Shown: positions 1 through 49,277 of the stretch, piece after piece
Numbering within the stretch: position 1 is the stretch's first letter
How the letters are laid out: the number at the start of each line of letters is the position of its first letter
Origin: a virus
Direction: 5' to 3' (one strand)
IMG/VR virus record: IMGVR_UViG_3300010151_005441
Span: 1-49,277 of that record
DNA length: 49,277 bases
Notes under the pieces: generated by a model
Told to the model about the DNA's origin: nothing
Database searches by the model: none
What the model saw: the letters and a program-made list of their open reading frames with translations, nothing else
Program-made: the position numbers and the translations under genes

Positions 1-1917
1 CCAGAAGAAGAAAAGAGGATTAAACTAGAGAATCAGGAGTACGACCGCCGCGCCATCGAACAGTCCCGGCGCCTGACCCGGGAGGCCCAACAAAGAGCGG
101 CTATTGAGAAGCAAACCGCTGCCGACCGCCTCCAGGGCTTGGAGGATGCTAGCGAAAAAACAGCGAATTTTTCACAACAACTAACTGAGGCGGGCCAACA
201 AAAGGCCGCTTCGATCACTGTGACGCCTAAGCTAGAAACAGGTGATATAGAAAAAACACTGTATGAGGCCGTAGTGGGTACCTTGGAACGCGCCGGCGCC
301 GACGGCGCCAAGAAGATGTCCACATTCATTGAAGAAGCCTTCGGCCCGACCATGGCCCGAACGATCAAGGACAACTGGGAGCTTGGCCTTGCCGGCGCCG
401 GCGCGCTGGTGGCGGCCAAGAAAGGCCGCGGAGCGCTAAAGGCAAGAAAGGTAAGAAGGACCCGTCGCGCCGACGAAGCCGCCTATCGCGCAAGAAACCC
501 CGCAGCTTCGGCTGATGAGGCTGCCGAGGCTGTTGATAGAAGAGCCAGGAATGCTAGACAAGACAAGAAACCAGGACTCTTTGGAAAGGGTTCCAAGTCA
601 CGCGACTTCGCCGGCAAGGGCCTCGCCGGCGCTGCAGGGTACGGGCTTGCCAAGTCTCAAGGGCTAAAATCTCTGATAAACATGTTCGGTCAGCTAGGGT
701 TAGAGCTTAATGATGCCACAGCGAAAGTTCGTCGGTTCACAAATTTGACCCGGGACGAAGATACTTTTGGTGCTTTGGTCGACAATATCTATGACACAAA
801 CACAGCCTGGCGCGCACATGGACTAGAAGTACAACAGATCCAGGACATCAACATAGAACTCATTGAGGGCTTTAGGGGCTTCTCTAAGATGCAACCTAGA
901 GTCCAAAAAGATATTGTGAACACTTCTGCCATGATGGCAATTTTGGGTGTTGATGCTAAAACGGGCGCTAAGAATATGGAGATTATGGGCAACGCTATGG
1001 GTCTCACAGGGAAGCAATCTACAAACCTTACCAAAGATATTGCCGGAACTGCCGATGCCCTTAACATGAGCCTGCCAAGCGTAATGCAACAGTTCGCAGG
1101 CATGGAAGATAAGCTTGTCCAATTTGGTGTTAACTCTGCTACAGCTATGAAAGAACTGATGGTCGTGAGCAAAAATACAAATATTCCCATGAACGATTTA
1201 TTGGGTACCTTGGATAACTTTGACACCTTCGACGAGGCTGCCAACGCCGCAGGCAATCTAAACGCCCTTTTGGGCGGCGAGTTCATCGATGACATCGCGT
1301 TAATGAATGCTAGCCTTGAGGGAGATACCCTCGGGGTTATGACAATGGTCCAGGACGCTCTTGCAAATTCTGCTGTAGGGTGGGACGATATGAATGCAGC
1401 CCAGAAAAAAGCCATATCCGAAACCACCGGTATCGGGATGGGCAACCTTGCGCGAATTGCTAGAGGTGATTTGACTGCCGATATGGCAACTGCCACGGAC
1501 GTCACTGCGACGGAAAAGCGTGTTAAGGAACTGGCCACTCAAGGTAGAGGTATCGTAGAGAACATGGAAGTTTCAATGAAGGGGGCAGAAACTGTCGTAA
1601 CTACTGGCAAGGTTTTAGACCAACGGGTCCCTGGAGGGAAGAGCCCTCAGGAAAAGATGGAAGCCACTCAGCAGAAATTTGCCAAACTTCCTGCCGGTAA
1701 GAATGATATCACGGAAGCCATACGGTTGATGGGGGTCGTAACTGAAACCACTATGAAACGACTGGACGCGACGATGAAGATGTTGACTGGTGGGATTAAA
1801 CTGGACGAAGGCACAGTAAAAAAACTAACAGATTCGATGTCAGCGGAGAAGAGCCTAAAGGTGGTCAACGGCCGATTAGTCCTCGAAGAAGATTTAAGCG
1901 GGAGGACGTCTGGATAA
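1..1917 (+). CDS. Tail tape-measure-like virion protein (5' partial)
   Basis: The frame is open to the left edge with no stop, so the gene begins upstream; the TTG at 139 is not needed as a start. The first 60 or so codons are rich in Glu, Arg, Gln and Ala and look like a coiled coil. Next come a short Gly/Ala hydrophobic stretch (around LGLAGAGALVAAKKG), a basic linker, and a long, mostly helical body with repeated Asn/Leu/Gly segments such as AGNLNALLGGEFID. Coiled coil plus hydrophobic patch plus long helical body just before baseplate genes is typical of tape-measure or tape-measure-associated proteins. The next gene starts directly after its stop. Family assignment is inferred from organisation and composition, not from a diagnostic motif. 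Confidence 0.55.
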   Translation, partial: PEEEKRIKLENQEYDRRAIEQSRRLTREAQQRAAIEKQTAADRLQGLEDASEKTANFSQQLTEAGQQKAASITVTPKLETGDIEKTLYEAVVGTLERAGADGAKKMSTFIEEAFGPTMARTIKDNWELGLAGAGALVAAKKGRGALKARKVRRTRRADEAAYRARNPAASADEAAEAVDRRARNARQDKKPGLFGKGSKSRDFAGKGLAGAAGYGLAKSQGLKSLINMFGQLGLELNDATAKVRRFTNLTRDEDTFGALVDNIYDTNTAWRAHGLEVQQIQDINIELIEGFRGFSKMQPRVQKDIVNTSAMMAILGVDAKTGAKNMEIMGNAMGLTGKQSTNLTKDIAGTADALNMSLPSVMQQFAGMEDKLVQFGVNSATAMKELMVVSKNTNIPMNDLLGTLDNFDTFDEAANAAGNLNALLGGEFIDDIALMNASLEGDTLGVMTMVQDALANSAVGWDDMNAAQKKAISETTGIGMGNLARIARGDLTADMATATDVTATEKRVKELATQGRGIVENMEVSMKGAETVVTTGKVLDQRVPGGKSPQEKMEATQQKFAKLPAGKNDITEAIRLMGVVTETTMKRLDATMKMLTGGIKLDEGTVKKLTDSMSAEKSLKVVNGRLVLEEDLSGRTSG

Positions 1918-2766
1918 ATGTCTAAATACATTGAAAGAGTATTACCTCATGATAGCATGTTGGGCGATGACCCCACTGATATTATGGCTAAGAGCGGCAG
2001 GGTCGTTCTGTTTACACACCTGGCGACAGGCAAAGCTGTGGGCTTCAAAGCTTACGTAACAGAATTTAGTGATTCTTACAACTCTAGCTGGAGCGATACG
2101 ACAGTGTATGGTAGGATGGACCCCATCGGAGTTTATCAGGGAACCTCGCGTAAAATTAGTATATCTTGGGACGTCCCCTCTGCCAGTGCTTACGATGCGT
2201 ATAAGAATTTGCAGAGGATCTCTCAGTTGATTCGAATGCTCTATCCTGTTTACACGAATGCAGAAGAGACAGGGGTGCGCACCCTCAAGGCATCCCCTCT
2301 CTTGAGACTAAAATTCATGAATTTATCGCGTGATGTGAGGAATGGTAAAGAGGGCTTGGTTGGTTATATAAACGGTGACTTTTCCTATAAACCCGATCTC
2401 AAGCAAGGGGTCTTCGACGGCGATGACGGTACCCTAGAAATGAATGGGATATTTGATGCGTTTGACGAGCCCACAATCTATCCAAAAGTAGCCTCGTTAT
2501 CGTGCACTTTCACCGTACTCCACACACACCCCCTAGGCTTTAGCGACCAATGGGACGACGTCCCCGCCGGCGCCAGCCCCTTGAATTCTTTTGCTCGGAA
2601 TGCCAATGTTGACAATGGTCCTGGCGAGGCTTACCCGTACGGCGTTGATAGGTCTATGGTTAACCGTCCAGGTGACAGTGGTACAGAATCACTTTCAGAA
2701 GATGACTTCGGCGCCGGCCAGCAGGCTGCAACGGCCCGAGCGCTATCAGGCAACGGAGACTCATAA
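1918..2766 (+). CDS. Tail tube/baseplate-type structural protein
   Basis: 282 aa, with an ATG directly after the stop of the tape-measure-like gene. The N-terminal half is beta-rich, with a segment around SSWSDTTVYGRMDPIGVYQG of a type I associate with baseplate and tail-tube-proximal proteins of T4-like marine phages. The C-terminus (from about residue 215) is polar and Gly/Asn/Asp-rich, probably flexible. Lying between the tape-measure-like gene and a gp53-like wedge gene, it is almost certainly a virion tail component. The precise T4 counterpart (gp48/gp54-type or other) cannot be settled from sequence alone. Confidence 0.55.
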   Translation: MSKYIERVLPHDSMLGDDPTDIMAKSGRVVLFTHLATGKAVGFKAYVTEFSDSYNSSWSDTTVYGRMDPIGVYQGTSRKISISWDVPSASAYDAYKNLQRISQLIRMLYPVYTNAEETGVRTLKASPLLRLKFMNLSRDVRNGKEGLVGYINGDFSYKPDLKQGVFDGDDGTLEMNGIFDAFDEPTIYPKVASLSCTFTVLHTHPLGFSDQWDDVPAGASPLNSFARNANVDNGPGEAYPYGVDRSMVNRPGDSGTESLSEDDFGAGQQAATARALSGNGDS

Positions 2767-2767
2767 T

Positions 2768-3106
2768 ATGGCTTATCGCTATTCTAACCGGAACGTCGTT
2801 ATCAACAAGGATCCTTCTTACCGCAAACTCCTGAAGGAACGCGGCCTTAAGTTGTTCAGACAGTTCACCAGCCCGGACCTAGTTTATCCGGATGTAGGAC
2901 AGGTTCTGGACTTACGTATTGTTCAGCACACCTGGAAACATTCAGATAGATATTATAAGGTTGCGCACGAATATTATGGGGACTCCACCTTATGGTGGGT
3001 TATAGCCTGGTTCAACAAGAAGCCAACCGAGGGTCATATAGCTATAGGGGACGTGCTGGAAATACCTCTTCCGGTTGAAAAAGTATTGGCTTATTACGAG
3101 GTTTAA
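2768..3106 (+). CDS. Baseplate wedge protein, gp53-like
   Basis: 112 aa. The ATG at 2768 comes one base after the preceding stop; a longer reading of the same frame from 2591 would overlap the previous gene by 176 bases and is rejected. Residues 56-105 contain HTWKHSDRYYKVAHEYYGD followed by TLWWVIAWFN and GDVLEIP. This is the LysM-like arrangement found in phage baseplate wedge proteins of the gp53 family, where a short peptidoglycan-binding-type fold joins wedges of a contractile-tail baseplate. It is the clearest evidence here that the virion is a myovirus. No catalytic role is expected. Confidence 0.75.
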   Translation: MAYRYSNRNVVINKDPSYRKLLKERGLKLFRQFTSPDLVYPDVGQVLDLRIVQHTWKHSDRYYKVAHEYYGDSTLWWVIAWFNKKPTEGHIAIGDVLEIPLPVEKVLAYYEV

Positions 3107-3108
3107 GA

Positions 3109-5919
3109 GTGCAAACTAAAAAAGGAAGTCACAATTATTACAATCGTAAAGATGAGGTAGAGAAGTATTATAAGGCCTCGCGAGCAGCCTACCAACGTGT
3201 TCTTGCCGCCGACATGGCAGCAAAAGCCAATCAGCCGCAAGATTGGCGACAGTATGTTCCGAAGGTCATTAAAGCTACTCTCGACTCTCGGCTCCAGGAA
3301 ATAACTGGAATCTCCATGGAACAGGTTGTAGCGACACAGGAGGATTATCAATCCGACTTTGATGAACACGAGCACGGCATCACTTATCTGGATTATCGTG
3401 TGATTGCGATCAACGATATTTTTGATAACGTACGATCCTCCATAGTTCCCAATCGAGTTCTTTTATCCACCTTAGATTTGGAGGAACTTTATACTGGGGC
3501 GTCAAAGTTTCGTTTAAGTAGAGAGGCAATCCAGGAGTTCAAGAATTGGCTCGGACAAAAAGACCCACCGGAGTCTGAGGAAGAAGAAGACGGTACAGCA
3601 GAGAAGACCGGAAAAGCTCCTGCTGAAAAAACGCTTAATTGCACGGACCTGGAACAGAAGTTTCTGATTACAAACTTAGATCTACTCTCTCGGCGAAATG
3701 GGCTAGAGAAGGTAAAAAGATTTCAAACAGTTTTGGGAGACCCCACTGACATTGTGAGTGTGGTTAACTGCAACGATATCAGTGAAGCGATGTTCCGCAT
3801 AACGCCGGCCCAACAGGCTCTTCTGGTGCCGAAGATTAAATTGTTTAAAGTAATCTACCCAGATCCAGATAACCAGCCTTCTTACAAAATAGAAAAACAG
3901 CTTCCGTTTAGGAACCATCTATCGCCAGGTGTCATTGATAACATCATGGAAGGAAAGGCCGGCCGCGGTGATGGTGTGGGAATTACTGATCTACGTGTCG
4001 AGTACACCGGTAATAATCCTTGGTCGGCTAGCCGCCTGTTAAAGGTCAACATGACCTTATTTTTTGAAAGCTTTTCGGAACTTTTTACAGAGGAGCGTAT
4101 TCGTCAAGCGGAGGCCGCTGCCAATAGTGGTACTGATCCCAATAGCCCGGCGTTCCCCTTGGACGCTAGTTTCATCGATTTGATTTGGCGCGTCAGCGCT
4201 ACCAAAAAGAACCCGCTGACGCGGGAGTTCCAGTCTAATCCCGATTATTATCAAATTAAATTAGTCATAGGGTGGGGAGTACCCGAAGATAAGGATGGCC
4301 TCATCCCCCCCGATTTGATGCAGGCGATTCGACAAAACTCTTTATCGCTTTATCTCACCCACGTTGACCACAACCTTGACTTCCGCCAGGATGGCAGTGT
4401 TAATCTAAACATTGATTATCGTGCTCGTAGCGAAGAGTTGTTGGACTCTCCATCAGCAGATATATTTCAGTCGATGGATTCCAAGCGACAGATTAAACAG
4501 ATCAGGGGTGAAATTGCGCGGGTACGAGGTGTGCAAAAAGATAAAAGAGCGGCGCCAAATAGTGAAGAGGCGATTGACAAGGCCGTGGTCGCACTTAAAA
4601 AGCGAGAAAAGAATCTAATCGCGGTTACCAAACAAGAACGGTTGCGCTCCATTGTGAGTGATCTAATCGACGCCGACGCAATTCGAGCTATAGACCCTCT
4701 TTGGAAAGACTTCAAGGGTCTAAAAAGATTAAAAAAGTTTTCCTCAAGCCCGGGCACCGGAAAGGCTTCAGAAGAAGCGACTAAAATATTGGGTGACATG
4801 TTTAGTGATGATCCTGATGCCCTGGAAGAGTTACTTCAAAACGCGAGCAAACTCGCGGACAGCCTGTTTGACAGTGCCCCTCGACCGGAAGCGGGGCACT
4901 ATCGGTTACATTATTTCTTTTTGGGCGATCTTATTAATGCTCTTATACGAACTATTAAATACGAGAATCCCACTATGGAGGGTGTCGAATTTTTGATGAC
5001 GTCGTTTGAGCACCAGAACCCCTTGGTTTCTGTTAATTCTGATTTGATTCCAATGGAATCAATCCCTATATCGTTGGCATATTTTAACGATTGGCTTGCG
5101 GTAAACGTGGTGGGCCACCAACGGTCCTCCTACTATCTACTTCAGTTCTTTAAAGATTTCTTCCAAAAGGTTGTGGTGAGGTCATTGAATTATGCAGATC
5201 TTGACACAGTTAGCAATCGTAAAATTAATTATAAGACGCAAATTGGTTTTAAGGTTTTTTCTGTTCCCAACGTCCACGGGGCCCCTGCTCTTAAAACACC
5301 AGGGTCCATATCTATGAACACCTCTCCGGATGCACCTCCACGACCTGCAGGCATTCTTACCATAGGAGATCTTCAAGACGTTCTGTGGCGAAATACATAC
5401 GCGCATGATCGGCCCATCCCCGGTGGCTCTACTGACTATATTATCTTTTATCCTTATACGAGCGAAATCAATGCCAAAAAAGGAGATTATAACGAAGATT
5501 TCAAACGAGGCATCTATCACCTTTTTGTTGGGCGAGACTCCGGCCTCGTGAAGGAAATTAACTTTAGTAAAACAAATACTTCAAAATTGGCCGAGGCCAA
5601 CTTCTTAGCGCAGGAACAAAGTATCGCACAGTTCTTCCGCACATATGACGCCAATGTAAATTTGTATGGTAACACCATGTTTTTACCAGGTTCTTCGGTA
5701 TACATCAACCCTTCGTTCATGAGCAATCTGAGCGGCCCCAGTGCTCCCAACTCTATTTTTCGACGGTTTGGTTTGGGCGGTTATTATCGTGTCAATAAGG
5801 TAAGTCTACATTTAACCCCAGATAAATTTGTGACTAATATAACTTGTAAATGGATATCATCTGGTGATAAACATGGGGCGAAACCTCTCAGCAACAAACC
5901 ACGGAGAAACCGAAAATAA
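3109..5919 (+). CDS. Large baseplate/tail structural protein
   Basis: 936 aa from a GTG two bases after the preceding stop. It has several beta-rich modules (for example around VEYTGNNPWSASRLLKVNMT and LDFRQDGSVNLNIDYRARSE) split by a charged helical linker (residues about 460-560, Lys/Arg/Glu-rich, probably coiled coil). The C-terminal part, around FGLGGYYRVNKVSLHL, recalls baseplate hub proteins in which a final beta domain carries a GLGG-Y-V pattern. It sits in the tail cluster and abuts the next structural gene with no gap. I recognise no enzyme motif. A hub-like role is inferred from size, position and this C-terminal pattern. Confidence 0.5.
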   Translation: MQTKKGSHNYYNRKDEVEKYYKASRAAYQRVLAADMAAKANQPQDWRQYVPKVIKATLDSRLQEITGISMEQVVATQEDYQSDFDEHEHGITYLDYRVIAINDIFDNVRSSIVPNRVLLSTLDLEELYTGASKFRLSREAIQEFKNWLGQKDPPESEEEEDGTAEKTGKAPAEKTLNCTDLEQKFLITNLDLLSRRNGLEKVKRFQTVLGDPTDIVSVVNCNDISEAMFRITPAQQALLVPKIKLFKVIYPDPDNQPSYKIEKQLPFRNHLSPGVIDNIMEGKAGRGDGVGITDLRVEYTGNNPWSASRLLKVNMTLFFESFSELFTEERIRQAEAAANSGTDPNSPAFPLDASFIDLIWRVSATKKNPLTREFQSNPDYYQIKLVIGWGVPEDKDGLIPPDLMQAIRQNSLSLYLTHVDHNLDFRQDGSVNLNIDYRARSEELLDSPSADIFQSMDSKRQIKQIRGEIARVRGVQKDKRAAPNSEEAIDKAVVALKKREKNLIAVTKQERLRSIVSDLIDADAIRAIDPLWKDFKGLKRLKKFSSSPGTGKASEEATKILGDMFSDDPDALEELLQNASKLADSLFDSAPRPEAGHYRLHYFFLGDLINALIRTIKYENPTMEGVEFLMTSFEHQNPLVSVNSDLIPMESIPISLAYFNDWLAVNVVGHQRSSYYLLQFFKDFFQKVVVRSLNYADLDTVSNRKINYKTQIGFKVFSVPNVHGAPALKTPGSISMNTSPDAPPRPAGILTIGDLQDVLWRNTYAHDRPIPGGSTDYIIFYPYTSEINAKKGDYNEDFKRGIYHLFVGRDSGLVKEINFSKTNTSKLAEANFLAQEQSIAQFFRTYDANVNLYGNTMFLPGSSVYINPSFMSNLSGPSAPNSIFRRFGLGGYYRVNKVSLHLTPDKFVTNITCKWISSGDKHGAKPLSNKPRRNRK

Positions 5920-7248
5920 ATGGCCTACGGTAACAACGATATGAAAAGTTACCCTTTGTACAACGCTCGCAAGATGTACGAGGAGATCTGTAAATCCGAC
6001 AATCCAGAATATGTAGACCTGCGGGGCAACCGTCTTTTCTTTGGTAAAGTAGATTATGATTTTAATGCCATCATGCTCAAGAGCGATTCATTTTTGAAAC
6101 TATTCAAGCAGAAAAAGCCAGCAAAAGCCCTAGAGTTTGTGGTCGACGCGTTTGAAGACCTAAAAAAATATATAAAGGTATGTGAAAACCGTTTTCCAGG
6201 GTTTGTTCTGGAGGATGATGATTTTCTTAAAGATATGAAGGTCAAGAAGGGCTGGACTAACGTCAGCAACGGCTATTCAGACCTCCTGCAGACTTACAAT
6301 ATTGTTTTTCGGAACTCATTTATCCCACAGAACTCCTTGGACAAAAAGATCAAGAATGTGGATGACTACATTGCTAAATTTATGGAATTCTACGACCAAA
6401 CAGGTGCTATGTTACCCTTGACGCGTAGCACTTTTGTTTTATCTCGCATGACAGACCCGCTCTCTAGTGGTCTGATGCTTGAGTTAGATAATCTCAACCA
6501 CGCGGATGATGAGGTCAAGATCAAAAAATATTATGCCCATCGCCACTTCGGTTTCTATGTGAAGGCAGCTAGAAAGTTTGGTTTCTTAATAGACAAGAAT
6601 GCTCCCTGGCGCCTGATCGCCAACTTCAATTCTCCCAATATGTTGAAGTACTTAGAGCGCTATGGCACGAACGGAGAGGAGATTTTTGATAAGTATTATG
6701 TTAAAACTTATTTAAGTGATGCCGAGACGCTTAAAAGATACATGATCTTTTATTATAATGATTATGTAAGGACAACGCCGGCTACGGAGTCACTTATTGG
6801 GGAGGACGGGCGCCTGCTTTGCAAACGGGAGATGGTGCTAAGAAAAAAGTTCAATTATGAAGCTTACCAGCGCGCACTAGAACAACACCCGAACAGTACC
6901 TCGAACCCTATGGTAAGTGATGATTATTGGTATCCCAAATACTACGCTCTCAGGATGTTGGAGGCACAAAAGAAGGTCGACAGACACAAGTTGGCCCGAG
7001 AGACACGGATATTAATGCGTTTTATTCATATTTCTCTTGACAAACCGCTAGCATTGTCGTATATTAATGAGGAAGCTAAGACAACATTTCGGAGGTCTGC
7101 GTTTGTGAACGGTCCAGAAGTACCACTAAATCGATTGCCCGTGCCACCCACCACCAAGTCGCGTTTGAAAATTTCGGACGGCGATGCGCCTAATCTTCTA
7201 GAATTGCCACGTACAAATACTGGCGATTCTGGTAACGGTGGCTATTGA
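5920..7248 (+). CDS. Putative virion structural protein
   Basis: 442 aa, with an ATG immediately after the previous stop. The sequence is mainly helical, rich in Lys, Tyr, Phe and Asp, with aromatic blocks such as KIKKYYAHRHFGFYVKAARK. The last 60 residues are Pro/Asn/Gly-rich and probably disordered. There is no signal peptide, membrane segment or catalytic motif. It lies at the end of the tail block and its stop overlaps the start of the polymerase gene (TTGA overlap), so it is co-expressed with tail genes. Its function as a virion or assembly protein is inferred only from position. Confidence 0.45.
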   Translation: MAYGNNDMKSYPLYNARKMYEEICKSDNPEYVDLRGNRLFFGKVDYDFNAIMLKSDSFLKLFKQKKPAKALEFVVDAFEDLKKYIKVCENRFPGFVLEDDDFLKDMKVKKGWTNVSNGYSDLLQTYNIVFRNSFIPQNSLDKKIKNVDDYIAKFMEFYDQTGAMLPLTRSTFVLSRMTDPLSSGLMLELDNLNHADDEVKIKKYYAHRHFGFYVKAARKFGFLIDKNAPWRLIANFNSPNMLKYLERYGTNGEEIFDKYYVKTYLSDAETLKRYMIFYYNDYVRTTPATESLIGEDGRLLCKREMVLRKKFNYEAYQRALEQHPNSTSNPMVSDDYWYPKYYALRMLEAQKKVDRHKLARETRILMRFIHISLDKPLALSYINEEAKTTFRRSAFVNGPEVPLNRLPVPPTTKSRLKISDGDAPNLLELPRTNTGDSGNGGY

Positions 7249-8435
7249 GCGAATATTACCAAACAGTTTGCCCTAAAGATGCTTGCCCGGTATACTACGT
7301 TGATGGCGTGATGCAAACAACGTTGCCGAGCAACACATTGAAAACATGGCACAGCACAGGCGTAAATCATCAGTCTGCCTATGTGTATGGTGCGGGTAAG
7401 AGTCTTGATGATAGTTGCCCTTCCCACTTGAAGGATGAGTGGGGCCCCCTGAGCGAGAAAATTAAGGCCTACATGGTTTCATATGTGAAGGCGAAGATAG
7501 ACACGGTGGAATACTGTGTGCGTGACCTAGTACCACGCTCCGATCTTGATCGCTATCTTGAAATGAAAACCGAGATCACAAAGCACGTTTTCCAGAATTT
7601 TCCCCCGGCCAAAAATTTCAGTTTTTTAACTGGCTTAGATCGACTCTTAGCACAGATCAAAAAGCAGAAATTAAATGTTAACCCCGAACGGCTGCGTTCG
7701 GACATCCACGATTATAAGGCGCGCCAGTTTTGGAAGCGCGCATCCTCAACAAAGCCATATGTCGTTTTTGATATGTTCAGGACTCGGACCGGTCGCCTCG
7801 CTACTTGTCGCGGCTCGTTCCCTATACTGACGATGGCCAAAGAATACCGCAAGATCATCGAACCGGTTAACGACTATTTTGTCGAGTTAGACTACAATGC
7901 AGCGGAGCTACGTGTATTGCTGGCCCTAGGAGGCCTCGTACAGCCCGCTGGGGATATCCATGAGTGGAACCGTAGGAACATATACGGTGCTACCACAAGC
8001 CGAGAGGTGGCCAAGAAACGCATATTTGCGTGGTTGTATAACCCTGAATCTAAAGACGCCGCGTCTTCAAAAGTCTATAAAAAGAATGACATCCTTAAAA
8101 AATATTATGTTGATGGCTGTGTGTCTAACCCGTTTGGACGCCAGATCGAATGTGATGATTACCACGCACTTAACTACTTGATTCAAAGTACAACGAGCGA
8201 TATGTTTCTGAGACAAGTACTGGGGGTGGCGGAGATCGTGGATAATCGGATGAAAAAAAGCTTTATAAGTTTCTTGATGCATGATAGTGTATTATTAGAC
8301 ATTGCAAAAGAGGATATTCCTCTGATAAAAGAGATTGCTGAGGTTTTCATGAAGACACCCCTAGGGGACTTTAAAGTCAACATGAGGGTGGGCACTAACT
8401 ATGGAAATTTGAAGGAAAGGAAAAATGAAAACTAG
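7245..8435 (+). CDS. Minimal family A DNA polymerase (palm/fingers only)
   Basis: 396 aa from a TTG overlapping the previous stop. Polymerase A motifs appear in order: a TGRLAT segment near residue 186; motif A DYNAAELRVLLAL (about 215-227); motif B REVAKKRIFAWLYN (about 254-267), with the R-K-F-Y residues at the spacing of Klenow R754/K758/F762/Y766; and motif C MHDS near 345-348. The catalytic Asp of motif C is present, but the usual following Glu is Ser, and the Gly after the motif B Tyr is Asn. No 3'-5' or 5'-3' exonuclease domain fits in the roughly 180-residue N-terminus. A separate DnaE-type polymerase lies at 20882, so this may serve repair, priming or gap filling. Activity is likely but untested. 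Confidence 0.8.
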   Translation: MSEYYQTVCPKDACPVYYVDGVMQTTLPSNTLKTWHSTGVNHQSAYVYGAGKSLDDSCPSHLKDEWGPLSEKIKAYMVSYVKAKIDTVEYCVRDLVPRSDLDRYLEMKTEITKHVFQNFPPAKNFSFLTGLDRLLAQIKKQKLNVNPERLRSDIHDYKARQFWKRASSTKPYVVFDMFRTRTGRLATCRGSFPILTMAKEYRKIIEPVNDYFVELDYNAAELRVLLALGGLVQPAGDIHEWNRRNIYGATTSREVAKKRIFAWLYNPESKDAASSKVYKKNDILKKYYVDGCVSNPFGRQIECDDYHALNYLIQSTTSDMFLRQVLGVAEIVDNRMKKSFISFLMHDSVLLDIAKEDIPLIKEIAEVFMKTPLGDFKVNMRVGTNYGNLKERKNEN

Positions 8436-8733
8436 CAAACTTGTGAGAGATAGGATCCCTGCAATCATCGGGAGAACCGGCAAAAGATGTACGACATATA
8501 TAGCAGGCGACGCTGAGTACCAAGAGAAATTATGGGAAAAGCTTAATGAGGAAGTGGATGAATTTAAAACTGCTCCCTCCGAAGAAGAATTGGCCGATAT
8601 CCTGGAGGTAGTTGCAGCAATTACTACTTGTTACGGGTTCGACCCTTATGATGTGGAGACGGCGCGCCAAGCTAAGGCTGGCGCCCGCGGCAGCTTTAAG
8701 AACAAGACTGTCCTGGAAGAAGTGCACGACTAA
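8425..8733 (+). CDS. MazG-like NTP pyrophosphohydrolase
   Basis: 102 aa; the ATG lies inside the last codons of the polymerase gene (11-base overlap). The N-terminal KLVRDRIPAII motif, followed by a helical region with EEVDEF (about 41-46) and EELADILEVVAAI (about 54-66), matches small MazG-like house-cleaning pyrophosphohydrolases. These hydrolyse non-canonical or regulatory NTPs to NMP and pyrophosphate, using acidic EExxE and D/E metal ligands. In phages such enzymes are thought to clean nucleotide pools or alter host alarmone signalling. Length is normal for the single-domain family. Confidence 0.85.
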   Translation: MKTSKLVRDRIPAIIGRTGKRCTTYIAGDAEYQEKLWEKLNEEVDEFKTAPSEEELADILEVVAAITTCYGFDPYDVETARQAKAGARGSFKNKTVLEEVHD

Positions 8734-8735
8734 AG

Positions 8736-9566
8736 ATGAGAAGCATTGTTGCGCTGACGCGCCCAGCGATCAATATAGCATCTTCCTTTGAGGGATATCC
8801 ACAGTATACCGTTTACAAGATATCCAAGCATGCGGGCACTGGGAAACGGGAGTATTGTCTCCCTGTTTTTGAACACCCGGAAAAATATGAAGCAGCGCTC
8901 ATGCCATTAAAGACATTCTTTAAGGGTATCAAGAAAGAGGTATTTTTTATCGTTTGTGGGGCATCAATTGAATCTGCATGTGCGTTGCGTATATTGGAGC
9001 AATTGAAGAATCGAAAAATTTGGATTCTGTATGTCGTTCCGGAAAGAAAATATTTGAACGAGACCGAGCGCCTCAACGAGAGAGCCGTGTTTCATGTGCT
9101 CCAGGAATATGCGCGCTCTGGTGTGTTTGAAAAGTTTTTTATAATTGATAATGCACAAATAGAAAAGATTCTGCACGAACAACTCACCATTAAAGAATAT
9201 TATGAGAAGATTAATGATTTTGTGGCCAGTACTATCCACATGATAAATGTTTTTGATAACACCAAAAGCGAGCTACAAAACAAGTCAGAGCTATCACCTG
9301 CGTCGCGACTCGCAACTTTTGGGGTTGGTACCTTAGAAAGTGGAGATATACCGCTTTTTAATCTTGACAACGTGGAAGAAAAAGAGTATTATTTTGCTAT
9401 TAACAAAGAAAGACTTGGTGAACAAGGCCTGTTAGAGAAAGTGAAAACTTATATGGAAAAAGATACATCCAACGTAAAGATTAATTATCAAATATATTCA
9501 ACAGACTACGATGCAGACTACGTTTATACTGTGCTGCACACGTCAGAAATTCAAAAAAGTGCTTGA
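8736..9566 (+). CDS. Unknown protein, possible divergent tubulin/FtsZ fold
   Basis: 276 aa, ATG two bases after the MazG-like gene. The order of elements recalls FtsZ/tubulin: a first strand and turn (RSIVALTRPAINIASSF, where GxGGxGxN would sit), a second strand (YTVYKIS), a strand ending FFIVCGAS where the Gly-rich T4 loop would sit (about 69-77), then a helix, strand IWILYVVPE, a long helix RAVFHVLQEYARSG, strand KFFIIDNAQ, and a long helix YEKINDFVASTIHMINVF. The canonical Gly-rich nucleotide loops are degraded, so GTP binding is doubtful. The fold call is inference from pattern memory; otherwise it is an uncharacterised phage protein. The -35 box of the SSB promoter overlaps its stop codon. 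Confidence 0.4.
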   Translation: MRSIVALTRPAINIASSFEGYPQYTVYKISKHAGTGKREYCLPVFEHPEKYEAALMPLKTFFKGIKKEVFFIVCGASIESACALRILEQLKNRKIWILYVVPERKYLNETERLNERAVFHVLQEYARSGVFEKFFIIDNAQIEKILHEQLTIKEYYEKINDFVASTIHMINVFDNTKSELQNKSELSPASRLATFGVGTLESGDIPLFNLDNVEEKEYYFAINKERLGEQGLLEKVKTYMEKDTSNVKINYQIYSTDYDADYVYTVLHTSEIQKSA

Positions 9567-9591
9567 CAACCCAGTCGGGCTGTGGTAGATT
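9563..9591 (+). promoter_or_regulatory. Sigma70-type promoter for the SSB gene
   Basis: TTGACA at 9563-9568, a 17-base spacer and TAGATT at 9586-9591, with TG one base upstream of the -10 box (extended -10). Predicted start of transcription is about 9598, giving a leader of about 59 bases. The -35 overlaps the stop codon of the upstream gene. Confidence 0.7.
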
Positions 9592-9599
9592 ATGTATAG

Positions 9600-9623
9600 A
9601 TGCTTGGGAGATTAGCCAAGCAT
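9600..9623 (+). promoter_or_regulatory. Hairpin at the 5' end of the SSB mRNA
   Basis: A perfect 8-bp inverted repeat, ATGCTTGG at 9600-9607 and CCAAGCAT at 9616-9623, with an 8-base loop. It starts about two bases after the predicted transcription start and ends 33 bases before the SSB ATG. In T4 the gene 32 leader carries a structured element that nucleates autogenous repression by gp32; this hairpin occupies a comparable place. Alternatively it may only protect the 5' end from decay. Confidence 0.55.
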
Positions 9624-9656
9624 ACTTTAGCCTAGAGCAAACAGAAAGGAGGAAGA

Positions 9657-10412
9657 ATGGCTATCAATTTGGACAAGATTAAGGAAAGGAAGGTGGCGTT
9701 GGAGAACCGTGGAGGCGGCAAGAGCAGCTTCTGGCGGCCACAGGATGGCGAGAGTACAATCCGTATTGTGCCGACTGCGGATGGAGATCCTTTTAAGGAT
9801 TTTTGGTTCCACTATAATTTGGGAGACAACCCTGGGTTTCTGTCCCCAAAGAAGAACTTCGGTGAAGACGATCCGTTGGACTCGTTTGTTCGCAAGCTCT
9901 TTAACGAGGGCACCGAAGACAGCATCAAGATGGCGAAGAACTTGATGGCGCGCCAGCGCTTTTTCTCTCCGGTTATTGTACGGGGGGAGGAGGATCAGGG
10001 CGTTCGTATGTGGGGCTACGGGAAGACTGTTTACGAGCAGTTGATTAATCTTGTGCTCAACCCGGAGTACGGTGATATCACTGACCCGGATGCAGGAACT
10101 GATTTGCTGTTGCATTACGGCAAGCCCGCAGGGGCGCAGTTCCCTCAAACGAAGCTGACTCCACGTCGCCGTCCTTCGGCGTTGTGCGAGACCAGCGATG
10201 AACAGTGTGCGGAGTGGCTTGACACCATCCCGGATCTTGAAACGCTCTTTGAGCGCAAGGGTCCAGAGGAAGTAGGAGCTATGCTGGACGCATACTTGCT
10301 TGACGATGCGGAAGGTGTCTCTACTGAGACACAGAAGTTCGGGGGTACCCCCGACGTTGTTACTTCGACCACTTCTACGGTCGACGCAGCGTTTAGCGAG
10401 TTGTTGGGCTAG
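9657..10412 (+). CDS. Single-stranded DNA-binding protein, T4 gp32-like
   Basis: 251 aa with a very strong ribosome-binding site (AAAGGAGG at 9645-9652). The N-terminus (MAINLDKIKERK) is a basic, LAST-like cooperative-binding segment. The core contains GGGKSSFWRPQDGESTIRIV, a typical start of the gp32-like OB fold. The C-terminal third is acidic and ends with TVDAAFSELLG, as in gp32 tails that contact replication partners. I see no clear His-Cys3 zinc cluster, so it may lack the T4 zinc. It coats ssDNA during replication and recombination. It has its own strong promoter and 5' hairpin, consistent with high, self-regulated expression. UvsX follows one gene downstream. Confidence 0.8.
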   Translation: MAINLDKIKERKVALENRGGGKSSFWRPQDGESTIRIVPTADGDPFKDFWFHYNLGDNPGFLSPKKNFGEDDPLDSFVRKLFNEGTEDSIKMAKNLMARQRFFSPVIVRGEEDQGVRMWGYGKTVYEQLINLVLNPEYGDITDPDAGTDLLLHYGKPAGAQFPQTKLTPRRRPSALCETSDEQCAEWLDTIPDLETLFERKGPEEVGAMLDAYLLDDAEGVSTETQKFGGTPDVVTSTTSTVDAAFSELLG

Positions 10413-10476
10413 GACGTACCCGCAGGGAGGCATGGGGTTATAGATGTCTCAACATTTTAATATAAGGAGAACAAAA

Positions 10477-10938
10477 ATGAGTTTACAAAATAAGTTGCGA
10501 GAGGCAAATTTGTCTGATGACGAGACAGTGACCTTGACCTATTCGGCTGGCGGGGATATCATCCATGCCCGAGACGGCTACGTGGAAGATGTGCTAGATA
10601 ACACGGGCTTTGCCGAGACTGTTTCAGAGGTTATCACGACTACCGGTTTTAACAACGAGGCTATTGACGATCTCAGGGGTCAGGATCTTCTAGAGGATTA
10701 TGAGCGCGACGGTTCAGGGTTCGAGTCATTTGTGGCCGAGGTTCTGAGTGAAAATGTGTACGAGGTTAACTTTATCGATCAGACGATCGAGCAATATGAT
10801 TACAAGCGGGGCTTCTTGACTTTGGCTGCTAATGTGAGAACTACTGTTAAAGATGTCCTAGGCGCCCCAGAAAACCTTTTTGTGGGTTGGTCGACAAATG
10901 TGGAGACTGATATCGGAACCTTGAGGATTGATGGATGA
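10477..10938 (+). CDS. Uncharacterised acidic protein between SSB and UvsX
   Basis: 153 aa. I chose the ATG at 10477 because AAGGAG at 10464-10469 precedes it at good spacing; an upstream in-frame ATG at 10444 would place this site inside the gene. The protein is acidic, rich in Asp, Glu, Thr and Val, with a helical middle (ETVSEVITTTGFNNEAIDDL) and beta-like C-terminus. It ends with an ATGA overlap into the recombinase gene, so the two are translationally coupled. I do not recognise a family; a recombination or SSB accessory role is only suggested by position. Confidence 0.6.
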   Translation: MSLQNKLREANLSDDETVTLTYSAGGDIIHARDGYVEDVLDNTGFAETVSEVITTTGFNNEAIDDLRGQDLLEDYERDGSGFESFVAEVLSENVYEVNFIDQTIEQYDYKRGFLTLAANVRTTVKDVLGAPENLFVGWSTNVETDIGTLRIDG

Positions 10939-12086
10939 CCAAAGCAGGTAAGGTGAGTATCGCGGCGATGCGTAAACTTCTTAACAAGAAGGAGGGGCGC
11001 CAAATTGCATATAATCTGATGGAACAGAATCCCACTGACGTTAAAGAGTGGATTTCCACTGGTTCACGATGGCTTGATTCGATTATTTGTAGAGGTAAAT
11101 ACGCCGGGATCCCGATGGGAAAGATTGTAGAAATCGCCGGTTTGGAGTCAACTGGGAAGTCCTATATGGCTTCTCAAATTGCAGCTAACGCCCAGAAGAT
11201 GGGTATTACGGTGGTTTACTTCGACTCTGAGTCAGCACTTGACTCCACGTTCCTGGAGCGCGCCGGGTGTGATGTGGAGAACGTACTGTATGTCCAAGCG
11301 TCCAGCGTGGAGTCCGTCCTTGAATATATCGAGGAGTTGTTGGGCACCGGGGAACAGTTTTTGTTTGTGTGGGACAGTTTAGCCCTCACTCCCAGCAAGT
11401 CTGATATTGAGGGTGATTTCAATCCTCTTTCCTCTATGGCTGTGAAGCCGCGAATCTTGTCTAAAGGTATGTCAAAGCTCGTACAGCCAATCGCGAACAG
11501 TCGTTCAACATTGCTGGTTCTTAACCAACTTAAAACCAACATCACCTCTAACATCGCTGAGGCGATGACTACCCCTTATTTTACGCCCGGTGGTAAGGCT
11601 CTTAACTATTCGTACTCATTGCGTATTTGGCTGACCGGCCGCAAGGCGAAGGCCAGTTTTATTATGGACGAGAATGGCTTTCGAATCGGGTCGGAGGTTA
11701 AAGTCAAGATCGAAAAGTCGCGATTTGGCAGCCAAGGGCGCCTGTGTAGCTTCAAGATCGTATGGGGAGGAGACGATGTAAAAATCTGTGACGAGGAGAG
11801 TTGGTTTGAAGCGATTAAAGCATCGCAGTATCTAAACAACTCAGGAGCTTGGTTCTCTCTGGTTTACGAGGATGGTAAAGAAGAGAAATTTCAAAAGTCA
11901 TCTTGGCTAGAGAAGCTGACGATAGAAAAGTTTCGTACGCGAGTATTGCAACTCATGGATGAAGAAGTTATTCTTAAGTTTGAGAACAAGACTGGCAACG
12001 CTGAGGACTTTTACACTCTAGATGATGAGTCCGCTCCAGAGGTTACCAGCACCCGACCTCGCAAGGTCGGGGTACCTGCTTCATAA
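10935..12086 (+). CDS. uvsX: UvsX/RecA-family recombinase
   Basis: 383 aa, ATG overlapping the previous stop by four bases. The Walker A loop is GLESTGKS (69-76), a variant of the RecA GPESSGKT box. A FDSESALD segment (about 96-103) and Walker B region LFVWDSLAL (about 143-151) follow, and ALNYSYSLRIWLTGR-type beta segments complete the RecA core. The C-terminus is acidic. Length and motif order match T4 UvsX rather than bacterial RecA. It should form filaments on gp32-coated ssDNA and drive strand exchange for recombination-dependent replication and repair. UvsY and UvsW are not seen in this window. Confidence 0.88.
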   Translation: MTKAGKVSIAAMRKLLNKKEGRQIAYNLMEQNPTDVKEWISTGSRWLDSIICRGKYAGIPMGKIVEIAGLESTGKSYMASQIAANAQKMGITVVYFDSESALDSTFLERAGCDVENVLYVQASSVESVLEYIEELLGTGEQFLFVWDSLALTPSKSDIEGDFNPLSSMAVKPRILSKGMSKLVQPIANSRSTLLVLNQLKTNITSNIAEAMTTPYFTPGGKALNYSYSLRIWLTGRKAKASFIMDENGFRIGSEVKVKIEKSRFGSQGRLCSFKIVWGGDDVKICDEESWFEAIKASQYLNNSGAWFSLVYEDGKEEKFQKSSWLEKLTIEKFRTRVLQLMDEEVILKFENKTGNAEDFYTLDDESAPEVTSTRPRKVGVPAS

Positions 12087-12092
12087 AACTTG

Positions 12093-12121
12093 TTGACAAT
12101 CACCTCTGCTCCTGCTAATCT
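12093..12121 (+). promoter_or_regulatory. Promoter for a leaderless deaminase mRNA
   Basis: TTGACA at 12093-12098, a 17-base spacer and TAATCT at 12116-12121 preceded by TGC (extended -10). Exactly six bases separate the -10 from the ATG at 12128, so the expected first transcribed base is the A of the start codon. No Shine-Dalgarno sequence is present. Confidence 0.65.
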
Positions 12122-12127
12122 AGTTGT

Positions 12128-12526
12128 ATGAAGATTAGTAATAAGACGAAGCGGTATCTTTTGCTCGCTCAACGTGTTGCTACTCAGAGCGCTCATGACC
12201 ACTTTAAGCATGGGGCAGTTCTGGTCAAAGGTGGTTCAGTTCTTAATACAGCCTTCAACAAGGATAGCTATAATAGGTTTGGCAATCGCTTTCGAGACAC
12301 ACACACTCGCGGGCATGCAACTCATCACGCTGAACTAGGATGTATCTTGGGCCTCGATCGCTCAATTACAAACGGTGCAACGATGTATGTAATCCGGACT
12401 AACCGCTTAGGGCAGTTTAGGATGTCCAAACCATGTCTAATGTGTGAAGAGGTAATGAAATTTTGTGGGATAAAAAAAGTAGTTTATACTACTGGGGAGA
12501 GTTCGGTTGAAAAAAAGCGACTTTAA
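12128..12526 (+). CDS. dCMP/cytidine deaminase-family enzyme
   Basis: 132 aa. The zinc deaminase motifs are clear: HAE at residues 67-69 (zinc His and catalytic Glu) and PCLMC at 102-106 (two zinc Cys). This is the cytidine/deoxycytidylate deaminase fold; the likely reaction is dCMP to dUMP, feeding the ThyX encoded at 47741. The HATHHAELG context differs somewhat from T4 Cd, so the substrate (dCMP, cytidine or other) is not certain. It appears to be translated from a leaderless mRNA. The downstream exonuclease gene starts 20 bases before its stop. Confidence 0.75.
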   Translation: MKISNKTKRYLLLAQRVATQSAHDHFKHGAVLVKGGSVLNTAFNKDSYNRFGNRFRDTHTRGHATHHAELGCILGLDRSITNGATMYVIRTNRLGQFRMSKPCLMCEEVMKFCGIKKVVYTTGESSVEKKRL

Positions 12527-13493
12527 TAAAAAGCGTGTTCTAGTTATTGATGCACTCAACATGTATTTCCGGGCGTATATTGTGGACCCATCGTTGTCCA
12601 CAAACGGCCAACCCATTGGTGGTATGAAAGGGTTTTTAAAGATTCTCAACAAGCTGGTACGAGAGACAAAGCCAGATAAGGTCGTGGTCTGTTGGGATGG
12701 CCCCGGCGGCTCCCGTAAGCGAAAGACTGTAAACAAGAATTATAAGGAGGGTCGCTCCCCAATCCGACTAAATCGCGACATTCGTAACTTGTCTGAGAGT
12801 GAAGAAACTGCAAATAAGATTTGGCAACAAACAAGGTTGTTTGAGTACCTCAACCAGATGCCGATCGTTCAGTTTATCTTTGAGAGCGTGGAGGCTGACG
12901 ACGTGATATCTCATGTCGTTCAAAGCGAGCAGCTTAAGGGATGGCAGAAGGTTATTGTGAGTTCAGATAAAGATTTCTTCCAGCTCTTGGACGATGAAAC
13001 AATTCTTTACCGCCCGGTTCAGAAAGAGGTTTTAAATCGAGAACGCATTGTGGAGAGCTTTGGTATCCACCCTACTAACTTTGCTCTGGCCCGAGCCGTG
13101 GTCGGGGACAAGAGTGATAATTTGGATGGCATTCGCGGAGTGGGGTTGTCTACCGTCTCAAAACGCTTCCCCGCTATGGCAGAGGCAGAAGCCGTCTCCA
13201 TCGATGAGTTGATCGAGAGTGCTGAGAATGCCGAGTCGACCCTACGTTGTTATCAAAACATTGTTGAGGGTCGCGACACAATCGCACAAAACTATAAGCT
13301 AATGCAACTGTATTCACCGGCCCTGTCTATCCAAGCAAAACAGGTGGTCAAGGAAACGCTGCGAGATTTTGTGTTCGAAGTTAATAAGACTGAGGTTAGA
13401 AAAATGTTTGTACAAGATGGGATGGGTGAGCTACACTTAAATGACTTGTTCCAAGCTTTTGCCAGGATTATTTCTGACTCCAAGAGGGGTTAA
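12507..13493 (+). CDS. 5'-3' exonuclease / flap endonuclease (T4 RNase H-like)
   Basis: 328 aa from a TTG inside the end of the deaminase gene, preceded by a GGGGAGA-like ribosome-binding site. The N-terminal VLVIDALNMYFRAY motif gives the first metal-binding Asp. KVVVCWDGPGGSRKRK (about 52-67) and ESVEADDVI (about 128-136) supply further acidic ligands, followed by VSSDKDFFQLL. DKSDNLDGIRGVGLSTVSK is the helix-hairpin-helix region that binds duplex DNA. The family removes RNA primers and 5' flaps during lagging-strand synthesis, replacing the nuclease domain missing from the small PolA-like enzyme. Confidence 0.87.
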   Translation: MKKSDFNKKRVLVIDALNMYFRAYIVDPSLSTNGQPIGGMKGFLKILNKLVRETKPDKVVVCWDGPGGSRKRKTVNKNYKEGRSPIRLNRDIRNLSESEETANKIWQQTRLFEYLNQMPIVQFIFESVEADDVISHVVQSEQLKGWQKVIVSSDKDFFQLLDDETILYRPVQKEVLNRERIVESFGIHPTNFALARAVVGDKSDNLDGIRGVGLSTVSKRFPAMAEAEAVSIDELIESAENAESTLRCYQNIVEGRDTIAQNYKLMQLYSPALSIQAKQVVKETLRDFVFEVNKTEVRKMFVQDGMGELHLNDLFQAFARIISDSKRG

Positions 13494-13512
13494 ACAAGGA
13501 GAATGAAGATAA

Positions 13513-14355
13513 ATGTTAATTTTTGATATCGGCGCTAATAAATATAAGTTTGTAGAGGCCTGTTTCGAGAAGCATGAGAAGTGTTCGGTTATCGCTGTGG
13601 ACCCGATCTTGCCGGAGACGCTCCACCCTCACCATCGGCAAACAGTAGATTCGGTGTTCAAGCGCCATGGCGACCGAATTACGGTTGTCCAAGCAGCCTG
13701 CGGTGCTTCCAGCGATGAGGAAATAACTTTTTATATGAACCTGGGTGAGCCGGGTATATCAACCACTTCAAAGGCTTTTCTTGAGGGGTCTCGATTTGCG
13801 TTAGGAAACGACAATATCCTAGAGACGTATCGGGGATGTGTCAAACGGCTTGATGGAGCAATTGCCTTCCCGGATTTGGCCTCCTTCAAGACGGCTCTTT
13901 TGAGTTCATATCCTGATATTAGATCTTTTCTCAAAGATGTACAAAATGTTCACAACGAGACACGCGTTGTTAAGGCAACCACTTTGGATGATTTAATCGC
14001 GGAGCATGGGACTCCTGATTTGATCAAAGTCGATGTAGAGGGTTATGAGGCTGAGGTGTTGAAGGGGTTGTCACAACGAGTCCCTAAAATTTGTTTTGAG
14101 TGGAACGAGGAAATGGATTCACAACTGTGGGAGAGTTTAGACCTGTTAAAGGAATTGAACTATACGCAATTCGGGGTTTCGGGATACTTTGTAGAAGAGG
14201 ATCCACCCGAGAAGCTTAGTTATGATGAGGGAGGCGACACATATTTATTGGAACCAGCGGCGTATTATAATTATGAAGAAACCATTGCAGCGCTCCAGGC
14301 GGTGATTAAGGTGGACCGACGTATTAACTGGGGCATGGCATGGACCAAGGAGTGA
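13513..14355 (+). CDS. FkbM-family SAM-dependent methyltransferase
   Basis: 280 aa. The start ATG follows AAGGAG at 13496-13501. The Rossmann-type methyltransferase core begins at once (MLIFDIGANKYKFVEACF), with the DIGAN glycine loop for SAM. The VVKATTLDDLI and PDLIKVDVEGYEAEVLKG segments (about 155-185) are the hallmark of FkbM proteins, which O-methylate sugars or other small acceptors. Residues around ICFEWNEEM form the next strand. It is placed within the replication cluster, overlapping the helicase gene by 16 bases. Its acceptor is unknown; phage FkbM enzymes are usually linked to glycan or DNA-base decoration. Confidence 0.8.
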   Translation: MLIFDIGANKYKFVEACFEKHEKCSVIAVDPILPETLHPHHRQTVDSVFKRHGDRITVVQAACGASSDEEITFYMNLGEPGISTTSKAFLEGSRFALGNDNILETYRGCVKRLDGAIAFPDLASFKTALLSSYPDIRSFLKDVQNVHNETRVVKATTLDDLIAEHGTPDLIKVDVEGYEAEVLKGLSQRVPKICFEWNEEMDSQLWESLDLLKELNYTQFGVSGYFVEEDPPEKLSYDEGGDTYLLEPAAYYNYEETIAALQAVIKVDRRINWGMAWTKE

Positions 14356-15752
14356 CACCCCAAAAAAACACTCCTCCGCCCGAAGCGGCTTCTTTTTCAA
14401 AGTTTGGAAAAACTTTTCAAGAGGATTTATGTCATCTTATCTTAATTGACCGCCCCTTTGCAGATCAAATATCAGAAGTACTAGCCCCTTCTTTTTTGGA
14501 GCTAAAATATCTTCGGGTCTTTGTCGAGAAAGTTTTTGATTATCGGGAGCGCTATGGGGTGCACCCGACTTGTAAGATCCTTACGACACTGTTTAGGACT
14601 GAACTAGAGGACCACACCGAAGTTGTACAGAAACAGCTTCGGGATTATTTTGCACGAATTTGCCATATGGATATGGGCGTCGAGGGCGCAGAGTATATCA
14701 AGGAAGTATCTCTTGATTTTTGCCGTAAGCAGAAACTTAAAGAAGCAATGCTCCGCTCGGTAGGACTCATCAAATCCTCTTCGTTTGACGAAGTCAGCCA
14801 AATCATTAATGATGCCCTTAAGCTCGGTTCAGACAACCAACATGGCTATGATTACAAGGCTGATTTCGAAGCGCGCTTTACCAAGAAAAGCCGGAACCCT
14901 GTCAGTACCGGGTGGGATAACATTGACGGCATATGTAAGGAGGGGCTTGGTAAGGGAGAGCTTGGGGTCGTTATTGCTCCTACGGGGGCGGGAAAATCCA
15001 TGGTTTTAACTCATTTGGGCGCAGAGGCTTTAAAGAGCGGGAAAAATGTAGTACACTATACACTGGAGTTGGGAGACACTATCATTGCGTCGCGTTATGA
15101 TAGTTGTATTACCGGGGTGCCGCTGGCAGACCTGCTTAGTTTCAAGGAACAAATTTATGAGAAGGTACAAACGATCGAGGCAGCATTGTTCGTTAAAGAA
15201 TACCCGACAAAATCAGCATGCACTAACACGATACGCACTCACTTGGAGAAGTTGAAGAATCGTGACTTCACACCTGATCTAATTATTGTGGACTACGCAG
15301 ATTTGTTACGCCCGAAGACAATAAGGAAGGAGAAGAGGCACGAATTGGAGACGATATATGAAGATCTCCGTGCCATCGCTCAAGAGAACAAGTGCCCTGT
15401 ATGGACAGCGTCTCAGACTAATCGTTCGGGTTTGAATGCGGAAGTGATAACAATGGAATCCATTTCAGAAGCATTTAATAAGTGTTTCGTGGCAGATTTT
15501 ATTTTTTCAGTCTCCCGCACAATCGAGGATAAAACAGCCAACAGTGGGCGGATTCTTATTGCCAAAAATCGTAATGGACCAGACGGCATGATCTATCCTA
15601 TATACATGGACACCTCACGCGTAAAGATCCGAGTGCTAGAGCAGAGCGATGAGACGATTGGGGAGATCAAGGTGGCCTCGGCTAAAGAACAAGCTAAGCG
15701 CCTGAAAGAGAAGTATAAGGAGTTTAAAAAAGACGGAGGGAACGTAAATTGA
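14340..15752 (+). CDS. Replicative DNA helicase, DnaB/gp41-like
   Basis: 470 aa; its ATG lies 16 bases before the end of the FkbM gene. An N-terminal helical domain (about 1-165) is followed by a RecA-type motor. STGWDNIDGICKEGLGKGE leads into Walker A APTGAGKS (213-220), then VVHYTLELGD (H1a-like), Walker B LIIVDYADLL (about 315-324), TASQTNRSGLN (H3) and FIFSVSRT (H4 region). This organisation is that of T4 gp41 and DnaB hexameric 5'-3' helicases. The C-terminal tail is basic. No separate primase or loader is evident in this window. Confidence 0.9.
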   Translation: MDQGVTPQKNTPPPEAASFSKFGKTFQEDLCHLILIDRPFADQISEVLAPSFLELKYLRVFVEKVFDYRERYGVHPTCKILTTLFRTELEDHTEVVQKQLRDYFARICHMDMGVEGAEYIKEVSLDFCRKQKLKEAMLRSVGLIKSSSFDEVSQIINDALKLGSDNQHGYDYKADFEARFTKKSRNPVSTGWDNIDGICKEGLGKGELGVVIAPTGAGKSMVLTHLGAEALKSGKNVVHYTLELGDTIIASRYDSCITGVPLADLLSFKEQIYEKVQTIEAALFVKEYPTKSACTNTIRTHLEKLKNRDFTPDLIIVDYADLLRPKTIRKEKRHELETIYEDLRAIAQENKCPVWTASQTNRSGLNAEVITMESISEAFNKCFVADFIFSVSRTIEDKTANSGRILIAKNRNGPDGMIYPIYMDTSRVKIRVLEQSDETIGEIKVASAKEQAKRLKEKYKEFKKDGGNVN

Positions 15753-18172
15753 ATAACACATATAAGAAAGAAGAGGTGCATGCTGCAACATTAGAGTATT
15801 TCGGTGGTGATGAACTGGCTACCAACGTGTGGATGACGAAATACTGTCTTAAAGACAAGGAAGGAGGCTTTGTAGAGCGTACTCCGGATGACATGCACGA
15901 GCGCCTCGCGGATGAGTTTGCCCGGATAGAGGCAAAATATCAGTCTGATGTGACCCGCGACGATATTTATAATTACCTCAAAGGCTTTGAGTATATTGTC
16001 CCCCAGGGGTCTCCTATGTATGGCGTAGGCAATGATTACGTTAACGCTTCCTTGTCAAACTGCGTTGTTGTAGACATGCCTGCGGACAATATTTCTTCGA
16101 TTATTGATGCAGGTAAAGATTTAGCTAACTTGTTTAAGCGCCGCTGCGGTGTTGGTATCGATGTGTCGAACCTGCGCCCAGAGGGTACGCCTGTCAATAA
16201 TTCGGCTGGCACCACCACTGGAGCCTGGAGCTTTGCTGATTTTTATTCTTATGTGTGTAGGATGATTGGCCAAAACGGACGCCGCGGCGCTTTGATGATC
16301 TCGATGGACATTCGCCATCCAGATATTGAAAAGTTTGTTACCATGAAGCAAGACTTAACGAAGGTTACAGGCGCAAATGTATCGGTCCGGATCTCGGATG
16401 ATTTTATGGAAGCTGTCGAGGCGGACGATGAATTTGTTCTTCGCTATCCCATCAACGGGGGTACGACTCCAGCGTACACCAAGACTATTCGAGCTAGGGA
16501 TCTGTGGTCGGACATTATTGAATCTGCTGCCACTACAGCGGAACCGGGTCTCTTGATGTGGGGGAATATCTTGAAGCGCCTTCCGGCAAACGAGTACGCC
16601 GATCAGGGGTTCAAGACTTTGACAACTAACCCCTGTGGGGAGATCCCCTTGTCGGCGTATGACTCGTGTCGTCTAGTCTCCTTGAATCTTAAGAATTTAG
16701 TACGCAACGCCTTCACACCAGAGTCGACTTTTGATTTTAAGAAGTTCAAGGAGGTGGTGAGGGTGGGGATGCGTCTCTCAGACAACTTGGTCGAATTGGA
16801 ATTAGAAAAGTTAGAGAAGATCATACAAAAGTGCGACACAGATGACGAGAAGGAACTTTGGAAAAAGCTGTTGAGTGCTTGTGCCCAAGGGCGCCGGACT
16901 GGTCTCGGAACCCATGGTCTAGCTGACGCCATTGCGTGCCTTGGTCTGCGATATGACAGCGCGGAAGCCGTCAAGGTGGTTGATAAGATCTATAAAACTC
17001 TCAAAGAGACAGCCTATGATGAGAGCGCAAATCTGGCTCAAGAAAGAGGAGCCTTTCCCGTCTTCGATTGGGCTGCAGAAAAACACAACTCCTATATTCG
17101 CGATCTGCCAAAATTTTTACAGGACAAAATTTCCAGACTTGGAAGAAGGAACATTTCTATTTTAACGAATGCACCCACTGGTTCAGTTTCGATTCTCTCA
17201 CAGACGAGTTCAGGGTTAGAGCCAGTCTTTCGTAACTGGTATATCCGACGACGCAAGCTGTCTCACAATGAACAGAGCGCACATGCCGACTTTGTCGACG
17301 ATCTGGGAGACCGCTGGGTGGAATATAAAGTTTACCATCACAACGTTACAGATTATTTAAATAACTTTGACACCGAAGAAGTTCCTGACTTTTTTGTTAC
17401 ATCAGAGGAAATTGATTGGCAAAAGCGTGTAGAGGTTCAGGCCGCCATCCAGCATCATATTGACCATTCAATTTCTTCTACTATTAATTTACCTGCGAAG
17501 ACAAAACCTGAAATTGTAGGAGAACTATATTTCCAAGCTTGGAAAAAGGGTCTTAAGGGAGTGACGGTATATGTGGATGGAAGCCGCAGCGGAGTGCTTG
17601 TCACTAAGCCTTCTAACAGTGATTCATCATTCCCTCAATACGATGCTCCGAGTCGGCCTGAAATGTTGGAGTGTGATATCTATCATACAACTATCTCTGG
17701 AGAAAAGTGGGTGGTTCTCGTAGGGCTCCTTGACGGTCGCCCTTATGAGGTGATGGGGGGGCTAGCGTCGCTGATCGAGATTTCTAAGAAATATACGCGG
17801 GGTTTGCTCACTAAGCGGATCCGCAAAACGATGCCGTCTATCTATGATCTCCAATACGGGGAGGACGATGATACAACCGCTATTAAAGACATAGTAAAAG
17901 TTTTTGACAACCCCAATCACTCTGCTTTTACGCGAGTAATTTCATTGACTCTTCGTCATGGTGCAAAGATTAACTTTTTAGTAGAACAGTTACAAAAAGA
18001 CAAAGACTCGGATATGTTTAGTTTTTCACGCTGCATCGCTCGCGTCCTTAAAAATTATATCAAAGATGGGACGCTAGCAACCGACTTATGTTCCGAGTGT
18101 GGTACTGACGGACTCGTGTATATCGAAGGGTGCCAGACGTGCAAAGACTGCGGGTTTGCAAAATGTGGCTAA
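15749..18172 (+). CDS. nrdJ: Adenosylcobalamin-dependent (class II) ribonucleotide reductase
   Basis: 807 aa from a TTG overlapping the helicase stop by four bases, with GGAGGG just upstream. Key residues are visible: the first redox Cys in LSNCVVVDMP (C105), partner Cys in YDSCRLVSLN (C307), thiyl-radical Cys in NPCGEIPL (C296), and the PTGSVSILSQTSSGLEP phosphate-binding stretch. The C-terminus has paired Cys (CSECG ... CQTCKDCG) that regenerate the active-site disulfide. With no small radical subunit nearby, these features fit the B12-dependent NrdJ class. It makes deoxynucleotides without oxygen but needs host cobalamin. The GroES-like gene follows directly. Confidence 0.9.
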   Translation: MNNTYKKEEVHAATLEYFGGDELATNVWMTKYCLKDKEGGFVERTPDDMHERLADEFARIEAKYQSDVTRDDIYNYLKGFEYIVPQGSPMYGVGNDYVNASLSNCVVVDMPADNISSIIDAGKDLANLFKRRCGVGIDVSNLRPEGTPVNNSAGTTTGAWSFADFYSYVCRMIGQNGRRGALMISMDIRHPDIEKFVTMKQDLTKVTGANVSVRISDDFMEAVEADDEFVLRYPINGGTTPAYTKTIRARDLWSDIIESAATTAEPGLLMWGNILKRLPANEYADQGFKTLTTNPCGEIPLSAYDSCRLVSLNLKNLVRNAFTPESTFDFKKFKEVVRVGMRLSDNLVELELEKLEKIIQKCDTDDEKELWKKLLSACAQGRRTGLGTHGLADAIACLGLRYDSAEAVKVVDKIYKTLKETAYDESANLAQERGAFPVFDWAAEKHNSYIRDLPKFLQDKISRLGRRNISILTNAPTGSVSILSQTSSGLEPVFRNWYIRRRKLSHNEQSAHADFVDDLGDRWVEYKVYHHNVTDYLNNFDTEEVPDFFVTSEEIDWQKRVEVQAAIQHHIDHSISSTINLPAKTKPEIVGELYFQAWKKGLKGVTVYVDGSRSGVLVTKPSNSDSSFPQYDAPSRPEMLECDIYHTTISGEKWVVLVGLLDGRPYEVMGGLASLIEISKKYTRGLLTKRIRKTMPSIYDLQYGEDDDTTAIKDIVKVFDNPNHSAFTRVISLTLRHGAKINFLVEQLQKDKDSDMFSFSRCIARVLKNYIKDGTLATDLCSECGTDGLVYIEGCQTCKDCGFAKCG

Positions 18173-18182
18173 GGAGATGAAA

Positions 18183-18467
18183 ATGAATTTTACCCCGGTG
18201 GGTCGTTATCTTTTGGTAGAGCCTATAGAGATAAGGACGAAGAAGAATAAAACAGCGAAAGTGTTAGTGCCCGATTCCTACAACACAAAGAACACCCCTA
18301 GGTTTAAGATGTGCAGGGTGGTGAAAGCCGGCCCAGACTGCAATTCACAAATTGCTGCGAACACTTTAGCAGTTATTGAGAACCCCATGGTGGAAAGGGT
18401 AGAAGTATTAGATAATGTCTTTTTCATTATTTTAGAAAATCATGTGGTGGGGCTAGTGGAGGAATGA
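18183..18467 (+). CDS. groES: GroES/gp31-like co-chaperonin
   Basis: 94 aa. Two in-frame ATGs lie at 18177 and 18183; AAGGAG at 18171-18176 favours the second. The start FTPVGRYLLVEPIE matches the GroES N-terminal strand (typically P-x-x-D-R-V-x-V), and DNVFFIILENHVVGLVEE matches the closing strands. The middle (PDSYNTKNTPRFKMCRVVKAG) corresponds to the mobile loop and following strand, but is divergent and lacks a GroES-like hydrophobic tripeptide I can identify. It presumably caps the phage GroEL encoded 14 kb away or the host one, as T4 gp31 does for capsid folding. Divergence keeps the confidence moderate. Confidence 0.68.
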   Translation: MNFTPVGRYLLVEPIEIRTKKNKTAKVLVPDSYNTKNTPRFKMCRVVKAGPDCNSQIAANTLAVIENPMVERVEVLDNVFFIILENHVVGLVEE

Positions 18468-18949
18468 TGAGCTTGGCGGAAATTTTATGCTCGGCTACAA
18501 TTACCCTTGCTCTTCCACGCGCTGATTATGCTTGCAAGCACATGGACACGCTTGTTGCTGAGGCACAAGAAAACCAAATAAGCCCAACCGTGCTTGTTGC
18601 ACTCATACACGAGGAAAGTCGCTGGAAACCATGGGCAGTTTCGCGAGCCGGAGCCTGCGGCCTAACACAAGTTATGCCTAAATATACCAAGGGGAAGTGG
18701 TCGTGCCGCTCCTTGAAAAGACCAAAAACCGCTTTAAAGGCTGGCGCGACGATTCTTTCATACTGGGTTCATGTGTACGGTGACAGCGACTATACCATCG
18801 GTTTGTGTGGATATAACGGAGGATACCGGTGCAAAGGCAAAAACAAGAGTCGACGTTCTTTATCCTATGCTAAACGCGTGTTAAGGATGTCTGCTGAACT
18901 AGAGGAACTCGTTCAGTATCAACAAGAGGCACAACCCCTGGCGGAGTGA
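18467..18949 (+). CDS. Lytic transglycosylase (SLT fold)
   Basis: 160 aa, start ATG at 18467 with GGAGG at 18458-18462 (an adjacent ATG at 18464 is possible). After a hydrophobic, signal-like N-terminus (ILCSATITLALPRA), residues about 46-71 carry ALIHEESRWKPWAVS and AGACGLTQVMP. This is the classic lysozyme-like transglycosylase signature with the catalytic Glu in HEESR. A later GLCGYNGGY segment fits the NAxxxG-type motif. It cleaves peptidoglycan glycan strands with formation of anhydromuramic ends. It could act in lysis or in entry; a second wall enzyme (amidase) is at 29834. Confidence 0.85.
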   Translation: MSLAEILCSATITLALPRADYACKHMDTLVAEAQENQISPTVLVALIHEESRWKPWAVSRAGACGLTQVMPKYTKGKWSCRSLKRPKTALKAGATILSYWVHVYGDSDYTIGLCGYNGGYRCKGKNKSRRSLSYAKRVLRMSAELEELVQYQQEAQPLAE

Positions 18950-19782
18950 TGAAGGAACACACCTATGAATGTAAAACCCTTGTAGTGGGGGCTACATTAG
19001 AATCATTAATTCTAGCTTATTTTTTAGATGCCGCCTATATCCAAAATGACGATCGACCCCCTTTTCTTTTTGACTTTGTGGAGCCTTCTCTTCGGCTTAG
19101 CCCTTTGGGTATTGAAAATAAGAGCACGACCTTGCGCACAAACCGCGGCAACTTAGATGTCGGCCGCTCGAAGTATGATATATGGGAAGAATTGATGTTT
19201 AAAATGAGTGTCGATGGGCAAATCCCTATTGCTGGACTTCCAATAAAGCTTCGTCTTAAAGATAACACATTGCGCGCCGTGATAAAAGAAGCACACTATG
19301 TGGACTTCAAGTACGAAAAACTCTTCCTATGCGACGATAAACAAATTTTTGGAATGCCGCCTCCGTTAAGCGAATCAACTTCATATTTGGCTCATGACTG
19401 GTTTGATGTGAATGAAGGTTGCGTACACGAATACGATATGTTCATAACAGACGATGCTTTAGCTGCCACAATAAATTTTTATGCATCGCCGCGTATTGAT
19501 GGCAATGACGGGAGTAGGAAAGATCTAGTAGTAACCTCTGTGTTAGACACTCAAGACAAACTTTTTCAAATGGAATATTCAGACTTGTATTCGCGTATTA
19601 AGACAACAAAGATTATGCAAGCGCAGGGTATCCGAGGGGATAATGGGACTCCTCCTAAAATAGCTTTGAATAAGCGTGACGTATGGGAAATTCGTACACC
19701 ACAATACGAATTTGAAGAGGAAAATATAAAATATGTGGGTTCCTCACTAGACAATATCATAGAAGGTACTTTTGACTGGTAA
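18949..19782 (+). CDS. Unknown protein with Rossmann-like N-terminus
   Basis: 277 aa. A GTG at 18946 directly precedes the ATG at 18949; the ATG overlaps the upstream stop by one base and is preferred. The first 25 residues (CKTLVVGATLESLILAYFL) look like a strand-loop-helix dinucleotide-binding element, but the Gly-rich loop is incomplete. Later segments include LAHDWFDVNEGCVHEYDMF and NFYASPRIDGNDGSRKD. The overall look recalls FAD-dependent sugar mutase-type proteins, but it is too short and divergent to assign. Its stop overlaps the nucleotidyltransferase-like gene, so the two may work in one pathway. Confidence 0.5.
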   Translation: MKEHTYECKTLVVGATLESLILAYFLDAAYIQNDDRPPFLFDFVEPSLRLSPLGIENKSTTLRTNRGNLDVGRSKYDIWEELMFKMSVDGQIPIAGLPIKLRLKDNTLRAVIKEAHYVDFKYEKLFLCDDKQIFGMPPPLSESTSYLAHDWFDVNEGCVHEYDMFITDDALAATINFYASPRIDGNDGSRKDLVVTSVLDTQDKLFQMEYSDLYSRIKTTKIMQAQGIRGDNGTPPKIALNKRDVWEIRTPQYEFEEENIKYVGSSLDNIIEGTFDW

Positions 19783-20650
19783 GTATTTTCATCTCGCTGG
19801 AATTATATCGCTTCTCGGCGCCCGCGATAAGATGAGTGTAGGGTATCCCGATTATCTATTGCCGCTGGCCCCTGACTTTAATATGGTTGAAAGATCAATT
19901 GTCGAGTGTGCCTATGCAGGCTGCGAGACTATTTGGATAGTGTGCGATGATAATACGGTCCCTCTTTTACGACACAGGGTGGGGGACTGGATAGAGGACC
20001 CGGTGTACATACACCGTAAAAATACCAGACAGCCTTATAATTACCGCAAAGAAATTCCTATTTTTTATGTGCCCACTCACCCAGATGACATGGATCGTCG
20101 TGATTGCGCATCATGGGGTATACTTTCTGCTGCGCAAACGGCAACAAAGGTATCTTCACAGCTGAGTAAGTGGACAAAACCTCGGGCATTTTTTGTGAGT
20201 TTTCCTGAGGGTATCTCTGATCCCACGCTGGTTCGTGACTACCGAGAGGCTGTTTCCTCAGACTTCGGCTTTTGTTTCGCAACCCCCAGCGGTGAGACCT
20301 TTCAAGATGGCAAGAAGCTGGGCTTTACGTTCGGGTACGAACTCTTAACTCCTTTGATTCGTAACTTTAGATCAGAGGCTACTACCTTATTTAAGGAGGG
20401 CCTAAAACTACCGCGAGAGAAAAGGTATAGCGGCCGCTTCTTTTCTTTAAAAAAAGCGTTTAAATGTATTAATATTAAACATTATATGCAAAAAAAGACC
20501 CTTTTTTATTATGACGCAGGGGATTGGAAGGGATATAGGAACTATATAGCTTCAGAGGAAAGTGCAACTATTAAGCGGCCGTCAGAAGCAATTTTAAAAT
20601 TTAGGGAGTTTAACAGAATCCCCCAGGAGGAAACAAATGAAAACAGGTAA
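19772..20650 (+). CDS. Nucleotidyltransferase-like protein (GT-A-type)
   Basis: 292 aa from a TTG 11 bases before the previous stop. The beginning, LAGIISLLGARDKMSVGYPD followed by LLPLAPDFNMVERSIVECAYAGCETIWIVCDD, has the layout of sugar-phosphate nucleotidyltransferases: strand and loop, an L-P-L-A-type segment, then a helix leading to a strand that ends in two Asp. The second half (YMQKKTLFYYDAGDWKGYRNYI) is less recognisable. If correct, it would transfer a nucleotide to a sugar phosphate, fitting the phosphomannomutase at 41355 and PMI-like cupin at 46893. This is a family-level guess without a full catalytic signature. Confidence 0.45.
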   Translation: MTGKYFHLAGIISLLGARDKMSVGYPDYLLPLAPDFNMVERSIVECAYAGCETIWIVCDDNTVPLLRHRVGDWIEDPVYIHRKNTRQPYNYRKEIPIFYVPTHPDDMDRRDCASWGILSAAQTATKVSSQLSKWTKPRAFFVSFPEGISDPTLVRDYREAVSSDFGFCFATPSGETFQDGKKLGFTFGYELLTPLIRNFRSEATTLFKEGLKLPREKRYSGRFFSLKKAFKCINIKHYMQKKTLFYYDAGDWKGYRNYIASEESATIKRPSEAILKFREFNRIPQEETNENR

Positions 20651-20834
20651 AGAATTATTACGGGAATGGAGCGAAGAAGGCTCTGTTGAGACTGAGGTAC
20701 ATTATACGAAGAAGGAGATGGCTGAGGTTTTTGTCGAAAACTTGCTATTTTTGAAAGATAACTATTCTCATATCGATGGGGAACTCAGTTATGATCTTGA
20801 GAACTTAATTGCTGAATATGAAGAATATTGTTGA
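20637..20834 (+). CDS. Small acidic hypothetical protein
   Basis: 65 aa; ATG inside the end of the previous gene, with CAGGAGG just upstream. It is strongly acidic and helical (many Glu, with Leu/Tyr spacing) and has no Cys or membrane segment. The -35 box of the DnaE promoter overlaps its stop codon. No family is recognised. Confidence 0.6.
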   Translation: MKTGKELLREWSEEGSVETEVHYTKKEMAEVFVENLLFLKDNYSHIDGELSYDLENLIAEYEEYC

Positions 20835-20858
20835 CTTTTAAACTCGATCAGCTATAAT
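20831..20858 (+). promoter_or_regulatory. Promoter for the DNA polymerase III alpha gene
   Basis: TTGACT at 20831-20836, a 16-base spacer and a perfect TATAAT at 20853-20858. Predicted start about 20865; the TTG start codon at 20882 is preceded by AGGA at 20872-20875. Confidence 0.75.
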
Positions 20859-20881
20859 AGACTTAAGCAACAGGACACACT

Positions 20882-23800
20882 TTGAAACGAAAAAAGAATG
20901 AAATTCCATTTGTGAATTTCCACTCTCACACCACTTTCTCGGCTTTTGACGGGATGGGATACCCCGAGGCTCACATGGAGAACGTATGGGGAAACGGCGG
21001 TGATGCCATGGCAATTACTGATCATGGCAATATGAATAGCCTCGGATATCAGGTTGAGGCATTTCACAAAATGGCTCAAGAGGGCAAAGAGTTTAAACCT
21101 ATTTTTGGAATTGAGGCATATTTTATCCCCTCGGTAGCCAATTGGAAAGACGACTATCTTAATGCCCGTGAGGAAAAGAAAAAGCAAGAAAAGGGGAACA
21201 TCGTTATTGAGGATGAAGACCGGAAGAAGTATAAGAATATTCTTAACCAGCGCCGACACCTTATTCTGTTAGCCCAAAATGAAACAGGGCTAAAAAATCT
21301 TTTCAAGATGGTTTCAAAGTCCTTTCGCGGAGACAACTTCTATCGCTTCCCACGCATGGATTACAATCTTCTTCGGAAGAATAGTGAGGGTGTTATCGCA
21401 GCTAGCGCATGCATGAGCGGTATTTATAGCGGGTGTTATTGGCAAAACCGTGAGGAGGGCGACGAGGCCATCCTGGCAAACATGCGCCAGACGACCGAAA
21501 AGATGCAAAGAATTTTTGGGGATCGCTGGTACGCCGAGCTACAGTGGAATGCAATCCCGGAACAACACGAGATTAACAAATATATCATTCAGGTTGCCAG
21601 GGAATTTGGCGTAGACTTGATTTCTACCGCAGACAGTCACTACCCCTCTCAGGATACATGGCGCGATCGGGAGTTGTACCGGCGCCTGGGGTGGTTGGGA
21701 AAGAGTAGCCGCCCGGGCTGGATGTCAAACGAATTGCCAGCCGACATCGAAGAGGTGGGCTATGAGCTTTATCCTAAAAACGGCGATCAGATGTGGGAGG
21801 CATATCAACATTATTCCAAGAAGATGAACATCGCGTATGATGACAAGCTGGTACTCGATAGCATCGAAAGAACTCATCATATCGCACACGATAGGATCGA
21901 GTCCTTTCTTCCTAACACTGATGTGAAACTGCCATCGTTTGTCGTCCCACAGGGAAAGAGCGCGGACCAAGCGCTTGCCGCCATGTGTGTTTCCGGGCTC
22001 AAGACGCTCGGCCTAGGCAACGACAACGAATATGTGGAACGGCTAAAAGAAGAGGTTCACGTAATCAAAGATCGTGGCTTCTCAAAATATTTCTTGACGA
22101 TGAAGGCAATTGCCGACAAGGCAACAGACCGCCAACTAGTCGGCCCCGGTAGAGGTTCAGCGGCCGGCGCTCTGACAGCCTACGTACTTGGGATCACACA
22201 GGTCGATCCGATTCAGTATGGCTTGCAATTCGAGAGGTTTTTGCGGAAAGACGCAACAGACTATCCCGATATTGATTATGATGTGTCAGATCCTATGAAG
22301 CTGAAAGAGCACTTGATTGATGAGTGGGGGGAGAACTCTGTAGTTCCTATCTCCAATTGGAATACCTTGCAGTTACGCAGCCTCATTAAAGATATCTCTA
22401 AGTTTTATGATGTGCCGTTTACAGAAGTAAACTATGTTACGAACCGTATGATGGCTGAGGCAACGCCTACAGCAAAGAAGGCGCACGGGATCAAGGCAGG
22501 CGTTTATACTCCGACATTCGATGAGGTGATGGCGTACAGTCCAACTCTTCAGCAGTTCTTGTCTAAGTACCCGCATATTGAAACCCATGTTAACGCTTTG
22601 TACGGGCAGGTGCGCTCATGTAGTAGGCATGCCGGCGGTGTTGTAATTGCTGAGAACCTAGATGAACATATGCCGCTGATTAATAGTGGCGGGGTTACTC
22701 AATCTCCATGGACAGAGGGTCAACACGTCCGCCACTTAGAGCCGCTGGGTTTCATCAAATTCGATATTCTTGGCTTGGCGTCTTTGAGGATGATCGAGGG
22801 AGCGATATCTCATATCCTGAAACGCCACAAAGGGATCCCTGAACCGACATTTGAAGATATCCAAAAATACTACAATGAGAATCTTCATCCCGATGTTGTC
22901 AATCTCAATGAGCCCTCCGTTTATGAGAATGTATTCCACAAGGGGAAGTGGGCCGGCATATTCCAGTTCACGGAACAAGGCGCGCAAAAGTTTTGTGTTA
23001 ATGTTAAGCCCAATAACATCATCGATTTGGCAGCTATTACCTCTATCTATCGTCCTGGGCCCCTGAGCGCTGGTGTCGATAAACAGTACGTGCGGGCAAA
23101 AATGAATCCGGATGAGGTTGTATATCCTAGCGAGGAGGTACGAGAGGTCACAGAAGAAACGGCCGGGTTCTTAATTTTTCAAGAACAAATTGCCGAACTG
23201 GCTCACAAACTTGGACACGGAATCTCACTAGACGAAGGGAACAAGCTGCGGAAACTTCTCACAAAAAAGGGTGTTGCAGGAGTAGAAGCGCAGAAGAATA
23301 AGATCAAAGGGAAATTTATCCAGGGGTGTGCGTCAAAAGGTATTTCCCAATCGGAGGCCTCACACCTGTGGGACACCTTTGAATACTTTTCAGGGTATGG
23401 TTTTAATAAATCGCATGCTGTTTCTTATTCCATACTTTCATATCAGTGCGCGTGGTTGTTACACCACTACCCCTCAGAATGGGTAGCCGCTTTCCTAGAC
23501 AAAGAACCGGAGAGTCGTAAAGAAAAGGCGATCAACATCGCTAAATCTCTAGGGTTTACAATTGCCCCTCTGGACGTGAATGCGTCCGGGACAGTTTGGG
23601 ATATTTCTGCTGATGGGCATACTCTGATCCAGCCGCTTACCTCCATCAAAGGTTTAGGAGAAGCAGCAATTAAACAGATACTGAGTAATCGGCCGTTTGA
23701 GACCGTAGAAGATTTTATCTTCAACGAGGGTATCACTTACAGCAAATTGAATAAAAAGGCGCTAGATGTCTTGTGCCGCGGCAACGCGTTAAACGAATTG

Positions 23801-24289
23801 GTAGATGAGAGATTTAGTGGTCTGAAACATTTTTGGTCCGCATGTGTTGTGGACCGCCCTAAGAACAAAAATAAGTTAGCCGACAATATTGAAAAATATA
23901 GACCCGAAGGTGAGTTTGAGGACGAAGAAAAGATCCAACACCTTGTAGAACTCACGGGGGTATACCCTCTTAACTTGGTCATGGGCCCCGATTTGGTGGA
24001 AAAGCTACAGGAAAAATATATTCCGAGAATTTCTGAGTACGACCCTGAATTACAGGTGGCGTGGTTTATACCACGTAAAATTGTTCCAAAGAAAACCAAA
24101 AATGGTAAAGACTACTGGATTGTGGAAGTGATTGACGATTCTAGCGTCATGACACGGATCCGGTGCTGGGGTGTCAGGAACACAGATATGTTATTGGTCA
24201 ATCGACCTTATATGGCGAAACTCGATTACAGTGAAGACTGGGGGTTTAGTACACGCTCGATTAGACATAATTTTAGGATGTTAGCATGA
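20882..24289 (+). CDS. dnaE: DNA polymerase III alpha subunit, DnaE type (family C)
   Basis: 1135 aa, about the length of bacterial DnaE. An N-terminal PHP domain begins at about residue 10 (FVNFHSHTTFSAFDG, then AITDHGN). The family C catalytic core follows: PGRGSAAGALTAYVLGIT (about 421-438) and PDIDYD (about 461-466) with the catalytic aspartates. Further typical blocks are SCSRHAGGVVIA, GIFQFTEQGAQKF, YRPGPLSAG and GYGFNKSHAVSYSILSYQ. A C-terminal OB-like region ends around IRCWGVRN. No proofreading DnaQ domain is fused. It is probably the main replicase of this phage, in place of the T4-type family B enzyme. It has its own promoter and a TTG start. dUTPase follows with an ATGA overlap. 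Confidence 0.93.
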   Translation: MKRKKNEIPFVNFHSHTTFSAFDGMGYPEAHMENVWGNGGDAMAITDHGNMNSLGYQVEAFHKMAQEGKEFKPIFGIEAYFIPSVANWKDDYLNAREEKKKQEKGNIVIEDEDRKKYKNILNQRRHLILLAQNETGLKNLFKMVSKSFRGDNFYRFPRMDYNLLRKNSEGVIAASACMSGIYSGCYWQNREEGDEAILANMRQTTEKMQRIFGDRWYAELQWNAIPEQHEINKYIIQVAREFGVDLISTADSHYPSQDTWRDRELYRRLGWLGKSSRPGWMSNELPADIEEVGYELYPKNGDQMWEAYQHYSKKMNIAYDDKLVLDSIERTHHIAHDRIESFLPNTDVKLPSFVVPQGKSADQALAAMCVSGLKTLGLGNDNEYVERLKEEVHVIKDRGFSKYFLTMKAIADKATDRQLVGPGRGSAAGALTAYVLGITQVDPIQYGLQFERFLRKDATDYPDIDYDVSDPMKLKEHLIDEWGENSVVPISNWNTLQLRSLIKDISKFYDVPFTEVNYVTNRMMAEATPTAKKAHGIKAGVYTPTFDEVMAYSPTLQQFLSKYPHIETHVNALYGQVRSCSRHAGGVVIAENLDEHMPLINSGGVTQSPWTEGQHVRHLEPLGFIKFDILGLASLRMIEGAISHILKRHKGIPEPTFEDIQKYYNENLHPDVVNLNEPSVYENVFHKGKWAGIFQFTEQGAQKFCVNVKPNNIIDLAAITSIYRPGPLSAGVDKQYVRAKMNPDEVVYPSEEVREVTEETAGFLIFQEQIAELAHKLGHGISLDEGNKLRKLLTKKGVAGVEAQKNKIKGKFIQGCASKGISQSEASHLWDTFEYFSGYGFNKSHAVSYSILSYQCAWLLHHYPSEWVAAFLDKEPESRKEKAINIAKSLGFTIAPLDVNASGTVWDISADGHTLIQPLTSIKGLGEAAIKQILSNRPFETVEDFIFNEGITYSKLNKKALDVLCRGNALNELVDERFSGLKHFWSACVVDRPKNKNKLADNIEKYRPEGEFEDEEKIQHLVELTGVYPLNLVMGPDLVEKLQEKYIPRISEYDPELQVAWFIPRKIVPKKTKNGKDYWIVEVIDDSSVMTRIRCWGVRNTDMLLVNRPYMAKLDYSEDWGFSTRSIRHNFRMLA

Positions 24290-24747
24290 ACAATACAATG
24301 AGAGTTTATAAAATTAGAAAAAACGCTAAGCTACCCCACAGGGCGCATCCAACTGATGCGGGGATGGACTTGTTTTACTGCCCAGACAATGAGGAGTTGT
24401 CGTCACACATTACGATTGACCCTGGTTCAACCCGGCTGATCCCGACTGGTATTAAGGTAGAAGTGCCTAACAATCATATGCTGGAAGTTAAGAACAAATC
24501 TGGGATTGCTTTCAAACAACAGCTTGTGGTGGGTGCCTGTGTTGTGGATGCGGGCTACGACGGAGAATTGTATATCAACTTGCACAACATTGGCACGCGT
24601 CCCAGCACGATAGAATCTGGTCAGAAGGTTGCTCAAGGGGTTCTTATACCTATCGTGACCTGTGAAATCCAAGAGGTTCGAGAGGATTGCCTCAACCAGG
24701 CGACAGAGCGGGGAAGCGGAGCGTTTGGCTCGACGGGGTTGAAATAA
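24286..24747 (+). CDS. dut: dUTPase
   Basis: 153 aa; ATG overlaps the polymerase stop by four bases. Trimeric dUTPase motifs occur in order: AHPTDAGMDL (motif 1), EVKNKSGIAF (motif 2), GACVVDAGYDGEL (motif 3, with the uracil-binding Tyr and catalytic Asp), a GQKVAQGVL motif 4 and RGSGAFGSTG (motif 5, the Phe-bearing phosphate loop). It hydrolyses dUTP to dUMP, keeping uracil out of DNA and supplying ThyX with dUMP. Length is normal for the family. Confidence 0.92.
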   Translation: MNNTMRVYKIRKNAKLPHRAHPTDAGMDLFYCPDNEELSSHITIDPGSTRLIPTGIKVEVPNNHMLEVKNKSGIAFKQQLVVGACVVDAGYDGELYINLHNIGTRPSTIESGQKVAQGVLIPIVTCEIQEVREDCLNQATERGSGAFGSTGLK

Positions 24748-25253
24748 TGGATAAGAAAACTCAAGAAACCATGTTTAGTTCGAAAAGTGCTGAGTGGGAA
24801 ACCCCCGAAGACTTTTTCAATAAGTTGAATCAAACATATAATTTTACTTTAGATCCGTGCTCGACTTCAGCAAATACTAAATGCCAGAATCATTATACTA
24901 AGGAAGACGACGGTCTAACACAGGACTGGGGAGGTCAACAGGTTTTCGTGAATCCTCCTTACGGCCGCCAGATGAAAAAGTGGGTTAAAAAAGCTTTCGA
25001 AGAGGGTCAGAAACCCGATACAACGGTGGTGATGCTTATTCCCTCACGAACTGACACAAAGTATTGGCACGATTATTGTATGAAGGCTGATGTCATCTAT
25101 TTTGTGAAGGGAAGGCTCCATTTTAAGAATAAAGTTGCTGCTGATCACGCGGGAAAAACAAAAACTAGCCCTGCTCCCTTCCCTTCCGCAGTAGTTGTTT
25201 TTGGCGCCCCCACAAAGGGCATGCCTTTCTTGGGAGTGATGAGTAATAAATGA
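24747..25253 (+). CDS. Phage DNA N6-adenine methyltransferase (Dam-type)
   Basis: 168 aa. The ATG at 24747 overlaps the dUTPase stop by one base; the in-frame TTG at 24687 is rejected because it overlaps dUTPase by 61 bases. The N-terminus (MFSSKSAEWETPEDFFNKLN), LDPCSTS and the catalytic NPPYG (about 72-76) are the signature of the phage Dam family, with later MLIPSRTDTKYWHDYC. It transfers a methyl group from SAM to adenine N6. Probable roles are protection from host restriction or replication timing. The recognition site cannot be read from sequence. Confidence 0.88.
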   Translation: MDKKTQETMFSSKSAEWETPEDFFNKLNQTYNFTLDPCSTSANTKCQNHYTKEDDGLTQDWGGQQVFVNPPYGRQMKKWVKKAFEEGQKPDTTVVMLIPSRTDTKYWHDYCMKADVIYFVKGRLHFKNKVAADHAGKTKTSPAPFPSAVVVFGAPTKGMPFLGVMSNK

Positions 25254-25525
25254 GTATAGAAAGAAAGATAAAAAGAAAAAGAGAAGCAAAGGAACGTAAG
25301 ATGCAAAAAGATATTACTAGTAAACTGAATATGTTTGATAGGTTACCTGAAGAGTGTTTGGCGTGTGAGAAAGTTTTTGACAACCAAAATAAAGAGATGG
25401 TGTCTACATGGAATGTAGTGGTAAGAGAGGTAGAAGGAGTCGTCAGACTTTACTGTCCTGATTGCTGGGGCACAGCGCAAGAAGTAATAAAAACGTACTG
25501 GGCAGAGAAGGAAGATAAAGAGTGA
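25250..25525 (+). CDS. Small zinc-ribbon-like protein
   Basis: 91 aa, ATGA overlap with the methyltransferase stop. The N-terminus is highly basic (many Lys/Arg) and helical. Two Cys pairs, CLAC (36-39) and CPDC (69-72), are spaced as in a treble-clef or zinc-ribbon. The linker between them is beta-like (STWNVVVREVEGVVRLY). This suggests a zinc-stabilised nucleic-acid- or protein-binding mini-protein. No specific family is recognised. It is coupled to the IMPDH/GMPR gene by a GTGA overlap. Confidence 0.65.
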   Translation: MSIERKIKRKREAKERKMQKDITSKLNMFDRLPEECLACEKVFDNQNKEMVSTWNVVVREVEGVVRLYCPDCWGTAQEVIKTYWAEKEDKE

Positions 25526-26550
25526 AGGTCGCTGTAAGTTACGATGACGTTCTGTTGGTACCACGTTACTCAGAGATCGAAAGTCGTGGGGAAGTTATAA
25601 TCGGTAATAGCTTGGACGATGATATCTGGCTTGACCTTCCGCTTCTTGCCAGTCCTATGGATACTGTGTCAGAACTGGAAATGGGAGCTGCGATCGCCAA
25701 GGAGGGCGGGTTAGCAATTATCCATCGTTATAACACCATCCGGGAACAGCAGGACATCGTGGCGAAGGTGGTAGAATCGCTGGACCTTGGCCACGGTCGA
25801 GTCGGCGCCGCAATTGGGGTGAAGGGGGATTACATCGAACGTGCCGGGAGTCTTATCGACGCCGGCGCCATAGCTATCTGCCTCGACGTAGCTCATGGGG
25901 ATCACGCTATGGTTGAAAGGGCTCTCAAGAGCCTGCGTGACAAATATACAGATATCGCACACTTTATGGCAGGGAACGTTGCAACGCTAGAGGGGCTTAA
26001 CCATTTAGCTGAATGGGGCGCTGATAGTGTGAGAGTGGGTATCGGAGGTGGAAGTATCTGTAGTACCCGAATTGAGACAGGGCATGGTGTACCAACTTTA
26101 GAATCTATTTTTGACTGCGTGAAAACTGAACATGACGTAAAGATTATTGCTGACGGAGGTATCAAGACAGCAGGCGACATCGTCAAATCCTTGGCAGCCG
26201 GCGCTGATTTTGTTATGGTAGGTTCCATGCTGGCAGGCACGACAGAGACACCGGGAGAGATATATACAAGCCCCAACCAGGGCAAGAAGTATAAAGCTTA
26301 TCGCGGTATGGCCTCTGAAGCGGCCCAGCTTAGTTGGCGAGGTACCTCAGCATCCCCGGAGGGAATCTCCACAACTGTTCCGTTTAAGGGCTCCGTTGCT
26401 CCTATTTTACAGCGTCTCCGGGGCAATATTGCTTCTGGACTTTCTTACTCTGGAGCACGTAATTTAAATGAGTTGCATGCTGTTGCCAAGTTTATCAGAC
26501 AAACACCAGCCGCGCAGATCGAAAGCTCTACTCACATATTGAATCGATGA
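25522..26550 (+). CDS. IMP dehydrogenase / GMP reductase family enzyme
   Basis: 342 aa from a GTG. YDDVLLVPRYS opens the family's TIM barrel, SPMDTVSE follows, and the catalytic Cys lies in GGGSICSTRIETGHGVP (Cys about residue 180). IADGGIKTAGDIVKSLAAGADFVMVGSML is the phosphate-binding block. There are no CBS domains, so length matches GMP reductase or a minimal IMPDH. The flap region mixes both: YRGMASEAAQ and VPFKG look like GMPR, while SPEG looks like IMPDH. It should act on purine nucleotides, either IMP to XMP or GMP to IMP. The direction cannot be settled from sequence. Confidence 0.85.
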   Translation: MKVAVSYDDVLLVPRYSEIESRGEVIIGNSLDDDIWLDLPLLASPMDTVSELEMGAAIAKEGGLAIIHRYNTIREQQDIVAKVVESLDLGHGRVGAAIGVKGDYIERAGSLIDAGAIAICLDVAHGDHAMVERALKSLRDKYTDIAHFMAGNVATLEGLNHLAEWGADSVRVGIGGGSICSTRIETGHGVPTLESIFDCVKTEHDVKIIADGGIKTAGDIVKSLAAGADFVMVGSMLAGTTETPGEIYTSPNQGKKYKAYRGMASEAAQLSWRGTSASPEGISTTVPFKGSVAPILQRLRGNIASGLSYSGARNLNELHAVAKFIRQTPAAQIESSTHILNR

Positions 26551-26876
26551 AATATGGTAAGACAAAAAAAAATATTGTGTTCAAAGAGACCGATAAGCGA
26601 CACGCTGAGTTGAGAATTCGGCTAAATTATGACGGCCTTACACAACAATTCTTTTTTTCTTCTCTCATAACGGGCTACATTGAGGGAGATAAAGATATTG
26701 TGACTTATGTTGACAAAATTAAAGAGGAATACAAGGTCCAGACAATTGCCAAGCGGGCTAAAGTGAAAAAGAAGAGGGTTGAAGCGAAAACAAATAAAAC
26801 TAAAATGGGGTTAAACCCTGAAGAACTAGAGTCTATTTTTGATATTATCGCAGAAAATGAAAAGGAGAAACTGTGA
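26547..26876 (+). CDS. Basic hypothetical protein
   Basis: 109 aa, ATGA overlap with the upstream enzyme gene. The N-terminal half looks beta-rich (AELRIRLNYDGLTQQFFFSS), followed by a strongly basic helix (AKRAKVKKKRVEAKTNKTK) and an acidic C-terminus. The N-terminal part resembles ribbon-helix-helix-like or small phage regulators only superficially. Its function is unknown. It is coupled to the sigma-region-4-like gene by a GTGA overlap. Confidence 0.6.
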   Translation: MKYGKTKKNIVFKETDKRHAELRIRLNYDGLTQQFFFSSLITGYIEGDKDIVTYVDKIKEEYKVQTIAKRAKVKKKRVEAKTNKTKMGLNPEELESIFDIIAENEKEKL

Positions 26877-27103
26877 GAGATTGCACTAAAAAATGCATAG
26901 AGCTTGATGTAAGCTGTCCGGTAGAGGATTGCCGCCAATGGATTGACTATGAAGAAGATTTAAACTGTACTCTATTGGCTGTGCAGAAACACGGCAAGAT
27001 GACTTTCAGAGAAGTGGCGAAGCGCTTAGGGGTTTCGTTTGTACGAATTAAGCAGATACAAGATAAATCTGTTGCCTCGTTGGCAAAAAACACACTTTTA
27101 TAA
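26873..27103 (+). CDS. Mini-protein with sigma-70 region 4-like helix-turn-helix
   Basis: 76 aa from a GTG overlapping the previous stop. The first 25 residues contain Cys pairs (CTKKC, CPVEDC) that may bind zinc. Residues about 28-72 resemble the helix-turn-helix of sigma-70 region 4: MTFREVAKRLGVSFVRIKQIQDKSVASL parallels the bacterial pattern with a T-x-x-E-V/A, L-G-V-S, R-I-x-Q-I and K-A/S-L series. There is no region 2, so it cannot be a full sigma factor. It may be a DNA-binding regulator or a factor touching host RNA polymerase. It is the last gene before a promoter-containing gap. Confidence 0.6.
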   Translation: MRDCTKKCIELDVSCPVEDCRQWIDYEEDLNCTLLAVQKHGKMTFREVAKRLGVSFVRIKQIQDKSVASLAKNTLL

Positions 27104-27111
27104 AGTGTTTT
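27092..27111 (+). terminator. Weak hairpin overlapping the end of the sigma-4-like gene
   Basis: ACACTTT at 27092-27098 and AAAGTGT at 27102-27108 form a 7-bp stem with a 3-base loop, followed by only three T residues. It overlaps the last codons of the gene. It may be a weak terminator or a protein-binding inverted repeat. The rest of the gap to 27182 has a possible -10 (TATACT, 27117-27122) without a good -35. Confidence 0.35.
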
Positions 27112-27182
27112 CGGATTATACTTACTATTTACTAGCATAAGAGTATTCCACGCGTCTACCCTATAAAGGAGCCACTTACATC

Positions 27183-27791
27183 ATGAGCAACAAGAAGAAT
27201 CTACTTACCGAGGCAACCATGCGCAGGTTCGCTACACTAGCGAATATCGGCGCAATTACGCCTCTGCATCCACTATCCCACGTTGTTACCGAAGACAACA
27301 GCCTCGACCCCGACGAGGATGACGAGGATGTTGAGGGCCTTGTGGAGCAGGAAGTTCCTGAGGACGCCCCTGAGGATGCACTTGGTGCTGAAGAGGACCT
27401 AGTTGGTGCTGAAGAGGACCTAGCCGTGGGCGATGATCTTGGCGGTCTGGAAGACGAGGTTGGTGCCGAAGAGGAGTTTAGTGCCGAAGAGGACGACGAG
27501 GACGAGGCGCAGGCCTTGGCCGCAGAGCTTTTGGCTGATGAGGCTGTTATCGGCGCCGTAGGTGCTGCTCTGGCCGCCTTGGGTGATATCACCAGTGGCG
27601 GGTCGGATGTTGAAGAGATCGACGACGACGCCGCCATGGGTGAGTTAGACATGGGTGCTGAAGAGGTTGTGGACGTCCCTGGTGAAGAAGCCATGGCCGC
27701 AGCCCCCGTGCCCGACGACGACGCGCTAGCCGAGTCATTAGTAAACGAGATTGCCCTACGCGTAGCCAAGAGACTCCTCCGGAGAGGGTGA
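27183..27791 (+). CDS. Highly acidic, repeat-containing protein (prohead-core or virion type)
   Basis: 202 aa; AAAGGAG at 27165-27171 precedes the ATG. The N-terminus (MSNKKNLLTEATMRRFATLA) resembles a short conserved start I associate with structural or core proteins of marine T4-like phages. The middle is dominated by Glu and Asp with repeated GAEED units, and the C-terminus (ESLVNEIALRVAKRLLRR) is an amphipathic basic helix. The net charge is very negative. Such layouts suit scaffold/core proteins, or DNA mimics. Family assignment is weak. A GTGA overlap couples it to the membrane metalloprotease gene. Confidence 0.5.
   Translation: MSNKKNLLTEATMRRFATLANIGAITPLHPLSHVVTEDNSLDPDEDDEDVEGLVEQEVPEDAPEDALGAEEDLVGAEEDLAVGDDLGGLEDEVGAEEEFSAEEDDEDEAQALAAELLADEAVIGAVGAALAALGDITSGGSDVEEIDDDAAMGELDMGAEEVVDVPGEEAMAAAPVPDDDALAESLVNEIALRVAKRLLRRG
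27382..27423 (+). repeat. Perfect 21-base tandem duplication inside the acidic gene
   Basis: Two identical in-frame 21-base copies (27382-27402 and 27403-27423) encode consecutive GAEEDL-type units. More diverged copies follow near 27459, 27480 and 27652. The exact DNA identity of the first pair suggests recent slippage or recombination. Confidence 0.85.
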
Positions 27792-28435
27792 GTGTAAGGG
27801 CCGTTATTGAACGCGCCGTGAAAGAAAAACTTGAAACACTAACAGGGCATATAGCCCAAGACATCCCGGGCTTTGCGATTAAAAGCAAAGAAAAGAGCCT
27901 CCTCTGGGATGTTTTGGCTCGACTTATGTTCTGGAACAAAGCTATAAAGACACATTTTATCACCACTCTCTACCCTGTTGTATGGGTACCTCGGCTGCCA
28001 TGGCTTGAGAACGAGGAGACGAAGGCGATTGAAATACTCGCGCACGAATACGTGCACCTTCAAGACAGAAAACGTTTAGGGTGGATTTTTAATTTACTTT
28101 ATGCATCCCCACAGATTTTTACTTTATTGGCTTTGTTGGCAGTTTATAACCCGTGGTTCTTTCTTTTTCTGGGTTGTCTGTTGCCTCTCCCAAGCCCTGG
28201 GCGAGCGTGGCTAGAATTCCGTGGGTATAGAATGTCAATGGCAGTCTATTACTGGTTTTATGGCGCGAAACTGGACACTGGATGGATCGCCCACCAATTT
28301 ACAGGGTCAAACTATTATTGGATGCTCCCGTTTGAGAAGTATATTACAAACTTATTTGATCGTGAATATGAAAAAATCAAGTCCGGAGTATTAACAAAAG
28401 AACTTCAAGATGTAAAACTACTCTTAGACGTATGA
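27788..28435 (+). CDS. Membrane-anchored zinc metallopeptidase (HExxH)
   Basis: 215 aa from a GTG overlapping the previous stop. LAHEYVHLQD places HEYVH at residues 86-90; a likely third zinc ligand is the Glu in AWLEFRGYRMS (about 143). Between them a hydrophobic stretch of about 100-138 (FNLLYASPQIFTLLALLAV, then FFLFLGCLLPLP) should cross the membrane once or twice. The arrangement suggests a gluzincin-type peptidase held at the inner membrane. The next gene encodes a single-membrane-segment protein with an ATGA overlap, so they may form a complex. The substrate is unknown. Confidence 0.6.
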   Translation: MSVRAVIERAVKEKLETLTGHIAQDIPGFAIKSKEKSLLWDVLARLMFWNKAIKTHFITTLYPVVWVPRLPWLENEETKAIEILAHEYVHLQDRKRLGWIFNLLYASPQIFTLLALLAVYNPWFFLFLGCLLPLPSPGRAWLEFRGYRMSMAVYYWFYGAKLDTGWIAHQFTGSNYYWMLPFEKYITNLFDREYEKIKSGVLTKELQDVKLLLDV

Positions 28436-28839
28436 GTTATCTGTTAGACAACCCCACCGCGATTCCGAGTCTTTGTCAACCATCCGCGGCGGCCTTTTGG
28501 TTCTTACTAGGAGTCCTGAGTTATCAACTTGTGCGAGTTCTGTCTGGGTATCTGGAACTACAGTCATACGCAAAAACAATTAACAGGCAAGCTCTCTATA
28601 TGGTTCTTCGCGCTCTTGAGGAAAAGATTTTTTGCAACAACATGAAGTATCGATTGTTAAAAGAAAACGACTTCCCGCCGGCTGTGATTGAGGAAATGAA
28701 AAGAGGGGATGCTGCCGAGATTGATTCTTGGAAGGTGCACATTTTAAGCAGCCTACACACAAAATACCCTCTTTCATACCTCAAAACGGTCGACGCGGAG
28801 CAATGGAGAGAGAAATTTGTCAAGAAAGGACGCTTTTGA
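28432..28839 (+). CDS. Single-membrane-segment hypothetical protein
   Basis: 135 aa, ATGA overlap with the metalloprotease gene. A hydrophobic stretch at about 20-38 (AAFWFLLGVLSYQLVRVLSG) is the only membrane segment; the remainder is soluble and helical with mixed charge (LYMVLRALEEKIFCNNMKYR). No catalytic motif or known family is recognised. Position suggests a partner of the peptidase. Confidence 0.6.
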   Translation: MSYLLDNPTAIPSLCQPSAAAFWFLLGVLSYQLVRVLSGYLELQSYAKTINRQALYMVLRALEEKIFCNNMKYRLLKENDFPPAVIEEMKRGDAAEIDSWKVHILSSLHTKYPLSYLKTVDAEQWREKFVKKGRF

Positions 28840-28851
28840 TACAGATTTATC

Positions 28852-28879
28852 TTGACTTTTTCTGTGAAAGAGTTATAAT
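28852..28879 (+). promoter_or_regulatory. Promoter upstream of the 28915 gene
   Basis: TTGACT at 28852-28857, a 16-base spacer and perfect TATAAT at 28874-28879. The -10 lies in the perfect palindrome TATAATTATA (28874-28883). Predicted start about 28886; AAAGGAGG precedes the ATG at 28915. It probably drives the ClpP-amidase-GroEL run. Confidence 0.75.
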
Positions 28880-28914
28880 TATAGAGAGAGTTAAGCCACA
28901 CCAAAGGAGGAGAC

Positions 28915-29244
28915 ATGGCTATCAAAGCAGTTATTTGGCCCGAGGGATTGGGACAGGAGGAAACTTCCACATATAAGGTTCAAATCTCTAATATTCCAAA
29001 AAGATCAAAGAACAAGATTCTCAAGGAGATGCGTGACTGGCAACAGGCCGGTGATGGACAGAACTTTAAAAACAGTGAACTGATTTTTCTCTTTAGGAAA
29101 GAGTTCAAAGATCAGAAGGCTATGTTGGAGTGGGCGAGTAGTGTTTCCTACCCCGTCTGTCGTGTTAACCGCAGCGGAGTAGAAGTAGAAATTAAGAAAA
29201 AAGGAACCAATGCCCGAAAAAGAACAACCAGAAAGCGACCCTGA
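28915..29244 (+). CDS. Small basic hypothetical protein upstream of ClpP
   Basis: 109 aa with a strong ribosome-binding site. It is basic, ends in a Lys/Arg-rich tail (KKKGTNARKRTTRKRP) and has a beta-alpha look with YKVQISNIPKRSKNKILKEM in the middle. No motif is recognised. It is first in its transcription unit and overlaps the ClpP gene by 35 bases. Confidence 0.65.
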   Translation: MAIKAVIWPEGLGQEETSTYKVQISNIPKRSKNKILKEMRDWQQAGDGQNFKNSELIFLFRKEFKDQKAMLEWASSVSYPVCRVNRSGVEVEIKKKGTNARKRTTRKRP

Positions 29245-29830
29245 AGGCGCCGAAGATGAGGTGCCTCCATTCATAATCCTAAACACTCCGGAAAGCCCTA
29301 CAGATTCTTTTCGAAAGATTGGTCTTTACGGACCGATCAGCGAGGAAAATTGTGCTGACGTGGTCTACTCTTTATTTACTTTTTGGGAGAAAGAAGAGAA
29401 GACCTCAGAGGAAGCACCGCCGGTAGAAGTTGTTATCTCCACTCATGGCGGGGATGCATCCGAAATGTTCGGCGTTTATGACGTGATGCGGTCATTTCGC
29501 AAAGAACATCAGTTGGGCACATATGGCATTGGAAAGGTAATGTCTGCTGGAGTTTTATTGTTAGCAGCCGGCTCTAAGGGTCATCGTCGCATTGGCAAAC
29601 ACTGCCGAGTGATGATACACAGCGTAGCCTCGGGACACATGGGAGAGTTGCACAATCTGGAGAATGAGTTGGAGGAGGTCCAACATACACAGCAACAATA
29701 TATAAAGGCCCTTGCTAATGAGACCAAGATGAGCGAAAGGCAAATTAAAAAGGTGTTGGATAAAAAGATTAACGTTTATTTTACGGCTGAAGAAGCTGTT
29801 AAATATGGAATTGCAGACGAGGTGGTATGA
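29210..29830 (+). CDS. clpP: ClpP-family serine protease
   Basis: 206 aa starting inside the preceding gene. After an acidic N-terminal extension (about 1-35), the ClpP fold is clear: VVISTHGGDASEMFGVYDVM (oxyanion region), GIGKVMSAGVLLLAAGSKG with the nucleophile Ser112, and CRVMIHSVA with His137. The third triad residue is altered: at the position of the ClpP Asp (RD-x-F-M-S-A), this protein has Asn188 in KKINVYFTAEEA. Activity may be low or use Asp184. No Clp ATPase is encoded here, so it would have to use host ClpX/A or act alone. Phages use such proteases in capsid maturation or host takeover. Confidence 0.85.
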   Translation: MPEKEQPESDPEGAEDEVPPFIILNTPESPTDSFRKIGLYGPISEENCADVVYSLFTFWEKEEKTSEEAPPVEVVISTHGGDASEMFGVYDVMRSFRKEHQLGTYGIGKVMSAGVLLLAAGSKGHRRIGKHCRVMIHSVASGHMGELHNLENELEEVQHTQQQYIKALANETKMSERQIKKVLDKKINVYFTAEEAVKYGIADEVV

Positions 29831-29833
29831 AAG

Positions 29834-30751
29834 ATGGCTGTTAGAGATAAAGATTTTTATAATGAGGCAAGCGCTCAAAAGTTAGGGTGGGTACCTCAAT
29901 GGTTTGGGGCCAAAGAGTTCGGTGATGAACTAATTACCAAAGTTAAAGAGTTCCAGAATGAACACGGTCTGTCATCGGATGGTCTTGTAGGTCCTATTAC
30001 TTTTCGTCGTGTTTACACAGAATTAGAGGCACGCCAAGAATTGCTAAATTCCATGAGGGAAGGGAAAGAAGAAGAGTTTAGCTCACCGCACATTTTATGT
30101 GCCGGCCGCCCCGTCCCCATTGAGTGGGAGAAGGTCATTACCATGCGTGATGAGAAATCATTGGCCCTCCCGCGTTCCTGCTATGAAGGCTCAATGAACT
30201 TTGAGAGAAAGCCGACCCTCATCGTTACTCACTGGGATGCTGCTTTGTCAGCCTCGTCTTGCAAGAAAATTCTAGAAAGGCGCGGACTCTCTTCTCATTT
30301 TGTTATTGATAATGATGGAACCATATTCCAAATGGTCGACACCAATGACGCGGCGTGGCATGCTGGCTCTGTCAACGGAATCAGTATTGGTATTGACTTC
30401 AGCAATGCCTTCTATACCAAGTACCAGAAGGTATACCGCAAACGAGGCTTTGGAAATCGTCCTTTGCTAGATTCAAGGGTTCATGGCGGTACCGTAGGGG
30501 AACACCTGGGTTATTATGAGGTTCAGCTAGACGCTTATAAAGCTCTGTTAAAGGCTCTGTGTGATCAGTATGATATCCCACTAGAGTGCCCAGTTGATAA
30601 AGACGACGAGCTAGTTACCGCCGTTTACAAGGAAGCGAAAGCTGGCAAATTTAAAGGTGTTGTATGTCACTACCATCTTAGTCGTAAAAAGATTGATTGT
30701 GCCGGCCTTGAACTTAAGGGTCTTTTGGACGATATAAAAACTAATTATTAA
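29834..30751 (+). CDS. N-acetylmuramoyl-L-alanine amidase with peptidoglycan-binding domain
   Basis: 305 aa. Residues about 30-62 (KVKEFQNEHGLSSDGLVGP) form a PG_binding_1-type wall-binding repeat. The amidase_2 domain starts near 125: VTHWDA gives zinc ligand His133, FVIDNDGTIFQM follows, AWHAGS (His176) is the usual second histidine patch, and CHYHLSRKKIDCAG near 278-291 supplies the last ligands (His279/281 and Cys289, as Cys in T7 lysozyme). It cuts the amide bond between muramic acid and L-Ala. Being long and cell-wall-binding without a signal peptide, it is the likely endolysin and needs a holin; the protein at 34032 is a candidate. Confidence 0.85.
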   Translation: MAVRDKDFYNEASAQKLGWVPQWFGAKEFGDELITKVKEFQNEHGLSSDGLVGPITFRRVYTELEARQELLNSMREGKEEEFSSPHILCAGRPVPIEWEKVITMRDEKSLALPRSCYEGSMNFERKPTLIVTHWDAALSASSCKKILERRGLSSHFVIDNDGTIFQMVDTNDAAWHAGSVNGISIGIDFSNAFYTKYQKVYRKRGFGNRPLLDSRVHGGTVGEHLGYYEVQLDAYKALLKALCDQYDIPLECPVDKDDELVTAVYKEAKAGKFKGVVCHYHLSRKKIDCAGLELKGLLDDIKTNY

Positions 30752-30754
30752 GAT

Positions 30755-32422
30755 ATGGGAAAACTAACAGATTACATACAAAACGCGTACGCCCCCACGC
30801 CTTCATTAACTCTTGAGTCCTTGGCGCGCCTTATCGAAGAAGAACTGGATAACCCAATCGCGCTGCTGCGTGAGGCCACCGCGAGCGATACACTAACCGT
30901 CTCCATGATTCCGGAAATACCCATCACTGAGTTGGGCTGGGCACTTCTCAAGACGGGGGATGGCGACCCGGTTACTCCGAAGCAGCGGTCGCAATTAGAA
31001 AACTTCCTGAAGAACATCGGAGGAGATGATCTCCAACAACGTATTAGTAATGTTACTCGGTTTTATCACTTAGACGAGAATTCAGCCGCGGACCTTCTCG
31101 GAGAATCCAGTGCTTCCACAATTTCTAAGGCTCTCTCGTATTTAACTTTTTACAAAACGCTGACCACCATCATCACAAACTTTAATGCTTCAAGTGCTGG
31201 GTTCACTTTCGAGGCGTTTTTGGGCGTTCTATTAGGGGGCACCCAGATTCCCCCGGGTAATAACACTATTGCGGATCTGGAAACGGGCAAGCGCATCGAC
31301 GGCCCGGGAGGGATCGCAATCAGCTTGAAGCTTTATAATGAAAAGTCAGTGGAGGTGGGCGGTAGTTATACTGATCTCGTTAACGATCTTGTGCGCCGCG
31401 GCTACATGCAGTATGTTGTTGTCATGAAGAGTCTTAAGGAGACTCGGAAAAACGATCCGCTCTCGGTGGAAGGCGCCCTCCACTTTTATCGCTTTAACTT
31501 TACGGTCGATAACATTTTCAACATCTTAAGTAAAAAGACAGATGAAGGAGGCAAAACATCATTGATTCAACTTCCCATATCTTTTATGCAGGACACCGTC
31601 GCAGGCGATTTCGATAAAGGCATGCCGAAGAAAGGCGCTGTCGGTGTGCAAGACTTGGAAGATATGTTCAACGCAAAGGTCCAGGCGTGGGATCCCCAGC
31701 GCGCCGAGGCTATCCTTGATCAGGTTGACTGGGCCAAGAACCAGGCCCTCTATATTGGCACCAGGGGCCCTGGGTACGAACCTTTTCGCAAGGGAAGGGG
31801 GGAAAAGTTCCCCATCTTCGCAGCGCTGACTCCATTGGTGCGTACGGAGATCAACCCTGACGGTATTATAGATGCCGGTGAACAGGGTGATATCGCTGAC
31901 ACGTTGTTTAAGTTCAACGCCGAGATTATAGACTATCGTTCCAAGCTCGATCCCGAAAGAACAGCCGCCCTGGGCAAACTTAAATTCGCGGATACCGAGA
32001 GTTCTTTGTTGTTTTATGATTCATTGTCCCCGGAACTTAAAAAGCGCGCTTTGCTTAACTGTAGAGGTTATCTTTATGGCGACCGGTTTTCTTTAAACCG
32101 TGGAGATGTTTATGCTATAGTAGAGAGAGCGACGGGCCCCGGAGGCGATGGTGGCGTTCTTCCTAGCGGACAGGATAAAATCTCCATAGGTTCTATTGAA
32201 GTTGGAACGAGCGCCGTCTTGAGAGTGTTAGAAAATGTACGTGGTCTTATTAACGAATCAGTATTTGACATCTTTTCAAACCTCAAGGTCCTCACTCTCA
32301 ACATCCAGAACTACTTTGCTGAAGGGCTGCGAGACGACGATAAAGCTCAAACAGCGATTGTCGCCGCAGACAATATTGAAAGTAGTACCGAAGACGTGCG
32401 CCAACAAACCAAAGAGACCTAA
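30755..32422 (+). CDS. Unknown 555-aa protein with nuclease-like segment
   Basis: ATG three bases after the amidase. The N-terminal 130 residues are helical. Around 145-205, AGFTFEAFLGVLLGG, then IADLETG and IAISLKLYNEKSVEVGG have the spacing of a restriction-like E...D...(S)xK core, but the usual acidic residue before xK is Ser. The C-terminal half has KLDPERTAALGKLKFAD and a Gly-rich loop (ATGPGGDGGVLPSG), ending in a helical, charged tail. I associate similar proteins with large marine T4-like phages but know no function. The nuclease fold is inference; a structural role is also possible. Confidence 0.55.
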   Translation: MGKLTDYIQNAYAPTPSLTLESLARLIEEELDNPIALLREATASDTLTVSMIPEIPITELGWALLKTGDGDPVTPKQRSQLENFLKNIGGDDLQQRISNVTRFYHLDENSAADLLGESSASTISKALSYLTFYKTLTTIITNFNASSAGFTFEAFLGVLLGGTQIPPGNNTIADLETGKRIDGPGGIAISLKLYNEKSVEVGGSYTDLVNDLVRRGYMQYVVVMKSLKETRKNDPLSVEGALHFYRFNFTVDNIFNILSKKTDEGGKTSLIQLPISFMQDTVAGDFDKGMPKKGAVGVQDLEDMFNAKVQAWDPQRAEAILDQVDWAKNQALYIGTRGPGYEPFRKGRGEKFPIFAALTPLVRTEINPDGIIDAGEQGDIADTLFKFNAEIIDYRSKLDPERTAALGKLKFADTESSLLFYDSLSPELKKRALLNCRGYLYGDRFSLNRGDVYAIVERATGPGGDGGVLPSGQDKISIGSIEVGTSAVLRVLENVRGLINESVFDIFSNLKVLTLNIQNYFAEGLRDDDKAQTAIVAADNIESSTEDVRQQTKET

Positions 32423-32433
32423 AAGGAGGCTCT

Positions 32434-34008
32434 GTGCCTAAAGTATATGAATCTGACCAAGCCCTACACCATAAGATCCTAGAGGGAGTCAATATCCTAA
32501 CAGACAATGTGGCCTCTACACTGGGGCCCAAGGGTCGAAACGTAATCCTACATCAGAAAGACAGGAATCCGATCATCACGAAGGACGGTGTGACTGTTGC
32601 CAACTTCGTAGACTTTGATGACCCTGTTAAAAACCTCGGCGCACAGATCATTAAGCAAGCGAGCCAGGAAACTAATAACGTTGCAGGTGATGGCACCACC
32701 ACGGCCACTGTTCTGACACGCGGGATCCTGTGCGCCGCACAAAAGTTTATCTCTTCTGGGGTACCCCCTAATGAAATCAAGAAAGGGATTGAGCAGGCGG
32801 TGAAGCTGATATGTGAGAAGTTAGGCGACATGTCGTCGCCTATTTCAACGGAAGAAGATATCCAACACGTAGCGTCTATTTCGGCTAACGGTGACAAAAC
32901 TATTGGTAAAATGATTGCAACTGCTGTCGACGCCATTGGCAAGGATGGCACCATCACTGTTGAAGAGGGGCGCTCAATTGACACGACTCTTGATGTGATA
33001 GAAGGTTTCAGGTTTGATTCAGGGTATGCGGCCCAGGCTTTTGTGACGGACGAGAGAAAAAACCTTGTCAAACATAATAATGTTTTAATTCTGGTTACGG
33101 ACAATGCCCTAGAGTCTGTGGAACAGATGCTACCAACTCTGGAAATTGCTGCGCGCGCAGGTCAGCCCCTAATTGTGGTGGCTGACACCATAGAGGGCCA
33201 AGCACTAGCGGCCTTGATTATGAATTCGGTGCGTGGCACAATGAAGGTGGTGGGAGTGAAGGCTCCGCGTTATGGTGAGGAAAGACGCAATATTTTGAGC
33301 GACTTAGCGGTGGCTACGGGTGCAACATTTATCACCCGAGAGGCTGATGTCTCTTTGGAAGATGTACGCTTGGAGCACCTGGGAAAGGCAGCTTCTGTAG
33401 AAGTACTAAAAAACTTCACCACCATTGTGGGTGGCACCCCGGATCTCGACGCTCTAGACCTGCGGATAGAGAACTTAAAAGAAACAATTAAACAGACAGA
33501 TGATCTTTATGAGTGCGAAAAGCTGCAAGAAAGAATTGTTCGGTTATCGAGTGGAGTAGCCGTTATCAGAGTAGGGGCTCACACGGAGGTAGAGATGATA
33601 GAAAAAAAGCACCGCATCGAAGATGCTTTAGAGGCAGTCCGGTCGGCACAATTGGAAGGTATTGTCCCCGGGGGCGGCGTTGCTCTAGTCCGCTGCGCAC
33701 AAAAATTGAAAAAAGTTAAGACCGAAAATAATATGCAAAGCATCGGGGTAGAAATTGTACGGGATGCGGTACGCGAGCCGTTACGCCAAATGGCTATTAA
33801 CGCTGGCGAGTCTCCTGATGTGATCCTTGCAAGTGTTGAAAAACAGAAGGGGAATAGGGGTTATGATTTTGCGACCGGCAAGATAGTAGATCTGGTGGAG
33901 GCTGGGATACTGGATCCTGTTAAGGTCACCAAGACCGCCCTTCAAAACGCGGCGTCCGTCGCAGGGACCCTTTTGACCACAAATCATGCTATCGTCCAGG
34001 TCGATTAG
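32434..34008 (+). CDS. groEL: GroEL chaperonin
   Basis: 524 aa from a GTG with AAAGGAGG upstream. Family blocks are intact: TLGPKGRNVIL (about 29-39), the ATP-binding GDGTTTATVL (85-94), IVVADTIEGQALAAL, GVKAPRYGEERRNILSDLA (apical and intermediate domains), the catalytic Asp in KKHRIEDALEAVRSA, and IVPGGGVAL. The Gly-Gly-Met C-terminal tail of E. coli GroEL is absent, making it 24 residues shorter. It forms a double-ring ATP-driven folding cage, probably with the phage GroES-like protein at 18183. Phage-encoded full GroEL is uncommon; host GroEL is normally recruited. Confidence 0.95.
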   Translation: MPKVYESDQALHHKILEGVNILTDNVASTLGPKGRNVILHQKDRNPIITKDGVTVANFVDFDDPVKNLGAQIIKQASQETNNVAGDGTTTATVLTRGILCAAQKFISSGVPPNEIKKGIEQAVKLICEKLGDMSSPISTEEDIQHVASISANGDKTIGKMIATAVDAIGKDGTITVEEGRSIDTTLDVIEGFRFDSGYAAQAFVTDERKNLVKHNNVLILVTDNALESVEQMLPTLEIAARAGQPLIVVADTIEGQALAALIMNSVRGTMKVVGVKAPRYGEERRNILSDLAVATGATFITREADVSLEDVRLEHLGKAASVEVLKNFTTIVGGTPDLDALDLRIENLKETIKQTDDLYECEKLQERIVRLSSGVAVIRVGAHTEVEMIEKKHRIEDALEAVRSAQLEGIVPGGGVALVRCAQKLKKVKTENNMQSIGVEIVRDAVREPLRQMAINAGESPDVILASVEKQKGNRGYDFATGKIVDLVEAGILDPVKVTKTALQNAASVAGTLLTTNHAIVQVD

Positions 34009-34031
34009 GAAAAAGCAGACTAGTTAGTGGC

Positions 34032-34313
34032 ATGGAACAGCAGCACCTTGACATACAGACTCTCCAGGTGGAAATAAATGGGAAACTGCAGCGCATGATG
34101 GATGGAATTGATACTTTAAAGCAACGTCAAGGAGAGATGGCGAAGGATGTTAGTAAGATAAAAGAAGCTGTCTACCATCCGGACGAAGGTATCTATGCTC
34201 GTCTTCGCGAACTAGAGCAATGGAAGAAGAGTTCTACTAAAATTATTTGGATGCTTGCCGCCGCTTTAGGAAGTTTGGTGTTTTCCGCAATAAAGCAACA
34301 ATTTTTAAATTAA
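34032..34313 (+). CDS. Coiled-coil protein with C-terminal membrane anchor (holin/XhlA-like)
   Basis: 93 aa. Residues about 8-48 form a heptad-rich helix (LQVEINGKLQRMMDGIDTLK), then LRELEQWKKSSTKIIWMLAAALGSLVFSA with a hydrophobic stretch at about 72-87 near the end. This order (soluble coiled coil, LE-x-W, membrane segment, short charged tail) resembles XhlA/BhlA-type holin-associated proteins. It could be the holin or antiholin partner of the amidase at 29834, though not adjacent. It is separated from GroEL by 23 bases with no strong ribosome-binding site. Confidence 0.5.
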   Translation: MEQQHLDIQTLQVEINGKLQRMMDGIDTLKQRQGEMAKDVSKIKEAVYHPDEGIYARLRELEQWKKSSTKIIWMLAAALGSLVFSAIKQQFLN

Positions 34314-34316
34314 CAC

Positions 34317-34345
34317 TTGACATTTCCTTTAAAAACCATTAAACT
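34317..34345 (+). promoter_or_regulatory. Promoter for a leaderless mRNA at 34352
   Basis: TTGACA at 34317-34322, a 17-base spacer and TAAACT at 34340-34345; six bases later comes the ATG at 34352, so transcription is expected to start at its A. No Shine-Dalgarno sequence. The -10 is weak (4 of 6). Confidence 0.6.
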
Positions 34346-34351
34346 GGATAT

Positions 34352-34666
34352 ATGAAGGTTAAGATACAAAAGGTAGTCGATCTAGAACTTGTCCCCGAGG
34401 AATTCCACAAAGAGATAGAACCCTTGTTCAGAAGGTTAGCGACAGTTGTTGCTGAGTTGGACAAGCTCCAAACACAAGCCCCCCTGTTGGCTTCTTTCGG
34501 GGGCGCTGAGGTTGTGTGTGTCGGGATCGATAAGGCCCGGCGCGCCTTATATGAGGTTGATAATGTTTTAGATGGCTGGCTGGCAATTGCTCTCGACCTA
34601 CACAGTGCTCTTAAAGAAGAAGAAGAACATCAAGACTCGCAAAAGGAGGAAGAAGATGGTAATTAA
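34352..34666 (+). CDS. Hypothetical helical protein, leaderless start
   Basis: 104 aa. It is almost wholly helical with an acidic, Glu/Asp-rich C-terminus (ALKEEEEHQDSQKEEEDGN). No membrane segment or catalytic motif. It is the first of four short overlapping genes of unknown function before Hsp20. Its promoter places the transcription start on the ATG. Confidence 0.6.
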   Translation: MKVKIQKVVDLELVPEEFHKEIEPLFRRLATVVAELDKLQTQAPLLASFGGAEVVCVGIDKARRALYEVDNVLDGWLAIALDLHSALKEEEEHQDSQKEEEDGN

Positions 34667-34967
34667 ACTAAAAGAGATTTATGAAGCCCGATCGGGCAGC
34701 ACATCAGTGGGTTCAAACACCCCATTTCGTAAGCGCTTCAATTCACGTGACGTCTACGTGAACCCTGGGCACGTGGTATGTTTGCGCGCCGAGGAAACAT
34801 TTAAGCGAGTATTGACAGAATCTGACTGTGCCAATACCATCGATACGGGGACATCGTTTACCCGCGTGTTTTTGGATCGGGGCCAGTCAGGAATTGACTT
34901 GGTGGTCGAGGGCTCTCCGTCTGAAATCGAACAGCGACTCGGTCAGAGCGGAGTACTCCATGGCTGA
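34656..34967 (+). CDS. Hypothetical protein
   Basis: 103 aa; ATG at 34656 chosen over an in-frame GTG/ATG further up because AAAGGAGG lies at 34641-34648. It is beta-rich with DVYVNPGHVVCLRAEE and FTRVFLDRGQSGIDLVVEGS, suggesting a small single-domain fold. The gene overlaps both neighbours. No family is recognised. Confidence 0.6.
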   Translation: MVIKLKEIYEARSGSTSVGSNTPFRKRFNSRDVYVNPGHVVCLRAEETFKRVLTESDCANTIDTGTSFTRVFLDRGQSGIDLVVEGSPSEIEQRLGQSGVLHG

Positions 34968-35376
34968 ACAAACTACAGAGATTGAATGTCGCTTTCGACC
35001 GACTGAAAAATTTGAAAGTGTCTTTGGCGAGAGAGGGGAGAAGAAGAAGCTTGGTTCTTATCATGGTTCATACTTCTGGGAGGTGGAGGGGTTTGCCACG
35101 AAAAGGTGGGCCATCGGCGCGACCATCGAAGGGGATTTTGGTGAGTACAAGGATCTAGAAGAAGAAGAGTTGGTCGCAGCTTGTGTAAGCTTTTTAAATC
35201 GACCCGTGGGAAAGCGTAAGAAGAAACAACCATACGGTTGCCTGGAGGTGCTCCGACACACACTCCGGGAGGACGGTACCATTCGTGTGCTTCTACTCAC
35301 TGATCATAAGAAGAACAAAAATTTTTGGGGGAAGGGTCAAACCATACCTCAACGATTCCGGACTAAATCCTCGTGA
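34960..35376 (+). CDS. Hypothetical protein
   Basis: 138 aa; the ATG at 34960 overlaps the previous gene by eight bases. It is beta-alpha in look, with a basic block GKRKKKQPYGC and the C-terminal KKNKNFWGKGQTIPQRFR. The Lys/Arg content suggests nucleic-acid contact, but there is no known motif. Confidence 0.6.
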   Translation: MAEQTTEIECRFRPTEKFESVFGERGEKKKLGSYHGSYFWEVEGFATKRWAIGATIEGDFGEYKDLEEEELVAACVSFLNRPVGKRKKKQPYGCLEVLRHTLREDGTIRVLLLTDHKKNKNFWGKGQTIPQRFRTKSS

Positions 35377-35702
35377 AGGAAGATGAGGCTTTTTCAGTCT
35401 CTGTTGCTTCCCTCGTTCCAATTTATGAGGGCGCCCATGCCGACAGAACGGTGAGTGAACTATATTTGGAACATCACTTTAAAAGTGAGCACCCCAATGA
35501 TGAGGCCATCACTAGCCTGATTCTCGTACACTCACTTGTTTCTAGTCAGTGCAAAACAATAGAAGCGTTCGTGCGGGACTCCGAGGAAGCGATCGTTACT
35601 CTATACCCTTCCGAAATAAAAGCCCTTCTGATATCAAGCGTGGCTGCAGCGAAGGCGAAACAGGAACTATCTAATTTAAATATTTCATTCTTTCTTCATT
35701 AA
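35373..35702 (+). CDS. Hypothetical helical protein
   Basis: 109 aa from a GTG overlapping the previous stop by four bases. It has a helical body with HPNDEAITSLILVHSLVSSQ and IKALLISSVAAAKAKQELSN. No membrane segment of full length and no motif. It ends five bases before the Hsp20 promoter. Confidence 0.6.
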   Translation: MKEDEAFSVSVASLVPIYEGAHADRTVSELYLEHHFKSEHPNDEAITSLILVHSLVSSQCKTIEAFVRDSEEAIVTLYPSEIKALLISSVAAAKAKQELSNLNISFFLH

Positions 35703-35707
35703 ACCCC

Positions 35708-35735
35708 TTGACAACCCTCTATGGATGATTATATT
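35708..35735 (+). promoter_or_regulatory. Promoter for the Hsp20 gene
   Basis: TTGACA at 35708-35713, a 16-base spacer and TATATT at 35730-35735. Predicted start about 35742 gives a leader of about 43 bases with AGGAGG just upstream of the ATG at 35785. Hsp20 and the terminator downstream form a one-gene unit. Confidence 0.7.
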
Positions 35736-35784
35736 TATAGGTGTCTGGGGAACTAGACTTAACTTATTGTAGGAGGACACACAA

Positions 35785-36183
35785 ATGAGTTTGATTCGAT
35801 ATACAAGGAACGAGCCGTTTTTTAACATTTTGGATGATTTCTTTCCGGCCAGAGATCACAGGAACTTTTCATCGTTTAACACCGATAAGCACGTACGCGT
35901 ACAAGATTTTGATGACCGTACCGAGATCAGTGTTGCAGCCCCAGGGCTTAACAAGGAGGTGTTCAAGGTTGATCTCGCCAACAGCGTGTTGACAGTGGGG
36001 TATACCACTGAGGGTGATACAACCCCCTTTTTCACTCAAGGATCTTTCAGCCGTTCGTGGCGTGTTGATCGAGAAGCAACATCAGAGGATGTTAGTGCGA
36101 CATATGAAAATGGGGTACTAGTGGTCACTGTTAATAAGGTTGCCACTCCTGAGGCCTCCGTTACATCTATCACTGTTAATTAA
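35785..36183 (+). CDS. Small heat-shock protein, Hsp20/alpha-crystallin
   Basis: 132 aa. The alpha-crystallin domain covers about 33-125: ISVAAPGLNKEVFKVDL is the conserved second strand region, GSFSRSWRVDREA the middle, and ATYENGVLVVTV matches the A-x-x-x-n-G-v-L hallmark. A short C-terminal tail (VTSITVN) may act as the I-x-I/V oligomer anchor. It would hold unfolded proteins without ATP, working with the phage GroEL and DnaJ. It has its own promoter and a strong terminator, so it can be expressed independently. Confidence 0.87.
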   Translation: MSLIRYTRNEPFFNILDDFFPARDHRNFSSFNTDKHVRVQDFDDRTEISVAAPGLNKEVFKVDLANSVLTVGYTTEGDTTPFFTQGSFSRSWRVDREATSEDVSATYENGVLVVTVNKVATPEASVTSITVN

Positions 36184-36215
36184 AATAAAGACATACTATA
36201 ATTACTCTCCGTTCG

Positions 36216-36243
36216 GGCCCCCCTTTTGGGGGGCCTTTTTTTT
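36216..36243 (+). terminator. Strong rho-independent terminator after Hsp20
   Basis: GGCCCCCC at 36216-36223 pairs with GGGGGGCC at 36228-36235 around a TTTT loop, followed by eight T residues. It is the only classical strong intrinsic terminator seen in the window. Confidence 0.95.
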
Positions 36244-36287
36244 GTTATTACGTGAAAAGGAAACTATTTATATAGACAAGGTATATT

Positions 36288-39179
36288 ATGATTCCGACTG
36301 ATCTTCTATTTAAAAAATGGCGCGCCTATTCTGTTCCTGACGATATCTTAAACGAACAGCTTTTAGTTGAAAGTCGCTATACTGATGCGGTAGCCACTGC
36401 TACAAACTTAAAGCGCATCCTGTCTCCGGGCCTCCGGGCCCAGTTATCAGAGGAACAACAAGACGAAATAGGACGCATCATCGCCGCGGCCCTCAAGGCA
36501 GTATCTAAAAGTGACCCCACAGGCCAGAACGCCTATCTTCCGTGGGTTGCAAAAGCGACAAGGACTTATCTTAAGAAACGGTTTGATGAATTAGAACGAC
36601 GCGTCAGAGCTACCGCCGCCCACGACGGCAGGGGGGCCGCAGCCGACGTCATACGCGATTATTTCCCCTCTATTTTAGAGAGCATGGTAAGTCGTCTTGA
36701 CCGGTTAGCCGCTGAGCCATCATATAGCAGGTCGCCGTCGCTCCACCGGTTTCATACACTGCGTGAACGAAATCTGGTGCCCTCGATTGAATTATTCAAG
36801 ACCTATGAAGAATACACACTTGCTGTGGATCAAGCTACGAACGAAGGCAACCGTCGAGATAACGAAATAGAACAATCCAAAGGGGCAGAAGCCGGCACAG
36901 ACATGTTGGTGGACGACGATGAATTTCAAATGATGCGCCCGCTTAACACAGCCGCTTCCTGCAAGTATGGTCAAGGTACGAAGTGGTGCACCGCGGCCTC
37001 GACGTCGCATAATTATTATGACCAATACACCGGCGAAGGAAAAGCTTTTTACTATCTCACTTTTAAAAACCTGATGCCCAATGATGAACAGCGTCAATTG
37101 GCTCTGGTCTATACCAACACCGATAACTACCCCAGCCGGGGGTACGACGACGGCGCGCCAGAAGAGGTGTATGATCGGGTCGATGACGAAGTTGGAGAAG
37201 GGGCTGTGTACGAAGCAGCCTTCCGCAACGCTATAGCAGGGCCCCTGAAAGAGCTTCCGTTTTATCAGGAGCTTGTGGCGAGGTACAAGAGCGAAATAAA
37301 ACTCATGGAAAAGGAAATAAAATCCTTGAGAAGTGAGCTTGGCCACGATAGCTCCTCAACAGTACTGGAAAAGTACCCCTGGATTGATTTAAGCGCCGCA
37401 CAACAAGAGAACGCAAGGGCCGCCGGCGATGTACGTACCGGCCCCAATCCACAGTTCCTCAGTGCTAAAGAGCGAGAGGAAACTTTAAAAGCTCAAGGAA
37501 AGCAAGATCAGTTGGACGCGGAGCAAAGATTGTTTGATGTCGAGGGAGAGCTTAAAGATAAAAAGAAAGAGATGGTGGATGAGATTGAACACTTGGTTAC
37601 TTCCACCGAAGAGACGCTGAGCCGGGGATACACAGAGGGTTCGGAGGGGACCGAGACCGAGTCGTTGGGTCCGCTCCTCAAAGAACTGGCTAAGTCGTTG
37701 CAGATTCAAGTAACTGGAGAAGAGCCTGTCGACGACTTGGCGGGCGCCGGGCCCGACGGGGTTGATACGATAGGAGAGTTATACGAAATAATCAAAGAAA
37801 CCTCCGACGAACAAGTTTCAGAAATATTTGGTAACGCCTCATACAATCTTGAGAATAACCCCGCGGGCCCCTCCCCGGAAGATTTTGATAAGATACTGTC
37901 CGAGTTTGATTATAAGCATATTTACGTTAACGAGCCTGACGATCATGGTGAGGGGCGGTATTATTGGAGTGCCGGCGCCACGATCGACCTTGATGCACTC
38001 ATTGAAGAAGATGAGTGGGCAACCGATGATGACTACGAGATTGCTGATGTTGCTGGTAAGGTTTTAGACGACCACAACATATACCCCAGTGAAACACGCA
38101 TTGAGTCCTACGGAGGCCAACATGAATTGTACATGGACTTCTCTCCCGACTACAACGAAACTGATGGCCTTGACGGCTTTGAAAGATTCTGCAACACGAT
38201 GGCCGAATACGATGACGAACTGGACAGGATCAGCGAGGAAGACTGGCGTGAGGCGTTCGCTGAGGCGGACGTGATCTCCACTCCGGCGACTGCAAATGTA
38301 GCGGAACAATTTAACGAATTAAACCTTGAGCATTTTCAAGTGGATGTAGAGAAGAATCAAATAGAAATTGCAACCGCTCTCCAACCTACGATCACACTTC
38401 CACCCTGGGTTTGGGAAACCGACAACCCCTTGAAAGCCCGGCAGGATATTTGGGAGTATTTATACTCTGGCCCCGCCGGGAACCATGTTCAAGAAACTTT
38501 TATAAAAAAGATGCATGGTTTTATTGCGAGGGAATTAAAGTTTATGTTAGCCCAAGCAACTATCCCTGGGATCGGCGGCTCCCCCGATTTTGGCGAAGAT
38601 GAAGCCCTGGAGCAACTCGTGGTTCAATTTGCTAATGGAGGCATCAACTTAAATTTGCTCAATGTGCACGACTTTATTAAAAAAGCAGAGGGATCAGCCA
38701 TGTCCCTCGGCCGTGCGGGTCATCGAGGGACATCACAGGTTGATTACTGGTTTCAGATTGAGATTAATATGAAAAGGGATGGTACGGACCCCGAGGAGAT
38801 CCCGATTCTAAAAAACCTAGCCCGGTACCTAGATCAAGACCGCGTTTATAAATGGATTGGCTCATATTTAGAAAAAACAATTAATGATTTCCTGAGGGGG
38901 CTTGATTACCGTGAACACGTTTTGCTTAACACGACTCCTGCAGCTGCAGAGGCCAAGCGCAAATCTAAAGAGGCTGAAGCTAAATGGATTCAAGACAGGA
39001 AGGACGCCCACCACCGGACCATGGCTGCTAGCCACCGCGAGCTTGGCCGAGACGGCCCCGCAACAGCGCCCCCTACCACTGTACAAGCCGGTGAGTCCAT
39101 CCCCGGTGTATTCGGGGAGCCCGAGGATTTGAGCGAGTCATTGATTTTTGAGGTTGAAAAGCTTTTGAGAAATCTATGA
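36288..39179 (+). CDS. Large uncharacterised protein with CxYGxGTKWCTA motif
   Basis: 963 aa, ATG preceded by AAGG at 36278-36281. Residues about 215-245 contain AASCKYGQGTKWCTAAS followed by NYYDQYTGEGKAFYYLTFKN. The YG-x-GT-x-WC motif, with an aromatic strand after it, is one I recall from large uncharacterised phage proteins. Further on are a charged coiled-coil block (about 325-430), an acidic central region with many Asp, and a C-terminal domain ending in LSESLIFEVEKLLRN. There is no signal peptide or membrane segment. Its size and the terminator upstream suggest a separate transcription unit. Possible roles are an injected head protein or an enzyme with the WC motif; neither is shown. 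Confidence 0.6.
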   Translation: MIPTDLLFKKWRAYSVPDDILNEQLLVESRYTDAVATATNLKRILSPGLRAQLSEEQQDEIGRIIAAALKAVSKSDPTGQNAYLPWVAKATRTYLKKRFDELERRVRATAAHDGRGAAADVIRDYFPSILESMVSRLDRLAAEPSYSRSPSLHRFHTLRERNLVPSIELFKTYEEYTLAVDQATNEGNRRDNEIEQSKGAEAGTDMLVDDDEFQMMRPLNTAASCKYGQGTKWCTAASTSHNYYDQYTGEGKAFYYLTFKNLMPNDEQRQLALVYTNTDNYPSRGYDDGAPEEVYDRVDDEVGEGAVYEAAFRNAIAGPLKELPFYQELVARYKSEIKLMEKEIKSLRSELGHDSSSTVLEKYPWIDLSAAQQENARAAGDVRTGPNPQFLSAKEREETLKAQGKQDQLDAEQRLFDVEGELKDKKKEMVDEIEHLVTSTEETLSRGYTEGSEGTETESLGPLLKELAKSLQIQVTGEEPVDDLAGAGPDGVDTIGELYEIIKETSDEQVSEIFGNASYNLENNPAGPSPEDFDKILSEFDYKHIYVNEPDDHGEGRYYWSAGATIDLDALIEEDEWATDDDYEIADVAGKVLDDHNIYPSETRIESYGGQHELYMDFSPDYNETDGLDGFERFCNTMAEYDDELDRISEEDWREAFAEADVISTPATANVAEQFNELNLEHFQVDVEKNQIEIATALQPTITLPPWVWETDNPLKARQDIWEYLYSGPAGNHVQETFIKKMHGFIARELKFMLAQATIPGIGGSPDFGEDEALEQLVVQFANGGINLNLLNVHDFIKKAEGSAMSLGRAGHRGTSQVDYWFQIEINMKRDGTDPEEIPILKNLARYLDQDRVYKWIGSYLEKTINDFLRGLDYREHVLLNTTPAAAEAKRKSKEAEAKWIQDRKDAHHRTMAASHRELGRDGPATAPPTTVQAGESIPGVFGEPEDLSESLIFEVEKLLRNL

Positions 39180-39180
39180 A

Positions 39181-39777
39181 ATGCGCTCTTCTGTGAAGAA
39201 GCTGTGGCTTAAATACGAATACCACACACTAGAGTTTGAAGAAACCCAAACAGAGTTCGACAAGAGGAAAGCTGAATTTGAGTCCGCCTTCCGGGAAAGG
39301 TATAAGAAACTTCCCGTGTCACAAAAGTCTGTCATGGATTCGGTGTTATCTGATGACCCAAGCAATATGCGCGAATCTCCGGCACTTCAATCTACACCCC
39401 ACGAAAAAGACACCGAGACACACACCTTGTTCAAGGAAATAGCAAAGCACACCCATCCAGATAAACATGCTACGCGTGATGAGCAGACGCGCTTGGAGAA
39501 AGCTGTTGTTTTTAAGCGCGCCAAAAGTTTAGCAGAAAAGGGTGATTGGTTTGGGCTTTACGCTATAGCGCAAGAGCTGGGTATCGAGGTGGACCCACCC
39601 GGCGAGGAGGAGTGTCAACAGATTGAAGCAACTATTGGACGGATGCACAACAAAGCCCAAGCGATGTTGAAAACGGCAGCCTGGACATGGTACGATCTAG
39701 ATTCGGTTAACCGCGCGAAGTACATGGAGGCGTATTACGTGGAGGTACTCAGGCTTCATGAAGAAACTCACACCTGA
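39181..39777 (+). CDS. Divergent J-domain-like protein (HPDK motif)
   Basis: 198 aa. Residues 1-50 are a charged helix. Residues 82-135 read as a J-like hairpin: LFKEIAKHTHPDKH places HPD at 92-94, followed by a helix EKAVVFKRAKSLAEKGDW and ALYAIAQELG-like ending (GLYAIAQELGIEV). HPD is the loop through which J proteins stimulate Hsp70 ATPase. A Gly/Phe or zinc domain is missing, and the helix before HPD is short, so it is an unusual or degenerate J protein. It directly follows the 963-aa gene and overlaps the next by 20 bases. It is a second candidate co-chaperone besides the DnaJ at 46002. Confidence 0.6.
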   Translation: MRSSVKKLWLKYEYHTLEFEETQTEFDKRKAEFESAFRERYKKLPVSQKSVMDSVLSDDPSNMRESPALQSTPHEKDTETHTLFKEIAKHTHPDKHATRDEQTRLEKAVVFKRAKSLAEKGDWFGLYAIAQELGIEVDPPGEEECQQIEATIGRMHNKAQAMLKTAAWTWYDLDSVNRAKYMEAYYVEVLRLHEETHT

Positions 39778-40372
39778 TCAGGTGGAACAAAAAAAGATTA
39801 TTAAACGTGTTAAAGATGTTCTTGGCTCACGGTATGTAGATATTGAGATCCAGCAGATGATGATCCATGAGGACCTTGTGTCCGAAGTGACCGAGGTACA
39901 TTGTCGTTTGGTCCTAAAGCAAGAGATCATATCCGTCGAAGCTCGCGGTGCAGGGCTGGTAGATAGTCTCTTCAAGGGAATTAAAAGCAATCTAGCTTCA
40001 CGTTATTGTTCTTTTGAAGAGATATCGTTTGAAGACTTTACTATTGACATTGATCCGACGACCCGGCGTAAAAAGGTTGGTACGGACGTGGAGGTGATGG
40101 TGGGGGTGGTTGTAACAAATTCGCGAGGGTCGCGCCACCATTTCAATTCCAGTGCCAAGTCTTTCAATACAGCTGCAGTCAGAGCAGTATTAAAAGCTAT
40201 AGAATACTATTTAAATTGTGAGGTAGCCGTTCTCCTCCTGAAAGAATTAATAGGGGATGCACAAGCGAGGAACAGAGCAGATTTAGAAACATTGTACGTA
40301 AATTCGCTTAGTGACATAGTCCCTAACACATCTTATGTAAAAGTTATCAAAAAATGGGAAGAGAAGAATTAA
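39758..40372 (+). CDS. LeuA-type allosteric-domain-like protein
   Basis: 204 aa. Residues about 55-150 look like the regulatory domain of 2-isopropylmalate/citramalate synthase: SVEARGAGLVDSLFKGIKS parallels the family's G-x-G-x-V-D-A-x-F-x-A-I, and TDVEVMVGVVVTNSRGSRHH then FNTAAVRAVLKAIEYYLN parallels the beta strands, D-x-x-x-A-S and final helix. No TIM-barrel catalytic domain is present. As a stand-alone ligand-binding domain it might bind an amino acid or interfere with host branched-chain synthesis. The similarity is by pattern only. Overlaps the previous gene. Confidence 0.5.
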   Translation: MKKLTPDQVEQKKIIKRVKDVLGSRYVDIEIQQMMIHEDLVSEVTEVHCRLVLKQEIISVEARGAGLVDSLFKGIKSNLASRYCSFEEISFEDFTIDIDPTTRRKKVGTDVEVMVGVVVTNSRGSRHHFNSSAKSFNTAAVRAVLKAIEYYLNCEVAVLLLKELIGDAQARNRADLETLYVNSLSDIVPNTSYVKVIKKWEEKN

Positions 40373-40397
40373 AAATAACACCGTCCAGTGTTATAAT
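40369..40397 (+). promoter_or_regulatory. Promoter for the 40418 gene and following cassette
   Basis: TTAAAA at 40369-40374, a 17-base spacer and perfect TATAAT at 40392-40397 preceded by TGT (extended -10). Predicted start about 40404. The box pair is the same as at 45044-45072. Confidence 0.65.
40375..40394 (+). promoter_or_regulatory. Inverted repeat (possible operator) overlapping the -10
   Basis: ATAACAC at 40375-40381 and GTGTTAT at 40388-40394 are perfect 7-bp arms separated by six bases. The repeat begins right after the -35 box and runs into the -10 box, the usual place of a repressor operator. It is also possible that it is a chance palindrome. Confidence 0.5.
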
Positions 40398-40417
40398 ACT
40401 TATCTGAAGGAATAACT

Positions 40418-40783
40418 ATGGCTAAAAAAAAGCAAAAGCAAAAACAAGAAGAACAAGAAACGGAAACGTCCTCAGCGGATCTGATCCCGAAACTGCCTTC
40501 CAAGTTGGCCCCTGAGGGGATTCGTTCGTTTACGGTGTGCCGTAACCACGACGAGACTGGTGTGTCAGGGGAAGGTGTCGTTATCGAGGGTTCACTTCTA
40601 GCGACGGGCCAGTGCATCGTCCACTGGCTCTACCCTCCGCCTCGCGGCGGCATTGCTATTTTTGATTCGATGTCGGATTTTATTAAAGTCCACATTGAAC
40701 CACACCCTGCTAACAAGACTATCATCACTTACCAAGATGGCGAGCAGCAGGTGTTTGGGGAGGGCTCAACCAATGGCGCTTGA
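40418..40783 (+). CDS. Hypothetical protein
   Basis: 121 aa with GAAGGA upstream of the ATG. A Lys/Gln/Glu-rich N-terminal tail (about 1-20) is followed by a compact beta-rich domain: FTVCRNHDETGVSGEGVVIE, QCIVHWLYPPPRGGIAIFD and IKVHIEPHP. The H-D-E-T-G-V-S-G-x-G-V pattern looks conserved and enzyme- or ligand-like, but I know no function. It starts the cassette that continues to the lipoproteins. Confidence 0.6.
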   Translation: MAKKKQKQKQEEQETETSSADLIPKLPSKLAPEGIRSFTVCRNHDETGVSGEGVVIEGSLLATGQCIVHWLYPPPRGGIAIFDSMSDFIKVHIEPHPANKTIITYQDGEQQVFGEGSTNGA

Positions 40784-40937
40784 AGGTGACACTGTGGTGT
40801 TAAAGTGCATATCACGAGGCGCCCGGAACAACGGAATAGTCAAGAAGTGCACCTTTGTGGAGAAGTTTCCTGACACTGGGTATAAATATAATTGCCCTGT
40901 TTGCAATGGTCCTATGAAAAAAACGGAGTCAAAGTGA
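40773..40937 (+). CDS. Small Cys-containing hypothetical protein
   Basis: 54 aa; ATG at 40773 within the end of the previous gene. It has a beta-like start (GDTVVLKCIS) and a C-terminal CPVC pair, so it may bind zinc with the Cys in KKC and LKC. Its stop overlaps the GTG of the next gene. Short and unassigned. Confidence 0.55.
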   Translation: MALEGDTVVLKCISRGARNNGIVKKCTFVEKFPDTGYKYNCPVCNGPMKKTESK

Positions 40938-41362
40938 AAAAAACTTTTAAAGTTGCCGCGGCAATGTTCTGTTTGCTCCTGGCAACCACCTGTACTCCGA
41001 TCCATCACATCTACAAAACATATAAAATAGACGCAGATACCATGCGCCAACAATGCAATGAGCCAAGTGAGGCTTATCCGATTCCGTTGGTACCGTATGG
41101 CGTAGCTATTACAGTGATGCGTTTCGAGCAGGGGTGTTTAGGAGTGGATGATATCCTTGTGGGGATGTGGGGAGGTCGCGATGATGAATATAACGAAACT
41201 GTCACCCGGTTGATGATCTTGTTGTACATCAATAGTCATAACACACAGAATGAAAAGCAGTTAGCTCGCATCTTTCTTAAGAAGGATTCTTTCTCTGATA
41301 ACACTGGGGAAATGGAAGCGCACATGCTCATATACGAATTGGTAGAGGAGTCAAGTGAGTAG
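40934..41362 (+). CDS. Exported (possibly lipoprotein) hypothetical protein
   Basis: 142 aa from a GTG overlapping the previous stop. The N-terminus is a textbook signal peptide: MKKTFK, then AAAMFCLLLATTC. A Cys at about residue 20 could be lipidated, but the -1 residue is Thr instead of Gly/Ala/Ser, so simple export is as likely. The mature part is mixed helical with two more Cys. It leads a run with two further lipoproteins (42094, 44319). No function is recognised. Confidence 0.6.
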   Translation: MKKTFKVAAAMFCLLLATTCTPIHHIYKTYKIDADTMRQQCNEPSEAYPIPLVPYGVAITVMRFEQGCLGVDDILVGMWGGRDDEYNETVTRLMILLYINSHNTQNEKQLARIFLKKDSFSDNTGEMEAHMLIYELVEESSE

Positions 41363-42110
41363 GCCAAGAAAGGTTTACCTTTTTGATATCGACGGTACGC
41401 TCACCCCTCATCGGCTACCTATTGTGTCGGAGTTCCTAGAATTCTTTTCCGAGTGGGGCGCCAAAAATAAGTTTTATTTGACAACGGGAAGCGATCTCGA
41501 AAAGGTCCGCGAACAGCTTCCGACCGGAGTGTTAGATGCGGCAGCGGGGATATTTTGTTGTATGGGAAACCAATTACTGGAAGACGGCGGCCGTAAAGTA
41601 ATATATGAGAATGAGTTTGTCCCAACGCCCGAACTGCTCAGCAGTCTTGAGAACGCTCTGGCCGACAGTAAATACTCTTTGCGCGCCGGTAACCACATCG
41701 AACATCGAGTGGGGATGCTCAATTTCAGTATAGTAGGTCGAGATGCAGACCTGGAGGCCCGCGCGGACTACGAAAGGTATGATGGTGAATGCCGGGAGCG
41801 GATCCAATTAAAAGCGCGTCTCATGGACGAACACCCCGACCTCGATGTGGTAGTTGGAGGCAAGATAAGTTTGGACATTTTTCCCCGTGGCAACGACAAG
41901 GGGCAGAGTGTCCGACATATCCTACAACGAGAACCTACGCGCTATATAATCTTTGTGGGAGATCGCGCGATGCCTGGTGGGAATGACTACGCGGCCCGCG
42001 TTGCTATTGAACGCGCCCCTCGTGGCGTATGGTTTAATGTGAGTAACTGGAAAGAAACTAGGGCGATTTTAAGACCACCCTCACTAGTTACAAATGAGGA
42101 TGCCATGTAG
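41355..42110 (+). CDS. Eukaryotic-type phosphomannomutase (HAD IIB family)
   Basis: 251 aa from a GTG. The HAD catalytic motif LFDIDGTLTPHR carries the nucleophile Asp11 and acid/base Asp13. TGSDLEKVREQL, EHRVGMLNFSIVGR and VVGGKISLDIFPRGNDKGQ, with FVGDRAMPGGND, follow the order found in eukaryotic phosphomannomutase (PMM). It would interconvert mannose-6-phosphate and mannose-1-phosphate. Together with the PMI-like cupin at 46893 and the nucleotidyltransferase-like protein at 19772 it suggests a GDP-mannose-type route. Substrate preference (mannose or glucose) is inferred. Confidence 0.82.
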   Translation: MSRPRKVYLFDIDGTLTPHRLPIVSEFLEFFSEWGAKNKFYLTTGSDLEKVREQLPTGVLDAAAGIFCCMGNQLLEDGGRKVIYENEFVPTPELLSSLENALADSKYSLRAGNHIEHRVGMLNFSIVGRDADLEARADYERYDGECRERIQLKARLMDEHPDLDVVVGGKISLDIFPRGNDKGQSVRHILQREPTRYIIFVGDRAMPGGNDYAARVAIERAPRGVWFNVSNWKETRAILRPPSLVTNEDAM

Positions 42111-44307
42111 TACTATATTCAAGTCTTTGCTAGCTTTGGTATTCCTGGTTGTAGCCCAGGGGTGTGCGTGCGAAGATTTGTTTGGTGGTTCTGGCGCCGC
42201 ATCCTTCCCTCCTGACACTTCGTGTCGATACAATAACCCTCATGCAGAATACGATGAAACCATCGCTGAGCTATGTGATGGGAACGATAATAATTGCGAT
42301 TGTTTAGCTAAACCTGTTGAGGAACGAGACACTAATCAGGACGGAATAGATTGCGGGTATGGTGATGAGGGCGTAGATGAAGGGTGTGAGTGCTGGCCAA
42401 GGGACATGCCATATTCAGTCGAGTGGTCGTCTAGCATCAGGAAGTGTTGGACAGACCCGGACGGCCGCGACTTTGGAACACTAGAAGAACATTCTACCCC
42501 CACAGGCGCCCTGTACGGAGAGTGTAGGTATGGGGGTCAAACTTGTCGTCCGTTGCCTCAGGGAGGCTCTGAGTGGGGTGCCTGGTTCGATGGTCCTGAC
42601 CGTACAGGAGGTACCGCCGATGACATCTGGATCAGAGGCGGGTGTGCGGAAGCAGTGGGCCCTGCAACCGAGCTATGTGACGGGCTCGACAACAATTGTG
42701 ACACGCGTATAGACGAGGGGTTGAAGAGGATGTGCTGGTCAGGCGCCTCCGACCCAGACGGCCTGCCGCAGGATTGGCTCGTTTTTGGGAGCCCTTCCAC
42801 CCCTGAAACCCCGTGTCGCACGGGGATAGAATTATGCGAGGAGGGTCTTTGGTCTGGGTGCATGAACGAGATACTTCCGAGTCCAGAGTTGTGCGACGGC
42901 TTGGACAACGACTGCGACGGTCTAGTCGATGACGCACCCCACGGTGAAGGGTTTGAATGTGGTTTGACCGATGCCGGCATATGCGACTACGGGACACTTC
43001 AGTGTAATGGTGAAGATCTAATCTGCGAAGGACCGCTCCTCCCCCAAGTGGAAGAGTGTGATTATATGGACAATGACTGCGATGGGGTTATTGACGAGGA
43101 TTTGTTGCGCCCCTGCGAGACAGTGTGCGGCTCTGGGTTTGAGACCTGTGATTTGGGTGATTGGCGTGGTTGTACCGCCCCACAACCCGCAGAAGAAATC
43201 TGCGATGGTGAGGATAATGACTGTGATGGAGCAATTGATGAAGGACTAGAGTGCACGTGCCCTCCGGAGTTCTTGGGAGCGCTCCTCCCTTGCACAAGTA
43301 ACCCTCAACTAACATGCGGCGCCGGATTCATGGAGTGCATGTGTGCCGACCCGGACTGCACACGCACAGCCTTTTCAGAATGTATGGCTATGTGTGCTTT
43401 TGAGGAGCAGGTGCAACAGGACTGCGACCCCACAGGGGGCGCCCCTGTCCCTGAAGAGTGTAATGCTTGGAACGACGATTGTGATGAAGAGATCGATGAA
43501 GGTCTCCGCACCGAGTGCTACAGTGGGCCGCCAGGAACAGAGAACGTAGGTATTTGCCGCCCGGGCGAGCTAAGTTGTCAGATGGGTCGCTGGGGTAACC
43601 CAGTCGGAGGGGTTTTTATGGATGGCCTCTGTGCTGGTGAGGTGCTGCCGGAGGAAGAGGTCTGTAACCGTGCGGATGACGATTGTGACGGAGACATCGA
43701 TGAGGATCTCGACAGCCACGAGAAAGTTGATATGGTGTTTGCGATTGATCGCAGCGGTTCGATGTGTGGGAAGATCAACGCGCTGCGGCAAGGAATACAA
43801 CCGTATGTCCTAGAATTTGCGAATACAGAACATAGGTTTGCTTTGGTTAATATTCCGGGCCCTGGGCCCTCATTCGCTCCGAACATAGAGGTTAATTTGG
43901 TTAACTCCGTTGCTTTTGCCGCGGCCTTAGCGCAACTCGATTGTAATGCCTGGAATGAAGAGCCTCAGTACGACGCTGTAGAATCTATTGCGACTAATAC
44001 TTTGGGACTGCAATTCAGGGACGATGCGTGGCCGATGGTAGTCGTTCTTTCGGATGAGGCGGCTCAGTCTCTCCGGGGCCCTCGCCTTACGGCGGCTGAT
44101 GTTCGAGCAGCGATTGATCCGTGTCAGATAGGAAACTGTGAGGCGGCAGATGTGCTAGAAGTTTATGCAATTGTGTTAGAGATACACCATCCCGAGTGGT
44201 GTGCCCCGGCCAATATTGCTCAAAAATGTTACAGACTCTATTCGGGAATCGATGCGGGTACGATTAGGGGTTACCTCGACGATATCTTTAGTGACGTTTG
44301 TCGATAG
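42094..44307 (+). CDS. MopE-like metal-binding-repeat lipoprotein with von Willebrand A domain
   Basis: 737 aa; ATG at 42094 (another at 42100) overlapping the PMM gene. A lipoprotein signal (SLLALVFLVVAQGC, Cys24) is followed by seven repeats of the form CDGxDNDCDGxxDEGL (near residues 59, 192, 262, 319, 366, 452, 520), separated by Cys-rich segments. Each acidic loop could bind calcium or another metal. From about 545 a von Willebrand A domain begins (DMVFAIDRSGSM, a MIDAS DxSxS, then VVLSDEAA). The C-terminus has further Cys pairs. Such proteins are well known in myxobacteria and some methanotrophs and are surface-exposed. Their presence in a phage genome is unusual and suggests acquisition from a host. 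Its role is unknown: adhesion or cell-surface exclusion are options. Confidence 0.85.
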   Translation: MRMPCSTIFKSLLALVFLVVAQGCACEDLFGGSGAASFPPDTSCRYNNPHAEYDETIAELCDGNDNNCDCLAKPVEERDTNQDGIDCGYGDEGVDEGCECWPRDMPYSVEWSSSIRKCWTDPDGRDFGTLEEHSTPTGALYGECRYGGQTCRPLPQGGSEWGAWFDGPDRTGGTADDIWIRGGCAEAVGPATELCDGLDNNCDTRIDEGLKRMCWSGASDPDGLPQDWLVFGSPSTPETPCRTGIELCEEGLWSGCMNEILPSPELCDGLDNDCDGLVDDAPHGEGFECGLTDAGICDYGTLQCNGEDLICEGPLLPQVEECDYMDNDCDGVIDEDLLRPCETVCGSGFETCDLGDWRGCTAPQPAEEICDGEDNDCDGAIDEGLECTCPPEFLGALLPCTSNPQLTCGAGFMECMCADPDCTRTAFSECMAMCAFEEQVQQDCDPTGGAPVPEECNAWNDDCDEEIDEGLRTECYSGPPGTENVGICRPGELSCQMGRWGNPVGGVFMDGLCAGEVLPEEEVCNRADDDCDGDIDEDLDSHEKVDMVFAIDRSGSMCGKINALRQGIQPYVLEFANTEHRFALVNIPGPGPSFAPNIEVNLVNSVAFAAALAQLDCNAWNEEPQYDAVESIATNTLGLQFRDDAWPMVVVLSDEAAQSLRGPRLTAADVRAAIDPCQIGNCEAADVLEVYAIVLEIHHPEWCAPANIAQKCYRLYSGIDAGTIRGYLDDIFSDVCR

Positions 44308-44318
44308 GAGGACAAAAT

Positions 44319-45017
44319 GTGAAGTTAATTACTCTTTTCTTAACCCTGAGCTTATTTTCGTGTACACATCAACAGACTTACGTATACGCCGCTCCAGTAG
44401 TTCGACAGGTAGATCCTGTTTATGGCGCCGTCGCACAAGTATTCGTCCACCAGGAGGTGGGAGAAGCGATCGGGACAGCGTTCGCTATACGCAATATTAA
44501 TAACAACACCTATCTGGTTTCAGTCGATCATTTATGTGAGCAGCGAGGGCGGGAGGCTGTGGTTGCGTCACACGCGACGTCGCCCGAGGGAAGAAAAAAA
44601 TACCTAGCAAAGGTAGTCTATTCAAACCCAGAGGACGATATGTGTATCATTCGAGCTTATGAAACAGGTGATGATTTTACACCGCTGCGGTTTAGTGAAC
44701 AGCCGATCCAGGCCGGCGATCGCGTATATACTATTGGCTCCCCCTCTGGTACCTTTCCAACCAAGACTGAGGGGTTTGTGGTGGGCCATAACTTGTTGGG
44801 GATGGAGCCCTGCGAGGAGGGCGCCCCCAAATCACTCTTGGTTACTTCTATCCCAGCGTTTCGAGGGAACTCCGGAGGCCCTGTTTACAATCAACGTCAT
44901 GAAGTAGTGGGTATGTTATCGGCCACTCATATAGAATATCCTCACTCTTCCATCTCTATTCATATGGATTCTATTTTGAAACATTTAAAAGTATATTTTA
45001 AGAAGGATTTTCAATAA
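44319..45017 (+). CDS. Trypsin-like serine protease, lipoprotein
   Basis: 232 aa. The GTG at 44319 has AGGAGG at 44306-44311; a longer in-frame start is rejected. A signal with lipobox LFSC (Cys15) should anchor it to a membrane. The chymotrypsin fold is visible: GTAFAI, SVDHLC (His71), EDDMCII (Asp106 or 107) and GNSGGPVY (Ser185), so the triad is complete. No PDZ domain is present, unlike DegP. It may process the neighbouring MopE/VWA lipoprotein or attack surface or competitor proteins. It lies 12 bases after that gene and is almost certainly co-expressed. Confidence 0.82.
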   Translation: MKLITLFLTLSLFSCTHQQTYVYAAPVVRQVDPVYGAVAQVFVHQEVGEAIGTAFAIRNINNNTYLVSVDHLCEQRGREAVVASHATSPEGRKKYLAKVVYSNPEDDMCIIRAYETGDDFTPLRFSEQPIQAGDRVYTIGSPSGTFPTKTEGFVVGHNLLGMEPCEEGAPKSLLVTSIPAFRGNSGGPVYNQRHEVVGMLSATHIEYPHSSISIHMDSILKHLKVYFKKDFQ

Positions 45018-45043
45018 CTAATGTTGCGAAGAGGAGTACAGCC

Positions 45044-45072
45044 TTAAAAAACTATAGTCGCTGTTGTATAAT
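45044..45072 (+). promoter_or_regulatory. Promoter for a leaderless mRNA at 45079
   Basis: TTAAAA at 45044-45049, a 17-base spacer and perfect TATAAT at 45067-45072. The ATG at 45079 follows after six bases, so transcription should begin at its A. No Shine-Dalgarno sequence. Confidence 0.6.
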
Positions 45073-45078
45073 GAATTT

Positions 45079-45354
45079 ATGGATGTAGGATTTTTAAAAT
45101 TACACGATCTCCACACACGTGTACTTGAAACATGTGAATGGGATGAAGAGGTTACAGCTCTTCTCATTGCTAAGGGCCTACAGGTTTACATTGATCTATA
45201 TGAATATTCACAGCACGATGCCTCCCTTATTAAAGGCGAGGAAGACTTTGATCGTCTTTTTCGGGTGAACATGGGCGAGGATCTTCGTGAGGACCAGCTG
45301 ACGGCCGTAAAAGAACTTATAGATGTGCGCTTAAAACATACTATTAAGAAGTAG
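45079..45354 (+). CDS. Hypothetical helical protein, leaderless start
   Basis: 91 aa. The ATG at 45079 is chosen because the in-frame TTG at 45064 lies inside the -10 promoter box. The protein is largely helical and acidic, with FLKLHDLHTRVLETCEWDEE at the start and LTAVKELIDVRLKHTIKK at the end. No family is recognised. Confidence 0.65.
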   Translation: MDVGFLKLHDLHTRVLETCEWDEEVTALLIAKGLQVYIDLYEYSQHDASLIKGEEDFDRLFRVNMGEDLREDQLTAVKELIDVRLKHTIKK

Positions 45355-45389
45355 GTTACTATTTAATATAAAGAGTTTGTTATGTTTAT

Positions 45390-45665
45390 ATGGAAAAAAA
45401 AGTCCGACGGCCGCAACGTGGTGACCTTGTCACCCATGTTCTCATGGACGACACCTGGGTGGGTGTAGTGTTGCGTGTTGAAACTTTTAAGACAGGGAAC
45501 GAGGATGTCTCAGACAGTAAGGCTCTCGTCCATATTAATTCGGACCACAGTTTTTCGTCACACTATAGAAAAAAGAAGAGTCGTGAAGTAAAAACCAACA
45601 AAATAGGCTGGGTGGACACAACATTCTTAAAAATACTCTCTGAAGGAGCGGAAGATGAAATATGA
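45390..45665 (+). CDS. Small SH3/KOW-like protein
   Basis: 91 aa. The pattern RGDLVTHV, WVGVVLRVET, ALVHINSDH resembles the small barrel proteins encoded on the minus strand at the right end of the window. A basic loop (YRKKKSREVKTNK) follows. A nearby -10-like TATAAA at 45367-45372 may serve it, but without a clear ribosome-binding site. Function unknown. Confidence 0.6.
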   Translation: MEKKVRRPQRGDLVTHVLMDDTWVGVVLRVETFKTGNEDVSDSKALVHINSDHSFSSHYRKKKSREVKTNKIGWVDTTFLKILSEGAEDEI

Positions 45666-45996
45666 TATAGAAACTTTGTTAGCAGAAGGATTTGGAGACG
45701 CTTCTCCGGACGAGATTGGCTTTGAAACGGATGCTGTTTTAATTTACGATAAAAGTATACGTAAACAAAAATATGTGCTCAATAGCTTACGAGAAATTGC
45801 GGGCGTTCGGATCGTGACGGTGATATCACCGACACAACCGCAGGGTGAAAACCAGGCGGTTGGAATTAGAATAAAATATACGCCTGATAGAAAACAACCT
45901 CTCTTGTCTTACAACACGTTTCTCAAGAGGAATATTTTAACAACTAAAGGAGTAGAACAGGTACGCTTTTTTGATACCAAAAAAGTTAAATTGTAG
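45655..45996 (+). CDS. Hypothetical protein
   Basis: 113 aa; ATG overlaps the end of the previous gene by 11 bases, with GAAGGAG upstream. The middle ([20 protein letters not shown], then [14 protein letters not shown]) suggests a small ferredoxin-like alpha-beta fold. No motif for a named family. It ends six bases before DnaJ. Confidence 0.6.
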
Positions 45997-46001
45997 TCAG
46001 A

Positions 46002-46679
46002 ATGGATTATTATAGGGTCTTAGGGGTCGAAGAAGGAGTAGACGAACATTCTCTTAAGCGCGCGTTTCGCAAACTGTCCCGACAGTACCACCCGGATCTC
46101 AACCCTGACGACACCGGCGCCGAAGAGAAGATTAAAGAGATCAACGAGGCATATTCTGTACTATCAGATACCGATCAAAGACGCGAATACGACTACCACC
46201 GGGGTCGGCAGCACCACCCTTCCTTCAACCCGCTGCAGCACCCCGGAAATCTTAATATTGATGACCTATTCAAACAGTTCTTTGGGGGTCAAATACCTAG
46301 GCGCCCGGGGAACCATGCACGTCCACGCCCGCCTCACCCACCACGCGAAAAGACAGTCAATTTTCAGATCCCTCTTTCAAAACTCACCCAGGGCGGCCCA
46401 GTAATTACACATGTTCGGATAAACGAAGAAAACGTCTGCTCAAGTTGCCGTGGTGTCGGCGGCGAAGAAATTGTACAGTGCGCTGGTTGCAATGGCGCTG
46501 GCCACTTTCAACAGACAAAGAAGGGCCAAAATATCACTATTACTAACACACAAGCTTGTCCGCAGTGTGCCGGCTCGGGGCGCGCCCTGAAGAGTCCATG
46601 CAACGAGTGCTCAGGTGTGGGGACTGTTGTTACCCCTCGTCGTTTTAAAATAGCCTTACATTGCGAAGAAGAAAGTTAG
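46002..46679 (+). CDS. dnaJ: Truncated DnaJ (J domain plus zinc finger)
   Basis: 225 aa. The J domain is complete at 1-68 with HPD at 30-32 (YHPDLNPDD). A short linker (about 70-115, Pro/His-rich and less Gly/Phe-rich than usual) leads to a full zinc domain: [24 protein letters not shown] and CNECSGVG at 146, 160, 186 and 200. The protein then stops, lacking C-terminal substrate-binding domain II and the dimerization region of a normal 370-aa DnaJ. It should still stimulate host DnaK and may steer it to phage clients. No phage DnaK is seen here. Its stop overlaps that of a convergent minus-strand gene. Confidence 0.9.
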
Positions 46680-46906
46680 TCACTCTCGGTAAAGGGTTTC
46701 ATCCAGTGTTCGTTAAATCGCAGTGTTTTCCCATTAATGTTCACGTCCCACAGATATTCATCATCGTCGATATCCCAAGTGTTTAAGTCCGTTGGGGTGT
46801 GCTTCCCTACTATGAGGCCAACACGTTTATCTGTCGGGAGGTCTGGGTCATCGATGCCTGTGCGAATTTTTACGAGTTCCCCTATTTTGAATTCATGAAT
46901 CATCAT
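46676..46906 (-). CDS. Small SH3/KOW-like protein
   Basis: 76 aa from one of two adjacent ATGs that overlap the cupin stop. [24 protein letters not shown] and [21 protein letters not shown] show the family pattern of a G-D/E-L-V-K strand, a G-x-I-V strand and a terminal aromatic strand. Last gene of the minus-strand run; its stop overlaps that of DnaJ. Confidence 0.6.
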
Positions 46907-47273
46907 AATCTAGGTCGAGCATCTTCGCCGGCCGCTCGGAAGTTATGCGTCCGTAGTCATCGCAAAGGCGTACAACGTCTTCGAGTTCTGGGGTACTCAC
47001 CTCCACCAACGTGACGTCGCACCGCGCCGACGCACAAAAACGGTGCACCGTGCCTGCTGGAATATGATGAGACTCTTGCGGTCCAAGTACCTGTGATGTT
47101 TCTTCGAGTTCTAATACTAAATTGCCTTGAAGCACCAAAATGGTCTCGTCTTTTTTAACATGGTATTGCCGGGAGAGCTTGTGTCCTTCTTTAATATAGA
47201 GAGTTTTCCCTACGTAGTGAGGAGTGTGGGCCCAGATCAATTCATGGCCCCACGGTTTTTTTATCTCTTGCAT
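46893..47273 (-). CDS. Cupin, mannose-6-phosphate isomerase type II-like
   Basis: 126 aa; the ATG at 47273 is preceded by AAGGA, and a TTG one codon earlier is less likely. KPWGHELIWAHTPHYVGKTL, GHKLSRQYHVKKDETILVL, HHIPAGTVHRFCA and STPELEDVVRLCDDYGR match the cupin of type II PMI/GDP-mannose pyrophosphorylase, with metal-binding His and Glu (QYH...DE...H). It would isomerise fructose-6-phosphate and mannose-6-phosphate. It complements the phosphomannomutase at 41355. A binding-only role is possible because the pyrophosphorylase half is absent. Confidence 0.8.
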   Translation of the reverse strand: MQEIKKPWGHELIWAHTPHYVGKTLYIKEGHKLSRQYHVKKDETILVLQGNLVLELEETSQVLGPQESHHIPAGTVHRFCASARCDVTLVEVSTPELEDVVRLCDDYGRITSERPAKMLDLDYDDS

Positions 47274-47284
47274 CAAATTAATCC

Positions 47285-47491
47285 TTAATTTAGGTGGTCG
47301 GGGGTCTCGAAGTCACCGATCAGTTCCAAAATGACACTGTTGGCAGTTTTGTTAAATTTCATGGTGATAATATCATTCTTTGTGACTGCGATCAGTTCTT
47401 CTTCATCAATTTGCACAGTACCTCCAGCCTTTTTGAGTAAAGCGCTTAGCAACAGGAATAAAGTTTCTTTGTTATCTAATGAAGGGTTCAC
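47285..47491 (-). CDS. Small hypothetical protein
   Basis: 68 aa from a GTG. KETLFLLLSALLKKAGGTVQ is a helix with a beta turn, followed by IDEEELIAVTKNDIITM. It resembles short uncharacterised phage proteins of this layout. No motif. A possible -10 (TATACT) lies shortly upstream. Confidence 0.55.
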   Translation of the reverse strand: MNPSLDNKETLFLLLSALLKKAGGTVQIDEEELIAVTKNDIITMKFNKTANSVILELIGDFETPDHLN

Positions 47492-47512
47492 ACTCTAAAT
47501 AGTATATCGAGG

Positions 47513-47740
47513 CTAACTTTCGCTAATTACTTCCAACTCAAAGTCTTCAAACCAACAGTATTCAGCTTCAAATTGTACCTTAAAGTGAGGCCCCGAAGTG
47601 GGCGGTGAATCGAGAGTATAAAGATCAACAATAACCCCCAGCCCCCAATCAATCACGTCCCCTGGCACCTCTTGTTCGTCTTGTTCTATCGCGGACCATC
47701 GTGTATGAGCCCTCACTCTCACAAGATCACCTATTTTCAT
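47513..47740 (-). CDS. Small SH3/KOW-like protein
   Basis: 75 aa, ATG directly after the ThyX stop. MKIGDLVRVRAHTRW, WGLGVIVDLYTLD and FKVQFEAEYCWFEDFELEVIS show the shared small-barrel pattern of this region. Probably co-transcribed with ThyX. Function unknown. Confidence 0.65.
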   Translation of the reverse strand: MKIGDLVRVRAHTRWSAIEQDEQEVPGDVIDWGLGVIVDLYTLDSPPTSGPHFKVQFEAEYCWFEDFELEVISES

Positions 47741-48439
47741 TTATGTTGTTAGACGCTCTTTCCACGCCTCTACGGCCACCGGGAACAGTTCGGATGTAAT
47801 CTGTAATACAGCACTACCTACTTTTTGGATTTCCCACTGTGCGTGGGAATCAAGACGCAAATCCACAAATTTGAGGATATTATTTAGGTTGGCCGTACCG
47901 TAGTATTCCGTGTACATATTTTGAGGAAGCACCCCTCTGGCTTGTTCTCGGCACACTCCCGCGGCGATGAGTTCTTTATACAGAGATACGCACCCTACAT
48001 GGTGTGCCCTAATCTTATCGTTGGCGAGTATATAGAAATATCCCTCAAGCTCCGGATTGATTTGAGTGTGCGGGTCCGAAGCCTGCCGATTAGAGGCGTG
48101 TTGCTCCCTAAACATAGAGGGTTCATAGAACCGGAGGTTCTCATCGGTGTACCGCCGGCTAATTTCATTATAGGACCATGTGCGGTGACGGTGATGTTGA
48201 CTTCGTACAAAGAGTGGCACTGTAAATTTAAATGTAACTACGTTGTGTTCCAGCGTCGAGGTGTGACGGTTGTTCACAAGATATTTGATGAGCTTTTTAT
48301 CTTTTGGATTAAGGCTCTCTTTAGTGCGGCCGAACGACACTCTCGCTGCGTTGACGATGGTTAGATCGTCTCCCATAAAATTTACGAGTTCCACGGCGCC
48401 GATGTTATCGTCATAAATTTTAATTTTTTTATTTTTCAT
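47741..48439 (-). CDS. thyX: Flavin-dependent thymidylate synthase
   Basis: 232 aa. The ThyX signature RHRTWSYNEISRRY spans 84-97, with QHHRHR before it, NAARVSFGR near 30-38, and RGVLPQNMYTEYYGTANLNN further on. It methylates dUMP to dTMP using FAD and methylene-tetrahydrofolate. With NrdJ, dUTPase and the deaminase, it completes a pyrimidine supply route. The ATG sits 14 bases after the tRNA 3' end on the same strand, with no ribosome-binding site in between, so tRNA and thyX appear to share a transcript. Confidence 0.93.
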   Translation of the reverse strand: MKNKKIKIYDDNIGAVELVNFMGDDLTIVNAARVSFGRTKESLNPKDKKLIKYLVNNRHTSTLEHNVVTFKFTVPLFVRSQHHRHRTWSYNEISRRYTDENLRFYEPSMFREQHASNRQASDPHTQINPELEGYFYILANDKIRAHHVGCVSLYKELIAAGVCREQARGVLPQNMYTEYYGTANLNNILKFVDLRLDSHAQWEIQKVGSAVLQITSELFPVAVEAWKERLTT

Positions 48440-48453
48440 TTTTTTTGTTGGAG

Positions 48454-48526
48454 CACCCTCGGTAGGATTCGAACCTACAGTCTACGGATTAGAAGTCCGT
48501 TGCATTGTCCGTTATGCTACGAGGGC
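48454..48526 (-). tRNA. tRNA-Arg (anticodon TCT)
   Basis: 73 bases fold as a full cloverleaf: acceptor GCCCTCG with CGAGGGT (one G-T pair) and discriminator G; D arm GCAT/ATGC; anticodon stem ACGGA/TCCGT with loop CTTCTAA (anticodon TCT at plus-strand 48491-48493); T arm GTAGG/CCTAC with TTCGAAT. CCA is not encoded. It reads AGA and AGG codons, perhaps compensating for a host poor in them. The 5' half overlaps the end of the coding sequence at 48489-48743. Confidence 0.95.
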
Positions 48527-48743
48527 AGTCGGGCACCTGTAGCAAATGTGCCATGAGGGTTGCTTCTTGTCCCGCCCGCGGGCCCGCCTGCCACACTACT
48601 TTGGCCATTGGTGTGTAGATTTTTTTACGTACCTTGCAAGCGCAAGGTTCCCACCCGCAGCAGCGTGACGGTGGATCCACTGAAAGAACAACACAGTAGT
48701 TATCTGTATTTTTTTGTTTGGCTAGGGTTCCAGTTTCGAGCAT
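48489..48743 (-). CDS. Small Cys-rich SH3/KOW-like protein overlapping the tRNA
   Basis: 84 aa. The ATG at 48743 lies exactly six bases after the -10 of a TTGACA promoter (leaderless). LETGTLAKQKNTDNYCVVLS and AKVVWQAGPRAGQEATLMAH fit the barrel pattern, with a Cys cluster (RCCGWEPCAC) that may bind zinc. From PDCPRSITDNATDF it is encoded by the tRNA 5' half; its TAA stop is in the anticodon loop. The last 13 residues may thus be an accident of tRNA placement. Confidence 0.6.
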   Translation of the reverse strand: MLETGTLAKQKNTDNYCVVLSVDPPSRCCGWEPCACKVRKKIYTPMAKVVWQAGPRAGQEATLMAHLLQVPDCPRSITDNATDF

Positions 48744-48749
48744 ACATTT

Positions 48750-48778
48750 ATATTAACACAGTTGTCCCAGCATGTCAA
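48750..48778 (-). promoter_or_regulatory. Promoter for the leaderless 48489-48743 gene, tRNA and thyX
   Basis: On the minus strand: TTGACA (plus 48773-48778), a 17-base spacer, TAATAT (48750-48755) preceded by TGT, then six bases and the ATG at 48743-48741. Expected start of transcription is the A of ATG. It would drive the overlapped tRNA and thyX too. Confidence 0.65.
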
Positions 48779-48969
48779 GGAGAAACCACTGTTAAATTTT
48801 TTTCTTCTTCAAGGCTCTTGGTATTGTCTTGCCACTGAACAATGTAAAGGCGATGGCTATAGACCGTGGGCGGATAAGACTCCACTACAAGACCAGTTTT
48901 GATCGTGGTGCTGGAGGCACCGAGACGGAAATAACCAGCGAAGCGCACAAGGACCCCGGGTTTAAGCAT
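48775..48969 (-). CDS. Small SH3/KOW-like protein
   Basis: 64 aa, ATG overlapping the end of the upstream minus-strand gene, with GAGGT upstream. LKPGVLVRFAGYFRLG, TGLVVESYPP and LYIVQWQDNTK show the shared barrel pattern. Its stop overlaps the -35 box of the next promoter. Confidence 0.62.
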   Translation of the reverse strand: MLKPGVLVRFAGYFRLGASSTTIKTGLVVESYPPTVYSHRLYIVQWQDNTKSLEEEKNLTVVSP

Positions 48970-49168
48970 CTTTTTGGATTACCTCAATATAGAGGGGCAG
49001 CACAATCTTAACTGGCGGGTAGTTACCTTGAGAATCGTAATCGAAAGCGACCCCAAATTGTTTTCTACCCGTGGGGTGCAGCTGTTCTTCCTCCACGATG
49101 ACACCTATATCACCCTTGCAGAGAGTGTAAGAATCTTTTACCACCTTTACCGCATCACCTACTTTCAC
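48962..49168 (-). CDS. Small SH3/KOW-like protein
   Basis: 68 aa from a GTG with GAGGTGA upstream. MKVGDAVKVVKDSYTL, KGDIGVIVEEEQLH and QFGVAFDYDSQG are the clearest example of the G-D-x-V-K-V ... G-V-I-V pattern in this region. It overlaps genes on both sides. Function unknown. Confidence 0.65.
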   Translation of the reverse strand: MKVGDAVKVVKDSYTLCKGDIGVIVEEEQLHPTGRKQFGVAFDYDSQGNYPPVKIVLPLYIEVIQKDA

Positions 49169-49277
49169 TGATCACCTCAAACCACTCATACACGTCGTGG
49201 CCCCCGGGGGTCAAGTCATAACAGACGTCCTCACCGGCATCAAACCATTTGATGATAATATATTCTTTTTCTTTCAC
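49155..49277 (-). CDS. Small hypothetical protein (5' end at or beyond the edge)
   Basis: The frame is open from the right edge to a TGA at 49155-49157, 40 codons plus stop. A GTG falls exactly at the edge (49277-49275), so it may be complete or partial. It is short, with KWFDAGEDVCYDLTPGGHDV and YEWFEVISESR, resembling short regulatory or linker proteins. It overlaps the next gene start by 14 bases. Confidence 0.5.
   Translation of the reverse strand: MKEKEYIIIKWFDAGEDVCYDLTPGGHDVYEWFEVISESR

Follow-up and report, generated by a model that had tools for sequence, protein, structure and literature searches.

Promoters ending six bases before ATG point to leaderless expression of several genes in an uncultured phage

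A leaderless mRNA begins with its start codon, and its translation needs no Shine-Dalgarno (SD) site (PMC3160421, PMC9031893, PMC12340547). In the viral record IMGVR_UViG_3300010151_005441, all 49,277 nucleotides of which are referred to here as the window, the -10 element of a promoter ends exactly six bases before the ATG of a deaminase gene. Does this placement serve a leaderless mRNA, and does it recur at other genes of this phage and its relatives? Judging by the dataset type of the relatives, the phage is probably marine. An earlier note had reported the same geometry at four start codons, and we analyzed the following features.

12093..12098, + strand: -35 element TTGACA of the deaminase promoter; TTGACA or TTGACT in 11 of 11 conserved homologues
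12113..12121, + strand: extended -10 element TGC-TAATCT, six bases to ATG; seen in the sequence and in homologues
12128..12526, + strand: dCMP deaminase ORF, 132 aa, proposed leaderless (PF00383, E = 1.4e-12; phrog_174, E = 2e-18)
34317..34322, + strand: -35 element TTGACA, from sequence and pattern scan
34340..34345, + strand: -10 element TAAACT, six bases to ATG
34352..34666, + strand: 104-aa ORF of a helical family 3' of phage GroEL, proposed leaderless (hmmsearch, alignment, helical model with pLDDT 86.6)
45044..45049, + strand: weak -35 element TTAAAA
45067..45072, + strand: -10 element TATAAT, six bases to ATG
45079..45354, + strand: 91-aa ORF, possible leaderless start, the weakest of the four
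48773..48778, - strand: -35 element TTGACA, whose TGA is the stop codon of the preceding open frame 48775-48969(-)
48750..48758, - strand: extended -10 element TGT-TAATAT, six bases to ATG
48489..48743, - strand: 84-aa SH3-like ORF, proposed leaderless (homologue in locus L265; barrel-like model)
48453-48526, - strand: tRNA-Arg (TCT), overlapping the 3' end (last codons) of the 48743 ORF
9563..9591, + strand: comparison promoter (spacer 17) with a 65-nt leader and AAGGAGG, gp32-like SSB gene (ATG 9657)
35708..35735, + strand: comparison promoter (spacer 16) with a 49-nt leader and AGGAGG, Hsp20-like gene (ATG 35785)
28852: comparison promoter (spacer 16) with a 35-nt leader to 28915

Promoters and SD sites in the window

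The exact geometry is present at three of the four sites, namely 12093(+), 34317-34354(+) and 48778-48741(-), each of which reads TTGACA (6/6), 17 bases, a TANNNT element (TAATCT, TAAACT and TAATAT, respectively), six bases and ATG. The site of the 45079 ORF has a perfect TATAAT at six bases with a -35 element matching at 4/6 positions, so that a -10 element of the form TANNNT lies six bases before the start codon at all four sites, and a TTGACA at 17 bases from it at three. The extended TG of the earlier description is found at 12093, one base 5' of the -10 element, and at 48778, and is missing from 34317 and 45044. At the 12093, 34317 and 48778(-) sites, the preceding frame is codirectional with the gene and has its stop codon 41, 38 and 31 bases upstream, respectively.

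A search of the 49,277-base record for TTGACA-N17-TANNNT-N6-ATG gives three matches, and one for the reversed pattern gives none; 300 dinucleotide shuffles of the record also gave no match. The earlier note had held chance to be unlikely, and had stated beforehand that a spacing no more frequent genome-wide than in shuffled controls would speak against its proposal; the excess we obtained is strong. It is equally right about SD sites: at the four starts, no more than three bases match the anti-SD sequence, whereas at least four do so at 36 of 54 window gene starts hand-picked from the ORF list. The remaining TTGAC[AT] promoters before credible window genes have long leaders (65, 49 and 35 nt).

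Homologues and distance profile in related viruses

We compared the four genes with their relatives. The start codon of the deaminase aligns among relatives, and both the 17-base spacer and the distance of six are kept in 11 of 12 distinct homologues from IMG/VR relatives with 68-100% amino-acid identity. These 11 retain TTGAC[AT] and TANNNT, and the letters of the spacer and of the following six bases have diverged. The single exception is L095 (68% identity), which does not keep the geometry. Among homologues at about 61% identity and below, the geometry is mostly missing; the L028 homologue (53% identity) shows a distance of 5 and a spacer of 16.

About 38 small proteins have genes lying a few hundred bases 3' of phage GroEL genes. 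An hmmsearch profile built from them recovered the 34352 ORF (E = 2.3e-10), with its first residue aligned. In the closest relative, L098 (GroEL 75% identical), the start codon is a GTG and the promoter abuts it at distance 6. An abutting promoter without an SD site is present in the window, L098 and L141 at distance 6, and in L142 and L149 at distance 7; a promoter followed by an AGGAG-type leader is present in L099, L101, L104, L105, L119 and L132; and many other members have an SD site alone, without a nearby promoter. As far as the sequences tell, the start of this family occurs in both leaderless-layout and SD-led forms, with the SD site absent where the promoter abuts the start. The abutting form is that of the closest relatives, and the SD-led forms are those of more distant members. 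Within this family, natural leaderless and leadered versions of a single gene can be compared. Predicted helical proteins of about 100 aa regularly follow phage GroEL (about 38 loci plus window 34352-34666); a GroEL-related role for them is a guess.

The 48743 ORF has a homologue at L265:4449-4697(-) with 43% identity, whose promoter lies six bases from a GTG and which overlaps no tRNA. A structure search with the 84-aa protein gave only marginal SH3-like matches (best E = 0.011), and its model is barrel-like. One promoter may serve both this ORF and the tRNA-Arg. More generally, related phages each encode several small 'GDLV...GLV' proteins, predicted to be SH3-like barrels, and many of these genes carry a promoter of their own at six bases; sites are L259 354(-) and 903(+), L263 16162(+) and 19352(+), L264 2994(+), L265 3207(-), 4732(-) and 5164(-), and window 48489-48743(-). 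In L264, ACG replaces the first ATG ahead of some SH3-like start codons (distance 9).

For the 91-aa ORF at 45079, a single homologue was found, in one related record (G001:5434-5688(-), 47% identity); it is extended at the N-terminus and lacks an abutting promoter. A leaderless start at 45079 is thus no more than possible, and its position is not backed by homologues. The relatives of the 34352 and 48743 ORFs came from GroEL- and RNR-fetched loci; direct virome scans with the three small ORFs returned no matches. Homologues back the start positions at 12128, 34352 and 48743, and the spacing they keep for the deaminase, the post-GroEL ORF and the 48743 ORF lends support to the leaderless mRNA that the earlier note proposed.

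To obtain the distance profile, we scanned about 4 Mb of viral DNA from related loci, a partly overlapping and non-random sample fetched by RNR, GroEL, ThyX and deaminase similarity. The search pattern was TTGACN-N17-TANNNT upstream of an ATG that opens an ORF of at least 40 codons, and the ORFs were clustered by shared 3-mers, some clusters being related. Distance 6 yielded 33 ORF clusters, or 31 after two read through tRNA genes were dropped (about 22 families by eye), compared with 1-4 clusters at distances 0-5, 8 and 10-14, 9 at distance 7 and about 10 at distance 9. The distance-6 families include the deaminase, an exonuclease, a 460-aa protein, a DNA-methyltransferase-like protein and several SH3-like proteins. 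SD-like 4-mers precede 3 of the 33 distance-6 clusters versus 112 of 177 leadered ones (p = 4e-9). In the related loci, spacers of 15, 16 and 18 gave no peak at distance 6. We rejected the distance-9 excess as a separate class, as it consists largely of ATGATG starts, and likewise the small spacer-19 peaks at distances 4 and 7, which we attribute to the same sites shifted by two bases. With RTG as the start codon, the pattern matched 36 times in 23 whole related records, and its reverse not at all.

The arrangement is also seen in viromes. In an arbitrary set of other virome contigs with a perfect TTGACA-N17-TATAAT, the matches listed include at least 11 ORF starts at distance 6 and at least 7 at distance 7; most of the remaining short distances have 0-3 among the matches listed. 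This indicates that the layout may be common in viromes. Two other properties did not set the distance-6 ORFs of the related loci apart: the first 40 nt of their RNA are not less structured than those of leadered ORFs (p = 0.37), and the extended -10 element is not specific to them (p = 0.19).

Leaderless transcription, its alternatives and known systems

Where would RNA synthesis begin at these promoters? Of the 177 leadered promoters of related loci, 92 have A as the seventh base after the -10 element, more than at any other of positions 3-10, and 104 have a pyrimidine as the sixth. In 30 of 33 distance-6 clusters, a pyrimidine likewise precedes the ATG. An A-rich seventh base behind a pyrimidine fits initiation at the A of ATG for a distance of six, as would be expected from the start seven bases after the -10 element assumed in the earlier note. 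Sites 12093, 34317 and 48778(-), and less surely 45044, are therefore very probably sigma-70-type promoters whose RNA has the A of ATG, or a base one or two positions from it, as its first nucleotide, giving leaderless transcripts. We infer the following course: the host sigma-70 polymerase would initiate at the A of ATG, the transcript would have no leader, and the ribosome would recognize the 5'-terminal AUG rather than an SD site. This arrangement fits the whole promoter into an intergenic gap of about 31-41 bases and is the most compact one. These genes should need a promoter of their own, since RNA read through from upstream offers no SD site for them.

The promoters could also be real and initiate one to three bases away from that A, giving a near-leaderless RNA that has a very short leader and is translated alike. 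Some homologues at distance 5 or 7, and several SH3-like genes of G005 that read ...TACGATG at distance 9, are in keeping with such a shift, which we nevertheless consider unlikely given the peak at exactly six and the pyrimidine before ATG, both of which favor the A of ATG. Slightly less likely still is translation mainly from read-through operon mRNA, SD-independent or by re-initiation, with the abutting promoter adding transcripts or serving downstream genes. The close, codirectional preceding stops at the three strong sites would allow it, yet it does not account for a distance fixed at six bases, for the recurrence of this distance in many families or for the SD leaders of homologues without an abutting promoter.

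That some sites are promoters of tRNA genes or unannotated RNAs, the ATG being incidental, appears improbable. The two tRNA-traversing clusters among the 33 and the overlap of the 48743 ORF with tRNA-Arg are what this explanation would predict; against it, the homologue of the 48743 ORF in L265 is free of such an overlap and the deaminase is a recognizable enzyme. Least probable of all is a chance arrangement in an AT-rich gap. When any -35 sequence is allowed, TANNNT six bases before ATG is indeed not in excess in the window (11 versus roughly 8 per distance), but once the -35 element is included the shuffles yield nothing and the related sequences show a roughly tenfold peak. Chance is thereby contradicted at 12093, 34317 and 48778(-), though not at 45079. 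Leaderless transcription from these promoters therefore remains our preferred reading.

Leaderless genes with an adjacent -10 element are already known in bacteria and in single phage cases. For the cI gene of phage lambda, a host promoter drives a leaderless transcript. The present sites resemble cI in combining a phage gene, a host promoter and a leaderless transcript, here proposed from sequence; they differ in that cI is a single repressor gene of a temperate phage, whereas here a nucleotide-metabolism enzyme and small orphan proteins share a layout found across families (the cI mRNA is mentioned in PMC3160421 and PMC9031893). In Deinococcus-Thermus, Actinobacteria and others, leaderless genes carry a TANNNT -10 element adjoining the ORF (PMC3160421, PMC12340547). 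There too, the -10 element ends a few bases before the start, no SD site is present and the transcript is expected to begin at or near AUG. In contrast, the genes studied here have a strong -35 element and a spacer of 17, belong to a phage genome and form a proposed leaderless minority among SD-led genes.

Among actinobacteriophages, a leaderless gene has been predicted in Adephagia (gene 90; PMC11373665), and gene 86 of Streptomyces phage Sham reads TTGACA-17-TATACT-6-ATG. In both, the promoter position would put the transcription start on the annotated start codon, as here. Their hosts, however, are actinobacteria, in which leaderless genes are known to be common, whereas here most window genes are SD-led. 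Of six cultured phages, only Sham gave an annotated leaderless start, at the one of its two matches that was compared with the annotation. PA5oct was discarded as an example since its three distance-6 matches are not annotated gene starts, and GAP32 since its match count is near its control count. Phage transcripts in general are described as often leaderless in a paper on phage AR9 (PMC5312081). The host search found no close cultured phage, and an RNR scan for the host gave no useful bacterial contig.

What the present work adds, as read from sequence comparison, is the conserved use of the layout at several genes in an SD-using phage lineage, together with orthologues that switch between leaderless and SD-led forms and the hint that viromes commonly contain the layout. 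A broader reading falls a little short of an even call: strong sigma-70 leaderless expression may be a standard alternative to SD leaders in many uncultured double-stranded DNA phages, evolutionarily interchangeable with them, with orthologues switching and virome consensus promoters falling into two distance groups, 6-7 and longer leaders. If leaderless starts of this kind are real, promoter position alone would suffice to call start codons and small genes of environmental phages, and callers that rely on SD sites would misplace or miss some of them. Such a phage would then use two modes of translation initiation within a single host, and its leaderless genes would rely on promoters of their own, not on operon read-through.

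Other features of the window

The window also encodes the following proteins.

15749-18172: RNR large subunit, best match B12-dependent enzymes
20882-24289: DnaE-type polymerase
32434-34008: GroEL
35785-36183: Hsp20-like protein
47741-48439, - strand: ThyX

A strong terminator-like hairpin, GGGCCCCCCTTTTGGGGGGCC, followed by a T run, lies at 36215-36236, upstream of a 963-aa ORF at 36288. A perfect palindrome, TCGGGGGTACCCCCGA, occupies 10339-10354 in the 3' part of the SSB gene and is listed as terminator-like on both strands.
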